In this document: piece by piece, positions 1 to 58,048 of the stretch
Position numbering within the stretch: position 1 is the first letter of the stretch
Layout of the letters: each line of letters starts with the position of its first letter
Source: Planctomycetota bacterium
Lineage (GTDB): Bacteria > Planctomycetota > UBA1135 > UBA2386
Assembly: GCA_029936315.1 (NCBI GenBank)
Contig: JAPYTD010000026.1
Span: 1 to 58,048, forward strand
Length of the DNA stretch: 58,048 bases
Direction of reading: 5' to 3'
Translations under genes and position numbers: made by a program
The notes under the pieces: model-generated
Told to the model about the DNA's origin: nothing
Database searches by the model: none
The model's input: the letters and a program-made list of their open reading frames with translations, nothing else

Positions 1-425
1 GTGTAGTGGCGGTAGGCCGTTGCTCCGTCGGCGCCCGCCTCGATCGCAGCCAGCACGGATGGCAGGAAGTGGCAGTGCACTTCCAGGTCAATGTCGAGGA
101 AGCCGACGATGCGGCCCTTGGCGCACAAGAACCCTTCGGTCACGGTGCCGCCACGGCCGACGTTCTTGTCGTGGTAGATCGCGCGACGATGCGGGTGGCC
201 GTCGACGAGCTTGCGGATGACCTCGGCCGTGCCGTCGGTGCTCTTGTCTTCGACGAAGATCAGCTCGTAGCTCTTGCCGATCTGTTCGAGCGTCGCGGTC
301 AGCTGCTCGACCGAGTCGACCAGATGGCCTTCTTCCATGTAGCACGCGATCACGACCGAGATCTCGGGCGGGATGGCAGACCCGGTCGCTGAGTCGCGTT
401 CTGTGCTGGCCGCTACGTCGATCAC
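1..425 (-). CDS. Family 2 glycosyltransferase, N-terminal part (runs off window)
   Basis: The minus-strand frame is open from a GTG at 425 to the window edge, giving about 141 residues of N-terminal sequence. It shows a GT-A nucleotide-sugar-binding core: strand EISVVIACYMEEG, then LIFVEDKSTDGTAE (the D-S/K-T-D-G-T signature of family 2), then DKNVGRGGTVTEG, then GFLDIDLEVH, where the D-x-D pair would bind the metal. This is the pattern of dolichol/polyprenyl-phosphate sugar transferases and related GT2 enzymes that build envelope glycans at the cytoplasmic membrane. The C-terminal part lies outside the window, so membrane segments and acceptor cannot be judged. No earlier start is in frame nearby, and a later ATG would cut the first beta strand. 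Family is confident, substrate unknown. Confidence 0.8.
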   Translation of the reverse strand, partial: MIDVAASTERDSATGSAIPPEISVVIACYMEEGHLVDSVEQLTATLEQIGKSYELIFVEDKSTDGTAEVIRKLVDGHPHRRAIYHDKNVGRGGTVTEGFLCAKGRIVGFLDIDLEVHCHFLPSVLAAIEAGADGATAYRHY

Positions 426-582
426 TGGTGGGGGCGAACCTTGTCGGGCGGGTATGGAGTCGGTGGCGTGGTGGATCGTGGCGGGAGTCCCCATGCTTTG
501 GGTGCGACGCAATCGTGGTGCGGCAGTTGTTCTTCGGCCATAGGTGGCCGCCGACTTGCTTCGAATTGGGGCTAGTCGGAGG

Positions 583-2559
583 CTACTTGCCCTGCACCTT
601 GCGCACCCAATCGGGGTACCTACGGTCGAACCGGAATACGATCATGCGCCGGGCTCGATGGCTGACTGTGAACACCTTGCGATCAAAGTCGAATGTGCCA
701 GCCTCGATCAGTGTCGGAAATTCCGGCACCAGGTCGATGGTGGTCGGGACCGCTAGAGCGTCGCCGAGGAACGACTCGCCAAACAGGAGCCGCGCGATGT
801 CGAATCGATGCGCTTGCTCGGGGTTCTTGGCTAAGAACCGCACGACATCGAGCCGACCGAACGCTTCGCTCGGCTTGCTGTGGTCCTTGCATATACAGCA
901 CAGGTAGCCATTTGCCGTGAACAGCGTGACCCGGAAGAACGGTCCCTTCACCCCGGGCATCGTCAGGCCAAACGAATCGCGATCGGTGAGTTTGATGTCG
1001 CGGTAGGTCTCGATCAGCGGCATCAGGCGGTCCGTCGTGATGTCGAGCGCATCGTGGCTATCGCCGGCAATCACCAGTTCGGGCAGTGGCGCTGGCTCCG
1101 GTGCGCGGCCGAGTGCGGTTGGATCCGGGAACCACCACGTCGAGCCTGCCGGCAACGCGAACGGCGGTTCGCCATCCACATCGATGCGGAAGGCTCCCGG
1201 AGATTGTAGCAGTGGCCTCAGCGCGAACAACGGAACCGGTGTAACGCAGAACGGTGGCTGCAGCATGCGGTCGATGCCAAAGTGCAATTGCACCGCCGTC
1301 GACTTCAGGTTGCTGTGTGGCAGTCCCGCGACGAACATCGGGCCGTCAGGCACATCCTTGGCTTCACGCAACAACGCCGCGTGCATCTTGGAGGATTGCT
1401 GGTCGGCCCGGAACTGCTCACTGCGTACGGCAATCAGCGGCCACAACCAGGCAATCGCGATGGCGATCACCAGCCAGCGGCCAGCGCTGGCGAGCAAGCC
1501 AACGAGCGCGACGCTGGGCAGGTAGTAGTAGCGCAGGCTGTGTGGGCTGTCGGCCGTCCAGAACGTCACCATCGGTGCCATTGCGCAGACAAACGCGAGC
1601 AGGGTCAGCACCGATCGGCGTGGTCGTGTTGTCAGCCCGAGCAGCAAGGCGATGGCGATCGGCGTGCCGGCGCCAACCAAGAACGACCACGTTGGCACGG
1701 TGGCATTCGCGTCCTGTATCCCAATCCACTTCAGCGGCACCAGCAGGTTGCACACGATTGTGCCCAGCGCCGCGACCTTCGCCACGGCGTCCCCGACGAA
1801 CGCGCTCAGGTCGTATTCGGGCGGCAGGCTGCTGGCGTCGTAGCCGCCGAACTTGCCCAGCACCAGCAACCGGAACGGCAGGTAGGCGGCGAATAGTGCC
1901 CAGATCGGCCAGCTCATGCGCACAGCGTCGCGGGCATTCTTGGCAACTGTCTTAGCCCGACTCTGCATCAGGCCGAGCCACGTGCATAGCGGCGGCACGG
2001 CGAACGCCAGTTCTTTGCTCATCAACGCCAACGCGGTTGCGACCACGGCAGGCCAGTGGGAGGCGTGATCGCCGGCTGCCCGCCGTTCGTTGGTGCGCAG
2101 GAACAGCACCAACGCGAGCAGGCACCAGACGGTTGTATGGCTGTCGACGCGGCCGACGGCCCAGGCAATCGAACCGACGTGGCTGGGCATGATCGCCCAC
2201 AGGAAGGCGGCGCCAAACGCCTGGCCGTCGCTGAGGAACCGGCGCCAGATCAGCGCCACGAGCAGCGTGCTGCAGCCGTGCGCGACGACGTTGCTGCAGT
2301 GCCCTAGGGGCGGCCAAACGCCGCCGATCGTTTGGTCGAACCAGAAGCTGAGCGTGATCAATGGGCGATAGAATGACCACACGTCGGTGGCACCATACTG
2401 CGGTGCGATCAGGTCGGACGCGGCGCGGCCGAAGTGCTGCGAATACGCAATAGCGATGAAGTCGTCGCTTGCCCAGTACGCGCCGATGGGCCACCAGGCT
2501 GCCATTGCCACGACTGGCAAGAGCCAGAACCACCGGGGCATCGCTGTCATATCGCGCAC
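583..2559 (-). CDS. Polytopic membrane protein, GT-C glycosyltransferase-like
   Basis: The product has 658 residues. The first ~400 carry about ten hydrophobic segments (for example WFWLLPVVAMAAWWPIGAYW and TPIAIALLLGL), followed by a soluble C-terminal region of ~250 residues. The first loop contains SDDFIAIAYSQHFG and YRPLITLSFWFD, similar in layout to the acidic first loop of GT-C enzymes that use polyprenyl-linked sugars. That is a topology argument rather than a clear family match. It follows the GT2 gene on the same strand, 157 bp downstream. The GTG start at 2559 is chosen because a GGAGG lies 12 bases upstream; an ATG at 2550 is possible. Likely role: envelope glycan assembly or a planctomycete membrane protein of unknown function. 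Confidence 0.65.
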   Translation of the reverse strand: MRDMTAMPRWFWLLPVVAMAAWWPIGAYWASDDFIAIAYSQHFGRAASDLIAPQYGATDVWSFYRPLITLSFWFDQTIGGVWPPLGHCSNVVAHGCSTLLVALIWRRFLSDGQAFGAAFLWAIMPSHVGSIAWAVGRVDSHTTVWCLLALVLFLRTNERRAAGDHASHWPAVVATALALMSKELAFAVPPLCTWLGLMQSRAKTVAKNARDAVRMSWPIWALFAAYLPFRLLVLGKFGGYDASSLPPEYDLSAFVGDAVAKVAALGTIVCNLLVPLKWIGIQDANATVPTWSFLVGAGTPIAIALLLGLTTRPRRSVLTLLAFVCAMAPMVTFWTADSPHSLRYYYLPSVALVGLLASAGRWLVIAIAIAWLWPLIAVRSEQFRADQQSSKMHAALLREAKDVPDGPMFVAGLPHSNLKSTAVQLHFGIDRMLQPPFCVTPVPLFALRPLLQSPGAFRIDVDGEPPFALPAGSTWWFPDPTALGRAPEPAPLPELVIAGDSHDALDITTDRLMPLIETYRDIKLTDRDSFGLTMPGVKGPFFRVTLFTANGYLCCICKDHSKPSEAFGRLDVVRFLAKNPEQAHRFDIARLLFGESFLGDALAVPTTIDLVPEFPTLIEAGTFDFDRKVFTVSHRARRMIVFRFDRRYPDWVRKVQGK

Positions 2560-2670
2560 GGTCTAAGCCTACCTCCAACTCTCGCTGCGTCGCGTGGAGA
2601 TCGCCAAGGTTGTCGATTGGGTGTTTCGCGCCAGACACGGCGCTGAGTCTCAGGTAACTTGCTCGCCGTC

Positions 2671-3150
2671 ATGGGCCAACCGATTATTGACCTCGAGAGC
2701 ATCGACCTGACCAAGGACGTCATTTCCGATGAGGAGCTGCGGCGCTGCCTGCCGCACTCCGATGAGTTCCAGCTGCTCGATGGCATCTGCCATCTCGACC
2801 GCGAGAACAACATCGCCGTTGGCTACAAGGATTGGGGCGAAAACCCGTGGTGGGCCAGGGGTCACATCCCCGGCCGTCCGTTGATGCCGGGCGTGTTGAT
2901 GATCGAAGGCGGTGCCCAGATTGCGACGTTCCTCGTCAAGCAGCAGAACGCATGGGCGAGCGAACAGTTGATCGGTCTGGCCGGTATCGATGACGTGCGC
3001 GTGCGCGGCCAGATCGTGCCGCCGGCGCGGGTTTACTTCATCAGCAGTATCCAGAAGATCAGTGGTCGACGCCTGGCCCGTATGAACGCGCAAGTGTTCT
3101 GCAACGGCGGGATGACCATGGAGATGGTCGTCATGGGCGCGATGATGTAG
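2671..3150 (+). CDS. FabZ-like 3-hydroxyacyl-ACP dehydratase (hotdog fold)
   Basis: The 159-residue single-domain product matches the length of FabZ/FabA-type dehydratases. The active-site strand and helix are recognisable as HIPGRPLMPGVLMIEGGAQ: the histidine and the P-G-x-P-x-M-P-G-V-L run are FabZ hallmarks, and the glutamate after MI is the second catalytic residue. FabZ normally has E-A-x-A-Q; here it is E-G-G-A-Q. The preceding LPHSDEFQLLDGI fits the FabZ substrate-channel region. It would dehydrate 3-hydroxyacyl-ACP in fatty acid or lipid A acyl-chain synthesis. It is monocistronic, divergent from the membrane-protein gene upstream and convergent with the next gene. The ATG at 2671 is preferred over a TTG at 2659. 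A specialised FabZ paralogue is equally possible. Confidence 0.75.
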   Translation: MGQPIIDLESIDLTKDVISDEELRRCLPHSDEFQLLDGICHLDRENNIAVGYKDWGENPWWARGHIPGRPLMPGVLMIEGGAQIATFLVKQQNAWASEQLIGLAGIDDVRVRGQIVPPARVYFISSIQKISGRRLARMNAQVFCNGGMTMEMVVMGAMM

Positions 3151-3154
3151 GAGG

Positions 3155-3188
3155 TGTGCGCCCGGCGATTCTGTGTGCCGGCGATTCT
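3155..3188. repeat. Imperfect tandem duplication, ~16-17 bp, two copies
   Basis: Two copies sharing the core ccggcgattc(tg) lie head to tail in the short spacer between two convergent genes. This is one of many such duplications in the window. Confidence 0.6.
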
Positions 3189-3194
3189 GAGGCC

Positions 3195-4406
3195 CTAGCG
3201 CCTGCGACGCAGCGGCCGCACGAGCTTGAAGTCGCGCCGCATCGGCTGCTGATGCGCACGCAGCGTCAGTTGCCGGTCGATGCGCTGCCAGCCGAGCTTC
3301 TGCACGGTCAATTGCCACGTGCCTGGCAGCAGGCGGGAGAACCGCAGGTTGCCGCCGTTGTCGGTGGTGCCCTCCAGTTCGAGTAGCTTGCGTCGGTCGG
3401 TTGCGGTTGCGGTGACCGTGACGCCTGGGATCCCGTAGCCGAGTTTGTCGCTGACGCGCACGTCGACCTGCACGCCTCGCTCAATCGTAATGACGTGACC
3501 TTGGCCTTGGATCTTGCGGCCGAAGTTGCGCGTGCCGGGTTGCACCATCACGCGGTCGATTTCGCCAAACGGTTGGCCCTTCAACGTCGTGACCAGTTCG
3601 TATTGGCCGGCGAGCACGTTGTCGAAGACGACGCTACCGAAGTTGTCGGTGGTGCCGCTGAGACGCGGTCGACCGTTGGGCAAACCGATCGGGCGCAGCA
3701 ACAAGTCGATGTCCGGGTATGAGCCGGAGTCCTGGTCGCGCAACAGGATCGAGAACGGCACGCCGGGTGTGATCGCCAGCACGATGTCGTGCAGCGGCTC
3801 TTCCTTGGTGACCGACACAATGCGCTGGCTACCATTGAGGTTGGCGGTGTGCAGCGTGACGCGATACGGATGGTTGGAGAACGGCACGTCCCGGACCTCG
3901 AAGGTCGGCGTGCCCTCGCCCCGGTGCACCTTGGCATAAAAGCGGTGCGGTGCCCTGTAGGCCGCCTTCTCGCCGTTGTCGTCCGTCGCAGTGCCGCTTG
4001 CAGTGGCCCCGCTGCCGCGCTCAAACGGGTTGCGCATCTCTTCGACGATGACCGTGATGGAGCCGAGTTTGTCTAGCACGGACACGGCCAGTTGCACATC
4101 GCCGCGAATCACGCCGGAGGTCCAGCCTTCGGTGTTGTCCTGCACGCGGTCGGCGGTCGCGAGACCAACCGGGCCATGTTGGCTCTTTTGGAACGTTCCC
4201 TCGGCGGCGATAGGGTTGCGTTGCTCGCCGGTGGCGACTGCCGGCACAGTGTCGCCGGAAAGATCGGCGCCGGAAGAGTCGGTGCCGGAAAGATAATCGC
4301 CCGGAGGGAGCTCGATGGCCTGGGCGGCCTTGCTGAAGAGCGCCATGCCAGCGGCGGCACCGAGGCAGAGGGTTGCAATCAGAATTGAGAGCTTGCGGAT
4401 GTTCAT
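3195..4406 (-). CDS. Exported protein with carboxypeptidase-regulatory-like repeats
   Basis: The 403-residue product starts with an N-terminal export signal (basic MNIRK, then a hydrophobic stretch through about residue 30, ending in AAQA). A low-complexity Ser/Gly/Asp segment follows at residues 37-52. At least two Ig-like carboxypeptidase-regulatory units are visible: one around GTTDNFGSVVFDNVLAGQY and one around GTTDNGGNLRFSRLLPGTW. Each has the G-T-T-D-x-x-G-x-x-x-F pattern and the later P-G-x-Y/W pattern of that fold. The C-terminus is strongly basic (RPLRRRR). It probably acts outside the cytoplasm as a structural or adhesive protein; no catalytic domain is seen. It lies 222 bp downstream of the kinase gene on the same strand. 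Function is unassigned. Confidence 0.7.
   Translation of the reverse strand: MNIRKLSILIATLCLGAAAGMALFSKAAQAIELPPGDYLSGTDSSGADLSGDTVPAVATGEQRNPIAAEGTFQKSQHGPVGLATADRVQDNTEGWTSGVIRGDVQLAVSVLDKLGSITVIVEEMRNPFERGSGATASGTATDDNGEKAAYRAPHRFYAKVHRGEGTPTFEVRDVPFSNHPYRVTLHTANLNGSQRIVSVTKEEPLHDIVLAITPGVPFSILLRDQDSGSYPDIDLLLRPIGLPNGRPRLSGTTDNFGSVVFDNVLAGQYELVTTLKGQPFGEIDRVMVQPGTRNFGRKIQGQGHVITIERGVQVDVRVSDKLGYGIPGVTVTATATDRRKLLELEGTTDNGGNLRFSRLLPGTWQLTVQKLGWQRIDRQLTLRAHQQPMRRDFKLVRPLRRRR
4251..4295. repeat. Three 15-bp tandem units inside the exported-protein gene
   Basis: Three diverged 15-bp copies (4251-4265, 4266-4280, 4281-4295) share the core cgccggaa/gccggaa. On the minus strand they encode the Ser/Gly/Asp low-complexity segment after the signal peptide, so unit length keeps the reading frame. 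Confidence 0.7.
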
Positions 4407-4628
4407 TGAGCGACTGCGCCGTCACATGGGGTTGTCCGCATGCTGGTGCGGCACGTTGAATAGTAACCCAATTCGGTGGGGCAACAGGTTCGGGAACTGC
4501 TTCGCGGGCGGTTGGGTCTCAGATCAGGAGGGAATCGCATCTGTGATCCCAGCCGTGGCGGCCTTGCTGTCGGCAGTTCTGGCCTTGGCGCCAGCCCTTT
4601 CCGTGGCTCGCTGGCCCGGCTCGCGATG

Positions 4629-6575
4629 CTATTGCGGCTTGTCCTTCTTGGGCGACTTTTGGCCCTTCGGTCCTTCGTCGAGCGCGTTGAGCACTTGGTC
4701 CACCGCGCCGAGGAAGCTGCTGAGGCCGTCGAGGTCGACCGGCGGTGGTTCGGTCGTCGGCTTTTGGCTCTTGTCTGGTTGCATGCGCTGGGCCAGGGCA
4801 TGCTCGCGCTGGCTCTCTGCCGGCAGGCCGTTGCGCGCGAACATCTTGGCGGCTTCGAGGTGCACCAGGATGTTGCCGTCGTGTTGCTCGAGCGCCGAAC
4901 GCATTGCCACCAACGCCTCGGGAATCGAGTCATCGATTTCTAGCAGACGCGCCCGCGCGACCGCTGCGCGCGCGTAGTCATCGCCGACCGGCAAAAGGAT
5001 CTCTTCGACGCGGCCGAGCGCGGCTTGCCGTTCGTGCGAGGTGGCCTGCGCCGCGAAGTCGAGCAGCAGTTCGGCGACGAGCGTGCGCGTCTGCGCGCTC
5101 GGGTCGAGTTGCAGCAGGCTGGTCAGGTCCATTTGCATGCGCCGCAGCGAGGCGATGCCGCCATGCTGCCGCAACGCGTCGATACGAAAGTGAAGGACCT
5201 CGGGCGATGGCGAATCGCGTAGGCGCTCAGCGGTGTCGAAGTCGAAGATCGCCTCGGCGTAGCGGTGCAGTCGGTGGTGGGCGCGGCCACGAACGAACCA
5301 TGCGGCCGCGATACCGTCATCGCGCGCGATCGTCTTGGACGCCACGGCGGCTGCCTGCGTCAACAGGTCGATGCGTTCTTCCTGCGATCGCGGCCGATCC
5401 TGATCGTCCCGTGGTGTCGAAGCTAGCGCCAACAGGCGCTTGGCATTGCCCAGTTCGCGTTGGGTCTCGTTGTGGCTAAGTTCGGTAACCAGAATCGCGC
5501 CGCCGGTGCCGAGGATCAGCACAGCGGATGCGAGCACCGTGATCAACGGCCGCCTGGCACACCAGCGCAGGCTGCGGCGGGCAATGCCGGGACGGCGCGC
5601 GAGCACACGGTCGCCGGCGAGGAAGCGTTCGAGGTCGGCGGCGAGTTCGAGTGCCGAGCCGTAGCGATGCGCCGGGTCGCGCGACATCGCCTTCTCGATG
5701 ATCGCCTCGACGGCAAATGGCAGGTCGCGTCGCAGCCGGCGCGCCGGCAGCGGGTCTCGTTCGGTGAGGGCCTTGAGCACACCTTGCGCGGTCGGCTCGT
5801 CGAACGGCGGCTTGCCGGTGACCAGCGCGTAGAGCGTTGCGCCGAGGGCGTAGACGTCGGCGAGCGTGCTGGCCGCCTGGGTGCCGCCGAGCACGATCTC
5901 CGGCGCCATGTACATCGGCGTGCCGACGATTGCGCCGCTCTCGGTCATCGAACCGGTGCCGGTTTCGCGCGCCAGGCCGAAGTCGGTGATCGCGATGCGC
6001 AGGCTGTCTAGGCTGCCACCCTCACGGGCGGCGGGTTCTTCTTCGTCGCGCAACATCAGGTTGCCGGGCTTGATGTCGCGGTGCACGACGCCGTGGTCGT
6101 GGGCAAACTGCAGGGCGCGGCCGACCTTCGCGGCAATGGCGCACGCGTGCTGTACTGGCAGCGGTCCGACCTTCAGGCGTTCTTCGAGCGTGACTCCTGC
6201 GACGAACTCCATCGCAAACCAGTGCAGCCGACCCTTCCGTCCCTGGTCGAGGAAGCGCACGATGTCGGGGTGCTTGATCCGCGCCATGATCTGGCCTTCG
6301 CGCAAGAAGCGGGCTAGCGCGCGTTCGGTCAGGGTCAGGCTCGGTGGCAACACCTTGAGAGCGACGGTGGTTGGTCTGTTCTCGTTGGGCGTCCGGTACT
6401 TCGCCTCAAACACGATGCCCATGGATCCCTTGCCGACTTCGCGAACGAACTCAAACTGCGGCAGCTCGCGCGCGAGGGTCTCGGGCGCGAACGTGTAGAA
6501 GTCGCGCGCCAAGCCGAAGTCGGGCTGGCCTGCGGCGTTATCGGCAGGCTTGTCTGAGGGGTTCCCTTCGGTCAC
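4629..6575 (-). CDS. Membrane-anchored Ser/Thr protein kinase with TPR-like C-terminus
   Basis: A Hanks-type kinase domain occupies roughly residues 41-310 of 648. It has the glycine loop [11 protein letters not shown] (near 48-58), ATP-binding lysine in VALKVLPP (K74), catalytic loop HRDIKPGN (D167), DFG at 198-200 and the activation segment [10 protein letters not shown] single membrane segment, [16 protein letters not shown], lies near residues 343-365, so the kinase should be cytoplasmic and the rest on the other side. That C-terminal part is helical and TPR-like, with pairs such as [20 protein letters not shown]. The GTG start at 6575 overlaps the TGA of kdsA by 3 bases, which implies translational coupling. 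Substrates are unknown. Kinase identity is very confident. Confidence 0.9.
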
Positions 6576-7417
6576 GGGGTGCGCACGGCCTCCTGCACCC
6601 GTTGCAGCTGGCTCAGCACGGGAGCCAGTTCTTCGAGGCGCAGCATGTTGGGGCCGTCACTCGGCGCGTTGTCCGGATCTTCGTGCACTTCCATGAATAG
6701 TCCGTCTACGCCGCAAGCAACCGCCGCCCGTGCCAAGAACGGAACCCTGGTCCGGTCGCCACCAGTCGAGGTGCCAGCTCCACCGGGCCTTTGCACCGAG
6801 TGGGTCGCATCAAAGATCAACGGTTGGCCGAAGCTGCGCATGGTCGGGAAACCGGTGAAGTCGACGACCAACGTACGGTAGCCGAACGACGTGCCGCGCT
6901 CGGTCAGCATGACGTTCGGGTTGCCGGCCTGTTGCACCTTGGTCACGATGTTCAAAGTGTCCTCGGGCGCGAGGAACTGACCCTTCTTGACGTTGACAAC
7001 GCAGCCGGTGGCGGCGGCGGCGAGCAGCAGGTCGGTTTGGCGGCACAGAAACGCAGGAATCTGCAAGCAGTCGACGACTTCCGCAGCGATCGCGCATTGG
7101 CTCGCGTCGTGCACATCCGTCAGAACCGGCACGCCGAAGGTGGTCTTCACTTCGGCGAGGATCGCGAGGCCTTCGTCGATGCCCGGGCCGCGGAACGCTG
7201 TACCTGAGGTGCGATTGGCCTTATCAAAGCTGCTCTTGAACACGACCGGCACGTTGGCTTTTTGGGCGATCTTGGTGATGGCGTCGGCGTGCCGCAGGGT
7301 GTGGTCACGGCTTTCGATGACGCATGGGCCGGCAATCAGCGCGAATCCATTCGCGCCGCCGAAACCAACACTTCCGACATTTACTTCAGCTACAGGAGAT
7401 TCGGTCATTGGGCGCAT
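6572..7417 (-). CDS. kdsA: 3-deoxy-8-phosphooctulonate (KDO-8-P) synthase
   Basis: The 281-residue product matches KdsA in length and order of motifs. [12 protein letters not shown] is the phosphoenolpyruvate-binding strand; [14 protein letters not shown] is the conserved K-x-S-x-D-K-A-N-R segment binding arabinose 5-phosphate; [23 protein letters not shown] and [11 protein letters not shown] follow; the end has [11 protein letters not shown] and [16 protein letters not shown]. It condenses PEP with arabinose 5-phosphate, the committed step toward KDO for the LPS inner core, so the organism has an outer membrane with LPS-type glycolipid. The gene is divergent from the exported-protein gene and its stop overlaps the start of the kinase gene. 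ATG 7417 is used; ATG 7408 is an alternative. Confidence 0.93.
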
Positions 7418-7544
7418 GTTACAGAGGAGATGGGCTGGGAAGCGTGTTGATTCCTCTCCAGTCTCAGTGTGGTGTGGCGAGTAGCTACAAAGATGAGATC
7501 AGGCAGTCTGCGGGGTTCGGCGTTTCGCTGGTAGTCTGTTGGTA

Positions 7545-9377
7545 ATGCCCATGCCCCAAGGGTTCTTCGCTCGCCTCTCTATGCCGGTTCTGGCGATCAG
7601 TCTTTGCTGCGTCGCAACAGAGGAACTGCGCTCGCAGTGCTTCTTGGCGAGCGGCAATGCGCAGACACTGATGCCCGAGAGCCCGACCTACTCGGCCAAC
7701 GATGAGGGCATGAGTGCGGAGCTGCCGTTGGGCTTTACGTTCCCGATGGCGGGAGCCTTGGTGACGATCACGCATTGCGTAATCGACTCGAACGGCGAGG
7801 TGTATCTGACCGATGGCCAGGGCGTCGTCAACCCGTCCAACTTCGGCACGTCGGCGTTGGCGACACTGCGTGGCGGCGCTTTGGGTTCGGCGCGCGTCAT
7901 GGCGATGGGCGGCGACAACGATGGGCCGCACCCGTCGTCGCAGGTGCTCGTCGACAGTTCTGTGCCTGGTGAGTGCAAGGTGACCTGGGTGGATTGGAGT
8001 CGCTTCGGTGCCAACCAGGATTGGGATTGCAGCGTTACATTGTTTGCCAGCGGCAACATCCGGTTCGACTACTCGCAAGGCTTCACCGGCTTCAACATCT
8101 GGGACTACGTCGGCGTGTCGATCGGCAACGACGTTGGCAACCAGTTGGTTGTGCCGAGCGATCTCGTCGCCGGTGGGCATTCGGGCACGCTCGGCCTTGT
8201 CTACGAAAACACCTGGCCGCTGTTCGATCTTGAGCACAGCTCGATCACGTTTGTGCCGAACGGTCTTGGTGGCTACAGCTTCTCACGCACCTGCTTCCAG
8301 GTACCTGCCAACCACATCAGTTACGGCGCCGGCTGCTACGACGTGCCGCTGCAGTGCATCTACGAGTGGTTTGCGACACCGGCTGCGGCGGCGATGGCTT
8401 TGCAAGGCCAGGCGTTGACGTTCACGCCGTCTGGCGATGGCTACTTGGTGGCGAATGGTGGCGCCAGTTATGTCGCCCCGTCGGCGGCTGCGAGCAACCT
8501 GTTGCTCGGCGACGAGGACGAGGCGAACGTGACCCCGACTATGCCGTTCCCGCACGTGGCCGGATTGGTGCCGACGATGTCGGTTTGCTCGAACGGCTTC
8601 GTCAACATGGGGCCGACTGGCGGCAACACCGTGCTGGCCCATGGTTCGACCTTTGACATGGTGCATTCGACGGTGGCGTCGTTCCGTAGCAACGCGGACT
8701 TCGATCCATCGGCCAACGGCGACGTGCTCGTCGAAGAGATCGGCGCCGTGTTGTTCGTGACCTGGCGCGATGTATTCCGCTTCGGTGGCACTGTTCCCGA
8801 GCGGCTGCAGATGCAGTTCGATCTGATCACTGGGCGCGTCGCCATTGTCTGGGACCAACTGACGACTGCAGCCGGCAGTTCGATGGTCGTCGGCTACGCC
8901 CCTGGCCCGTCGTTGGATCCGGGCGCAACGGATCTGTCGGCGGCACTGCCAGTCACGACCAGAAAGGACATGCTGGCACTGCGCATGACTGCTTCGCCGC
9001 CGCCGCTCTCGACGCCGGTCGCCGGCACGCAGGTGCTCTACCAGATCGACAATATCCCGGACGCGAACGCCAACTCGGGCGTGTTCTTTGGGATGATAAT
9101 GCTGTCGTTGTTCCCGCTGCAGCCGCCGCACGATCTCACCGCGATCGGTATGCCCGGTTGTCGCCTGCAGGTTGCCACCATGGACGTTACGCTGCCCTTC
9201 CTCGGCAATTCGCCGAGCCAGACGGCGGTGCTACCGTTGCCGCCAGCCGTGCCGGCGGGCGTGCAGCTATTCGCCCAAGCCGTAGCCTTCGTGTTCCCCG
9301 CCAGCCTGCCCAACGGTCAAAACGCGTTTGGCGCGGTGACCAGCAACGGCGTGCGCAGCCTGATCAACTCGTTCTGA
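7545..9377 (+). CDS. Large exported protein with lineage-typical C-terminal motif
   Basis: The 610-residue product begins with a signal peptide (hydrophobic core around MPVLAISLCCVA, likely cleaved near residues 25-30). The body contains two similar blocks. Each has a P-F-x-F/M strand (LGFTFPM; TMPFPHVAG), an S/D-N-G segment, then a T-W-V/R-D strand (VTWVDWSRFG; VTWRDVFRFG) followed by a 'viewed as beta-sheet' region. This indicates an internal duplication of a beta-rich domain. The last ~60 residues (PLPPAVPAGVQLFAQ, then ASNG-like TSNG near the end) match the C-terminal segment that recurs in many exported proteins of some planctomycetes. No enzyme motif was found. TTG 7539 is an alternative start. 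Likely cell-surface or secreted, function unknown. Confidence 0.75.
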   Translation: MPMPQGFFARLSMPVLAISLCCVATEELRSQCFLASGNAQTLMPESPTYSANDEGMSAELPLGFTFPMAGALVTITHCVIDSNGEVYLTDGQGVVNPSNFGTSALATLRGGALGSARVMAMGGDNDGPHPSSQVLVDSSVPGECKVTWVDWSRFGANQDWDCSVTLFASGNIRFDYSQGFTGFNIWDYVGVSIGNDVGNQLVVPSDLVAGGHSGTLGLVYENTWPLFDLEHSSITFVPNGLGGYSFSRTCFQVPANHISYGAGCYDVPLQCIYEWFATPAAAAMALQGQALTFTPSGDGYLVANGGASYVAPSAAASNLLLGDEDEANVTPTMPFPHVAGLVPTMSVCSNGFVNMGPTGGNTVLAHGSTFDMVHSTVASFRSNADFDPSANGDVLVEEIGAVLFVTWRDVFRFGGTVPERLQMQFDLITGRVAIVWDQLTTAAGSSMVVGYAPGPSLDPGATDLSAALPVTTRKDMLALRMTASPPPLSTPVAGTQVLYQIDNIPDANANSGVFFGMIMLSLFPLQPPHDLTAIGMPGCRLQVATMDVTLPFLGNSPSQTAVLPLPPAVPAGVQLFAQAVAFVFPASLPNGQNAFGAVTSNGVRSLINSF

Positions 9378-9422
9378 CGCCGCTTTTGTTCTGCGCCTGA
9401 ACATGCAACCATACCGACCGGC

Positions 9423-10235
9423 ATGGCCGCACTCCGAATCCTCGTAACTGGCTCGCAGGGCTTTCTCGGCGCCTACGTCGCTGCTGCAATCAAGAACGCC
9501 GGCCATGTTGCGTTGACGACGTCGCGCAGTGGTGGTGATGCGCAGGTCGACTTGTTGGCGCCGGGCATGGTCGCCGCGGTCACCGAAGGCCTGCGGCCGG
9601 ATGTCGTCGTGCACCTCGCCGCGATGTCTCGCATGAGCGAATGCCAGGCCGATCCCGAGCAGGCTTCGCGCGTCAATTCCGCCCTGCCCGAGCTTTGGGC
9701 CGAACGCTTTGGCGGCAGGTTGTTGTTCGCCTCGACCGACCTCGTCTTCGATGGTCGCAGCGGTCCCTACGATGAAGATGCGCCGCCCGCGCCGTTGTCG
9801 GCGTATGGCTCAAGCAAGGCCGACGGCGAAGATCGGGTGCGTGACCATGGTGGTCGGGTCGTGCGCTTGCCGTTGTTGTTTGGGGCGGACGACGCCGGTC
9901 GCGGTGCAACGGCGTCGTTGCGCCAAGCGATTGCCGGCGGCGAACGCTATTCGTTGTTCACCAACGAGTATCGATCGCCGCTGCACGCCGCCGATGCGGC
10001 GCAGGCGTTGGTAGAGTTCGTCATCGACCCCGATGGCCCGAACCTATTCCATCTGCCGGGACCCGAACGGGTGTCGCGTTGGCAGTTGGCGCAGCGCTTC
10101 ACGAGCGCGCAGGGTTTGCCAGTGGATACGTTGGACTCGATCGAGTGCCAGGATCCACTGCGTCCGCGTGATGTGTCGCTGCTGGGTGCGTGGAGCGCTT
10201 CGCGCTCGTTGCACGAGATGCTGTTGGACTGTTAA
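9423..10235 (+). CDS. RmlD-like NAD(P)-dependent sugar epimerase/reductase (extended SDR)
   Basis: The 270-residue product has an N-terminal Rossmann motif ILVTGSQGFLGAYV (G-x-x-G-x-x-G), an Asp-containing region VDLLAPG, the VVHLAAMS strand, FASTDLVFDG and the catalytic Y-x-x-x-K as YGSSKADGE. The order and length fit dTDP-4-dehydrorhamnose reductase and related sugar-nucleotide reductases. The STDLVFDG segment matches the STD-Y/L-VFDG signature of that family. Enzymes of this group supply deoxysugars for surface glycans. No rmlA/B/C neighbours are present, so the exact substrate is uncertain; a nucleotide-sugar epimerase remains possible. The stop TAA overlaps the convergent stop of the next gene in a shared TTAA. 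Confidence 0.8.
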   Translation: MAALRILVTGSQGFLGAYVAAAIKNAGHVALTTSRSGGDAQVDLLAPGMVAAVTEGLRPDVVVHLAAMSRMSECQADPEQASRVNSALPELWAERFGGRLLFASTDLVFDGRSGPYDEDAPPAPLSAYGSSKADGEDRVRDHGGRVVRLPLLFGADDAGRGATASLRQAIAGGERYSLFTNEYRSPLHAADAAQALVEFVIDPDGPNLFHLPGPERVSRWQLAQRFTSAQGLPVDTLDSIECQDPLRPRDVSLLGAWSASRSLHEMLLDC

Positions 10236-12466
10236 TTGCCGCCGCGGCGGCGGCCCCGGGCTCCGCGCTGATTGTTGTTGCCGCCTTGACTGCTCGGCGG
10301 TTGGCCACGCGAACGCTGCTCATACTCTGGCAACGTGAACGCTTCGCGCGGCAGCTTCTTCAGTGCTTCGGCCAAGCGCTCCTGCAGGTCGAGATCCTTC
10401 GCGTCGATCGCGCGGCCGCGCAGCATCTCGGCGGTTTGCATCGCGGTGATGCTGAGGCCATCGACCGCGGCGGCGGCCGTCGGGCAGATCGAGAACACCT
10501 GCTGCAACTCGAAGAACGTCAGGTCGAGGTCACTGCCTTGCAGCGCCAGGCGCGCGAGGCCACCGTGGGCCATTGCCTCGTAGTGCGCCGCGTCGGTGCC
10601 GCCGGTGGCCTTCTTGTAAGCCGTGAAGTGCGTCAACGCCAGGCGGTAGCAAGCCTTCGCCTTGTCCGGGCGCTGGCGGCGGCGGTGTTGTTCGGCCGAG
10701 ACCAGCGACGCATAACCGGCGAACCACGGCATGACGCTCGGTGCATCGGCAGCGGCAAGGCGCGCTTTGTAGTCGGACTCGAGCAGCTTGATGCCGCCTC
10801 TGCGCAGCAGTTGCGCGCGCAGACGTTGGTGCAACGCAGCCGAAGCGGGGAAGCGCTTCAGGCCGTGCTCGAGCACGAGTTCGGTGTCCGGCGAGCGGAA
10901 GAAGTTGAGGAAGTCGTAGTGGTCGGCGACGTGCGATTCGGTGCCGAGTGGATGCTTGAGCAACAGGCTGTAGGCCGTGTGCACATCGGTCATCCAGACA
11001 CCTGGCCACTTCTGCTGATCACGAACGGCCTTCTGGATCGCGAACTGGCGGCCGTGGGCGAACAGCGTCAGTACTTCCATCGCCAGACGGCCGGGGGCAT
11101 CCGGCGGTAGCTGCGGCATCGCCTCGGCAGCGAGCTTGTGGGCCTGACGGTGGCGGCCGGTCTGCTTGTGCAGGATGGCTTGCAACGCGGTGGGGCGCCA
11201 GCCGACGGCACCGGCGGCAATGGCCTGCTGGATGTGTCGTGAGGCGTCGTCGAACAGCATGCTTCGTTGCCGTTCCGTCATGCGAACTGCGCCGCGGCCG
11301 ACTCCGGCAACCAGTTCGAGTGCCTGCAGCAAGCTGGACTCGGCGACGTCGAGGTGTGCGACCGGATCGTTGGGCTTTGCAGCAAGCACATGGTCGCGTT
11401 GCAGAGCGACCGCAGCTCGGTCAACCGGTACGGCACCTTGGTATGCCTCACCGACTAGCACGCTCTGCCACTTCTTGCCGTCGATCGTGGACTTGCCAGA
11501 ATCCAGTCCCTTGTGCGCGGTTGCCAACGTGCGCGCGTGGGTTGACGTCGCACTGAAGCCGTCGAGTGCCTCGATCAGGCCCTGTCGTTCGGCAGGAGCC
11601 AGCGGGCCGCGCAGCGTGTCGGCGATCAGCTCGATCGCGAGCGGGTCCTTGGTCTGCTGCATGCCAACGCGCGCCTTCTTGGCGAGGTCGGGGTCGATGC
11701 CGTACGACGCTTGCCGCAGCAGTTCGAGCGGCACGTTCTCGCCGGCGTTCAGGCCGAGGTCAAGCATGCGTCGGCGCAGTGCCTGGTCGGCCGCGGCAAA
11801 CTCCTTCTCAATCGCTTCGCGGTCGGCGCTGTCAGCGCTCGTGATGCGCTCCGCCAGCGAGCGGTCGCCCTTGACGATCGGCGGCGCCTGGATCTTGCGA
11901 TTGGCGATGCCGTCCGTGAGCGTCTTGAAGACCGAGTCGGTGTCCCACGTATAGAACACGTCGTAGACCTCAGAGCCGTCCAGCTCGACCATGATGTGGC
12001 GCGGCGAGATGCGCTTGCCGTCGAGGAACTTCTTGTAGACGAGCGGTTCGAGAGCGATGTGCTCGCCGCACGTGATGCAGCCGAGGCGCGGGCACGGGAT
12101 GCGTCGGCCCTGGTCATCGTAGTCGCGCGGGTTGTGCCGGTAGACCGACGCCATCACGCAGATGTATGGCTCGAACAGCTTTGCGATCTGCGGGTCGCGG
12201 TAGCGCACGCCGGCGTAGTGTTCGCTGGCGATCTCACCGTCCATGTTGACGCAGACGAGGATCGGCTTCTTGGTCTGTTGCGACAGTCGCACCGCGTCCT
12301 GCCAGGTTCGCTGCCAGCGGATTTGCACCGGCTTGGCCCAATCAGAGGCGGTGGGCGCATACCACATCTGCTCGGGCACGAGGCCCTGTGGTTGGGGCAC
12401 GCCTTCTTGCGCGAGCGCAGCGGGCAGTAGGGACAGCAAGAACAGTGGGGTCAGCGAACGACGCAT
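10232..12466 (-). CDS. Exported thioredoxin-like / TPR protein
   Basis: The 744-residue product starts with a signal peptide (MRRSLTPLFLLSLLPAALAQ, cleavage likely after ALA). A thioredoxin-fold segment follows at about residues 45-190: KKPILVCVNMDGE is the typical first strand, and a later region holds several cysteines (CPRLGCITCGEH). The remaining ~500 residues are helical TPR-type repeats with TERQRSMLFDDASRHIQQAI and similar pairs. The end is a basic, glycine/arginine-rich tail (GGNNNQRGARGRRRGGN). The start at 12466 is chosen because the signal peptide begins there. Probably periplasmic; substrate and redox activity are unproven because the usual C-x-x-C is displaced from the first strand. 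It resembles the truncated gene at the end of the window in having an exported thioredoxin-like fold. Confidence 0.75.
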   Translation of the reverse strand: MRRSLTPLFLLSLLPAALAQEGVPQPQGLVPEQMWYAPTASDWAKPVQIRWQRTWQDAVRLSQQTKKPILVCVNMDGEIASEHYAGVRYRDPQIAKLFEPYICVMASVYRHNPRDYDDQGRRIPCPRLGCITCGEHIALEPLVYKKFLDGKRISPRHIMVELDGSEVYDVFYTWDTDSVFKTLTDGIANRKIQAPPIVKGDRSLAERITSADSADREAIEKEFAAADQALRRRMLDLGLNAGENVPLELLRQASYGIDPDLAKKARVGMQQTKDPLAIELIADTLRGPLAPAERQGLIEALDGFSATSTHARTLATAHKGLDSGKSTIDGKKWQSVLVGEAYQGAVPVDRAAVALQRDHVLAAKPNDPVAHLDVAESSLLQALELVAGVGRGAVRMTERQRSMLFDDASRHIQQAIAAGAVGWRPTALQAILHKQTGRHRQAHKLAAEAMPQLPPDAPGRLAMEVLTLFAHGRQFAIQKAVRDQQKWPGVWMTDVHTAYSLLLKHPLGTESHVADHYDFLNFFRSPDTELVLEHGLKRFPASAALHQRLRAQLLRRGGIKLLESDYKARLAAADAPSVMPWFAGYASLVSAEQHRRRQRPDKAKACYRLALTHFTAYKKATGGTDAAHYEAMAHGGLARLALQGSDLDLTFFELQQVFSICPTAAAAVDGLSITAMQTAEMLRGRAIDAKDLDLQERLAEALKKLPREAFTLPEYEQRSRGQPPSSQGGNNNQRGARGRRRGGN

Positions 12467-12638
12467 GGCAGGCAGGATAGCCGAACCAGCTGTGATAGGT
12501 GGCGAATCGACTCGCCAGTTCCGTGTCGATTTCGTGCCGTTCTGGTCAATCCCGCTGGCCGCGCAGTGCGTCGCTCGCCGAGCCACGCTGGCGAACAATG
12601 CGCGCCTCACCGTTATCGACCATCACTTCGGCAGCTGG

Positions 12639-12974
12639 GTGGCTCAAGAATCCCGTTGGGCTGTAGGTCAGGCCGTAGGCGCCGGCGAGACCATTCTGGG
12701 CTGGCTGCTGCCAACGTTGGTCGTTGGCGTGCCCCTGATGTGGTTTCTCGGCCAGCTATTGGACCGGTTGCACGCCGATGTTCGGGTCTGGTCGCTTGCG
12801 GCAGTGGTTGGTGCGGCTACCGCGGGGTTCTTGATGCTGCCGTCCTACACGCATCTCGATTCCGCCTTCGAACGGCACGGCAGCTTCTGGGCGTTCATGT
12901 TTTGCTCGCTCCAGTTGGGAAGCTACGGCGCGACGCTGCTACTGTTGGTGTTCTCGGCCGGTCGCCGTTCGTAG
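12639..12974 (+). CDS. Small membrane protein, three transmembrane segments
   Basis: From a GTG at 12639 the frame gives 111 residues with three hydrophobic segments: TILGWLLPTLVVGVPLMWFL, VWSLAAVVGAATAGFLML and MFCSLQLGSYGATLLLLVF. The start is not certain because the frame stays open upstream into the divergent gene's leader; GTG 12639 is the last good start before the first membrane segment. No family was recognised. It ends 5 bp before the cytidine deaminase gene, so the two are probably cotranscribed, but a role in nucleoside uptake is only a guess; three segments are too few for a known nucleoside transporter. Confidence 0.5.
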   Translation: MAQESRWAVGQAVGAGETILGWLLPTLVVGVPLMWFLGQLLDRLHADVRVWSLAAVVGAATAGFLMLPSYTHLDSAFERHGSFWAFMFCSLQLGSYGATLLLLVFSAGRRS

Positions 12975-12979
12975 ACTTG

Positions 12980-13378
12980 ATGACGCCAGAACAACAAGAG
13001 CAACTCGTAGCGAAAGCCCGCGAAGTTCGCGATAACGGCTACGCGCCGGCCTCCAAGTTTTTGGTCGGTGCCGCGGTGCTGACCGACGACGGTCGCGTGT
13101 TCGTCGGTTGCAACGTTGAGAACGCGAGCTATGGCTTGACGATCTGTGCGGAGCGCGGCGCCGTTTGTGCAGCCGTTGCGGCGGGGGCGCGGCGAGTGGT
13201 TGCGGTCGCCGTGGTCACGGGGCTGCCAGAGCCTGCACGACCGTGCGGTGCTTGCCGGCAAGTGTTGGCCGAGTTTGGCTACGACATGCAGGTTGTGTTG
13301 GTGGGCAGTGGCGACGGGGTTGTGACGACGACGCTGGCGAAGCTGTTGCCCGAGCCGTTCACGTTTGGCGACCTCTAG
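12980..13378 (+). CDS. cdd: Cytidine deaminase
   Basis: The 132-residue product is the size of the small homotetrameric cytidine deaminases. The zinc site is complete: NVENASYGLTICAERGAV contains the substrate-binding N-x-E-N and the C-A-E-R with the ligand cysteine and catalytic glutamate, and PCGACRQVLAEF gives the P-C-x-x-C pair. The N-terminal YAPASKFLVGAAVLTDDG is also typical. It deaminates cytidine and deoxycytidine to uridine and deoxyuridine. Its place ahead of deoC and the pyrimidine-nucleoside phosphorylase argues for a salvage/catabolic role: its product feeds the phosphorylase. The ATG at 12980 is used; a TTG lies immediately before it. Confidence 0.95.
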   Translation: MTPEQQEQLVAKAREVRDNGYAPASKFLVGAAVLTDDGRVFVGCNVENASYGLTICAERGAVCAAVAAGARRVVAVAVVTGLPEPARPCGACRQVLAEFGYDMQVVLVGSGDGVVTTTLAKLLPEPFTFGDL

Positions 13379-13413
13379 GCTCTGCTCACACTGCCGCCGG
13401 CACTGCACCACGC

Positions 13414-13566
13414 TCATACGCGCGCAACGTCCTCGCCGGGGATGCTGAGCACGGTCTCGTTGAACTCAAACACGCAGGCATCGCCACTCCAGATTCCGCC
13501 GGCGATCCGAAGCTGGCCCTTGTGGCCGTTCTCGAGATTCTGGACTGGGCAGCGGTGCTCAAACAT
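13414..13566 (-). CDS. Possible small protein, 50 residues
   Basis: The 306-bp spacer between cdd and deoC holds a minus-strand frame from ATG 13566 to TGA 13414. Its codons end mostly in G or C like those of real genes here, and the sequence is not low-complexity (MFEHRCPVQNLENGHKGQL at the start, SIPGEDVARV at the end). The same frame remains open upstream to a TAG near 13620 without another standard start, so this could be the 3' remnant of a longer gene. No family was recognised and no Shine-Dalgarno sequence is evident. The rest of the spacer shows nothing else convincing. Confidence 0.4.
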   Translation of the reverse strand: MFEHRCPVQNLENGHKGQLRIAGGIWSGDACVFEFNETVLSIPGEDVARV

Positions 13567-13684
13567 GTTGTCGATCGATCGAGACCCTTGGTAGCACCGC
13601 TGGAGGAACTGCCCCTGCTATCGTAGCTTCGGCAGGCAACCGTCGACATCCGGTGGTTCTCCGGGCACGATCCGAGAGCCAATC

Positions 13685-14593
13685 ATGTCCGGATCGCTAT
13701 CCCCAACCGAGTTCCGTGTGCCGCCGGTCGACGCCGTTGCGTTGGAGGCGCGTACTGCTGATCTCGCCACGCGTTCGATCAAGAAAGACGCCAAGGTGCA
13801 GGGTCTGAAACTCGCGATTGCGATGATGGACCTGACCACGCTCGAGGGCATGGACTCGCCCGGCAAGGTCCGGCAGCTGTGCCAGAAGGCGGTGGCGCCG
13901 TTGCCGGCCCGCACCGACATCCCGAGTTGCGCGGCGGTGTGTGTCTATCCGGACCTCGTCAAGATTGCGGCGCAGGCCGTTGCCGGCAGTGGCGTGCGGG
14001 TCGCGTCGGTAGCGACCGGCTTCCCGTCGGGGCGCACGGATCGCCGTACCAAGTTGCGCGAGGTTGAACTGGCGGTGCGTGCCGGTGCGTCGGAGATCGA
14101 CATGGTGATCGACCGCGGCGCGTTCTTGTCGGGTCGTTACGGGGCGGTCTACGACGAAGTGTGCGCGGTCAAGGAGGCGTGCGGGGACGCGCACTTGAAG
14201 GTCATCCTCGAGACCGGCGAACTGAAGACCTACGACAACGTGCGGCGCGCGAGTCGCATTGCGATCCTCGGTGGCGCCGACTTCATCAAGACCAGCACCG
14301 GCAAGGTGTCGCCGGCGAGCACGCGACCGGTGGCGTTGTTGATGCTCGAAACCGTTCGTGATCACTACCTCGAGACGGGCAAGATGGTTGGCGTCAAGGC
14401 AGCGGGCGGCATCCGTTCGGCAAAGGACGCACTGCGATACCTCGTGTTGGTCGCGGAGACTTGTGGTGACGCGTGGCTGTCGCCTGAGTGGTTCCGGTTT
14501 GGCGCGAGCTCGCTGCTCAACGATGTGTTGATGCAGCTTGAGAAGCAGCGCACTGGGCGTTATCAGCGAGGCACCGACTTCAGTACGGATTGA
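13685..14593 (+). CDS. deoC: Deoxyribose-phosphate aldolase
   Basis: The 302-residue TIM-barrel enzyme carries the DeoC motifs: the early MDLTTLEG (D-x-T), SCAAVCVYP, VASVATGFPSG, EIDMVIDRGAFL (the D-M-V-I-N/D strand), LKVILETGEL (the Lys that assists catalysis), DFIKTSTGK (Schiff-base Lys in the K-T-S-T-G motif) and VGVKAAGGIR. It cleaves 2-deoxyribose 5-phosphate into glyceraldehyde 3-phosphate and acetaldehyde. It is longer than the ~220-260 residues of short DeoC forms, with extra N-terminal residues. The TGA at 14591-14593 lies two bases before the ATG of the aldehyde dehydrogenase gene, whose product would remove the acetaldehyde. Identity is very confident. Confidence 0.95.
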   Translation: MSGSLSPTEFRVPPVDAVALEARTADLATRSIKKDAKVQGLKLAIAMMDLTTLEGMDSPGKVRQLCQKAVAPLPARTDIPSCAAVCVYPDLVKIAAQAVAGSGVRVASVATGFPSGRTDRRTKLREVELAVRAGASEIDMVIDRGAFLSGRYGAVYDEVCAVKEACGDAHLKVILETGELKTYDNVRRASRIAILGGADFIKTSTGKVSPASTRPVALLMLETVRDHYLETGKMVGVKAAGGIRSAKDALRYLVLVAETCGDAWLSPEWFRFGASSLLNDVLMQLEKQRTGRYQRGTDFSTD

Positions 14594-14595
14594 TC

Positions 14596-16116
14596 ATGGC
14601 AAAGACCGACAACAAGACTTCGGTGCCGAAGCGCCGCGCGAACAACGGAAAGCTGAGTTTCGGTGGCAAGTGGCAGTACGCGAAGGCGCCCGAGAGCACC
14701 GATCACGTCGCTATCGAGGATCGCTACGGACTGTTCATTGGCGGCGCCTGGGTGCGGCCGAAGTCGGGCAAATACTTCGCGACGATCAATCCGGCGACGG
14801 AGAAGAAGATTGCCGAGGTTGCGCAGGCCAACAAGAAGGACGTCGACGCGGCGGTGCAGGCTGCCAAGAAGGCGCTGCCGGCGTGGCGCAAGCTGTCTGG
14901 CGATGACCGGGCGCGCTTCTTGTTTCGAATCGCGCGCATCCTGCAGGAGCGCGCGCGTGAGTTTGCGGTGCTGGAGACGCTGGACAACGGCAAGCCGATC
15001 AAGGAGACCCGCGACGTCGATGTGCCGTTGGCGGCGCAGCACTTCTTCTACCACGCGGGTTGGGCCGACAAACTCGAGTTGTTGTTCCCCGGCGAGAAGC
15101 CGGAGCCGGTTGGCGTGGTCGGGCAGATCATCCCATGGAACTTTCCGCTGCTGATGGCTGCGTGGAAGATTGCCCCCGCGTTGGCGGCGGGCAACACGGT
15201 CGTCATCAAGCCGGCCGAGACGTCGCCGTTGACCGCGCTGCGCTTGTGCGAGGTGTTTGAGCAGGCGGAGCTGCCGGCGGGCGTCGTCAACGTAGTTACC
15301 GGGGATGGTTCGACCGGTGCTGCGTTAGTGCGCCACCCCGATCTCAACAAGGTTGCCTTCACTGGCAGCACCGAAGTCGGCAAGGAGATCCAGAAAGCCG
15401 TTGCCGGTCGCTCGGTTGACCTGACGCTCGAACTCGGTGGCAAGGCGGCGCACCTCGTGTTTGAAGACGCGGCGCTAGACCAGGCCGTCGAAGGTGTTGT
15501 GCGCGGCATCTTCTTCAACCAGGGTCACGTCTGCTGCGCCGGTTCGCGCCTGATCGTGCAGGAGAGTGTGCACGACTTGTTTGTCCGCAAACTGCAGCGC
15601 CGCATGGCGCGCATCCGCGTCGGCGATCCGCTCGACAAGAACACCGACATGGGCGCGATCCACAGCTCGGAGCAGCTCATGCGCATCCGCGGCTTGGTGC
15701 AGTCCGGCGTTGACGAAGGTGCGGTGCTGTTCCAGCCGAAGTGTGCGCTGCCAAAGAACGGCTTCTGGTTTGTGCCGTCGATGTTCACTGGCGTCACCCA
15801 AAGCCATCGCATCTCGCGCGAAGAGATCTTCGGTCCGGTGTTGTCGGTGTCGACGTTCCGCACCCCGGAAGAAGCAGTCAAGAAGGCCAACGACACCAGC
15901 TACGGTTTGTCCGCCGGCATCTGGACCGACAAGGGGGCGCGCATTCTGTGGGTGGCTTCGCGCATTCGGGCCGGCATCGTTTGGAACAACACCTTCAACC
16001 TCTTCGATGCGGCGTCGCCGTTCGGAGGCTACCAGGAGAGCGGCTTTGGTCGTGAGGGCGGCCGCCAGGGGCTGCGCGCCTACGTCAAGCTTCGCTCGGG
16101 TCTGCTGCCGGGATAG
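14596..16116 (+). CDS. NAD(P)-dependent aldehyde dehydrogenase, full length
   Basis: The 506-residue product has all hallmarks of the ALDH superfamily: PWNFPLLMAAWKIAPALAAG, the cofactor-binding VIKPAETSPLTAL, FTGSTEVGKEI, the general-base glutamate in LTLELGGKAAH and the catalytic cysteine in FFNQGHVCCAGSR. The C-terminal FGPVLSV (the E-x-F-G-P pattern) and FGGYQESGFGREGG are also present. It starts 2 bp after deoC, so it very probably oxidises the acetaldehyde that DeoC releases. Non-acylating oxidation to acetate is the simplest prediction, because the sequence resembles classical ALDHs. A basic ~40-residue N-terminal extension rich in Lys precedes the ALDH fold. ATG 14596 is preferred to the overlapping TTG at 14590. 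Confidence 0.92.
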   Translation: MAKTDNKTSVPKRRANNGKLSFGGKWQYAKAPESTDHVAIEDRYGLFIGGAWVRPKSGKYFATINPATEKKIAEVAQANKKDVDAAVQAAKKALPAWRKLSGDDRARFLFRIARILQERAREFAVLETLDNGKPIKETRDVDVPLAAQHFFYHAGWADKLELLFPGEKPEPVGVVGQIIPWNFPLLMAAWKIAPALAAGNTVVIKPAETSPLTALRLCEVFEQAELPAGVVNVVTGDGSTGAALVRHPDLNKVAFTGSTEVGKEIQKAVAGRSVDLTLELGGKAAHLVFEDAALDQAVEGVVRGIFFNQGHVCCAGSRLIVQESVHDLFVRKLQRRMARIRVGDPLDKNTDMGAIHSSEQLMRIRGLVQSGVDEGAVLFQPKCALPKNGFWFVPSMFTGVTQSHRISREEIFGPVLSVSTFRTPEEAVKKANDTSYGLSAGIWTDKGARILWVASRIRAGIVWNNTFNLFDAASPFGGYQESGFGREGGRQGLRAYVKLRSGLLPG

Positions 16117-16153
16117 CGCGGAGCGCCTAAGGAATGGCTAGCATGGAGGCAGA

Positions 16154-17413
16154 GTGAATTGCCTACCGATGATCCTGGGTCTTGTGCTGGCCTCGGCCTT
16201 GCTTGGCCAGCAAGACAACAACAACGACACGAAGAAGGGTGACAGTCTGCCGCGTGTGTTCATGCGCCTCGCTGAGAACGAGGATGGCGGCCGTCTCGAA
16301 GTGCTGGTCGCCACCTACAAGCGCGGCGATGCGACGGTCACGTTGTGTGGCTGCGTGCACATCGCCGACCGGTCGTTCTACGACGCAATGCAAAAGCGCT
16401 TCGAAGCCTATGATGCCCTGCTCTATGAGTTGATCGCGGACGCGGATCTGCGCCCGTATCCCGGCATGCCTCGCGATGGGGGGCACTGGATTTCGATGGT
16501 GCAGGACGGCATGGGGTCCGGCCTCAAGCTGCAGGAGCAGTTCGAGTGCATGGACTACCGCCAGGACAACTTCGTGCACGCCGACATGACGGGCGAGCAG
16601 TGGCAGGATGCGCTTTCTGTTGCCGGCACGAGCGAACTCGGCGAGGTTCTGAGCATTGGTTCGCAGGACGTTGACCGCGAAGCAGAAGCCAAGCAGCAAC
16701 CGGTAGACCTGGTGAAGGCGTTCCGCAGCGGCGGTGGCATCTCCCATCTGCGCATCATGCTGGGTCGCGTTATGTGCAGCCCCGAGTCGAACCAGCAGCC
16801 GACCGTGATCATTCATGGTCGCAACGAACGTTGCCTCAAAGTGCTGCAGGAACAACTCGATGCGGGCAAGAAGAAGCTCGGCGTCTTCTATGGGGCGGCG
16901 CACATGCAGCACATGGAGCAGCGCTTGCTCAGGGACCTCGGTTGGAAGAAGGTTCGCGAAGAGTGGGTGATGGCGTGGGATTGCCGGCACAGTTCGTTCC
17001 CGAAAGCGGAGAAGGGGCTGAAAACCAAGCGCTATCGGGCGCGGCGCGACTTGCGCAAGTTGGCCGAGGCGGTGAAGCAGTGGTGCGTCAAGCACGAGGA
17101 CCTGGTCAAGAAGCGCCGTGCACCGACGTGGTTGGATCTGCGAGAGGACCGCGACAACGGCAAGCTGCCGGGCCGAGCAGACGGCAAGGACTCGTGGGGG
17201 CGTGCCTACGTACTGCGTATTCTCGATGGCGGCTTCGAAGTGCGCTGTCTCGGCAGTGACGGCAAGCCCGATACCGAAGACGATCTGGTCGAATCCCGGG
17301 TGCACAAGCCGGGCGGCGGGCTGTCGGAGATGACACGCAAGAAGGAGCCGCACGAGTTGCTGCGCAGGTCTTTCAAGAGGCGGGCGAAGATGACCATCAA
17401 GCCTGGCAAGTAG
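16154..17413 (+). CDS. Exported TraB/GumN-like protein fused to a GspG-like C-terminal domain
   Basis: The 419-residue product has a short signal peptide (hydrophobic MILGLVLASALLG). Residues ~30-270 resemble the TraB/GumN family: TLCGCVHIADRSFYDAM (G-x-x-H), YELIADAD and, later, GVFYGAAHMQHMEQRLL with a second G-A-x-H. From about residue 290 the sequence changes: helix KRYRARRDLRKLAEAVKQW, then DSWGRAYVLRI and GSDGKPDTEDDLVES. These match the D-P-W-G-x-P-Y and G-S-D-G-x-x-G-T-E-D-D-I pattern of type II secretion pseudopilin GspG C-terminal domains. The GTG start has a GGAGG four bases upstream (16145-16149). It sits between the two ALDH-type genes on the same strand. Function is unknown; both domain assignments rest on motifs. 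Confidence 0.65.
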   Translation: MNCLPMILGLVLASALLGQQDNNNDTKKGDSLPRVFMRLAENEDGGRLEVLVATYKRGDATVTLCGCVHIADRSFYDAMQKRFEAYDALLYELIADADLRPYPGMPRDGGHWISMVQDGMGSGLKLQEQFECMDYRQDNFVHADMTGEQWQDALSVAGTSELGEVLSIGSQDVDREAEAKQQPVDLVKAFRSGGGISHLRIMLGRVMCSPESNQQPTVIIHGRNERCLKVLQEQLDAGKKKLGVFYGAAHMQHMEQRLLRDLGWKKVREEWVMAWDCRHSSFPKAEKGLKTKRYRARRDLRKLAEAVKQWCVKHEDLVKKRRAPTWLDLREDRDNGKLPGRADGKDSWGRAYVLRILDGGFEVRCLGSDGKPDTEDDLVESRVHKPGGGLSEMTRKKEPHELLRRSFKRRAKMTIKPGK

Positions 17414-17474
17414 AAGTCGCCCAGTTGGGCAGCTGGTAGTTGCACCGCCCCGGGCCATACGGCACCGTGCTCGT

Positions 17475-18323
17475 ATGAGCGTTTCTGTTCGCAAGACCTA
17501 CAAGCTGTACGTCGGTGGCAAGTTCCCGCGCAGTGAGTCGGGGCGGGTGTTCCAACCGGCTGGCAATGAGGCGGTCAACGTCGCCCGCGGTTCGCGTAAG
17601 GACCTGCGTGATGCGATTGGCGCCGCTCGCAAGGGCCTCGCTACCTGGAGCGGTAGCGCCGCGTATCTGCGAGGCCAGATCCTCTACCGCATTGCCGAGA
17701 TGCTTGCGTCGCGCCGTGACGGCATGGTGCAAGAGCTGCGCCTTGGCGGCCTGACTCCGGCAGCTGCGCAGAAGGAACTCGACAACGCGATTGCGTTGAC
17801 GATCTGGTACGCGGGTCTGTGCGACAAGGCGCTGAGCCTGCTCGGCAGCCAGAACGCCGTGCAGGGACCGTTCTTCAACTTCTCAACCATCGAGCCGACT
17901 GGCGTTATCGGTGTGATTGCGCCGGATAAGCCTGCGTTGGTTGGCACGTTGGCGTTGCTGTTGCCGTTGCTCGTCGGTGGCAACTCAGTCGTGGCTTTGG
18001 TCAGCTCACATGCGCCGTTTGCCGGGCTCGCGCTCGGTGAGGTCCTGGCAGCGAGTGACGTTCCGGCTGGTGCCGTCAACCTGCTCAGCGGGCACCGCGA
18101 CGAACTGGCGAAGGAGTTTGCCAAGCACCGGGACATTGACGGGCTGTTGGTTTCGGGGCCGCCCGATGCTGAGTTGACCGAGGCTGCCGCGGACAACGTC
18201 AAGCGGGTGCGCTTCTGCAACCTCAGCAGCGCCGCCTGGTCGAAGGTCGAACGCTTGCGCTCTCTCAGTTGGGTCGAGCCCTTCGTCGAGACCAAGACGT
18301 TGTGGCATCCGGTCGCGCCCTAG
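17475..18323 (+). CDS. Aldehyde dehydrogenase-like protein lacking the catalytic domain
   Basis: The 282-residue product covers only the N-terminal, cofactor-binding half of the ALDH fold. KLYVGGKFPRSESGR is the usual beta start; IEPTGVIGVIAPDKPALVG corresponds to the 'P-x-G-V-v-g-x-I-x-P-W-N' motif but with D-K-P instead of W-N-F; AGAVNLLSGH matches A-G-V-x-N-x-V-x-G. There is no catalytic cysteine, no E-L-G-G-K general base and no C-terminal domain; the protein ends with SWVEPFVETKTLWHPV, which looks like a designed end and not a frameshift. The gene starts cleanly and keeps normal codon use, so it is probably a maintained, non-catalytic partner of the full-length ALDH. Inference; a structural or allosteric role is possible. 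Confidence 0.75.
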   Translation: MSVSVRKTYKLYVGGKFPRSESGRVFQPAGNEAVNVARGSRKDLRDAIGAARKGLATWSGSAAYLRGQILYRIAEMLASRRDGMVQELRLGGLTPAAAQKELDNAIALTIWYAGLCDKALSLLGSQNAVQGPFFNFSTIEPTGVIGVIAPDKPALVGTLALLLPLLVGGNSVVALVSSHAPFAGLALGEVLAASDVPAGAVNLLSGHRDELAKEFAKHRDIDGLLVSGPPDAELTEAAADNVKRVRFCNLSSAAWSKVERLRSLSWVEPFVETKTLWHPVAP

Positions 18324-18345
18324 TCCGAGTCCCTACGCGAAGTCA

Positions 18346-19656
18346 ATGAAACACCATCCCGCCAGGCTCATTGCCAAAAAGCGCGACGGCGGTGCGTTGT
18401 CCGTCGATGAGCTGCAGGATCTCGTCGCGGGAGTCGTTGACGGCACCCTCGGTGACGCGCAACTCGGTGCATTCTTGATGTCGGTTTGCTGCAACGGCAT
18501 GACGCCCGAAGAGACCGCCACCTTGACTTTGGCGATGCGCGATTCAGGGTGCGTGCTCAATCACGACCACATCAAAAAGAAGAAGATCGACAAGCACTCG
18601 ACTGGTGGGGTCGGCGACAAAGTCAGCCTGTTGCTGGCGCCGTTGCTGGCCGCCGCGGGCGTTGCGGTACCGATGGTCAGTGGTCGCGGCCTCGGCCATA
18701 CCGGCGGCACGATTGACAAGCTCGCGTCGATCCCGGGTTACAGCACCGACATGTCCCTTGAGCGCTTCGGCGAGGTGTTGGACCAATGCGGCTACGCGAT
18801 GCTGTCACCGAGTGGCGAGATCGCGCCGGCGGACCGTCGCATGTATTCGACCCGCGACATCAGCGGCACCGTTGAGAGCATTCCGCTGATCACCAGTTCG
18901 ATCCTGTCGAAGAAGCTTGCCGAAGGCATCGATGGCCTGGTCATGGACGTCAAGTTTGGCCGCGCATCGTTCATGCGGGAAGAGCACGACGCAGTTGCGT
19001 TGATGGAAGGCCTGGTCGCAACCGGGCGCGCTGCGGGCATACAAATGAGCGCGTTACTCACCGACATGGACCATCCGCTCGGACTGGCGATCGGCAACGC
19101 ACTCGAAGTGCTCGAAGTGTTGGCCGCTCTCGACGGCGAGTGCCCGGATGATCTGCGTGAATTGACGTTGGCACTCGGCGTCGAGATGTTGTTGCTGGCC
19201 GACGCGGCGCCCGACGCCGACACCGCCCGCGCTACGTTGACGAGGCTCTGGGACGATGGCGTCGTTCGCCAGGTCTTCCGCGACAACCTCGAACTCCAGG
19301 GCGGCGACGTGCGCGTGCTCGACGATCCTTCGCTGTTGGGCCGTGCGCCGCACGTGGTTCCGGTGGAGGCGATGCGCTCGGGATTCGTCACGGATGTCGA
19401 TCCGTTGGCGCTCGGCCATGTCGTCGTGGACCTCGGCGGCGGCCGCCGCCAACCAAACGACCAGGTCGATCCTCACGTCGGCATCGTGCTGCGCAAGGTG
19501 CTCGGCGACGAAGTGCACACAGGCGATGTCATCGCGTTTGTGCATGCGAGCACCGACCTCGCCGCACGTGACTCCGCGCACGCCGTCATGTTGGCGATGC
19601 CGATCGGCGACGAACGTGTTCGCCGCCGCGCGCTCGTCAAGCAGCGGCTGGCGTAG
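18346..19656 (+). CDS. deoA: Pyrimidine-nucleoside (thymidine) phosphorylase
   Basis: The 436-residue product matches the thymidine/pyrimidine-nucleoside phosphorylase family: DELQDLVAGVVDGTLGDAQ in the alpha domain, the phosphate-binding KHSTGGVGDKVSLLLAPLLA, VSGRGLGHTGGTIDKLASIP and SSILSKKLAEGIDGLVMDVKFG. It phosphorolyses thymidine, deoxyuridine (and often uridine) to base plus (deoxy)ribose 1-phosphate. With Cdd upstream and DeoC in the same run, the pathway lacks only phosphopentomutase in this window. Cdd, DeoC, ALDH, the half-ALDH and this gene are all on the plus strand with short gaps, but the TraB-like gene sits between. DeoA (thymidine-specific) versus Pdp (broad) cannot be told from these motifs. 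Confidence 0.92.
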   Translation: MKHHPARLIAKKRDGGALSVDELQDLVAGVVDGTLGDAQLGAFLMSVCCNGMTPEETATLTLAMRDSGCVLNHDHIKKKKIDKHSTGGVGDKVSLLLAPLLAAAGVAVPMVSGRGLGHTGGTIDKLASIPGYSTDMSLERFGEVLDQCGYAMLSPSGEIAPADRRMYSTRDISGTVESIPLITSSILSKKLAEGIDGLVMDVKFGRASFMREEHDAVALMEGLVATGRAAGIQMSALLTDMDHPLGLAIGNALEVLEVLAALDGECPDDLRELTLALGVEMLLLADAAPDADTARATLTRLWDDGVVRQVFRDNLELQGGDVRVLDDPSLLGRAPHVVPVEAMRSGFVTDVDPLALGHVVVDLGGGRRQPNDQVDPHVGIVLRKVLGDEVHTGDVIAFVHASTDLAARDSAHAVMLAMPIGDERVRRRALVKQRLA

Positions 19657-19659
19657 CGG

Positions 19660-19746
19660 TTACTTGCCGGGTTTGGCCGGCAGCATTTCTTGCTTCACGA
19701 GTTTGGGTGCCGCCACGGCAATGCCGAAACTTCGTGCTTCGTTCAT
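19660..19746 (-). CDS. Possible 28-residue peptide coupled to the K+ channel gene
   Basis: An ATG at 19746 overlaps the TGA of the channel gene (19743-19745) in an ATGA arrangement, and the frame runs 28 codons to a TAA at 19660. The peptide (beginning MNEARSFGIAVAAPKLV, ending in PAKPGK) is neither hydrophobic nor low-complexity. The position directly behind the channel with an overlapping start suggests translational coupling. Length is too short for a coding-potential argument, so this may be chance. Confidence 0.35.
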   Translation of the reverse strand: MNEARSFGIAVAAPKLVKQEMLPAKPGK

Positions 19747-20612
19747 GTTGCGGACTTTGGTAGTGGGCTGCCACACGCCCGGCAGAAGTTCGCATGGCGG
19801 TCTGGTTCGCCCTTGCCGCAGTCATTGCACTCGCGTTGGCCGCGTTTGTAGGAAAGGCGTTCGGCCGTGAACTCCGAGCTGACGATGCCGGTCGGAACGG
19901 CGAGTGTGCCCCAGCCGAGCAGCATCATCATCGAAGCGATCAACCGGCCAGCGTCCGTCACCGGTGTGATGTCTCCGAAGCCGACGGTCGTCATCGTCGT
20001 GATCGCCCAGTAGACACACATCGGAATGCTGGAGAAGCCGTTGTTGGGGCCCTCGATGACGTAAATCAGCGTGCCCATGACGAGCACGACAATGATGACG
20101 AAGAACAAGAACACGAAGATCTTGTGGCGCGATGCATTCAAGGCGCGGCCGAGTGAGCCGAACTCGGCGACGAACTTGCCGAGGCGCAGTACCCGGAAGA
20201 CGCGTAGCAAGCGCAGTACGCGCACATCGACCAAGACACTGATCGCTGGCAGCATCAGGGCCAGGTAGCTCGGTAGCAGCGCGAGCAGATCGACAATACC
20301 GAAGAAGCTGCGCGCGTAGCGGGTGCGCTGCTCGACGCAGTAGAGGCGCGCGACGTACTCTATGGTGAATGCGATCGTGAAGCCCCACTCGGCGATATCG
20401 AACAACTCGCCGTAATCCACGTGAGTGGCCTCGACGCTGTCGAGCATGACGGCGACGACACTGATCACGATGATCGTGATCAGTGCGATGTCGAAGCCGC
20501 GCCCGGCCGGCGTGTGGATGCCGAAGATGACGTCGTAGAGCTTCTGCCGGAAGCCACCCTCGGGTCGACCGAACTGCGTCTGCGGCTGGATGGTTCCCGG
20601 GGCTTCGGTCAT
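19743..20612 (-). CDS. Voltage-gated-type K+ channel with C-terminal zinc ribbon
   Basis: The 289-residue product has six transmembrane segments and a pore loop. Helices include IALITIIVISVVAVMLD (S1 area), IAEWGFTIAFTIEYVARLY and a charged S4-like segment VRVLRLLRVFRVLRLGKF with arginines every third residue. The selectivity filter is TTMTTVGFGDITP, i.e. T-V-G-F-G-D, a K+-type filter. Thus it is a six-helix, Kv/ion-transport family tetrameric channel. The C-terminus is unusual: a short C-x-x-C ... C-x-x-C zinc ribbon (CNDCGKG then FCRACGSPL), as in prokaryotic zinc-ribbon proteins. It is upstream of a possible 28-residue peptide and about 10 bp from the aconitase gene. K+ (or Na+/K+) passage is family knowledge; physiology is inferred. 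Confidence 0.85.
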   Translation of the reverse strand: MTEAPGTIQPQTQFGRPEGGFRQKLYDVIFGIHTPAGRGFDIALITIIVISVVAVMLDSVEATHVDYGELFDIAEWGFTIAFTIEYVARLYCVEQRTRYARSFFGIVDLLALLPSYLALMLPAISVLVDVRVLRLLRVFRVLRLGKFVAEFGSLGRALNASRHKIFVFLFFVIIVVLVMGTLIYVIEGPNNGFSSIPMCVYWAITTMTTVGFGDITPVTDAGRLIASMMMLLGWGTLAVPTGIVSSEFTAERLSYKRGQRECNDCGKGEPDRHANFCRACGSPLPKSAT

Positions 20613-20621
20613 GGCTTCGGC

Positions 20622-23420
20622 CTATTTCTTCGCTGCGGCTTTGCGCTCTGGCTTGGTAGTGGCCTTCTTGCTGGCCTTCTTTTTGGCCACCTTCTTCTTG
20701 GGCTTCTGCTTCAACAGCTTGCGCATCACGGTCTGCAGGATGCCGCCGTTGCGGTAGTAGTCGACCTCGACTGGCGTATCGATGCGGCAGCGCGCCTGGA
20801 ACTTCGTGACCTTGCCGGTGTCCGGGTGGGTCGCCGTCACCGTCAGCATCTGGCGTGCCTTCAGCTTGTCGTCGACGGCAACGTCGAATGACTCGGCCTC
20901 GGTGAGCTTCAGCGACTCTCGCGTATCGCCCTTCTTGAACTCAAGCGGCAGCACGCCCATGAACACGAGGTTGCTGCGGTGGATGCGCTCGAAGCTTTCG
21001 GCGAGCACAAACTTGACGCCGAGCATCAACGTGCCCTTCGCGGCCCAGTCGCGCGACGAGCCGGTGCCGTATTCCTTGCCGGCGAGCACACACAGCGTCG
21101 TACCTTCTGCTTGGTAGCGCATCGCGGCGTCGTAGATGGCCATCGTCTCGCCACTCGGCAGGTGCTTGGTAAAGCCACCTTCCTGATCGACCATCAGGTT
21201 GCGCAGGCGGATGTTCGCGAACGTGCCGCGCGCCATGACGCGGTCGTTGCCGCGGCGGGCGCCGTAGCTGTTGAAGTCACGTTGCTTGACCTTGCTGTCG
21301 AGCAGGAAGCGACCGGCCGGGCTGTCGGCCTTGATGTTGCCCGCCGGCGAGATGTGGTCGGTCGTCGTCGAGTCACCGAGGATTGCGAGCACGCGCGCCG
21401 AGCGCAACGGCTTGATGCGCGATACTTCGGCCGTCATCGTTTGGAAGAAGGGCGGCTCTTGGATGTAGGTCGAACCAGGTTGGAACGCGAACAGTGCGCT
21501 CTTCTTGGCCGAGATGATGCGCCACGGCGGCGGGCCAAGGTTCGCCGCCTTGTATTGTTTGACGAATGCCTTGGGTGACATGCTCGAAGCGATCATGTCT
21601 TGGATCTCTTCTTGCGTCGGCCACAGTTCGCGCAGGTAGACCGGCTTGCCCTTCTTGTCGTGACCAAGCGGCTCCTTGTCCAAGTCGATGTCGACCGTGC
21701 CGGCCAACGCGTAGGCGACCACGAGCGGCGGCGACGCCAGGTAGTTGGCCTTTACGTCCGGGTTGACCCGGCCTTCGAAGTTGCGGTTGCCGCTGAGCAC
21801 CGATGCAGCAACCAGGTTGCCTCCGCGCACGGCTTCGGCGACCGGTTGCGGCAGCGGGCCACTGTTGCCGATGCAGGTCGTGCAGCCGTAGCCGACGATG
21901 TGGAAGCCGAGCTTCTCAAGCGGCTTGAGCAAATCGGCTTTCTCAAGGTAGTCGGTGACGACGCGCGAGCCGGGTGCGAGCGACGTCTTGACCCACGACT
22001 TGCGGGTCAGGCCACGCGCGGCCGCCTTCTTGGCGACGAGGCCGGCGCCGAGCATGACCGATGGGTTGGACGTGTTGGTGCACGACGTGATTGCCGCGAT
22101 CGTGACGGCGCCATGGCCGATCGTCGCCTTGGACTTGTCGTTGACCTTGGCGGTCGTCGTCAGTTGTCGGCGAGAGAGGCCAAAGCCACGCTCCTTCACA
22201 CTCTTCTTCAACGTGCGGTGGAACTCCTTCTGCATGTTGCCGAGCGTGATGCGGTCTTGCGGGCGCTTGGGGCCGGCGAGGCTCGGCACGACCGTCGCCA
22301 TGTCGAGGTTCACCGTCGACGAGAACTTGGGCGTCGGTGCCTCTGGCGTCCAAAACAGGTTTTGGGCGCGGTAGTACGCTTCGACCAGTTCGATGTGGTC
22401 CTGGTTGCGACCGCTGCGCGCCAAGAATCGGCAGGTTTCTTGGTCGACCGGGAAGAAGCCCATCGTCGCGCCGTACTCCGGCGCCATGTTGGCGAGCGTC
22501 GCGCGATCCGCGAGTGACATCTTGGCGATGCCTTCGCCGTAGAACTCAACGAACTTGCCAACGCAACCGTGCGCCCGCAGCGCTTCGGTCACGGTCAATA
22601 CCAGGTCCGTCGCGGTGGCGCCGTCCGGCAACGTACCGGTCAGTTCCATGCCTACCACTTCGGGCAGCAGCATGTAGGTCGCCTGGCCGAGCATGACGGC
22701 TTCGGCTTCGATGCCACCGACACCCCAGCCGAGCACGCCGAGGCCGTTGATCATCGTCGTATGCGAGTCGGTGCCGACGACCGTGTCAGGATAGATATAG
22801 GTGTCGCGGCCAACTTCCTTGGTCAGGGCACAGCTGGCCAGGTACTCGAGATTGACTTGGTGCACGATGCCCATGCCGGGCGGCACGACGCGGAAGTTGG
22901 TCAGCGACTTCTGGCCCCACTTCAAGAACTCGTAGCGCTCCTTGTTGCGCTTGAACTCGAGCTTCAGATTATGCTGCTCGGCGGCCTTGCTGTTGAACGC
23001 GTCGACCTGCACCGAGTGGTCGATGACGAGATCGCACGGCACTTCTGGGTTGATCAAACTGGGGTCGCCACCAAGTCGCTTCATGGCGGCGCGCATAGCC
23101 GCGAGGTCGACGACACATGGCACACCCGTGAAGTCCTGCAGCACCACGCGTCCCGGCAAGAACGGCACTTCGACCTTGCCAGCCGTCTTCGGACCCCATT
23201 TCGCGATGTTGCGCACGTGCTCCTCGGTCACCACATAACCGTCGAGGTTGCGCAGCGCCTGCTCGAGCAGCACGCGAATCGAGTACGGTAGGTGGCCAAG
23301 CTTGGCGCCGATGCCGCCGCTCTTGGTTGGTTGCGCGAGCGCATCCAGGGAGAAATAGGTGTAGGTCTTGCGACCGACTTTGAGTTTCGAACGGGAGGAG
23401 AAGGGGTTGCGCACGGCCAT
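20622..23420 (-). CDS. acnA: Aconitate hydratase A, with basic C-terminal tail
   Basis: The 932-residue product is a full-length AcnA/IRP-type aconitase. The [4Fe-4S] cysteines appear in [12 protein letters not shown] and [17 protein letters not shown], the substrate-site [20 protein letters not shown] is intact, and the swivel domain has [12 protein letters not shown]-type sequence ([15 protein letters not shown]) and [16 protein letters not shown]. It interconverts citrate and isocitrate in the TCA cycle. The last ~35 residues are a Lys/Ala-rich tail ([16 protein letters not shown] and more) not found in typical AcnA; it resembles histone-H1-like tails and may bind nucleic acid. The gene is divergent from the lipoprotein gene to its right and 9 bp upstream of the channel gene, so channel and aconitase may share a transcript. 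Confidence 0.95.
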
Positions 23421-23546
23421 ATTGCTTGGGTTGCGGCGAATTGCTGGGCCGCAGTCATGGCAAGCGTTCTACCCGGTTGGGCTGCTACAGGCAAAAGCGC
23501 TCGCGGCTTGAGCTGGCGGCGCAATCCTGCCGATGGCATGGGAGTC

Positions 23547-24275
23547 ATGACGCGCAACCCCCTAATGTCCTTCTGCAGGCCTCTGGCGCTGCCTTTGCTC
23601 GCGGTCGCGGCCACCTCGTGCGGCACCTTCAACTACACGGCGGACTTCTCAAACAACGAGTTGTACTTCGTCGACGTTGCGTTCGAGACCAAGGCCCCTG
23701 GCGATCGCCAGGTGTTCGTGACCCCGCTCAAGGATGAACGCAGTGCCAAGGTGTTGCCGCTGCACGAACGGGGCTTCCCGATCCGCTACGGCAACGATGA
23801 CTTCTGGGAGCGCCCCATTCCTGAGATGTTGGCCGAGGTTCTCGCGCGACATCTCACCAACAGCGGGCTGTTTCCGGCGATCATCAACCAGGCGACACCC
23901 GACTGCCTGATCATGAAGCCGACCCTGGTGTCGTTCGCGGTGGGTGCGAAGGAAGCCATGGCCGGCTCGATGAGCTTCGCCGAGGTTGGTTTGCGCATTG
24001 AGGTGCATGGCCCGGCGGATAGCACCGGTTTGCGCCCTGTGTGGCACGATCAGGTCTATGGCAACCAGCAGGTGTCTGAGTTCAGCGTCAATCCTGTCAG
24101 CCCATACCGCCTGATCGGTCGGGCGTTGCAGTTGACGATGGCGCGCACGTTGTCCGGCCTCGATGGCAGCAATGTTGGCCGCAGTCACGTTCCGCCTGAG
24201 GTCGTGGTTGCGTTGGGGGATGGGGCTCAGGGAGCGGTCCCAAAAACCGCTGAAGCGACCACGCAGAAGGACTGA
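23547..24275 (+). CDS. Probable lipoprotein of unknown function
   Basis: From ATG 23547 the product is 242 residues. Its N-terminus (PLALPLLAVAATSCGTF) has a hydrophobic core ending in A-A-T-S-C, a plausible lipobox, so it is probably attached to a membrane. The body reads as a soluble alpha/beta protein with EVLARHLTNSGLFPAI, a pattern like LpoB/CsgG-type lipoproteins, but no firm family match. The C-terminus is rich in Ala, Gly and Pro. An ATG nine bases upstream (23538) is also in frame; GGGAG at 23540-23544 does not decide. The gene is divergent from acnA. The 213-bp gap downstream shows no gene. Confidence 0.6.
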   Translation: MTRNPLMSFCRPLALPLLAVAATSCGTFNYTADFSNNELYFVDVAFETKAPGDRQVFVTPLKDERSAKVLPLHERGFPIRYGNDDFWERPIPEMLAEVLARHLTNSGLFPAIINQATPDCLIMKPTLVSFAVGAKEAMAGSMSFAEVGLRIEVHGPADSTGLRPVWHDQVYGNQQVSEFSVNPVSPYRLIGRALQLTMARTLSGLDGSNVGRSHVPPEVVVALGDGAQGAVPKTAEATTQKD

Positions 24276-24488
24276 GCCCTTGCCTGTCGCAGCTCGTCGA
24301 GGCATCTGCTGCGTAACGCTTATTGACGCTTGTTGGCCGTTGTCTTGAGGTGCCTTCGTGCGGAACTTCTTTGCGCGCCGGGCTCATCATGGCGCCAGGC
24401 TCACTCTTGGTGAGTCGAGTTGCGCCACCAGCCAACGGATCCGCCCTGGGGTTGTTCTGGTGGCGCTTTTGCTTCAGCATTCTTGCAC

Positions 24489-24857
24489 GTGTCCGTCAAA
24501 CGCACTCCCGCGCCGAAGAGCCTGCCGATCTGGGTTCGGATCACCATTGTGGGTGTGATTGCGTTTGCAGGCATTGCCGGCACGCTCGCCTATCGTGACG
24601 TCCTGCGACAGCCCGCCGAGGACGCACCAAGGGTGGAGTTCACGGTCGAGGGGTTGGATTGCCCGGTCTGGTGCGCGGTGCGTTTGTCGAACAGCATCGA
24701 CTCCCTCGATGGGGCACGGGTCGAAAGCATTGACCAGAAGACTGGCAAGGTCATCGTGCGACACGACCCGGCACGGCAGAATGTAGAGGTGCTGCGCAAG
24801 CTGATCGACGCGCGTGGATTTGCCGTGCAGGCAAGTGAGCCCGTCGAGAAGCGCTGA
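24489..24857 (+). CDS. Single-pass protein with heavy-metal-associated-like domain
   Basis: From GTG 24489 the product is 122 residues. A single transmembrane segment (WVRITIVGVIAFAGIAGTLAY) follows a short basic N-terminus. A ferredoxin-like domain then reads FTVEGLDCPVWCAVRL ... GKVIVRHDPARQNVEVL ... LIDARGFAV. This follows the order of an HMA domain (G-M-x-C-x-x-C, then V-x-x-D, then G-Y/F), but the metal pair is C-x-x-x-C in place of the usual C-x-x-C. It is thus a membrane-tethered, possibly metal-binding protein; relatives include mercury/copper chaperone domains. The start is chosen because upstream codons (open to 24420) do not look coding. Confidence 0.6.
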   Translation: MSVKRTPAPKSLPIWVRITIVGVIAFAGIAGTLAYRDVLRQPAEDAPRVEFTVEGLDCPVWCAVRLSNSIDSLDGARVESIDQKTGKVIVRHDPARQNVEVLRKLIDARGFAVQASEPVEKR

Positions 24858-24870
24858 GCGGCACGTTTTG

Positions 24871-24909
24871 GTCAAAGCATGTTGCCAAAGCATGCCCCCA
24901 AAGCACGCT
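24871..24909. repeat. 13-bp tandem repeat, three copies plus a degenerate fourth
   Basis: Copies at 24871-24883, 24884-24896 and 24897-24909 share the core ccaaagca(t/c)g. A degenerate fourth copy may follow. They lie in the spacer before the DUF2911 gene and its start. Confidence 0.65.
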
Positions 24910-24940
24910 GCCAGAGAATAGCCCCAACAAGCGAGTGACC

Positions 24941-25522
24941 ATGTCCCTTGGATCGAACCGTACCCGTCTCGCAGCGATCGCTGTGCTCTGCCTGATTCCG
25001 TTGTCCGTTGCGTTGGTGGATCAGCCAGCTGCGGCGCAGCCCGGTGACTACCAGCCGAGTGACTACCAGCCGATGCTGTTGCCGCATCCGCACTTCACCA
25101 AGACGCTCAACTGCCAGGTCTCCAAGGGCCTCGAGATTACGATGAAGCACCTGACGGTGACCTACAACAAGAAGGGCGCCGAGAAGATGGCGGTCGGCGC
25201 GGCGTGGCACCTTGGCGGTGCAGTGTTCGAGACGACTGGCGATTTGCTGATCGGTGGCCAGAAGGTCAAGGCCGGCAAGTACGCGCTCAGTGCCCGCAAG
25301 GCCAAGAAGGGTTGGCAGCTGACGCTGCACGAAGGCCGTGGCTTCAGCCGGCCAGGCGAGGATGCCATCGTTCTCAAGACGGACTGGCGAGGCGGTACGT
25401 TGTTGTTCGAACACCTGAACTGCGACATCCAGCCGGGTGGCGACAAGAAGAGCACGAAGCTGTTCCTCGACGTTCGCTTCGACAAGATGCTGGCCCGCGT
25501 GCTGATCGAGATTCCCGAGTGA
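24941..25522 (+). CDS. Exported DUF2911 family protein
   Basis: The 193-residue product carries a signal peptide (LAAIAVLCLIPLSVALV, cleavage likely after AAA at ~30). The rest matches the DUF2911 pattern: a beta strand with EITMKHLTVTYNKKG, then AAWHLGG, TTGDLLIGGQKVKAGKYAL, and later GWQLTLHEGRG. The family occurs in Bacteroidota and Planctomycetota, has no known function and is probably periplasmic. A 15-bp duplication encodes the repeat GDYQPSDYQP just after the cleavage site. ATG 24941 is preferred; a GTG at 24935 is also in frame. Its TGA overlaps the GTG start of the next gene. Confidence 0.8.
   Translation: MSLGSNRTRLAAIAVLCLIPLSVALVDQPAAAQPGDYQPSDYQPMLLPHPHFTKTLNCQVSKGLEITMKHLTVTYNKKGAEKMAVGAAWHLGGAVFETTGDLLIGGQKVKAGKYALSARKAKKGWQLTLHEGRGFSRPGEDAIVLKTDWRGGTLLFEHLNCDIQPGGDKKSTKLFLDVRFDKMLARVLIEIPE
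25044..25073. repeat. Exact 15-bp tandem duplication in the DUF2911 gene
   Basis: The 15-mer gtgactaccagccga at 25044-25058 is repeated exactly at 25059-25073. In frame it encodes the doubled pentapeptide segment after the signal peptide. Confidence 0.9.
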
Positions 25523-26769
25523 GTTCTTCCGAGTCTCAGACAAATGCAGCTGACGGTGCCTCGAACGATGGTTCGGCTGTGGCTTCGACGATTGTGCGGT
25601 TGACGGCGAAAGCGAGCGGCTTTGCTCGCCGCGGTCGGCCGTGGTTGTTCCGCGACGACATCGTCTCCGGCGCGCCGATGCCGCCAAGGCTGGTGCGCGT
25701 ATTGGATGAAAACGGCCGGGACCTCGGTCTCGGCATCACCGGCGCGAGCAAGCTCGCGTTGCGCATGTGTGGCCCGTGGCCCGCGTGCGATGGCGCCGAT
25801 GTGCCAACTCGTGAAGTGTTCTTCCAGGCGCGGCTCGATGCCGCGATCGATGCGCGGGCGGGGCGGCTTGGCCCGGACGATGGTGTGCGCATCGTGCACT
25901 CCGAGAGTGATTGGTTGCCCGGTTTGGTTGTCGATCGCTACGGCGATGTGTTGGTGCTGCAGGTGACCAGCTCGTTTGTGCAGGCCTCGCTCGATGCGAT
26001 TGTGCCCTACCTCGCGGACCGCCTCAGTGCTGGTTCGGTCGTGGCGCGCAACGACGTGCCGACCCGCAAACGTGAAGGCCTCCCGCAAGAAGTCGAGATC
26101 TTGCACGGCACCCGCAAGCTTGAGGTGGCAATCGTCGAAGGCGCCGTGACGCACACGGTGCGGCCGTTGACCGGGCACAAGACGGGCTTCTATCTGGACC
26201 AGCAACCGGCGCGTGCGTTGGTGAAGTCGTTGGCCAAGGGTCGCCGCGTGTTGGATCTGTTCTGCTATCAGGGCGGCTTCGCGCTGCATGCGTTGCGCGG
26301 TGGCGCGACGTCCGCGTTGGCCGTGGATCAATCCGAAGAGGCGTTGGCGCAGGCCGAACTCGATGCGGCGTGCAATCAAGTGACCGGCTTGCAGACGCGG
26401 CGCGGCAATGTGTTCGATGTTGTGCGCGAACTGCGTGAGAAGAACGAGCAGTTTGATCTGATCGTGCTCGACCCACCGGCGTTCGCGAAGTCACGCCGCG
26501 AATTGCCAGGAGCCGAACGGGGCTATCGCGATCTGAATCGCCTGGCACTGCGGTTGTTGGCTCCGAACGGATTCCTGGTGACCTGCACCTGCAGCCACCA
26601 CCTCGACGGGCCGCGATTTGAAGAGCTGGTGCGCCAGGCCTCGGCGGGATTGCCATTCCGCGTGGCGATGCGCAAGCGGCTTGGTGCCGGCGACGACCAT
26701 GCGACCCTGATCACGCATCCCGAGTCCGAGTACCTCAAGGTGCTCCTGATGCAGCGAGTGGGGAAATGA
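25519..26769 (+). CDS. RlmI-type SAM-dependent rRNA (cytosine-5) methyltransferase
   Basis: The 416-residue product has an N-terminal PUA-like domain ([19 protein letters not shown]) and a class I methyltransferase domain. Motifs: [19 protein letters not shown], the [11 protein letters not shown] signature of RlmI/RlmK relatives, SAM motif [20 protein letters not shown] and the N/D-P-P-like [10 protein letters not shown] motif. The C-terminus has the CTCSHHL segment with a catalytic cysteine candidate. It should methylate 23S rRNA (E. coli RlmI modifies C1962). The start GTG 25519 overlaps the TGA of the DUF2911 gene (GTGA). The first ~30 residues are Ser/Ala/Asp-rich linker. Its own TGA overlaps the ATG of thiS. 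RNA target is inferred from family. Confidence 0.85.
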
Positions 26770-26978
26770 ACGAGATCTTGCAGCTGATCGTCAATGGCGA
26801 ACCTCGGGAGGTCGGCGAGGGCACGACGGTGGCCGATCTGGTCGCCGCGCTCGGCCTGAAGCCGCAACAGGTCGCGGTCGAACGCAACAAGGAGATTGTG
26901 CGACGCCCGGATCACGCCGGGACGTTTCTTGAGCACGGCGATGAGCTCGAAGTCGTGGCGTTCTTCGGCGGGGGCTAA
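26766..26978 (+). CDS. thiS: Thiamine biosynthesis sulfur carrier protein ThiS
   Basis: The 70-residue product has the ubiquitin-like ThiS fold pattern ([10 protein letters not shown], then [11 protein letters not shown], then [10 protein letters not shown]) and ends in the Gly-Gly tail (FFGGG) that is thiocarboxylated. It donates sulfur for the thiazole ring of thiamine. The ATG overlaps the RlmI stop, and thiG follows after a 41-bp gap. ThiF, ThiO/H and ThiE are not in the window. Confidence 0.92.
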
Positions 26979-27022
26979 CACTGTCCTTGTCTGGCTCCGG
27001 CTGACGGCGCACGATCGCCTTG

Positions 27023-27811
27023 GTGACGCTCTTGGACCAACCGCTAGTACTCGGATCGCATTCCTTTGACTCCCGCCTGTTCCTCGGAACGGGCAAGTAC
27101 CCGACCATGCAATGCATGGTCGAATCGCTTGAGGTGTCCGGCACCCAATGCGTGACTGTCGCGGTGCGGCGCCTGCAGCTAGGTGTGCCCGAGGGCAAGA
27201 CCCTGCTCGACTACCTGCCGCGTGACAAGTACGTGCTGCTGCCCAATACTGCTGGCTGCTTCGATGCCGATCACGCGGTGCGCACGGCGCGCCTCGGTCG
27301 GGAACTCGGCATCGGCGATCTGGTCAAGCTCGAGGTGTTGGCCGATCCGAAGACCCTGTTGCCCGAGCCGCTCGGTACGCTCGAGGCTGCCAATACGTTG
27401 GTCAAGGAAGGCTTCACGGTGCTCTGCTACACGAGCGACGATCCGGTTTTGGCAAAGCGACTCGAAGATGTTGGCGTGACGTCGGTGATGCCGGCAGGCG
27501 CGCCGATCGGTAGCGGCCAGGGCATTCAGAATCCCAACAACATCCGCATCATCCTCGAGCGTGCCGAAGTGCCGGTTATCGTTGACGCTGGCGTTGGCAC
27601 GGCCAGCGACGTCGCGTTTGCGTTCGAACTCGGTGCCGAAGGGGTGTTACTCAACAGCGGCGTTGCGCTCGCCAAAGAACCGGTGCGCATGGCGCGGGCG
27701 ATGAAGGCGGCAGCCACGGCTGGTCGCGATGCGTTCTTGGCCGGACGCATTCCCAAGAGGCTCTATGCCAGCGCGTCGTCGCCGACGAGCGGTGTGATTG
27801 CGGGCGAATGA
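27023..27811 (+). CDS. thiG: Thiazole synthase ThiG
   Basis: The 262-residue TIM-barrel protein matches Thi[21 protein letters not shown] near the start (the [10 protein letters not shown] signature), [44 protein letters not shown] (the Schiff-base Lys and E/D) and [21 protein letters not shown]. It makes the thiazole phosphate of thiamine from 1-deoxyxylulose 5-phosphate, dehydroglycine and ThiS thiocarboxylate. GTG 27023 is used; TTG 27020 is the alternative. It completes the thiS-thiG pair; the downstream CPBP gene starts 28 bp later. Confidence 0.95.
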
Positions 27812-27839
27812 ACCCACCGAGCAGCAACACAGACTGCCA

Positions 27840-28517
27840 ATGAGCCAAGGCGCTGGGCAAAAGGGTGGCTTCGCGCTGTCGATGGTGACCGTGCGCAGCT
27901 GGCTGTTGTTGTTCGGCGCGATCGCTGGCTTCGTCGCGTTCCTCCGAGTCGACTTCTACTTGGGGGCGATCGCGATGATCGCACTCGTCGCAGTCGCACC
28001 ACCAACTGGCATTAGCCTGCGGCCGGACTTCTGGCGGCCCGGCAAGCTGTGGCCGTCGATTGCGATCTACGTACCGTTTGTGCTGGTGTGGGTCGCGTTC
28101 GCGACCGGCTATCTGCGGCTAGCAGAGTTCCTTGGCCAGCGCGTCGAGCCGCAGGCGCAGCTGCTGCAGTTTGCCAACGGCGAGTTGGCGCACGACATGT
28201 TCTGGCACATGGTTGTGCTCGTTGCCGTGCTCGCGCCGATCACCGAAGAGATCCTGTTTCGGGGCTACTTGTTTGGCGCGCTGAGCACGACGTTGCCGAT
28301 GTGGGCGACGCAGTTGGTCACGGCGGCGCTCTTCGGCCTTGTGCATGGCATCGACCACGCCGTGCCGATTGCCGTGCTCTCCCTCTTGTTCGGCTACCTG
28401 CGGCAGCGCTACCGTTCGCTCTGGCCGGCGATCGTGGCCCACGTCCTGCACAACAGTGTCACGCTGGCGCTGGCCTGTACGTGGCCCGGCCTTTTGGACC
28501 TGTTCTACAACCGATGA
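27840..28517 (+). CDS. CPBP-family intramembrane glutamic endopeptidase
   Basis: The 225-residue membrane protein has about six hydrophobic segments. The CPBP (Abi/CAAX-like) catalytic motifs are present: EEILFRGYLFG (E-E-x-x-x-R), AALFGLVHGIDH (F-x-x-x-H) and AHVLHNS (H-x-x-x-N). These proteases act inside the membrane; in bacteria substrates are mostly unknown, although some mature peptides or confer self-immunity. No bacteriocin gene is nearby, so this is probably a housekeeping-type member. The ATG at 27840 lies 28 bp past thiG and the TGA overlaps the start of the next gene. Confidence 0.85.
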   Translation: MSQGAGQKGGFALSMVTVRSWLLLFGAIAGFVAFLRVDFYLGAIAMIALVAVAPPTGISLRPDFWRPGKLWPSIAIYVPFVLVWVAFATGYLRLAEFLGQRVEPQAQLLQFANGELAHDMFWHMVVLVAVLAPITEEILFRGYLFGALSTTLPMWATQLVTAALFGLVHGIDHAVPIAVLSLLFGYLRQRYRSLWPAIVAHVLHNSVTLALACTWPGLLDLFYNR

Positions 28518-29086
28518 GCGACAACAAGCCCAGCCGCTATCCGCCGAAAGACCCTGCAGGCCGCGAGTTCAAGGTCTACCCCGACATGGTCGGCCGCTTC
28601 GCGCGGCGTGGCGAAGCGATGATCGCCGACAACGCGACCGTGGTCGGTGACGTGCGCTTGGCCAAAGACGTCGGCATCTGGTTTGGCGTCACCATTCGCG
28701 GCGATGACAGTTCGATCACGATCGGGGAAGGTTCCAACGTGCAGGACAACTCGTGCATCCACGTCGACGTCGGCGCGCCGCTCACCATCGGTCGCGGCGT
28801 CACAATCGGACACTGCGTCACGCTGCATGGCGTCGAAGTAGGCGATTACAGTCTGATCGGCATGGGCTCGATCATTCTCGGCGGAGCTCGGATCGGCGAA
28901 TACTCGTTGATCGGGGCCGGTGCGTTGGTCAAAGAGAACGCGGTGATCCCGCCGCGCTCGGTAGTGCTCGGCATGCCGGGCAAGATCGTGCGCCAGGTCA
29001 CAGACGAAGAGATGGTTGGCATGCGATGGCGCGCTGAGCATTACGTCGAGCGGGCCCGGACCTATCTCGCCGGCTACCCGGCCTGA
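28514..29086 (+). CDS. Gamma-class carbonic anhydrase family protein
   Basis: The 190-residue left-handed beta-helix protein has hexapeptide repeats (TVVGDVRLAKDVGIWFGVTI, then SITIGEGSNVQDNS and so on). The three histidines of the gamma-CA zinc site are present in CIHVD, TIGHCVTLHG (two). It therefore can hydrate CO2 or bind a metal at a trimer interface; many relatives (YrdA, CaiE) have weak or no measured activity. The ATG overlaps the CPBP stop (ATGA). A 15-bp tandem duplication covers the last residues and the stop. Confidence 0.85.
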   Translation: MSDNKPSRYPPKDPAGREFKVYPDMVGRFARRGEAMIADNATVVGDVRLAKDVGIWFGVTIRGDDSSITIGEGSNVQDNSCIHVDVGAPLTIGRGVTIGHCVTLHGVEVGDYSLIGMGSIILGGARIGEYSLIGAGALVKENAVIPPRSVVLGMPGKIVRQVTDEEMVGMRWRAEHYVERARTYLAGYPA

Positions 29087-29110
29087 GGTTGCAAAGCCTG
29101 AGGTTGCAAA
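29081..29110. repeat. Exact 15-bp tandem duplication across the carbonic-anhydrase stop
   Basis: gcctgaggttgcaaa at 29081-29095 is repeated exactly at 29096-29110. The first copy contains the TGA stop of the gene, the second is entirely in the spacer. Confidence 0.9.
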
Positions 29111-29411
29111 ATGGAAGAGCTGTTGCAACGGGCCTTCGGGGGTTGCTCGTTCTCGAACCACTTCCTTTCGGCTTTGCCATTGTCCCCAGCCATAGCCGCC
29201 ACCCATCCTGTCCTCACCGTCTGCGAATCTCGGCGCAATTTTACATGTCCCGGATGTCCCGGTGTTATCGGTGTCTTGCTCTAGTCGGTGCCCCACGTCT
29301 CACATGGGGATTGCGGCGCGGCGAGCAGCGCGTTAGGTGTGCTACTCTGCTTCGGTGAGTTTGCTACTCTGCTCTCGGTGAGCCACTGGGTAGCTCCCTC
29401 CTGTCATCGTT
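29087..29411. other. Intergenic region, 325 bp, no gene seen
   Basis: No convincing coding frame lies between the gamma-CA and FG-GAP genes. It contains the second copy of a 15-bp duplication at its left end and a 21-22-bp imperfect duplication at its right end. The promoter for the lipoprotein gene should lie here, but no clear -35/-10 pair could be picked by eye. Confidence 0.6.
29340..29382. repeat. Imperfect 21-bp tandem duplication upstream of the FG-GAP gene
   Basis: tgctactctgcttcggtgag at about 29340-29359 is repeated with one inserted base at 29362-29382 (tgctactctgctctcggtga...). It ends about 30 bp before the start codon at 29412. Confidence 0.75.
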
Positions 29412-31628
29412 ATGAACAAGCTCGTTTCTCGTTCTTCTACCATCCTCTTGGTCGCAATGTCCGCCGGTTGCGCGCGCCACTCCGGGGATATCGCCACCGT
29501 CACCAACACCAACTCCTCCCCGGCGTTCGAGACGCGTATCGAAATCGACACGGGTTCCGACACCCACGCGGATTATTGCGTCGCCGACTTCACCGGTGAT
29601 GGCGTGCTCGACATGGCTGTCATCAGCCTGACGGGCGAACTGCGCGTCCTGGTCGGCAATGGTGCGAGCTTTGTCGAGAGTCAGGCACTGCAGATCGGTG
29701 GCATTCCCATCTGGATGGCTGCTGCCGACTTCGATGGCGATGGCGACCAAGACCTGGTCATAGTGCGCAGCAACGCCGACGAAACCGGCCTGTGGCGCAA
29801 TGACGGTTCCGGTGGCTTCTCGATGGCCGGCACACTCAACGTCGGCACCGATGCACTGGCGGTTTCGGTCGGTGACCTCAACGGCGACGGTATCCCCGAC
29901 GTCGCCGTCTCGCGGCCTTCGACGCCCGAGATCATTGTTGGTTATAGCGATGGCCAACTCGGCTTTGCTTCGCAGCAGCAGCTGACGCTCCCCGGCGGTG
30001 GCACGGCGTTCAATCTTGTGATCGGCGATGCCAATCGGGACAACTCCAACGACCTCGTTGTTGCGGATACCGGCTTTTCGCGCCTCGTCATCTATGAGGG
30101 CACGTCGAGCACGGGCCTTGGTGCCGACCTCTGCGAACTGTCCGTTGCCGGCACTCCTGGTGCGGTCACGTTTGGTGACATGAATGGCGATGGCTTGGAC
30201 GACATGGTGGTCTCCGCCTTTACCGCCAACCGGTTTGTGGTCATTACCGAGATCTTCGAATCGAATCCTCTGACCGGAGGCGTTGGCATTCCGGTCTGCA
30301 CGTTCTCGTCGTTTGATATCGATGTGCCGGCGCAACCGACGTTGGCCAAGGTTGGCGACGTGACCGGCGATGGCATCAACGACCTGGTCGCGTGCCTCGG
30401 CTTCAGCGCCAGCATCTGTGTTGCGACCGGCGTCGCGGACAATGCAATCGGCGACTTGGTCTTGTTTGACTCGACCGGTTTGCCGCTGCGCCCATTCATC
30501 GGCCGCTTTGACGACAACAACAGCAACGACGTCTTCGCACTTTCCGGTAACGGCAACCGCGTCAACCTGTGGTTGGGTCGTGATGCCGGTCCGCTCGCAG
30601 GTGCCCGCAACTATGCTTCGGGTCTTCTTTCCGCGTCGTGGCTCGAGGGTGCCGACTTCGACTTGGACGGCGACTTCGAAGTCGTGACTGGCAGCAAGGC
30701 GGAGTCCGACTTGGCGATCATGGGTGGCAACGGCGAACTGAGCCTCGAAGAGACCATCGACGTCGGCGAAAATGTCTACCAGATCAAGGCCGCAGACCTC
30801 GACCTCGACGGTCTTGTCGACCTGGTCGTCGGTGTGTCAGGCGGCATCAAGATCTTGCGCAACACTTCGACTCCTGGCAGCTACAGCTTCGAGGTATTGC
30901 CGGTTTCGCCGACGACGATCGGCTCGGGCAGCTACCCGTTCGGCATCGAGGTCGGTGACTTTGATAGCGACGGCGACCAGGACATCACCATCTGCGATTA
31001 CGTCGGTGGTGGTGTGCACCTCGTGCTAGGCACGCCGACGCCGTTTGCCTACGAGCCTGATATCATCATCAACGTTGGTGGTGGTCCGGTCGACATCGTC
31101 GCCGCGGACTTCACCGGAGATGGCCTGCAGGACTTCGCGGTTTCGCGCGACCACCAGTCGGATATCGCGATTCTGCGCAACGATGGTAACAACCAATACG
31201 TCGAGTCGATGGCAGTGCCTGTTGGCCAGTCGCCGAAGTACCTGGTCACGTCGGACTTCAATAACGACGGTCGTGCCGACCTCGTAGTCAGCAACGCCGT
31301 GTCGGGTTCGGTCTCGGTGTTGTTTGGCACCGAAAATGGCTTCACCGGCAACGACTTTGCGGCCGGCCTCTCGCCGACGGCGTTGTTGGCCCGCGACCTG
31401 ACCGGTGACGGCATTGTCGATATCCTGGTCGCCTCGCTCGTCAGCGGCGACTTCCGCGTCCTGGTCGGCGATGGCCAAGGCGGCTTCCCGCTATTACCGT
31501 CGTTCGCCGGCACGTTGGGTGCCAGTGACGCCGTTTTGCAAGACATGGATGGCGATGGCCTACCTGAACTCTTGGTTTCTAGTCTCATCACCGATCGCGT
31601 ATCGTTGGTTCGCAACATTCGTCAGTAG
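29412..31628 (+). CDS. FG-GAP/VCBS-repeat lipoprotein (integrin alpha-like beta-propeller)
   Basis: The 738-residue product starts with a lipoprotein-type signal (STILLVAMSAGC, cleavage before Cys20-21). At least a dozen FG-GAP units follow. Each carries a Ca2+-binding loop, for example DFTGDGVLDMAV, DFDGDGDQDLVIV, DLNGDGIPDVAV, DMNGDGLDDMVV, DVTGDGINDLVAC, DFDSDGDQDITIC, DFTGDGLQDFAV, DFNNDGRADLVV and DMDGDGLPELLV. This arrangement gives a pair of beta-propellers, probably on the outer surface, where such proteins mediate adhesion or cell-cell contact in Planctomycetota. No enzymatic domain is seen. It stands alone on the plus strand; the nucleotidyltransferase gene begins 55 bp later. Confidence 0.85.
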   Translation: MNKLVSRSSTILLVAMSAGCARHSGDIATVTNTNSSPAFETRIEIDTGSDTHADYCVADFTGDGVLDMAVISLTGELRVLVGNGASFVESQALQIGGIPIWMAAADFDGDGDQDLVIVRSNADETGLWRNDGSGGFSMAGTLNVGTDALAVSVGDLNGDGIPDVAVSRPSTPEIIVGYSDGQLGFASQQQLTLPGGGTAFNLVIGDANRDNSNDLVVADTGFSRLVIYEGTSSTGLGADLCELSVAGTPGAVTFGDMNGDGLDDMVVSAFTANRFVVITEIFESNPLTGGVGIPVCTFSSFDIDVPAQPTLAKVGDVTGDGINDLVACLGFSASICVATGVADNAIGDLVLFDSTGLPLRPFIGRFDDNNSNDVFALSGNGNRVNLWLGRDAGPLAGARNYASGLLSASWLEGADFDLDGDFEVVTGSKAESDLAIMGGNGELSLEETIDVGENVYQIKAADLDLDGLVDLVVGVSGGIKILRNTSTPGSYSFEVLPVSPTTIGSGSYPFGIEVGDFDSDGDQDITICDYVGGGVHLVLGTPTPFAYEPDIIINVGGGPVDIVAADFTGDGLQDFAVSRDHQSDIAILRNDGNNQYVESMAVPVGQSPKYLVTSDFNNDGRADLVVSNAVSGSVSVLFGTENGFTGNDFAAGLSPTALLARDLTGDGIVDILVASLVSGDFRVLVGDGQGGFPLLPSFAGTLGASDAVLQDMDGDGLPELLVSSLITDRVSLVRNIRQ

Positions 31629-31683
31629 AACCTCTCTCAAGCAGGCCTGACGCGCAGCAACCTCGAACCAAACCGGACCTCTT

Positions 31684-32631
31684 GTGACTGACGACTTGAT
31701 GGGGGTGATCCTTGCCGCGGGCAAGGGCACCCGAATGCGACCATTCTCAGAGCATTGGCCCAAGCCGATCCTGCCAGTGCTGAACAAGCCGTTGATGGCG
31801 TTCCAACTGGAGATGATGGCGGGCATGGGCATTCGCGACGTCGTCGTCGTGATTGGCCACCTCGGCCACGAGGTCGTGCGCGTGCTCGGTGACGGCTCCG
31901 ACTATGGCGTCGCGATCAACTACGTAGAGCAGGAGGAGATGCTCGGCATCGCCCACGCGGTCTCTCGACTCGAGGCCCATGTGGACCGTTCGTTCTTCCT
32001 GTTCCTCGGCGACATCTTCTTTGTCACCGAGAACCTTGCGGACATGAAGACGCGCTTTGTAGAAGCCGAACTCGGTGGCGTGCTGGCGTGCAAGCGCGAG
32101 CCGGATCTCGAGGCGATGAAGCGTAACTTCGCGGTGATCGCCGGTGACGATGGCGTGGTCAGCCGCGTCGTCGAGAAGCCACGCCACCCGCGCACTGACC
32201 TGAAGGGCTGCGGCATCTACTTGTTTGACCAGTCGTTCTTCGACGCCGTTCGACGCACGCCGCGCACCGCCCTGCGCAACGAATACGAGATCACGGACTC
32301 GATCCAGATCTTCCTCGATGACGGCTACAAGGTCGAAGCTGCGGAGGTTGTCAAGGCCGACATGAACGTCAGCTACCCAAGCGACCTTCTCGAACTCAAC
32401 CTGTTGCTGTTGCAGCAGAGCGGCCAAGGCGAGCTGATTGCCCCCGACGTTGCGCGTGGCAAGGACGTCAGCCTCGTGCGAACCGTTGCGATGGCAGGAG
32501 CCAAGATTGGGGACGGTGCGCAATTGGAAGAGTGCCTGTTGTTCCCCGGCGCCAAGGTGCCAGCGGGCCGCATCCGCCGCCGCTCGATCTTCACTGCCGA
32601 CAGTGAAATCCGCTGCGAGCCGGAAGCCTAG
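31684..32631 (+). CDS. Sugar-1-phosphate nucleotidyltransferase
   Basis: The 315-residue product has the GT-A nucleotidyltransferase signature VILAAGKGTRMRPFSEHWPK (nucleotide-binding loop with the catalytic Lys in P-K), then VLNKPLMAFQLEMM, YVEQEEMLGIAHAV (EQ-x-x-x-x-G-T/I-A-H), FFLFLGDIFF (the D of the metal site) and VEKPRHP. The C-terminus shows an incomplete hexapeptide region (GAKIGDGAQLEECLLFPGAKV). It resembles glucose-1-phosphate thymidylyl-/UTP-transferases, making an NDP-sugar for surface glycans. The nucleotide and sugar cannot be told from sequence by eye. GTG start at 31684. Confidence 0.85.
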   Translation: MTDDLMGVILAAGKGTRMRPFSEHWPKPILPVLNKPLMAFQLEMMAGMGIRDVVVVIGHLGHEVVRVLGDGSDYGVAINYVEQEEMLGIAHAVSRLEAHVDRSFFLFLGDIFFVTENLADMKTRFVEAELGGVLACKREPDLEAMKRNFAVIAGDDGVVSRVVEKPRHPRTDLKGCGIYLFDQSFFDAVRRTPRTALRNEYEITDSIQIFLDDGYKVEAAEVVKADMNVSYPSDLLELNLLLLQQSGQGELIAPDVARGKDVSLVRTVAMAGAKIGDGAQLEECLLFPGAKVPAGRIRRRSIFTADSEIRCEPEA

Positions 32632-32837
32632 TTCCGCGAGAGGCGCCCTAGTTGCGCGTCGCAAGCGCGCGCAACTGCAAGAGAACATTGCTCGCATACA
32701 GAAGATGACGCAGGGCAAGTTCGCGCGCCTTCGCATCCTCGCAAACTCGCGACTTCAGGGCGTTTCTGTCACAACCTGCCGACCTGCTCGGGCGAGGGCC
32801 GTGGCAAGTAGCGCGTGAGGGGCGTAGAACGGTGACC

Positions 32838-33677
32838 ATGCTGCCGGCGACTGCATCCCTGTCGTATGAGAACAAACTCGCGCATCTGCGTGAGCAGTTG
32901 GCGGCGTTGCCCGGAGCGGTGGTTGCGTTCTCGGCCGGCGTGGATTCGACGGCGTTGCTGCACGCGTGCCATGACGTGCTTGGCGATCGCGCCGTGGCGG
33001 TGACCGCAGACTCGCCGTCGCTGCCGCGCAGCGAACTGCAGGAGGCGCAAGCCCTCGCGCTCGACATTGGCGTACGTCACGTTGTGCTGCCGACCGACGA
33101 GTTGTCGCGTGCGGGCTATCGCGAGAACGCCGGCGATCGTTGCTACCACTGCAAGAAGGAACTGTTCGTCACGGTTGCCGAACAACGCAGCGCAATTGCA
33201 CCGCCCGACTGGACGGTCGTATACGGAGCGATCACCGATGACCTTGGCGATCACCGCCCGGGTCAGGTCGCAGCCAAAGAACACCACGTGTTGGCGCCGC
33301 TACTGGATTCGGGTTTTAGCAAGTTGGACGTGCGCCGCTACAGCCGCGACGCTGGCCTCAAGAACGCGGACAAGCCGAGCTTCGCCTGCTTGTCGTCGCG
33401 CGTTCCCTATGGCACGGCGATCGATCGCGAGCTGCTCGGCAAGATCGAACGTGCCGAAGCGGTCTTGCGCGCGCATGGCTTCCGCCAGTTCCGTGTCCGG
33501 CACCACGACAACGTGGCGCGCATTGAGGTCGGGCCGGATGAACTGGTTCGCGCCTTCGAGATGCGCGAAGTGCTCGGTCGCGACGTGCAGGCGACGGGCT
33601 ACAAGTTTGTTGCGATCGACGTGTTTGGCTACCGCTCGGGTGCGATGAATACGCTGTTGGAGCGTCCTAGCACCTAG
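32838..33677 (+). CDS. larE: ATP-dependent sacrificial sulfur transferase LarE
   Basis: The 279-residue product has the PP-loop SAGVDSTALL (SGGxDS-type), the DRCYHCKKELF segment and the sacrificial-cysteine region KPSFACLSSRVPYG, i.e. the C-L-x-S-R-x-P-Y-G context of the Cys that donates sulfur in Lactobacillus LarE. LarE makes the nickel-pincer cofactor with LarB and LarC, used by lactate racemase and related enzymes. Neither larB nor larC is adjacent here. A GTG at 32832 is in frame and gives two extra residues. A 7-bp-stem hairpin lies 39 bp past the stop. Confidence 0.88.
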   Translation: MLPATASLSYENKLAHLREQLAALPGAVVAFSAGVDSTALLHACHDVLGDRAVAVTADSPSLPRSELQEAQALALDIGVRHVVLPTDELSRAGYRENAGDRCYHCKKELFVTVAEQRSAIAPPDWTVVYGAITDDLGDHRPGQVAAKEHHVLAPLLDSGFSKLDVRRYSRDAGLKNADKPSFACLSSRVPYGTAIDRELLGKIERAEAVLRAHGFRQFRVRHHDNVARIEVGPDELVRAFEMREVLGRDVQATGYKFVAIDVFGYRSGAMNTLLERPST

Positions 33678-33715
33678 AACGGCAAGCAGAACTAGTCCGC
33701 GTGCCTGAGCGAAGT

Positions 33716-33733
33716 GGCAGCAGCAGTGCTGCC
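33716..33733 (+). terminator. Possible intrinsic terminator after larE
   Basis: ggcagca (33716-33722) pairs perfectly with tgctgcc (33727-33733) around a 4-base loop. The following bases (ATGTTTGCG) have only a short T run, so termination strength is doubtful. Confidence 0.35.
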
Positions 33734-33765
33734 ATGTTTGCGGGGGCGGTGCTACTGTCCGGATC

Positions 33766-35142
33766 ATGATCGAACTCCGCCAACGCGCCGGCTTGTGTCT
33801 CCTGACCGCGGTTGCGTCCGTGATGACCACTTCGCTGGTTGCGCAGGCTTCGACGATCACCGAGAAGCGCGTGAAAGAGACGGTCAGTTGGTTGGCATCG
33901 GACGATCGCAACGGCCGCGCAACCGGTAGTCCCGAGTTGGCCGAAGCTGGCGAGTGGTTGGTGGATCGCTTGGCGAAGGCGGGCCTCAAGCAACTTCGCG
34001 AAGGTTCGTGGTACCACGAGTTTGGGATCCCGGCGCAGCGCATCGACTCGGATGAGATTGCGGTGACGTTGACGTATCGCATCGCTAAGTCGGATACGGA
34101 GCTGAAGCTGGAGCCCGGCCGCGATGTCCGGCAGTGGTTGCCATCGGATGGCCTCAAGGGCGATGAGAGTTGCACCGTGGCGGCGATCACCGATCCAGTG
34201 TTGCAGCGTCTGTTGCGTGTGCGCGCTGCGCGTCGCCCGATCATCATCGAGGTTGATGAAAAGCACGCCTACTGGAAGGCTTCCGAAGGCAAGCACTCGG
34301 TGCTCATTGGTCGCCGCAGGGCCGCGCGTCCGATGTTCTTGGTGCGCTCCGGGTTGTTGCCGAAGATATTGGCCAACAAGGATGTCGAGTGGTCTGCGCT
34401 CTGGTCGGTCGCCGCGCCCGAGAAGATGGACATGCCCCAGCGCAATGTCGTGGCATTGCTGCCGGCGCGCGAAGGCAGCGATCGCCAGGATGAATACATC
34501 GTCGTCAGCGCACACTACGACCACATTGGGGTTGGCGCGGCGGTGAACGGCGACTCGATCAACAACGGCGCCGATGACAACGCGTCCGGCACAACAGCAG
34601 TCGTGATGTTGGCCGAAGCGATGGCCAAGATGCCGGCGCCGCGTCGCAATATCCTGTTCGTGTGTTTTGCTGCCGAGGAGCGCGGTTTGCTCGGCTCGAA
34701 GGCCTTCTGTGCCCAGCCCCCGTTGCCGCTCAAGAGCGTCGTCGCCAACCTCAACATCGAAATGATCGGTCGCCCCGAATCGGGTAACGAAGGCAAGGCC
34801 TGGGTCACCGGCAGTGGCTTCAGCGATTTTGCGTCAATCTGCGATGGCGCGCTGGCCAAGACCGGCGCTTCGTTGGTCGACTTCCAGATGGCCAACCAGT
34901 TGTTCGCGCAGAGCGACAACTTCTCCTTCGCGAAAAAGGGTGTCGTGGCGCACTCGATCAGCGCTGGCTCGCTGCACCGCGATTACCATCGGCCGGGCGA
35001 TGAAGTAGCCAAACTGAACATCCCGCACATGACGAAGATCATCCGCGGGTTGCTCGACGTCACGTCGGAGTTGGCCGAACGTGACCATGCGCCGGCGTGG
35101 TCGGCGAAAGGCGAAGCCTTGCTCAAGCGCATGCGGCGCTGA
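33766..35142 (+). CDS. Exported M28-family zinc aminopeptidase
   Basis: The 458-residue product has a signal peptide (hydrophobic GLCLLTAVASVMTTSLVAQ) followed by a ~190-residue N-terminal region and an M28 catalytic domain. The two-zinc site is complete: VVSAHYDHIG (His and catalytic Asp), NNGADDNASGT (bridging Asp), CFAAEERGLLGSKAF (catalytic Glu and zinc Glu), NIEMIGR (Asp/Glu position) and a late HRDYHRPGDE (His). It is therefore a secreted or periplasmic exopeptidase releasing N-terminal amino acids. The ATG at 33766 follows the putative terminator. It is convergent with the lipoprotein gene downstream, 18 bp away. Confidence 0.88.
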   Translation: MIELRQRAGLCLLTAVASVMTTSLVAQASTITEKRVKETVSWLASDDRNGRATGSPELAEAGEWLVDRLAKAGLKQLREGSWYHEFGIPAQRIDSDEIAVTLTYRIAKSDTELKLEPGRDVRQWLPSDGLKGDESCTVAAITDPVLQRLLRVRAARRPIIIEVDEKHAYWKASEGKHSVLIGRRRAARPMFLVRSGLLPKILANKDVEWSALWSVAAPEKMDMPQRNVVALLPAREGSDRQDEYIVVSAHYDHIGVGAAVNGDSINNGADDNASGTTAVVMLAEAMAKMPAPRRNILFVCFAAEERGLLGSKAFCAQPPLPLKSVVANLNIEMIGRPESGNEGKAWVTGSGFSDFASICDGALAKTGASLVDFQMANQLFAQSDNFSFAKKGVVAHSISAGSLHRDYHRPGDEVAKLNIPHMTKIIRGLLDVTSELAERDHAPAWSAKGEALLKRMRR

Positions 35143-35160
35143 TTGCAGCGCTGGGGCGAC

Positions 35161-35784
35161 CTAGTAGCCGCGTGGCCCGCCGGGGAGCTGGTAACCAGGA
35201 CCGGAGTTGGTGCGCACGTCATTCTGGCCGCGGTTCTTGATGATCACTGGCGCGGGTAGCTTGAGCGCGCGCGATGGGATCGGCGGGTCGAGCGGCTCCT
35301 CGTCCTGCTCCTGGTCCGACACGCAACGAATGCGCCAGGTCCAACCTTGTTGCAGGTGGGCGTCGTAGGTGGGGGTGCGCAGCTCGTCGGCGAAGTAGCT
35401 GCCGCGCGCGATCGGCATCGGCACCGGCACGATGAGATGGGCGCTTTGCGACGAAACGATGCGGCCGTCGGCATCGAGAACGTCCAGGCTGACCCAGGTC
35501 TGCACGATCGGCTTCTTGGTGCGGTTCTGGTAGTGGAAACGGCACCTCAGATAGGTGCTACCAGGGAACCCGTCGAGCGTGATTTCGCGCACTGTGACTC
35601 GACCATGTCCTTCGAAGTCGAATTCGTGCACGCCCATGTTCTGTTCGCGAAACACTGTCTGGGCGACCTGGAAATCGGCCAGCTCGGTACGGAGCGCGTG
35701 GTCGGGACTATCGACGCCGACAGGAGTTGCACACGCGGCTGCGAGCAGCAGAGGGATAGCGGCAAGGGTGCGACGTGGGTTCAT
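35161..35784 (-). CDS. YcfL-like (DUF1425) lipoprotein
   Basis: The 207-residue product has a lipoprotein signal (LAAIPLLLAAACATP, lipobox A-A-A-C). The soluble region has a YcfL-like core: RCRFHYQNRTKKPIVQTWVSLDVLDADGRIV, where the R-x-x-N-x-T and W-x-x-D patterns fit DUF1425. DUF1425/YcfL proteins are outer-membrane-associated lipoproteins of unknown function, often near LpoB. The C-terminal ~45 residues are Pro/Gly rich. The ATG at 35784 is selected since the signal begins there; upstream codons belong to the divergent leader. No LpoB-like partner is next to it. Confidence 0.7.
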   Translation of the reverse strand: MNPRRTLAAIPLLLAAACATPVGVDSPDHALRTELADFQVAQTVFREQNMGVHEFDFEGHGRVTVREITLDGFPGSTYLRCRFHYQNRTKKPIVQTWVSLDVLDADGRIVSSQSAHLIVPVPMPIARGSYFADELRTPTYDAHLQQGWTWRIRCVSDQEQDEEPLDPPIPSRALKLPAPVIIKNRGQNDVRTNSGPGYQLPGGPRGY

Positions 35785-35957
35785 GATGACTTCGTTTGCA
35801 AGATGTGGGCCAGAGCGCTCCGGGAATCTCAGCATTGCCAAGGTGACGGGCGCTACCGCCGGCTGCGACGGCAATGGTAGCGCGAACCTTCCCCGCGAGC
35901 TGGCCAGCAGCGTTTTCCTTTGACGGCCCAGGCCGCGGGAACCATCCTGGCTGCCAC

Positions 35958-37466
35958 ATGTTCGATTCGCTCGCTACCGCTCTTGGCAACGCCTACAAGA
36001 GCCTCGTCGGTCAAAAGACCCTGACGGAGGCCAACGTCGACGATGGCATCCGCGCCGTCCGTCAAGCCCTGCTGGAAGCCGACGTCAACTTCCAGGTTGC
36101 CAAGGAGTTCGTTGCCGACGTTCGCCAGCGCGTGGTCGGCAACAAGGTCATCGAGTCGGTCGATCCTGGTTCTCAGTTCGTCAAGTGCTTCCACGATGCC
36201 TTGACTGACCTGCTCGGCGGCCAGGCCACCGGGTTGCCGGTCGCCGACAAGGGCCCGCTCGTGCTGATGATGTGCGGTCTGCAAGGTAGCGGTAAGACGA
36301 CGACCTGTGCGAAGCTCGCGCTGCATCTGCGCAAGGACAAGAAGAAGAAGCCGCTGTTGGTTGCGGCCGACTTGCAACGTCCCGCTGCGGTGCAACAGCT
36401 GCAGAGTCTCGGCAAGCAGCTCGGCATCGACGTCTATGCCGAACCGACGTCCAAACGGCCAGCAGAGGTCTGCAAGTCCAGCTTGGCCTACGCCAAGAAG
36501 CACGGCCACGACGTCGTCATTCTCGATACCGCCGGTCGCCTGCACATCGACGAAGTGTTGATGCAGGAAGTGCAAGACGTGCATTCGGCGAGCAAGCCGC
36601 ACGGCGTGTTGCTGGTCAGCGACTCGATGCTCGGCCAGGATGCGGTCAACTCCGCCAAGGAGTTCCACGCGCGCCTGCCGCTGCACGGCTTGATCCTGAC
36701 CAAGACCGACGGCGACTCGCGCGGCGGCGCCGCGTTGTCGATTGTCAAGATCACTGGCCGGCCGATCCTGTTCGCCGGTGTCGGCGAGAAGCTCGAAGAC
36801 CTCGAGGTGTTTGATCCGAGCCGCATGGCCGGGCGCATTCTCGGTATGGGTGACGTGGTCGGCTTGGTGGAGCGTGCCGAGCAGGTCATCGATCAACGCG
36901 AGGCGGAAAAGCAGGCCAAGAAACTGCAGAAGGGCAGCTTCAACTTCGAAGACTTCCTGTCGCAGTTGAACATGATCCGCAAGATGGGCCCGCTGAAGAA
37001 AGTGCTCGGCATGCTGCCGGGGGTCGGCGCGGCCTTGAAGAACGTCGATCTCGATGACAAGCACTTCAAACGCCTCGAAGCCATGATCCAGTCGATGACG
37101 GTGCGCGAACGTCGTCACCCGCAGACCATCGACGTGCAGCGGCGTCGCCGCATTGCCGCCGGTTCGGGCAACAAGCTCGAGGCCGTGCATGGCTTGATCA
37201 AGCAGTTCAAGGGCATGCAGGACATGATGAAGAAGCTCGGCAAGGGGGGCATGGGCGCCCTCGGCGACCTGATGGGCGGCGGCGGCATGGGGGGCATGGG
37301 CGGGATGGGTGGCCTCGGTGGCACGGGCGGTGGCCTTGGCGGCCTTGGCGGCATGGGCGGCGGCCTCGGGGGCCTCGGCGGCATGCCCGGACTCGGTGGT
37401 GGCAAGGGCCGCGGCAAGGGCCGCGGCTTCCCGGGTGGGGGCTTTCCCGGTGGCCGGCGTCGCTAG
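35958..37466 (+). CDS. ffh: Signal recognition particle GTPase Ffh
   Basis: The 502-residue product is a complete SRP54. N domain at residues 1-85 (MFDSLATALGNAYKSLVGQK, ALLEADVNFQVAKEF), then G domain with GLQGSGKTTTCAKLA (P-loop), LVAADLQRPAAVQQLQSLG, VVILDTAGRLHIDEVL (G3), LTKTDGDSRGGAALSI (G4). The M domain has the methionine-rich helices LSQLNMIRKMGPLKKVLGMLPG. It binds signal peptides and 4.5S RNA and delivers ribosomes to the membrane. The end is unusual: about 70 residues of Gly/Met/Leu repeats followed by GRGKGRGFPGGGFPGGRRR. rpsP follows after 102 bp, a common ffh-rpsP arrangement. Confidence 0.95.
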   Translation: MFDSLATALGNAYKSLVGQKTLTEANVDDGIRAVRQALLEADVNFQVAKEFVADVRQRVVGNKVIESVDPGSQFVKCFHDALTDLLGGQATGLPVADKGPLVLMMCGLQGSGKTTTCAKLALHLRKDKKKKPLLVAADLQRPAAVQQLQSLGKQLGIDVYAEPTSKRPAEVCKSSLAYAKKHGHDVVILDTAGRLHIDEVLMQEVQDVHSASKPHGVLLVSDSMLGQDAVNSAKEFHARLPLHGLILTKTDGDSRGGAALSIVKITGRPILFAGVGEKLEDLEVFDPSRMAGRILGMGDVVGLVERAEQVIDQREAEKQAKKLQKGSFNFEDFLSQLNMIRKMGPLKKVLGMLPGVGAALKNVDLDDKHFKRLEAMIQSMTVRERRHPQTIDVQRRRRIAAGSGNKLEAVHGLIKQFKGMQDMMKKLGKGGMGALGDLMGGGGMGGMGGMGGLGGTGGGLGGLGGMGGGLGGLGGMPGLGGGKGRGKGRGFPGGGFPGGRRR

Positions 37467-37568
37467 AAGCGTCAGGACCAGTCAAAAACAACTGGCAACG
37501 GCCTTCGCGATCTGCTTCATTGTTCGCCCACTTTCGCGGCACCCCCGACGACCCGGAGACCATTTCCC

Positions 37569-37955
37569 TTGGCAGTCACGCTACGTCTAAAACGCTTTGG
37601 ACGCCTTAACCACCCCACCTACCGGGTGGTGGCGACCGACCCTCGCTTCCCGCGAGATGGTCGCATTATCGAGTCCCTCGGCTACTACCTCCCGCTCATG
37701 CCTCGTGAGCAGGAGCAACTGAAACTCAACACCGAGCGAGTTTCTTACTGGCTCTCGGTTGGCGCCAAGCCGTCTGAGACGGTGGCTGCAATGATCGAGC
37801 GCTCCGGCGTCACGATCCCCAAGCCGAAGAAGCCCGCGCGTGGCAAGAGCAAGGGTGCTCCCGCACCGTTCAAGCCGCCGAAGAAGAAGGTGCGCAAGCC
37901 CAAGGCGCAAAAGCGTGCCGAAAAGGAAGCGCGCGAAGCGGCCGAGAAGAAGTAG
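37569..37955 (+). CDS. rpsP: 30S ribosomal protein S16
   Basis: The 128-residue product carries the S16 core VTLRLKRFGRLNHPTYRVV and DPRFPRDGRIIESLGYYLP, with LSVGAKPSETV downstream. It is longer than typical S16 (~80-90) because of a Lys/Ala/Pro-rich tail of ~45 residues (KKPARGKSKGAPAPFKPPKK). The start is a TTG (37569). It follows ffh. The usual partners rimM, trmD and rplS are absent; the next gene is an unrelated hypothetical. Confidence 0.92.
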   Translation: MAVTLRLKRFGRLNHPTYRVVATDPRFPRDGRIIESLGYYLPLMPREQEQLKLNTERVSYWLSVGAKPSETVAAMIERSGVTIPKPKKPARGKSKGAPAPFKPPKKKVRKPKAQKRAEKEAREAAEKK

Positions 37956-38065
37956 GCCGCGTTAGGCCACTCAGTTGTCATTGACCGTGCGTTCTTGTTG
38001 CGATTGCTGGGTGCATCCCGGCAACTGTGATCCCCGAAGCTGATAGCCGACCCCCGAGGCGCGTC

Positions 38066-39031
38066 GTGCCGACGAAGAAGAAGTCCAAAGCTGCTGTAGC
38101 CGCCAAGAAGGGCCCAGCCGACCCGCGCGAGCCCTTGGCGCCGACGCAGGCCAATTTGACCTCAGCTCTCAAGCAGCTGAAGGTGGTGTTGGCGGATATC
38201 CCGATCCCGGATCCGATCATTGAGGAACCGGTCATCGAGGAATCGGCTGCCGGGAAACCTGCTGCGGGGAAACCTGGCGCCGGCAAGTCTGGTGCTAGTG
38301 ACTCTGGTTCAGAATCCACGCCACCGGCAGCCAGCGGTGATGGCGACAAGGTGGATGGCGATGGCGAAGGCCAGCAGAAGGAAACTCAGCAGCCGGAAGC
38401 TCCGCAGCCGGTGCCAAAGCCGATCGAGCGCCTGCCGAAGCTCGACTACGTCGACGCGATGCTGCACCTCTACTTCTCGCACGGCTTGGCGTGTGGCTAC
38501 GGCCAGGAAGTGCGCCGCCGCATCGAAGAGGGCTTTGTCGATCGCAACGAGTTCCGCGTCACCGAGGCCTTCGAAGTCGAGGAACTGCTGCAGGATCTCG
38601 AGATCCCGGATCTGTTCCACCGCTGCCTCGCCGTGCGCGAGTCCGTTGCCCAGGTCTACAACGACCAGAACGGCGTGCACATGACCTTCCTGCGGGACGC
38701 GGGTATCGGCGACCGGACGACGTTTTTCCAACGCGTGCCGGCGATCGAAGACCACGTCGTGTCCTTCATCAGCAACCTGCTGGCGCTCGAAGAGGTGGCG
38801 TTCTCGGAGAGGTCGACGCTGCGTGCCCAGCAACGCCTTGGGCTCGATCCCAAGAGCAGTTCGACCGCCAAGTTCATCGATGAATTGCGCGTCTGCCTGA
38901 AGCCATACGGACACATTCCGGTGTCCATCGGCCCGCACGGCAAGGACGGTAAGCCCAGCTTCAAGCACAAGCTGTCGCCGGCCTGCATCCTGGTGCGCCT
39001 GGCGCCGATCGTGAAGGTCCGGCGTCGCTAG
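38066..39031 (+). CDS. Hypothetical protein with pentapeptide tandem array
   Basis: From GTG 38066 the product has 321 residues; GAGG at 38055-38058 supports this start over GTG 38027. The first ~120 residues are low-complexity: basic (PTKKKSKAAVAAKKG), then an array of five-residue units (IIEEP, VIEES, AAGKP, AAGKP, GAGKS, GASDS) encoded by 15-bp DNA repeats. The C-terminal ~200 residues are a conserved-looking helical domain with YVDAMLHLYFSHGLACGYG and FLRDAGIGDRTTFFQRVP. I do not recognise a family. It sits between rpsP and maf on the same strand. Ends with the basic VKVRRR. Confidence 0.7.
   Translation: MPTKKKSKAAVAAKKGPADPREPLAPTQANLTSALKQLKVVLADIPIPDPIIEEPVIEESAAGKPAAGKPGAGKSGASDSGSESTPPAASGDGDKVDGDGEGQQKETQQPEAPQPVPKPIERLPKLDYVDAMLHLYFSHGLACGYGQEVRRRIEEGFVDRNEFRVTEAFEVEELLQDLEIPDLFHRCLAVRESVAQVYNDQNGVHMTFLRDAGIGDRTTFFQRVPAIEDHVVSFISNLLALEEVAFSERSTLRAQQRLGLDPKSSSTAKFIDELRVCLKPYGHIPVSIGPHGKDGKPSFKHKLSPACILVRLAPIVKVRRR
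38216..38305. repeat. 15-bp tandem array, six diverged units
   Basis: Six head-to-tail 15-bp units run from 38216 to 38305; the pair 38246-38260 and 38261-38275 differ at one base. Each unit is five codons, so unit number can change without a frameshift. Confidence 0.8.
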
Positions 39032-39118
39032 ACTAGAAGTGCAAAGGCGATAGGCAATCCTCCTACCGCTCCTTCGAAAGGCTCTTGCGGTGCCCGTGCC
39101 GTCGGCGACGATGGTGGT

Positions 39119-39721
39119 GTGGCCGAATCCTTCGACCTCTACCTGGCCTCCAAATCGCCCCGCCGGCGCGAACTGTTGACGCAGGCCGGCATGCGCTTCG
39201 CATGTTGCGAACCTGGCGAAGAGTACGAGGCAGGCGGCAGCGAGCTCGACTGCGAAGGCGGGGATCCGATGGCGCTCGCGCAACTCCGGGCCCGGCGCAA
39301 GGCCTTGCACGCGCAGGTCGTGGCCGCCGATGTGCCGGTTCTGGCAGTCGATACCGTGGTCGACCTGGCTGGCAGCGAACTCGGCAAGGCCGCCGATCGG
39401 GATGCCGCCGCTGCATTGTTGGCGCGGCTCGCCGGCCACGAGCACCGCGTGCATACCGCGCATTGCCTGTTCATTCCCGCCGACCCTGAGCACGTCTTCG
39501 AAGAGACCGCGACTTCCATCGTTTTGTGTGGGTCCCCAACTGCGGCGCGCGTGACGCGCTATCTCGACAGCGACCAGTGGCGCGGCAAGGCCGGCGGATA
39601 CGGCATCCAAGATACCCAGCAGGACTTCCTGCGTCTGGTCTCCGGCTCGTTCGACACGGTGGTTGGCTTGCATGTGGCAGCCGTTCTGCGATTGCTGCAG
39701 GCAGCGAGGGCGCGCACATGA
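39119..39721 (+). CDS. maf: Maf-like nucleoside triphosphate pyrophosphatase
   Basis: The 200-residue product has the Maf signature at the N-terminus: LYLASKSPRRRELLTQAGMRF (S-x-S-P-R-R-x-E-L-L). A later VLAVDTVVDLAGSELGKAAD contains the metal-binding D-T-V-V/I-x-x-x-G-x-x-x-G-K-P-like segment, here G-K-A. GGYGIQDTQ resembles the G-Y-G-I-Q-G motif with an Asp for Gly. Maf proteins hydrolyse nucleotide triphosphates such as dTTP/UTP (and modified nucleotides) to monophosphates. The start is GTG 39119. Its stop overlaps the next ATG (ATGA). Confidence 0.85.
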   Translation: MAESFDLYLASKSPRRRELLTQAGMRFACCEPGEEYEAGGSELDCEGGDPMALAQLRARRKALHAQVVAADVPVLAVDTVVDLAGSELGKAADRDAAAALLARLAGHEHRVHTAHCLFIPADPEHVFEETATSIVLCGSPTAARVTRYLDSDQWRGKAGGYGIQDTQQDFLRLVSGSFDTVVGLHVAAVLRLLQAARART

Positions 39722-40425
39722 GGATGTGGCCACGTAGTCTGGCGGCGCGACTCGTGTGCGCGTTGTTGCTCGCGGCGGGCACCGTCGTCGTGCTGTCGCT
39801 GGTGGTCGAAAACTTCGAGACTGTGCCGAAGCCGACCAAGCGCGCTTCGGGGCTTGAGGCACTAGTGGGTGGCTCTGTTGGCGGGGCGGCCAATCCAAAA
39901 AGGCCTGCCGGCGACAACTTCGGCGGGGGGGGACGGGACCCACTGGTGGTCTCGGGCCGGGTGCTGGCCAACAACAAGAAGACCCAAATGGCGACAACGA
40001 CGTCGCTGCCACCGACTGCCAGGCAGGCGCGACCCACCACGGCCAGTCGTGCGTCTTACGAAGTGGCCCGGCGCCTTCGGCCAACCAAAGGCACGATTCT
40101 GCTCGCTCACCGCGAGTCGTCGCTGGCTCCCGATGTTTTGCCGGTGGTCGAGATTCTGGCCAGCGGCGAACTAGTTTTGCGCCGGCCAGAACCGCGGGCG
40201 AGCGGTCCGCTGCAGGCGTCGGCGCTGTCCGGCGAGGGCCATGGCGCCGGCGTTGTGCTGCCTGCGCAGAACCTCGAAAAGCTGTCGCCCGCGGCCCGTG
40301 GGGCGCTGCTTGCCCTGTTGCAGCAGTGGCTGCTGGAACGGCCCGTGAGCCCGGCAAAGCTGCAATCCAGCGACATTCTGATGTCGAAAGCCGCGGTCCG
40401 GCGGCTGCTCAGCTGGGTTCCGTAG
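39718..40425 (+). CDS. Hypothetical protein with single N-terminal membrane segment
   Basis: The 235-residue product begins with a hydrophobic segment (LVCALLLAAGTVVVLSLVV) after a basic MRMWPRSLAARL. It then has a Gly/Pro/Thr-rich ~90-residue linker and a soluble C-terminal domain ending in AAVRRLLSWVP. No family recognised. The ATG overlaps the maf stop, so the two are translationally coupled. Confidence 0.55.
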   Translation: MRMWPRSLAARLVCALLLAAGTVVVLSLVVENFETVPKPTKRASGLEALVGGSVGGAANPKRPAGDNFGGGGRDPLVVSGRVLANNKKTQMATTTSLPPTARQARPTTASRASYEVARRLRPTKGTILLAHRESSLAPDVLPVVEILASGELVLRRPEPRASGPLQASALSGEGHGAGVVLPAQNLEKLSPAARGALLALLQQWLLERPVSPAKLQSSDILMSKAAVRRLLSWVP

Positions 40426-40515
40426 GCAAGCCGGCACCGCGAAGTAGTTGACGTCCTGGCGGATGGGCCTACACTCCTTCGCCCCTGTTGCATCGTTTGG
40501 TGCAAGTGGTTCGCC

Positions 40516-40746
40516 ATGAAAGCTGATATCCACCCGAAGTACGTCGAATGCAAGGCTAGCTGCGCCTGCGGCCACACCTTCACCACCAAGTCCATCAAGA
40601 CGGAGATCCGTACGGATATCTGTGGCGAGTGTCACCCGTTCTACACGGGTGCGCAGAAGTTCGTCGACACGGCTGGCCGCGTTGACAAGTTCCGCAAGCG
40701 CTACGCCAATTCGCCGATGGCCAAGAAGGAAGCGAAGACGGATTAG
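40516..40746 (+). CDS. rpmE: 50S ribosomal protein L31, zinc-binding (C+) form
   Basis: The 76-residue product starts [20 protein letters not shown] and later has [13 protein letters not shown]. This gives the zinc-binding cysteines typical of the C+ L31 paralogue, with HPFYTG as the family signature. It is in the classic order rpmE-prfA. A likely intrinsic terminator (40749-40780) follows, so prfA probably has its own promoter. Confidence 0.95.
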
Positions 40747-40748
40747 CT

Positions 40749-40780
40749 GAGCAGCACAGCTGCTCGCTCCGTTATTTTCT
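40749..40780 (+). terminator. Intrinsic terminator candidate after rpmE
   Basis: gagcagc (40749-40755) pairs perfectly with gctgctc (40759-40765) around the 3-base loop aca. A T-rich run (gttattttct, 40771-40780) follows five bases later. It starts 2 bp past the rpmE stop. Confidence 0.55.
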
Positions 40781-40816
40781 TGCCGGCGGCAGCTGTTTTC
40801 TTGCCGGCGGCAGCTG
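40775..40816. repeat. Exact 21-bp tandem duplication between rpmE and prfA
   Basis: ttttcttgccggcggcagctg at 40775-40795 is repeated exactly at 40796-40816. It begins in the T-run of the putative terminator. Confidence 0.9.
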
Positions 40817-40821
40817 GCACC

Positions 40822-40869
40822 GGGCTCGCGATCACTGGGCTTGCGATCTCGATGGGTTGCGAAGGTCAC
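40822..40869. repeat. Degenerate 15-17-bp tandem units upstream of prfA
   Basis: Three units beginning ggg(c)t(c/t)gcga (40822-40836, 40837-40853, 40854-40869) directly follow the 21-bp duplication. Similarity is clear for the first two, weak for the third. Confidence 0.5.
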
Positions 40870-40892
40870 GCTGTTAGCTTGGAGTCATTCTG

Positions 40893-41972
40893 ATGACGCA
40901 GTTGCATGCAAAGGTCCAGCAACGTCTCGACCGCCTGGTCGCTCGCGCTAACGAGCTGATGGCGCTGTCGGTAACGCCTGAGGTGCTCGCCGACCCCGAG
41001 AAGATGTCGAAGATCCATCGCGAACTCGGCGGCGCCACGCCCGTCGTACGGCGCTACCAGGACTTCCAGAAGAAGGTCCGCGAGCTCGACGACAACCGCT
41101 CCCTGCTCGATGGCGACGATGCCGACCTGGCGGAGTTGGCGGGCGCCGAGATCCCCGATCTGGAAGCGTCGATCGCGTCGGAGTCCGAAGCGTTGCTCGA
41201 TCTGATGTTGGCCGACGTCGGTGATGATCGTCGCAACTGCATTGTCGAAATCCGCGCCGGCACCGGTGGCGATGAGGCCGCTCTGTTCGTGCGCGACCTG
41301 ATCGGACTCTATCAGCGATATGGCGCCCGCATGGGTTGGAGCGTCGAGCCGATGTCCTCGGTGCCGACCGAGACCGGCGGCTTCAAGGAAGCCGTGTTCA
41401 CGGTCCGTGGCACGAGCGTGTTCCACTACCTGCAGTTCGAATCGGGCGGCCATCGCGTGCAACGCGTGCCCGAGACCGAGGCCAAGGGCCGCGTGCATAC
41501 GTCCGCCGCGACGGTTGCGGTGCTGCCCGAAGTCGAAGAGGTCGAGGTCCACATTGACCCGCAGGACCTGCGCTTGGACACCTATCGCGCCAGCGGTGCG
41601 GGTGGCCAGCACGTCAACAAGACCGACTCCGCGGTGCGCATTACGCACATCCCGACCGGCACCGTGGTCGCCTGCCAGGAGGAGCGCAGCCAGCTGAAGA
41701 ACCGCAACAAGGCGATGTCGCTGCTGCGTTCGCGCATCTACGAGTCGCAGCAGCGCGCCGCCGAAGCCGCTCGGGCTGCCGAACGGCGCGAACAGGTCGG
41801 TACTGGCGATCGCAGCGACCGCGTGCGCACCTACAACTTCCCGCAGGACCGCCTGACGGACCATCGGCTCAACAAGAACTTTCCGCTGGCGCAGATCATG
41901 GAAGGCAAACTTGAGCCGATTATCCAAGGCCTCCAGCACGCCCAGCGCGAACGCCGCATCGCCGAGCTGTAA
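40893..41972 (+). CDS. prfA: Peptide chain release factor 1
   Basis: The 359-residue protein is the usual RF1 length. The catalytic GGQ is in [20 protein letters not shown], and the tip region [15 protein letters not shown] is the RF1-type (P-A-T-equivalent) codon-recognition segment. [14 protein letters not shown] precedes it. It reads UAA and UAG stops and releases the peptide. The prmC gene that modifies its GGQ is two genes downstream. Confidence 0.95.
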
Positions 41973-42088
41973 TGCATCCTGGGACGCTCTCCGGCCGCAA
42001 TAATCCCTATCCGGACTGAACCTGCACCCGACCCAATCCGTGCGTGACCGATACCTGCTCACCTGCGCCGGAATCTTCCTTGACGGGG

Positions 42089-42110
42089 AATCCTGCGTGA
42101 TTCCTGCGTG
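42089..42110. repeat. 11-bp tandem duplication downstream of prfA
   Basis: a(a/t)tcctgcgtg occurs at 42089-42099 and again at 42100-42110 with one mismatch. It lies in the 213-bp spacer between prfA and the membrane-protein gene, where no other feature was seen. Confidence 0.6.
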
Positions 42111-42185
42111 ACTGACAGGCCCGGTTGCGCCACGATCTTCCGCCTTAAACCCCTCTCCCGCCCGACTCCCACGGAGCTAGAACTG

Positions 42186-42884
42186 ATGACCGACACCGGA
42201 ACCCCTTCCGACCTCGCGTCCCTTGCGCCACTTGAGCCATTGGACGCTGCCGTAGCGGCCGCACAACCGGCGCAAACCGACCCGATGGCCGCGCAACGCG
42301 CTGGCCTCGCTGCACCTGCATTCAACATGCACTGCCGCGACAAGACCTTCTATCGCTTCTTGTTCGCGGGCGTCGTGATGTTCGTGGGCTGCATGATGCC
42401 GTTCTCGGCCGAAGCCGGCCGCAGTGGTTACCACACGCTCGCCGGTGGCTTCTACCTGCTGATCGCCATTGCGATGATTTGGTCGTGGTGGGCGTCGATC
42501 GCCAACAACCGGCCGACCGGTCTGAAGTGGTTGTTGTTCTCGATGTTCCCGATGGTCGGTGGCGGCTGGACCATGCTGGTCTTTGATCCGGGTGCCGCGC
42601 AGCAAGTGGCGGTTGGTTACGGCTGGATCTCCGCGGACATGCCGTTCTCGGCGACTTGGAGCGACTTGTTCTCCGACATCGGCTCGACTCTGGCGAAGAA
42701 CAAGGATGCACCGGCGCGCGTCGAAGGCTTCTGGCGCCTGCTGGGAACCGGCAACGTGTTCATTTTCCTCGGCGCATTGATTGCCGAAGCCGGCTTCATC
42801 ATGGGCATCGTTGGTGGTGCCAAGCAGAACAAGAACGCCACCAAGCAGAAGCAGATGAAGGCCGCCGAACGTCGCCGCAAGTGA
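42186..42884 (+). CDS. Hypothetical membrane protein between prfA and prmC
   Basis: The 232-residue product has a soluble ~65-residue N-terminus rich in Ala/Pro/Gln, then about four membrane segments (FLFAGVVMFVGCMMPF, LAGGFYLLIAIAMIWSWWAS, LKWLLFSMFPMVGGGW and NVFIFLGALIAEAGFIMGIV) and a basic C-terminal tail (KQNKNATKQKQMKAAERRRK). No family recognised. An in-frame GTG at 42108 gives 26 extra non-coding-looking residues. Its TGA overlaps the prmC GTG at 42881. Context suggests cotranscription with prmC. Confidence 0.65.
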   Translation: MTDTGTPSDLASLAPLEPLDAAVAAAQPAQTDPMAAQRAGLAAPAFNMHCRDKTFYRFLFAGVVMFVGCMMPFSAEAGRSGYHTLAGGFYLLIAIAMIWSWWASIANNRPTGLKWLLFSMFPMVGGGWTMLVFDPGAAQQVAVGYGWISADMPFSATWSDLFSDIGSTLAKNKDAPARVEGFWRLLGTGNVFIFLGALIAEAGFIMGIVGGAKQNKNATKQKQMKAAERRRK

Positions 42885-43789
42885 GCCGGTCCGGACCAGC
42901 CGAAGGTTCTGGGCCAGCGGAGGGTCCTGTGCACACCGTCATGAGTGTGATGCGCGGGGCCGAGGGCTGGCTGCAAAAGCGGGGCGTGGAAGCTCCGAAG
43001 CGTTCCGCCGAGCTGTTGCTCGGCAAAGTGCTGAAGCTCGATCGGCTGGAACTCTACTTAGAGCACGATCGACCGCTGAATGAGCAAGAGCGCGCGGCTC
43101 TGCGCGAACTGGTGCTGCGCCGCGGGGACGGCGAGCCGGTTGCCCACCTGCTAGGCAGCTGGAGCTTCCGCGGCCACGAGTTGGAAGTTGGTCCGGCGGT
43201 TTTGGTTCCGCGTCCCGAAACCGAAGAACTCGTCGACGTTGCGATCGACAAACTGCAAGGCGGGGAGGGTAAGCACGCGATCGACCTCGGCACCGGCAGC
43301 GGCGCCATCGCGATCGCGCTCGCCATCGAACAGCCTGGCTTGACGGTGCTCGGCACCGACGCGAGCCAGAACGCTCTGTGCGTTGCACGCCACAACGCGG
43401 ACTACCACAAGGTCACCGATCGCGTGCAATTCTTGCACGGTTCGTGGTGGCAGCCAGTACCCGACGAACAGCAGTTCGATCTCGTCGTAAGCAACCCACC
43501 CTACATCGATCCGAAGGCCCTCGACGGTCTCGAAGACAACGTGCGCAAGTTCGAACCGCCGCTGGCGTTGTTCTCGGCGCCTGGCGATGTCGCGTCGTGC
43601 TACCGCGAGTTGGCCTTAGGCCTTGAGCATCATCTGCGGCCGGGCGGCTGGTTCGTTGCCGAGACCGGCTATCTCGCCGCGACTGCTTCGCACGAGGTGT
43701 TCGCCGAGCTGCCGTTCTTGACGAACGTCGAACTGCGCGACGACTTGAGCGGCCAGCCACGGTTCGTGCTGGCGCAGCGTTGCAGCTGA
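42881..43789 (+). CDS. prmC: Release-factor glutamine methyltransferase PrmC/HemK
   Basis: The 302-residue product has the N-terminal helical domain (GWLQKRGVEAPKRSAELLLG) and a class I methyltransferase domain: PVLVPRPETEELVDVAI, AIDLGTGSGAIAIALA (SAM motif) and the catalytic VVSNPPYIDP (N-P-P-Y). It methylates the glutamine of the GGQ motif in RF1/RF2. The start is taken as GTG 42881 for two reasons. It overlaps the previous TGA, and the first residues contain two copies of S-G-P-A-E-G that differ only at four third-codon positions, as expected for translated sequence. A GTG at 42929 with GGAGG upstream gives 286 residues and is the main alternative. Confidence 0.9.
   Translation: MSRSGPAEGSGPAEGPVHTVMSVMRGAEGWLQKRGVEAPKRSAELLLGKVLKLDRLELYLEHDRPLNEQERAALRELVLRRGDGEPVAHLLGSWSFRGHELEVGPAVLVPRPETEELVDVAIDKLQGGEGKHAIDLGTGSGAIAIALAIEQPGLTVLGTDASQNALCVARHNADYHKVTDRVQFLHGSWWQPVPDEQQFDLVVSNPPYIDPKALDGLEDNVRKFEPPLALFSAPGDVASCYRELALGLEHHLRPGGWFVAETGYLAATASHEVFAELPFLTNVELRDDLSGQPRFVLAQRCS
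42890..42925. repeat. 18-bp tandem duplication at the prmC 5' end
   Basis: Copies at 42890-42907 and 42908-42925 differ at four positions, all third codon positions in the prmC frame, and encode the same hexapeptide (SGPAEG) twice. Confidence 0.8.
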
Positions 43790-43793
43790 CCGA

Positions 43794-44150
43794 CTAGACG
43801 ATCTTGCCTTTGCTGACGTAATGCTGCAGCGACGCCTTGGTCGTCGGCTTCATTTCCGTGAAGAAGATCGCGATGTCCCACAGCGGCTTGCCGCCGCGGC
43901 CTTCGATGCGGTCGCTTCGCACGACGGCGCCGGTCACGTGGTGGCGTTCGGTTTGCCCGGGCAGGGTGAAATCGATGCCAACCATGGTCATTTCGTCGAG
44001 GGGGGCCGGGGCGTCGCAGGCCATCCCGATCTCGGAGATGTCGCGCAGCATGCCGGGTTCGGCGACTGAGTCGGAAGACAAGTTGACCGGAAACGAGGCG
44101 GCGGCGCGCTGGGCGCGGCGGCGGTCGGACTGCGGTGTCGGCTGTGTCAC
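43794..44150 (-). CDS. PilZ-domain protein
   Basis: The 118-residue product contains the PilZ pattern: RRRAQRAAASFPVNLSS (the R-x-x-x-R of the c-di-GMP loop), DISEIGMACDAP (D-x-S-x-x-G) and VVRSDRIEGRGGKPLWDIAIFF. It probably binds c-di-GMP; here the first motif reads D-R-R-R-A-Q-R. GTG 44150 is chosen as start. It is convergent with prmC, whose stop is 5 bp away, and divergent from ssb. Target is unknown. Confidence 0.75.
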   Translation of the reverse strand: MTQPTPQSDRRRAQRAAASFPVNLSSDSVAEPGMLRDISEIGMACDAPAPLDEMTMVGIDFTLPGQTERHHVTGAVVRSDRIEGRGGKPLWDIAIFFTEMKPTTKASLQHYVSKGKIV

Positions 44151-44341
44151 GTCACAAAAGGTAGCGGAGACGCGGTTTGGACGCCAGCGGCGGACTGGAA
44201 GGGGAACCATCGGCACGGTTCCGAGAGCGCCAATGGATCCTTTGGCGTGTCCTGTCTAAGATCCGGAGCTTCCCCTGCCATCGGCCGGCTTTTGCCAGCT
44301 GATGGCCCCCAATTAGCCGAACGACGAAGAGATAATCACCT

Positions 44342-44800
44342 GTGGCCAACTTCAACAAAGTGATCCTGATGGGCAACCTGACCCGCGACATCGAACTGCG
44401 TCAAACGCAGGGTGGCTTGGCCATTGCCAAGTTCGGCATGGCGATCAACCGCAAGACGTCGTCGCAGAGCGGGGAGAAGCGCGAGACGACGTGCTTTGTC
44501 GACATGACCGCGTTCGGCAAGTCCGCCGAGCTGCTCAGCCAATACGTCAAGAAGGGCAGCCCGCTGTTCGTTGATGGCCGCCTTGAGTTCTCGACCTGGG
44601 AGAGCAAGGACGGTGGCGGCAAGCGCAGCAAGCTCGAAGTGATTGTTGAGAACTTCCAATTCATGGGTTCCGGCAGCCGCGAAGGCGGTGCTGGTGGCGG
44701 TGGTGGCGGCGAGCGCCGAGGTGGTGGTCGCGACCAGGCGCAAGAAGGCGCAGCAGGCGCTGGCGGCGGCGAAGTCGACTACGGCGACATTCCGTTCTAG
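44342..44800 (+). CDS. ssb: Single-stranded DNA-binding protein
   Basis: The 152-residue product has the OB-fold core (MANFNKVILMGNLTRDIELR start, IAKFGMAINRKTSS, FVDMTAFGKSAELLSQYVKKG). A Gly-rich flexible tail ends in GDIPF, the acidic tip that recruits replication and repair proteins. It starts with GTG 44342. Upstream is the divergent PilZ gene. Confidence 0.93.
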   Translation: MANFNKVILMGNLTRDIELRQTQGGLAIAKFGMAINRKTSSQSGEKRETTCFVDMTAFGKSAELLSQYVKKGSPLFVDGRLEFSTWESKDGGGKRSKLEVIVENFQFMGSGSREGGAGGGGGGERRGGGRDQAQEGAAGAGGGEVDYGDIPF

Positions 44801-44853
44801 CCCGAACTCTGTCGTCGAGCCTTCTCGTCGGGCCGCTCTGGCCGACCGTCTAG

Positions 44854-45036
44854 TTCGGCCGAATACCCGGCGACGCGGTCACGTATTCGATGCCGATCCT
44901 CAATGGCGAGCGCGGCTACATGCCGCTGCCGGTGCCGAACCTGCCGTCATTCCTCGGCTCCTCGATCCACAGCCAAGCCATGGTGCTCAATTCGCAGGGG
45001 CAGTTGACGTTGACCAATGCCTCGGAGTTGGTCATT
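44854..45036 (+). pseudogene. Remnant of an exported-protein C-terminal segment
   Basis: In the 247-bp spacer between ssb and glnS the plus frame after a TAG at 44851 reads GDAVTYSMPILNGERG, then LPVPNLPSFLGSSIHSQAMV, then LTLTNASELVIR. This resembles the end of the exported protein at 7545-9377 (PLPPAVPAGVQLFAQAVAF ... TSNGVRSLI): the P-x-P / F-L-G / Q-A / S-N-x pattern. It has no start codon, no N-terminal domain and reads into antisense glnS without a stop before 45139. So it is most likely a decayed 3' end of a lost exported-protein gene. The end at 45036 is where similarity stops. Confidence 0.45.
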
Positions 45037-45047
45037 CGGGATTGGGC

Positions 45048-46757
<1,710 letters not shown>

Positions 46758-46838
46758 GGTTCGTATGCGAACGATCGCGCCGCGGCGGTCCGATTGCAAT
46801 CGAACCCGTGCGTCCCGGTTCGTTATGCTGCTCGGCCG

Positions 46839-48440
46839 ATGGCCGCCACAAAGTCCAAGGCAGAGAAGACCCGCGAAGTACTGTCGTTCTTGCCGCGTCA
46901 GGATCGCCATAAGCCCAAGGGGCCGGCGGTCAGGAAATCCAAGTCGTCGAGGTGGCGGGCGATCGTGCTGATTGCCGTGCATGTCGCGATCGGCATCCAT
47001 ATCTGGCACTGGCTGGCGACCGGCGAGTCGATGACCCCGGTCGAGCCATCCGAGGCCATGCAGACGGTCGAGTTGGGCAAGATCAACGCGGGGTTTGTGC
47101 TGTTTCTGGGCCTGATCGCTTCGACCGTGGTCTTCGGCCGGTGGTTTTGTGGCTGGGCCTGCCATGTCGTGGCGCTTCAGGATCTGAGCGCCTGGTTGCT
47201 CAAGAAAGCTGGGCTGAAACCTCGGCCGGTGCGTTCCCGTTTGTTGGTGTTCGTGCCATGGGTGGTTGCCGCGCACATGTTCTTCTGGCCGCCGATCCAA
47301 GCGTGGTTGTTCCCTGAGCAAAAGGAGATCCCGGAGATCAAAGATTGGCAGTGGGAAACGACGACCACCGAATTGTGGGAGACGTTTCCAGGCCCGCTCA
47401 TGTCGATTGCCACGTTTGTGCTGGTTGGCTTCCTGATCATTTGGTGGTTGGGTGCCAAGGGCTTCTGCACCTACGGCTGTCCCTACGGCGCCTTCTTCTC
47501 GCTGGCGGATCGGGTTGCGCCGATGCGCATCAAGGTCAGCGATGCGTGTGAACACTGTGGCCACTGCACGACGTCGTGCACGAGCAACGTGCGGGTGCAT
47601 GAAGAAGTCGCCAAGTACGGCCAGGTCGTCGACCCCGGCTGCATGAAGTGCATGGACTGCGTGTCGGTCTGCCCGACGGATGCGTTGTCTTTTGGGTTTG
47701 CTCTGCCGACGCCGCTCACTGCCAGTCAGCAACGCATCAAGGCACGTGCCGATTTCGCGTGGTGGGAGGAACTGTTGATGGCGGCCGTCGCGATCGTCGC
47801 CGTGCAGTGGACCTTCCGCGGTGCGTGGTTTGGCGAGGGCGTGCCGTTCTTGATGGCGGTTGGTCTTGGGGTGGTCACGGCTGTGTTCACGCTGTTGCTA
47901 GTGCGTCTCTTGGTCAAGAGCGACGTCACGTTCCAGCACACGGTGTTGAAGCAGGCTGGCAAGCGAGTTGGCAAGGGCAACCTGGTTCTGGTGCTGTTGC
48001 TGGGTTGGGTGGCGTTCTCTGTGCATACGTTCTCTGCGCAACGGGTCAGCAAGGCGGCAATCGCGAACGCCGACAAGCCGCTGTTTGAGGCTATCTACAC
48101 CCGGAAGCGTGATCCCGAAGGCACCCAGAAGGTGCTAGACGAGGTGGAAGCCGCGGTGTCGTGGACGTTGTTCGCGGATCCGAAGTTGCGGGAAGTTCGC
48201 GCATTGTTGCGCGGTGCCGTTGGCCGCCACCCCGAAGCCGATGCCGAGTTGACCGAACTCTACGAGGGCTATGGTCACCTCCATAGATCGGACGCGAAGA
48301 TGGCGCTCGCCCAGTACTACGGCATGCGCAAGCAATACGATGAAGCCGAGAAGTTGTTGATGGAAGTGATTGCCGTCAACCCGAACAACCCGACCGCGCC
48401 GCACCTGATCCAACGCTACCGAATGCTACGCAATCAATAG
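46839..48440 (+). CDS. Membrane polyferredoxin (CcoG/NapH-like) with TPR tail
   Basis: The 533-residue product has five or six membrane segments. FGRWFCGWACHVVALQDL is the N-terminal C-G-W-x-C motif of CcoG/NapH/MauN-type proteins; GFCTYGCPYGAFFSLADR is the second. Two [4Fe-4S] clusters are encoded by CEHCGHCTTSC and CMKCMDCVSVCP. CcoG usually ends in an FixG Ig-like domain; here the C-terminal ~150 residues are instead two TPR-like helices (RSDAKMALAQYYGMRKQYDEAEKLL). It should transfer electrons at the membrane, possibly in copper or cytochrome oxidase maturation. No ccoNOP genes are nearby, so the gene name is not assigned. Confidence 0.8.
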   Translation: MAATKSKAEKTREVLSFLPRQDRHKPKGPAVRKSKSSRWRAIVLIAVHVAIGIHIWHWLATGESMTPVEPSEAMQTVELGKINAGFVLFLGLIASTVVFGRWFCGWACHVVALQDLSAWLLKKAGLKPRPVRSRLLVFVPWVVAAHMFFWPPIQAWLFPEQKEIPEIKDWQWETTTTELWETFPGPLMSIATFVLVGFLIIWWLGAKGFCTYGCPYGAFFSLADRVAPMRIKVSDACEHCGHCTTSCTSNVRVHEEVAKYGQVVDPGCMKCMDCVSVCPTDALSFGFALPTPLTASQQRIKARADFAWWEELLMAAVAIVAVQWTFRGAWFGEGVPFLMAVGLGVVTAVFTLLLVRLLVKSDVTFQHTVLKQAGKRVGKGNLVLVLLLGWVAFSVHTFSAQRVSKAAIANADKPLFEAIYTRKRDPEGTQKVLDEVEAAVSWTLFADPKLREVRALLRGAVGRHPEADAELTELYEGYGHLHRSDAKMALAQYYGMRKQYDEAEKLLMEVIAVNPNNPTAPHLIQRYRMLRNQ

Positions 48441-48456
48441 TCGGCAGCGCGATTGG

Positions 48457-48930
48457 CTATGATCGTGGCATGCCAAGGGACGACTTGTTCTGGTTGGCGC
48501 AGCGGCTGTTGATGCTCTGGCCTATGGCGCCGTTGTTGCTGCGTAAACGGCGCCAGTCGTTGAGCACCTGGATCACTTTGCCCTGCATGTCAGGCGAGGC
48601 GGTGACCATGATGATCCCGCTCGCTTCACTCTCGATCGAGCCTCCGCTGGCGCCGAGCTGAGCCAGTCCGGTTGCTTTGGCGATCGCCGTCGCGACATCC
48701 TTGACCGCAAGGTCCCAACGTGCATCGGGCCGGGCTTGCTGCGGCTCAGTGTTGGCATCGAGCACGTCGAGGGTCTGCTCGCGGATCTGCTTGCGGCGAT
48801 CGAACGGGTCGCAGCATGTGTGCCTTGCGCAGCCGAATCGCAGGCGGTCGACGTTTAGCCGATGCTGATGGCTAGATTGGGCGGACTTGATTACGGTTCC
48901 GCCTGCAACCAGGGCTCTCAAGATTTCCAT
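48457..48930 (-). CDS. Possible hypothetical protein with secretin-like short motif
   Basis: The minus frame runs from ATG 48930 to TAG at 48457, 157 residues. The C-terminal half looks coding: WDLAVKDVATAIAKATGL, then SGIIMVTASPDMQGKVIQVL, a pattern like the short beta-alpha-beta repeats of secretin/STN domains (x-V-x-A-x-P-x-x-x-x-x-V). The first ~50 residues look less coding. Its ATG shares the CATG palindrome with the divergent lpxA start, which is awkward for two genes to start at once. It may be a decayed gene or start further downstream. Confidence 0.45.
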   Translation of the reverse strand: MEILRALVAGGTVIKSAQSSHQHRLNVDRLRFGCARHTCCDPFDRRKQIREQTLDVLDANTEPQQARPDARWDLAVKDVATAIAKATGLAQLGASGGSIESEASGIIMVTASPDMQGKVIQVLNDWRRLRSNNGAIGQSINSRCANQNKSSLGMPRS

Positions 48931-49711
48931 GATCCATCCTACTGCCGTCATTCATGCGTCGGCGCAATTGGCCGCCGATGTTCAGGTCGGCGCGTATTCC
49001 ATTATTGAAGCCGGTGTTCGCATTGCGAAGGGCACTCGACTTGCCGAGCACGTCATCGTGCGCTGCGGTTCGGAGATCGGCGAGGAATGTGAGATTGACA
49101 GCTTCGTCGCAATCGGTGGCCAGCCCCAGATGCGCGGCAGCGACCCGATCGAAGGTGGTGTGCGCGTTGGTGCGCGCACCGTGATGCGCGAAGGCGTGAC
49201 GATCAGCAAGCCGAGCAAGCAAGAGGGCTCGACGGTGGTGGGGCCCGACTGCTTTTTCATGGCCAACAGTCACGTCGGCCATGATTGCCAGATCAGCGAC
49301 AACGTCACGTTGGCCAACAACGTCATGCTCGCCGGTCACGTGCATGTCGGTGGCGGCACCTTCTTCGGTGGCGGCGCTGGCATCCATCAGTTCGTGCGTG
49401 TCGGCGGGCGTGCGATGATCGCCGGCAACGCCTCGATGTCGTACGACGTCCCGCCGTTTGCGATGGCCGCCGAACGCAATGAAATGCGTGGGCTCAACTT
49501 GGTCGGTCTGCGCCGCAGCAAGACTCCTAGTCCCGTCATCTCCGACCTGAAGCGCGCCTACCACTGGGTCTACGGTGGCTCAGGCGATCTGCGCAAGCGC
49601 GCCGAGACCGCGCTGGAACAGCGCGAGTGCGGCATCGAGAGTGCCGGCCTGGAGTTCTTGCAGTTCTTCGTAGGCGGCCAGCGCGGTTTCGTGCGGCCGC
49701 GGTCGGGCTAG
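48929..49711 (+). CDS. lpxA: Acyl-ACP--UDP-N-acetylglucosamine O-acyltransferase
   Basis: The 260-residue hexapeptide beta-helix protein matches LpxA: MIHPTAVIHASAQLAADVQV start, FVAIGGQPQMRG (the I-G-x-x-P-Q-D-like motif), SHVGHDCQISDNV (catalytic His in the H-x-x-H context), ANNVMLAGHVHVG, GGGAGIHQFVRVGGRAMI and the C-terminal helical RGLNLVGLRR (N-x-x-G-L-R-R). It attaches the first acyl chain to UDP-GlcNAc, the first step of lipid A. ATG 48929 is the LpxA-typical MIHPT start; extension to 48887 is rejected. The stop TAG overlaps the convergent symporter stop in CTAG. Confidence 0.93.
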   Translation: MIHPTAVIHASAQLAADVQVGAYSIIEAGVRIAKGTRLAEHVIVRCGSEIGEECEIDSFVAIGGQPQMRGSDPIEGGVRVGARTVMREGVTISKPSKQEGSTVVGPDCFFMANSHVGHDCQISDNVTLANNVMLAGHVHVGGGTFFGGGAGIHQFVRVGGRAMIAGNASMSYDVPPFAMAAERNEMRGLNLVGLRRSKTPSPVISDLKRAYHWVYGGSGDLRKRAETALEQRECGIESAGLEFLQFFVGGQRGFVRPRSG

Positions 49712-51465
49712 CGCCGTTTGACGACTAACGACGTCACGAAGCCGACGACGAGCACGCCGACCAAGCCGACGACGTTGTACCAGAGGAACTCCACCTTGAT
49801 GGTGTTGTGCACCACCAGCACGGCGAGCATGCCGCCAAGCAGTCCGAGTGCGCCCGCGAGGTCCCCGGCGCGGCGCATGAACAGCGCCATGACGAAGATG
49901 CCGAGCAGGCTGCCGTAGAACCACGAACCGACCTGGTTGATCATCTCGATGATCGAGCCACCACCGGCGAAGAACAGCGCCGTGAAGGTGGCGACGACGC
50001 CCCAGAACAGCGTGATGAACTTGCCAACTCGCAGCGCCTGCGCGTCGCTGCAGTCGGGTTTGATCCAACGTCGGTAGATGTCGATGACGGTTGCGCCACT
50101 GAGGGAATTGAGGACCGAGTCGATGCTCGACATCGCTGCGGCAAAGATCGCCGCGATGATCAAGCCAAGCAGCAGCGTGGGCATCTGCGCGAGGATGTAT
50201 CGGCAGAAGATGTCGTTGGTGTCCTTGTCGTCTTCGTCCTTACCCTTCGCGTCGGTAGTGGCGTGGATGAGCACGCGCGCCTTCTTGCGAGCGTTGTCGA
50301 CACTGGCGATCGCATCGTGGTAGCGCTTGAGCGCGACGGGGTCTGCAGTCACGCCGCCTTCGACCTTTGCCAGTGCCAGCAAGCTCGCCTTACGTTCTGC
50401 GTGGGCGGTGTCGAACTCGACTTGCAGTGGCGCGATCCGCGCGGCGAACTTCTCGCTCTGCGATGCAGTGATGTGATCGGCCTTGTAGAGCATCGGTTGC
50501 TCGTTGACCGCGTAGAACAACCACATCATCACCCCGATCAGCAGCACGAACGCCTGCATCGGCACCTTGGCGAACGCGGACAGCAGCAGGCTCTTCTTGC
50601 TCTCGCTGGCGTTCTTGCTGGTCAGCAACCGTTGCGCCTGGCTGTTGTCGCAGCCGAAGTAACTCAGGTGCAGGAACAACCCGCCGAACACACCTGCCCA
50701 GACGTTGTACTTCTGCTCCCAGAAGCTCGGATCGCCGATTGCGCCTTCGACTTCGGCATGCGTGCGCGGCATCAGGCCATCGTTGGCAGGCATCACTTCG
50801 AGGGCGCCGAGCTTGTCGGCGGCGCCGGCGACTTCGAGCATCTTGCCGAAGCTGCCAAACTGCGGCAGCAGTTCCCACAGCAGCGTGACGAACACGACGA
50901 CCAGCCCGATCAGGATCACCGCCATCTGCTTGACGTCGGTCCAGATCACCGCCGAGACCCCGCCGACCAGCGTGTAGGTCGTGGTCAGAGCGCCGATGAT
51001 GAACACCGCGACCATCGTGTCGATGCCGAGGATGGCGCTGAGTGCGACCGACGGCGCGTAGATGACCGCGCCGAGCGCGAGGCAGCGCGAACACAAGAAG
51101 ATCGTGCTCGCCAGCGTGCGCGACATTGGGCCAAAGCGGTCCTCAAGCAGTTCGTACGGTGTCAGGACATTGCGGCTGCGATAGAGCGGCACCAAGAAGA
51201 TGCACAGCAGCACCATCGCGAACGGTAGACCGAAGTAACTCTGCACGAACCGCATGCCGTGTTCGTGGCCCTGGCCGGTCGTGCCGATCACCGTGATCGC
51301 GCTGGCCTGGGTCGCCATGATCGAAAGACCCGCGGCCCACCACGGAATCTTGCGGCCACCCGCGTAGTAGCCCTCAAGGTCGTTGGCGCCGCTGCGACGG
51401 CGCATGCCATCCCAGACGACATAGCCGATGAACGCGAAGAAGACGATCCAGTCGAGAACGCCCAC
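49708..51465 (-). CDS. Sodium:solute symporter (SSS family)
   Basis: The 585-residue product has about thirteen membrane segments in the LeuT-like SSS fold. Motifs: GRKIPWWAAGLSIMATQASAITVIGTTGQG (TM1), PYELLEDRFG and VGGVSAVIWTDVKQMAVILIG (TM5-6), which is the SSS signature region. A charged ~70-residue soluble insertion lies after SEKFAARIAPLQ. Substrate could be sugar, amino acid or a carboxylate; family does not decide. The start is GTG 51465. A 50-residue membrane protein gene lies upstream on the same strand, 6 bp away. Confidence 0.88.
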   Translation of the reverse strand: MGVLDWIVFFAFIGYVVWDGMRRRSGANDLEGYYAGGRKIPWWAAGLSIMATQASAITVIGTTGQGHEHGMRFVQSYFGLPFAMVLLCIFLVPLYRSRNVLTPYELLEDRFGPMSRTLASTIFLCSRCLALGAVIYAPSVALSAILGIDTMVAVFIIGALTTTYTLVGGVSAVIWTDVKQMAVILIGLVVVFVTLLWELLPQFGSFGKMLEVAGAADKLGALEVMPANDGLMPRTHAEVEGAIGDPSFWEQKYNVWAGVFGGLFLHLSYFGCDNSQAQRLLTSKNASESKKSLLLSAFAKVPMQAFVLLIGVMMWLFYAVNEQPMLYKADHITASQSEKFAARIAPLQVEFDTAHAERKASLLALAKVEGGVTADPVALKRYHDAIASVDNARKKARVLIHATTDAKGKDEDDKDTNDIFCRYILAQMPTLLLGLIIAAIFAAAMSSIDSVLNSLSGATVIDIYRRWIKPDCSDAQALRVGKFITLFWGVVATFTALFFAGGGSIIEMINQVGSWFYGSLLGIFVMALFMRRAGDLAGALGLLGGMLAVLVVHNTIKVEFLWYNVVGLVGVLVVGFVTSLVVKRR

Positions 51466-51471
51466 GACCGC

Positions 51472-51624
51472 TCAGCTCTTGATCTGCACGTTGTAGTGCG
51501 AGGTAAACCAGTAGAGCAGGGCCATGACGACCACTGCGAGCACGCAGCAAAGCGTGTAAAGCCGCGGCCAACTGCCCAGCGGCACGCGCTCTTGCGAGGA
51601 TTCCTGGGTCGTGCCGTCGGCCAT
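51472..51624 (-). CDS. Small single-pass membrane protein upstream of the symporter
   Basis: ATG 51624 to TGA 51472 gives 50 residues: a polar N-terminus (MADGTTQESSQERVPLG), one hydrophobic helix (LCCVLAVVVMALLYWF) and a short polar end. Such tiny genes in front of SSS symporters occur in several phyla (e.g. DUF4212/DUF997-like subunits), although this one is shorter than those and I cannot assign it. It ends 6 bp before the symporter start, so it is almost certainly in the same transcript. Confidence 0.6.
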   Translation of the reverse strand: MADGTTQESSQERVPLGSWPRLYTLCCVLAVVVMALLYWFTSHYNVQIKS

Positions 51625-51713
51625 GCGCTAAGCGAACCGTGCCGTGCCCGTCAGATCCATAGCGAGAGCCGTTCTTGCTGCGTCCCGTTCGTGCACTATG
51701 CTCGCCGCGGGCG

Positions 51714-53921
51714 ATGCACGATCCGATTCTAGACGACCTCAACGAACAGCAGGCTGCCGCTGTATCCCACGGTACTGGCCCCCTGATGGTGCTGGCGGGC
51801 GCCGGCTCGGGAAAGACCCGCGTCGTGACCAGGAGGATCTCCCGCTTGCTGCGCGATGGCGTGCCGTCGCGACAGATTCTGGCGATGACCTTCACCAACA
51901 AGGCCGCCGGTGAGATGGCCAGGCGCGTCGAAGAACTCGGCGGGGACTACGTGCGGGTCGCGACGTTCCACTCGGCATGCGCCCGGTTCTTGCGCAGCGA
52001 CGGCCATTTGCTTGGCTTCGCGCCCGACTTCTCGATCTACGACACGCACGATCGCGATTCGTTGATCAAGGAGCTGATGGCCGACATGCATGTGTCGACC
52101 AAAGAAGTCAAGCCTTCGAAGATCGGTGGCATGATCAGCAAGCTGAAGAACGCGGCGATGACGCCTGCGGACGGCATGCTGTCAGGCAGCGACATCGGTC
52201 GTCTGGTCGAACGGTTGTGGCTGCCGTACCACGATCGCATGCGCAAGGCGTCGGCGATGGACTTCGATGACTTGCTCGGCAACTTCCTGCTGATTCTGCG
52301 CGAACATCCGGCGGTTGCCGAACGCTACCAGGAGCGCTTCCCGTGGCTGTTGGTCGACGAGTTCCAGGACACCAACCGTGTGCAGTACGACCTGCTAAGA
52401 CTGCTGTGTCCTCCGCCCGGTAACATGTGCGTTGTCGGCGACCCGGACCAGTCGATCTATGGCTTCCGCGGGGCCCAGGTCCGCAACATTCTCGACTACG
52501 AACAGGATTACGATCCGTGCACCGTGGTTCGCCTCGAGCAGAACTACCGCAGCACTGCCAACATCCTGCGGGCAGCTGAGGCGGTCATCGCCAACAACAC
52601 GGAGCGCCTCGACAAGCGGCTGCGTACCGACGCGGAGCCGGGCTCGTCGTTGTTGCGACTCAAGGCATCGGGCGCGACCGAAGAAGCGGCGACGATCGTG
52701 GATCGCATCAACGATCTGTACGGGGAGGGCGTCGGTCTCGAAGAGATCGCCGTGTTCTACCGCGCCCACTGGTTGTCGCGCGGCCTTGAACAGGCGTTGA
52801 AGGACAAGGGCATCCCGTACGAGATCATCGGTGGCCAGACGTTCTTCGAACGCCGCGAGGTCAAGGACCTGCTGGCGTTCTTGCGCGTATTGGCTAATCC
52901 ACTCGACGAAGTCAGCATGCGCCGCATCGTCAACGTGCCGCCGCGCGGCCTTGGCAAGATCTCACTGGAGAAGCTGCAGGCGGCGGCGTTCGGCGAGGGC
53001 ATGTCGCTGCGCGAAGCCGTGGCGGAGCCGAGCCTGCATGTCTCGTTGAGTGCCAAGGCGCGCAAGGGCCTCACGCTACTGTCAGAGACGCTGGACAGGG
53101 CGCAGGCCGCAGCGCTTTATGGCGCGCACGCGGCCTTGAAGGTGATCCTCGATGGCACCAAGTACTTGGCGCATGCCACCAGCTTCGGGGATGCCGAAGA
53201 CAGCGCGCGCGAGGACAACATCGCCGAACTCGTCAGCGACACGGTGCAGTTCGATGCTTCGCCCAACGTCGAGCCAGATGAGATTGCATCGGCGCTCGAT
53301 GAGGGCCAACCGGTCAACGGTCTCGCGGGGTATCTGCAGCACGTGGCCCTGTTGACCTCGGCGGATCTCGACGAGGATGGCCCGTGCGTGCGCATGATGA
53401 CGGTGCACGCAGCCAAAGGCCTCGAGTTCCACCACGTGTTCGTTGCGGGCCTGGAAGAAGGCGTGTTCCCGAGCATGCGAACGATCGAGGATCCCGAGGG
53501 GCTCGAAGAAGAGCGGCGGCTGATGTACGTCGCCGTGACGCGCGCCCGCCGCACCTTGATGCTCAGTTCGGCGCGCGATCGCATGGTCAACGGCAGCATG
53601 GAGACGATGCGGCCGTCGCGCTTCCTGCGCGAGATACCGGAGGATTTGCTCGAGAGCTACACGCCGTCGTGGCGTCGCTACGAGATCGACGATGAGACGT
53701 CGCACAGCACCGGCTGGAGCGTTACTCCGGACCCCGAAACTCTCGAAGGGTTGCAGAAAGGCGTGCGCGTGCGCCACGATCTGTACGGCAGCGGCGTCGT
53801 TCGTCGGCTCGCGGGCCGGGGCATGAGTGCGCGCGCGATTGTGCGGTTTGACGACGGCGTCGAACGTGAGTTCGTGCTCGAATACGCAGGTCTGCAGCTG
53901 CTGGAAGACATGGGATTCTAG
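51714..53921 (+). CDS. pcrA: PcrA/UvrD-type 3'-5' DNA helicase
   Basis: The 735-residue SF1A helicase has all motifs in order: LAGAGSGKTRVVTRRI (I), TFTNKAAGEM (Ia), LLVDEFQDTN (II), VGDPDQSIYGFRGA (III), LEQNYRST (IV), MTVHAAKGLEFHHVFVAG (V) and EERRLMYVAVTRA (VI). It unwinds DNA in nucleotide-excision and mismatch repair and removes RecA or RNA polymerase. The C-terminus ends in the Tudor-like segment GVRVRHDLYGSGVVRRLAG, found in PcrA. PcrA versus UvrD cannot be separated by eye. ATG 51714 is preferred over the upstream in-frame start. Confidence 0.92.
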   Translation: MHDPILDDLNEQQAAAVSHGTGPLMVLAGAGSGKTRVVTRRISRLLRDGVPSRQILAMTFTNKAAGEMARRVEELGGDYVRVATFHSACARFLRSDGHLLGFAPDFSIYDTHDRDSLIKELMADMHVSTKEVKPSKIGGMISKLKNAAMTPADGMLSGSDIGRLVERLWLPYHDRMRKASAMDFDDLLGNFLLILREHPAVAERYQERFPWLLVDEFQDTNRVQYDLLRLLCPPPGNMCVVGDPDQSIYGFRGAQVRNILDYEQDYDPCTVVRLEQNYRSTANILRAAEAVIANNTERLDKRLRTDAEPGSSLLRLKASGATEEAATIVDRINDLYGEGVGLEEIAVFYRAHWLSRGLEQALKDKGIPYEIIGGQTFFERREVKDLLAFLRVLANPLDEVSMRRIVNVPPRGLGKISLEKLQAAAFGEGMSLREAVAEPSLHVSLSAKARKGLTLLSETLDRAQAAALYGAHAALKVILDGTKYLAHATSFGDAEDSAREDNIAELVSDTVQFDASPNVEPDEIASALDEGQPVNGLAGYLQHVALLTSADLDEDGPCVRMMTVHAAKGLEFHHVFVAGLEEGVFPSMRTIEDPEGLEEERRLMYVAVTRARRTLMLSSARDRMVNGSMETMRPSRFLREIPEDLLESYTPSWRRYEIDDETSHSTGWSVTPDPETLEGLQKGVRVRHDLYGSGVVRRLAGRGMSARAIVRFDDGVEREFVLEYAGLQLLEDMGF

Positions 53922-53932
53922 AGGATGAAACG

Positions 53933-54838
53933 TTGAACCCAGCCGATGACATTCTCCGAGCCTTCGACGCCCTGCTGCAGAAAGCGCAGGACGAGGCGCC
54001 GGCTCAGTTGCCCGAAATGCGTGCGCGCCTGGACGCAGTGATCAACGCGGGCACGGTGGCGCCAGAGAGCTCCGCGGAAGAGGGCTGGCACGGTCTGATC
54101 GGCGAGTGCTCCGCAATGCTCGAAATGCGGCGTTTCATCGAGAAGTTCGCGATGGCCAACGCTCCGGTGCTAATCACCGGCGAGAGCGGCACCGGTAAAG
54201 AACGCGTCGCCCAGGCCGTGCACGAGATCAGCCGCCGTAGCAAACAGGCGTTCGTTGCCGAGAACTGTGCCGCGATTCCGGCGACGCTGTTGGAGTCGGT
54301 GCTGTTCGGGCACAAGCGCGGCGCCTTCACCGGCGCCGTCAACGATCACCCCGGCCACTTCGTCGCGGCGCACCGTGGCACGATCTTCTTGGACGAGATC
54401 GGTGAGATGCCGTTGCCGATGCAGGTCAAGCTGCTGCGCGTCTTACAGGAAGGAGAAGTGCGGGCTGTGGGCGCGAGTTTGGCGCGCAAGGTCGACGTTC
54501 GCGTTGTTGCGGCCACCAATCAGGACCTCGAAGACGCGGTCAAGCAAGGCCGCTTTCGCGAGGACCTGTACTTCCGAATCAACGTGTTGCGGCTGTCGAT
54601 GCCGCCACTGCGCGATCGCGGCGACGACATCGCCTTGCTGGCGCGACGCTTCCTCGCCGAGGCGTCGACGCGCACCGGCCGGCCGTTGACGCTGTCACAG
54701 GCGGCTGTCGACGTGATGCTCTCGGCCAAGTGGCCTGGCAACGTACGTCAGCTGCAGAACGAGATGCAGCGACTGTCGGCCTTGGCCGACGGCCCCGAAG
54801 TCCGGGCCAACGAATTGTCGCCTGAGTTGACCAAGTAG
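53933..54838 (+). CDS. Sigma-54-dependent activator AAA+ domain, no DNA-binding domain
   Basis: The 301-residue product has a ~55-residue N-terminus and a sigma-54 activator AAA+ core: LIGECSAMLEMRRFIEKFA, GESGTGKERVAQAVHE (Walker A), GAFTGA in HKRGAFTGAVNDHPGHF, GTIFLDEIGEMPLPMQVKLL (Walker B) and WPGNVRQLQNEMQRL. The GAFTGA loop that touches sigma-54 is intact. It lacks both a receiver/GAF input domain and the C-terminal Fis-type HTH; the sequence stops 25 residues after the core. The TTG start has GAGG at 53922-53925. It follows pcrA by 11 bp and precedes the radical SAM gene by 4 bp. Confidence 0.85.
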   Translation: MNPADDILRAFDALLQKAQDEAPAQLPEMRARLDAVINAGTVAPESSAEEGWHGLIGECSAMLEMRRFIEKFAMANAPVLITGESGTGKERVAQAVHEISRRSKQAFVAENCAAIPATLLESVLFGHKRGAFTGAVNDHPGHFVAAHRGTIFLDEIGEMPLPMQVKLLRVLQEGEVRAVGASLARKVDVRVVAATNQDLEDAVKQGRFREDLYFRINVLRLSMPPLRDRGDDIALLARRFLAEASTRTGRPLTLSQAAVDVMLSAKWPGNVRQLQNEMQRLSALADGPEVRANELSPELTK

Positions 54839-54842
54839 TCGC

Positions 54843-56390
54843 ATGACCGTCGCTGCAGGCAACACTGGTGAGTTGGTGAGCACTGCGGACATCGTCTTGG
54901 CGACGCACAACGCGCGCTGGATCCACACCTCGTTTGGCCTGCGCAGCCTGCGCGCCAACCTCGGCGCGTTGCGCGAACGCAGCCTGATCCTCGAGTTCGA
55001 ATTGGGTGACTGGGCGGCTGATGTCGTCGAGCGATTGCTCCAGGCGCGGCCGCGCATCGTGGGCTTTGGCGTCTACGTTTGGAACGCGACCCAGGCGTTG
55101 CAGGTCGTTCGTGCGTTGAAGCAGGTTGCACCGGAGATTCTGGTCGTGATCGGTGGTCCTGAAGTCAGCTACGAACGGGACCAGCAGGAAGTGTGTGCGT
55201 TGGCGGACCACGTCGTCAGCGGCGAAGCGGACATCGTCTTTCGCGAGTTGTGCGAGGATCTGTTGGCCGGGCGTGCCCGGGACCAGTTCGTCGACGCGCC
55301 GCCGCCGCACTACACCGAACTCGCATCGCCCTACGCCGAATACACCGATGCAGACATCGCGCACCGCATTGTCTACGTCGAGAGTTCGCGCGGCTGCCCG
55401 TTCACTTGCGAGTTCTGTCTGTCGGCACTCGATGTGCCCGTGCGCAAGCCGGAGACCGAACAGTTTCTCGCCTCGATGCAGCAGTTGCTGGATCGTGGCG
55501 TGCGCCACTTCAAGTTCGTCGACCGCACCTTCAATCTCGGCATTGAGAGCTCTGCGGCGATCCTGCGGTTCTTCCGTGAGCGTTGGCAGGAGGGCATGTT
55601 CTTGCACTTCGAGCTGATCCCCGATCGTCTGCCGGACGCCTTACGCGAAGAGATCGCGGCGATGCCTGAGGGCGGGCTTCAGTTTGAGATTGGCGTGCAG
55701 ACTCTCGATGACGCGACCAGCAACCGCATCTCCCGCCGCCAAAACGTCGCACGGCTCGAAGACAACGTGCGCTGGTTGCGCACGAACACGACGGTGCATC
55801 TGCACGTCGACCTGATCGTTGGTCTACCCGGTGAAGACGAGGCCAGCTTCGCGCGCGGCTTCGACCAACTCTGGGCGCTCGGCCCGCACGAGATCCAGGT
55901 CGGCATCCTGAAGCGCCTGCGCGGTACGCCGATCATCCGCCACGACCAAGAGTTCGCGATGGTCTATGCGCAACAGCCTCCATACGACGTGCTGCAGACC
56001 GGCGCGATGCCATTTGCTACCGTGCAGCGACTCAAGCGCTTTGCACGCTTCTGGGATCTGGTCGCCAACCGTGGCAACTGGTCGGAGACGCTGCCACTGT
56101 TGTTGCAAGGTGAGTCGGCGTTCGCGCGGTTCGCGGATTTCGCCCAGTGGTTGTCGGAGCGCTCGACGGCGCCGACCAACATCGCATTGGTCAAATTGGC
56201 GAGATGGCTGTGGCAGTGGCTTGTCGACGAACGCAAACTCGTTGCCGAGATCGTTGGACAGGCCATGATGCGCGACTACGTACGCTGCGGTCGCAACGAT
56301 TGGCCAGAGTGCTTGCAGCCGTTCGTGAGCCACGACCGTGCACGGCAGGTGTCGTCGGCAACCGGTGCTTCGCGCCAGGCACGCCACTGA
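54843..56390 (+). CDS. B12-binding radical SAM protein (DUF4080-like)
   Basis: The 515-residue product has a cobalamin-binding N-terminal domain (VLATHNARWIHTSFGLRSLR, ILVVIGGPEVSYE) and a radical SAM domain with the cluster motif RGCPFTCEFCLSALD (C-x-x-x-C-x-x-C). Further motifs are FKFVDRTFNL, FEIGVQTLD and HLHVDLIVGLPGED. A DUF4080-like C-terminal domain follows. Members are widespread and of unknown reaction, often called anaerobic magnesium-protoporphyrin-like. It lies 4 bp after the sigma-54-type gene. Confidence 0.88.
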   Translation: MTVAAGNTGELVSTADIVLATHNARWIHTSFGLRSLRANLGALRERSLILEFELGDWAADVVERLLQARPRIVGFGVYVWNATQALQVVRALKQVAPEILVVIGGPEVSYERDQQEVCALADHVVSGEADIVFRELCEDLLAGRARDQFVDAPPPHYTELASPYAEYTDADIAHRIVYVESSRGCPFTCEFCLSALDVPVRKPETEQFLASMQQLLDRGVRHFKFVDRTFNLGIESSAAILRFFRERWQEGMFLHFELIPDRLPDALREEIAAMPEGGLQFEIGVQTLDDATSNRISRRQNVARLEDNVRWLRTNTTVHLHVDLIVGLPGEDEASFARGFDQLWALGPHEIQVGILKRLRGTPIIRHDQEFAMVYAQQPPYDVLQTGAMPFATVQRLKRFARFWDLVANRGNWSETLPLLLQGESAFARFADFAQWLSERSTAPTNIALVKLARWLWQWLVDERKLVAEIVGQAMMRDYVRCGRNDWPECLQPFVSHDRARQVSSATGASRQARH

Positions 56391-56397
56391 TTTCTCG

Positions 56398-56428
56398 GCG
56401 GCCCGGATCTTAGCGGCCCGGTTCTAAA
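56398..56428. repeat. 15-16-bp imperfect tandem duplication
   Basis: gcggcccggatctta (56398-56412) is followed by gcggcccggttctaaa (56413-56428). It lies between the radical SAM stop and the convergent hypothetical gene. Confidence 0.75.
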
Positions 56429-56440
56429 GCGGCGCGTCGG

Positions 56441-56917
56441 CTAGTCGCCGACGGCGCGCTGCAAGATCGCGATGGCTTTGCGAACCGCCTTGCGCAGGTC
56501 GTCAGTTTCGGCGGTCGCCGCGGATTGGATCTGGCGCACGGCGTCGAGCACCTTGCTCTCAATTGAGTTGTCGGCGGTGTCGACTCCAGCGCGTAACCGC
56601 CGTGTGCGAGCAACCGGCGTATTGTTGGTGGCGTCGCTGGCGGGTTGCTCGGTGGGCGCTTCGCGCTTCGCCCGCGGCTTGACCGTCGCGAGGCCCATTA
56701 GCACCTTGGCGGAGTGCAGGGCCCGGCCAGCCATGGGGATGCCGTGCAGTGCCGCTTCCTCGCGAAAGTCCCGTAGGCCCAGTTCCGGGTTGCCCTGGAG
56801 CTTGAAGAGGCAAAAAAGAACGCTGTCTTTCTGCCCGGGGTATCGGGATCGGAGATTTGCCAGGATTCCGTCCCAGGAATCCGCGGTGGCAGTGCTGTCA
56901 GTGCTGAGTTCGGTCAA
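56441..56917 (-). CDS. Hypothetical protein, possible DNA-binding (HTH-like)
   Basis: The 158-residue product begins with a ~60-residue ordered region: WDGILANLRSRYPGQKDSVL then NPELGLRDFREEAALHGIP and ALHSAKVLMGL. A polar, basic linker (KPRAKREAPTEQP; RTRRLRAG) and a C-terminal helix (DDLRKAVRKAIAILQRAV) follow. I do not recognise a family; the layout looks like a planctomycete hypothetical regulatory protein. Convergent with the radical SAM gene. Confidence 0.6.
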   Translation of the reverse strand: MTELSTDSTATADSWDGILANLRSRYPGQKDSVLFCLFKLQGNPELGLRDFREEAALHGIPMAGRALHSAKVLMGLATVKPRAKREAPTEQPASDATNNTPVARTRRLRAGVDTADNSIESKVLDAVRQIQSAATAETDDLRKAVRKAIAILQRAVGD

Positions 56918-57034
56918 TGTAGGCAGGGGTCAGGGGTCGGACACGGTGAGAGTGGCACCCAGAGGGGGAGCGGTCAACTGCTCCCCCCCAACTTTGGGGC
57001 CAGGTTCTGTTTCGGCTTGGGTTGCCTCCCAGCG

Positions 57035-57065
57035 GGCAGCCGATACGATTGTTCACTCGGCTGCC
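57035..57065. promoter_or_regulatory. Inverted repeat in the leader of the final gene
   Basis: ggcagccga (57035-57043) pairs perfectly with tcggctgcc (57057-57065) around a 13-base loop, about 53 bp before ATG 57118. It could be a leader hairpin or a protein-binding site; no T-run follows. GGAG near 57104 is a plausible ribosome-binding site for 57118. Nothing else was found in the 200-bp gap. Confidence 0.4.
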
Positions 57066-57117
57066 TGCCCAAGACAGCCAAGCCGCACTTGGCGGCTCCC
57101 CTTCGGAGAAGTAAATC

Positions 57118-58048
57118 ATGTTGCGACCAATTCTGATGTCCGCTTTGTGCGCGGCGATGGCCATGGTCTTGGCCCGTCCAGCCGCCCCCCAGTGATGAAG
57201 TGGTGGTGGCGGGTCCAGTTGGGCCCCACGTGGAGCTAGTTCAGGTGGCAAAGCTACGCAACCCGGTAGTGGTGGTGGTGGTAGAGGTGGCGGTATTCCG
57301 CTCGACTTCCGCCGCGGCCGGACGACCAAGGACATCCTGAAGGTTGAGTGGACCTACCCGGTCTACAAGCCGACGACTCCGCGGCGCAAGCCGGGCGAGC
57401 GCACGGTTGCCAAGGAAGTCGAGCGCGCGCTGCCGATCGGGAAGGCCTACGAGCTCGTTGCCGATGGCGACAAGCGGCCGCTCTTGATCATGCGTGAGTG
57501 CGAAATGTGCAAGGGCACGGACCACGCGATGATGAGTCGCACGCTCGACAACGAGCAAACGGTTCTGCTGACGAAGTGGTTCCGCTGCGTCAAGTTGCCG
57601 CCAAACATCCTGACTCCGAAGCACCCCTTCTACAACCTGTTCAAGAAGGGTGAGAAGCAGAAGAAGGTGCCGCACCTGTTCTTCGCGGATCCAAACGGTG
57701 ACCACAAGACGGCTCTGCCGGGTGACCAGTCGCAGTCCCAGCTGTGGAAGGTGATGTTCACCTACCTCGATCGCTGCTACGACGAGAACGCGAAGTCTGC
57801 CATCAAGCAGCTGCGCAAGATCCTCACTGAGTACGACAAGATCGACGCGCAAGAGGACTTGATCCGCAGCCGCATCGACAAGGAGATCGAGAAGAACGGT
57901 CCCAAGTCGAGGAAGCTCGCCAAGTTCAACAAGCAGCTCGACAAGGTCACCAAGGAGCGTGAGAAGCTGCGGGCAAAGGAGAAGGAGTTGCGGGACCTCG
58001 CACTCAAGGCTCCGGTCGAACCAGAAGAAGCTCTGGAGAGTGTGGCCA
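57118..58048 (+). CDS. Exported thioredoxin-like protein, frame broken by TGA-TGA, runs off window
   Basis: ATG 57118 starts a clear signal peptide (PILMSALCAAMAMVLARPAA). Two consecutive TGA codons (57193-57198) follow in the same frame. After them the frame is open to the window edge: a Gly/Ser-rich linker to ~57300, then a thioredoxin-like domain with RPLLIMRECEMCKGTDHAM (C-x-x-C), VPHLFFADPNGDHK (cis-Pro position) and LDRCYDENAK, then a Lys/Glu-rich coiled coil (KQLDKVTKEREKLRAKEKE). The domain and codon use look intact, so this is a recently broken gene, a sequence error or recoding. No good start is found between the stops and the thioredoxin domain. Type CDS is used because the body is intact. 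Confidence 0.5.

Follow-up and report, generated by a model that had tools for sequence, protein, structure and literature searches.

A predicted planctomycete selenoprotein family with two adjacent in-frame UGA codons and a bacterial SECIS hairpin

Organization of the locus and its predicted products

The window, that is, the whole stretch of 58,048 nucleotides analysed here, is the entire contig C157 of a 4.98-Mb draft planctomycete genome. Close to its 3' end, a reading frame opening at 57118 translates as MLRPILMSALCAAMAMVLARPAAPQ, two stop codons and then SGGGGSSWAPRG..., remaining open from the stops to the end of the window. The stops are two TGA codons, at 57193-57195 and 57196-57198, in frame with the signal peptide that precedes them, and the linker and domain that follow stay in that same frame. 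A frameshift in the C6 run that precedes the stops was considered and rejected, as the other frames encode no homologous protein. The features of the gene are as follows.

57105-57111, plus strand: Shine-Dalgarno-like GGAGAAG, 6 nt 5' of the ATG, from the sequence
57118-57192, plus strand: start codon and signal-peptide codons, from the translation; the ...ARPAAPQ segment is also found in family relatives
57193-57195, plus strand: UGA 1, predicted selenocysteine 1; in related loci TGA in 75/76 and the Cys codon TGT in 1/76
57196-57198, plus strand: UGA 2, predicted selenocysteine 2; in related loci TGA in 56/76, Cys (TGC/TGT) in 17, Arg or Gly in 3, with switches on the tree
57199-57294, plus strand: flexible linker rich in Gly, Ser, Pro and Ala, from the sequence, low pLDDT and the composition in relatives
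57210-57227, plus strand: predicted bacterial SECIS hairpin, stem 57210-57216 with 57221-57227, from covariation, loop position and model match
57295-58047, plus strand: conserved thioredoxin-fold domain, then a long helical region, from alignments, AlphaFold, Foldseek and the junction with contig C77
57499-57510, plus strand: CxxC motif C128-E-M-C131

The gene is cut by the contig end, and its missing end (...ESVASK-stop) is supplied by contig C77 of the same genome. The two contigs overlap by about 70 bases (window 57976-58047 against positions 1-72 of locus L004) with one mismatch (Ala/Val), which indicates that the gene was split by the assembly. Nearby, a radical SAM gene has its true stop at an ordinary TGA (56388-56390), so that a global change of the genetic code, already excluded in an earlier note on this DNA, can indeed be set aside. 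Further upstream, 53933-54838 encodes an AAA+ activator of sigma-54 whose chain terminates after the lid domain and in which Pfam finds no DNA-binding domain.

In an AlphaFold model in which Sec was entered as Cys, the N-terminal part is disordered, with low pLDDT at residues 26-58, and a confident domain follows after residue 60 (pLDDT mostly >90). The low-confidence linker has a comparable make-up in relatives, where about 80% of it is Gly, Pro, Ala and Ser. The best PDB matches of the model in Foldseek are nearly all thioredoxin folds, with probabilities up to 0.99 and no E-value below 0.001. The CxxC cysteines, C128 and C131, lie between a strand (122-126) and a helix (134-138) of the model, and both are invariant across 69 aligned sequences. 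As modelled, the domain is thus a thioredoxin fold with a CxxC motif between strand and helix, and the thioredoxin-like character that the earlier note had read from the letters is borne out by structure prediction, while no sequence family recognises the domain. Neither Pfam nor NCBIfam holds a model that matches the protein at cut-off, and the matches from a PDB sequence search, largely to lactoferrins, were all weak, with E 0.08 at best.

A second protein accompanies the first across the family. Of the 75 loci in which enough sequence follows the gene, 73 have a protein of one and the same kind encoded immediately after it on that strand, across a gap of 5-306 nt. In examples (locus L129 on contig C77 of the window's genome, 280-1509; locus L047, 5951-7171) it is 410-448 residues long, with a signal-peptide-like start. 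It is weakly similar to DUF1570, and its structure, predicted with high confidence, resembles bacterial collagenase and M1 aminopeptidase folds. The zinc motif of the copy belonging to the window's gene looks degenerate.

Codon exchange and selection at the tandem site

Of 61 genomes searched, that of the window and 60 relatives, 50 have homologues, and scanning public genomes yielded 78 loci, mostly titled Planctomycetota and including the complete Poly30 and Pla86 chromosomes. Codons were tallied in the 76 scanned loci whose N-terminus is visible when TGA is read through. Directly after ...PQ or ...PG, 55 of these have TGA-TGA, 17 have TGA-TGC/T and one has TGT-TGA, so that at this site 73 of the 76 carry either the tandem or one TGA next to a Cys codon; in the other three, TGA is accompanied by an Arg or Gly codon. 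Recurrence of a tandem stop at one place in 55 of 76 loci is far beyond chance. The in-frame TGA-TGA reported in the earlier note is consequently real, and the comparison with orthologues that it proposed finds the pair kept in closed genomes too, Poly30 and Pla86 both having it. The suggestion that each stop is one base away from a GGA (Gly) codon is not borne out: Gly occurs at the first position in none of the relatives and at the second in one (L085), the usual alternative being Cys.

The pattern extends beyond the closest relatives. At the equivalent site, more remote families within the phylum carry UC, CU, UU or just one U, and three distant homologues in such families lack the pair. 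The window's own genome contains a paralogue with TGA-TGC on contig C82 and one with a single Cys on contig C101; single-Cys paralogues are present in relatives as well. Cys at both positions was not found in any homologue, which raises the possibility that the function requires selenium chemistry, for example a vicinal diselenide. Phage records gave no match. In a distant planctomycete family (f15), two loci also have Sec-Sec after a signal peptide (L177 and L180, with LGQUUARG and LGQUUGRS), and the tandem may accordingly predate the order or have arisen twice. In one distant planctomycete (genome G085, C6:659251-662144, locus L176), selA is directly preceded by two family members on its own strand.

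On a tree of 75 domains, the UC label needs nine changes, at least eight of them forced by strongly supported branches, which implies that the second codon moved repeatedly between TGA and Cys. Such movement is, at the level of sequence, the mark of selenocysteine. In comparisons with the three nearest relatives, dN in the domain is 0.11-0.14 and dS 0.55-0.95 (dN/dS about 0.15-0.2), and the leader has a dN of 0.16-0.28, far below a dS that exceeds 1.2 or is saturated. These rates indicate that purifying selection acts on both flanks of the stops.

The SECIS hairpin and the decoding machinery

The candidate hairpin has an AGUU apical loop (57217-57220, with GU at 57218-57219), 21 nt after UGA 1 and 18 nt after UGA 2. 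Published rules for bacterial SECIS elements call for a loop of 3-9 nt with G within its first two positions, a stem of 4-16 bp, a distance of 16-37 nt from the UGA and a minimum free energy of -7.5 kcal/mol or lower (PMC13188914). The window's hairpin, with its AGUU loop, 7-bp stem, both spacings and -12.9 kcal/mol, agrees with all of these, and a SECIS model scores it at 49 bits. Its own folding energy is ordinary for its composition (z -0.14), and for this reason covariation was used as the test. Among 22 relatives aligned in one register, 90.9% of stem cells are paired against 65.9% after shuffling, compensatory changes occur in all seven stem pairs, and none of 500 shuffles scored as high; sliding the partner by one column lowers pairing to 51-56%.

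The position of the loop is likewise constrained. Counting from the first U of UGA 1, 70 of 77 sequences (the window included) have a GU apical loop at nucleotide 23, 26 or 29, most often at 26, and these positions differ by whole codons. GT is at position 26 in 52 of 76 sequences, each other tested position having at most 25. AGT accounts for 33 of the 38 Ser codons that lie over the loop but for 29 of 178 at other nearby places, an excess that puts the constraint on the RNA rather than the protein. An Rfam search found nothing. A search of the window's genome with the SECIS model gave no further convincing tandem-UGA gene: other matches were not open on both sides, except in the UC paralogue on C82, and a match at 57569 is out of frame.

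The same genome encodes the machinery for selenocysteine: tRNA-Sec (anticodon UCA) on contig C144, SelA on C26, SelB on C116, and, adjoining SelA, a SelD whose catalytic site has its own in-frame TGA (SSSG-TGA-AAK). In a phylum sample of 392 genomes, SelA is present in 52 of the 53 genomes with the family and in 194 of the 339 without it (p about 1e-10, with shared ancestry uncorrected).

Interpretation and comparison with known systems

Taken together, conservation, Sec/Cys exchange, the SECIS element and the decoding machinery provide a comparative basis for regarding the gene as a selenoprotein with two adjacent selenocysteines, a reading in which we have very high confidence. Translation would start at 57118, and the hairpin would recruit SelB carrying Sec-tRNA-Sec, so that the ribosome would incorporate Sec twice, at UGA 1 and then at UGA 2, one hairpin probably serving both codons. 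The signal peptide would export the product, leaving near the mature N-terminus a PQ-Sec-Sec segment on a flexible Gly-rich tether, joined to the thioredoxin-fold domain with its CxxC.

The earlier note had listed error, pseudogene, recoding and a leader peptide without choosing among them, and of these it is recoding that the comparison favours. The location of the gene at a contig end in a draft genome would suit a sequencing error, a recent pseudogene or a short leader peptide followed by restart within the gene, and yet TGA-TGA in 55 relatives, closed genomes among them, rules out error, and the purifying selection to either side of the stops rules out recent decay. No in-frame ATG, GTG or TTG precedes 57484, which is inside the conserved domain, and restart there would cost the protein about 60 conserved residues as well as its signal peptide. 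We regard this group of explanations as scarcely credible. It is also very unlikely that only one UGA is read as Sec, the other being read by a near-cognate Trp or Cys tRNA or serving as a regulatory stop at which most translation ends. Such a division of labour would accord with the 3-nt difference in hairpin spacing between the two codons, and with the homologues in which a single UGA suffices, the first in the UC forms and the second in the CU form. However, UGA 1 and UGA 2 each alternate with Cys codons (17 UC, one CU), so that both behave as Sec sites, and both fall in the accepted 16-37 nt spacing. Efficiency is a separate matter: for a single UGA, E. coli reaches only 30-40% decoding (PMC4513850), by which measure two in a row could be inefficient.

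With both codons read as Sec, the most likely role of the Sec-Sec arm, to which we give perhaps an even chance, is that of a redox relay. The pair would cycle between diselenol and diselenide, swinging between the CxxC and an extracytoplasmic substrate, and the arm may reach back to the former or out to the latter. The main alternative, which concerns function only, is that the arm serves as a metal or metalloid ligand. Vicinal thiol and selenol pairs are strong ligands of soft metals, vicinal thiols binding Hg, Cu or As, and the placement of the pair on a flexible arm would suit such a role. However, the conserved CxxC in a thioredoxin fold points to redox chemistry, and metal-resistance or metal-transport genes are not conserved neighbours, the sole conserved neighbour being the peptidase-like protein. 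We consider metal binding possible but rather unlikely.

More broadly, these genes probably represent a phylum-wide exported family with a Sec-Sec reactive centre, in which a single in-frame SECIS directs Sec insertion twice in succession. Automatic annotation would trim such a protein to a 25-residue leader, or miss it, across many Planctomycetota. The family opens to experiment the question of how a single SECIS, with SelB, serves two UGA codons in succession, and points to a new vicinal diselenol/diselenide centre.

The predicted domain finds its best fold matches in DsbD-gamma, AGR2, ERp18 and thioredoxins, which likewise have a CxxC before a helix, but it has no significant sequence match and adds long C-terminal helices and the Sec-Sec arm. 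The C-terminal GCUG arm of mammalian thioredoxin reductase and the vicinal Cys arm of MerA are mobile, carry two adjacent sulfur or selenium residues, and hand on electrons or metal to another redox centre. Although there is no homology, and here the arm is N-terminal, both residues are Sec and a signal peptide is present, the likeness of a mobile two-residue arm offers a lead as to how the Sec-Sec arm works.

Among selenoproteins, the family combines a conserved in-frame UGA with Cys in some homologues and corresponds to no known family in Pfam, NCBIfam or Table 1 of a 2026 inventory that covers 119 prokaryotic selenoprotein families, a table without a UU motif (PMC13188914). Bacterial proteins with more than one Sec are known, such as Prx-like UxxU forms and MbdU (CU, two Sec), but the motifs in that table are spaced or Cys-Sec, never UU (PMC13188914). 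No bacterial tandem Sec was found in the openly licensed literature searched. The sole case of Sec-Sec found there is an algal PDI_e with the motif GUGUU, claimed as the first consecutive pair (PMC7539508). The algal protein shares consecutive Sec-Sec with the family described here, but it is a eukaryotic protein disulfide isomerase with a eukaryotic SECIS, whereas the planctomycete gene is bacterial, with an in-frame bacterial hairpin, and its Sec-Sec lies outside the thioredoxin domain on an N-terminal arm. We call this a new selenoprotein family with a new motif, in which a known decoding mechanism would operate in an unusual tandem arrangement.
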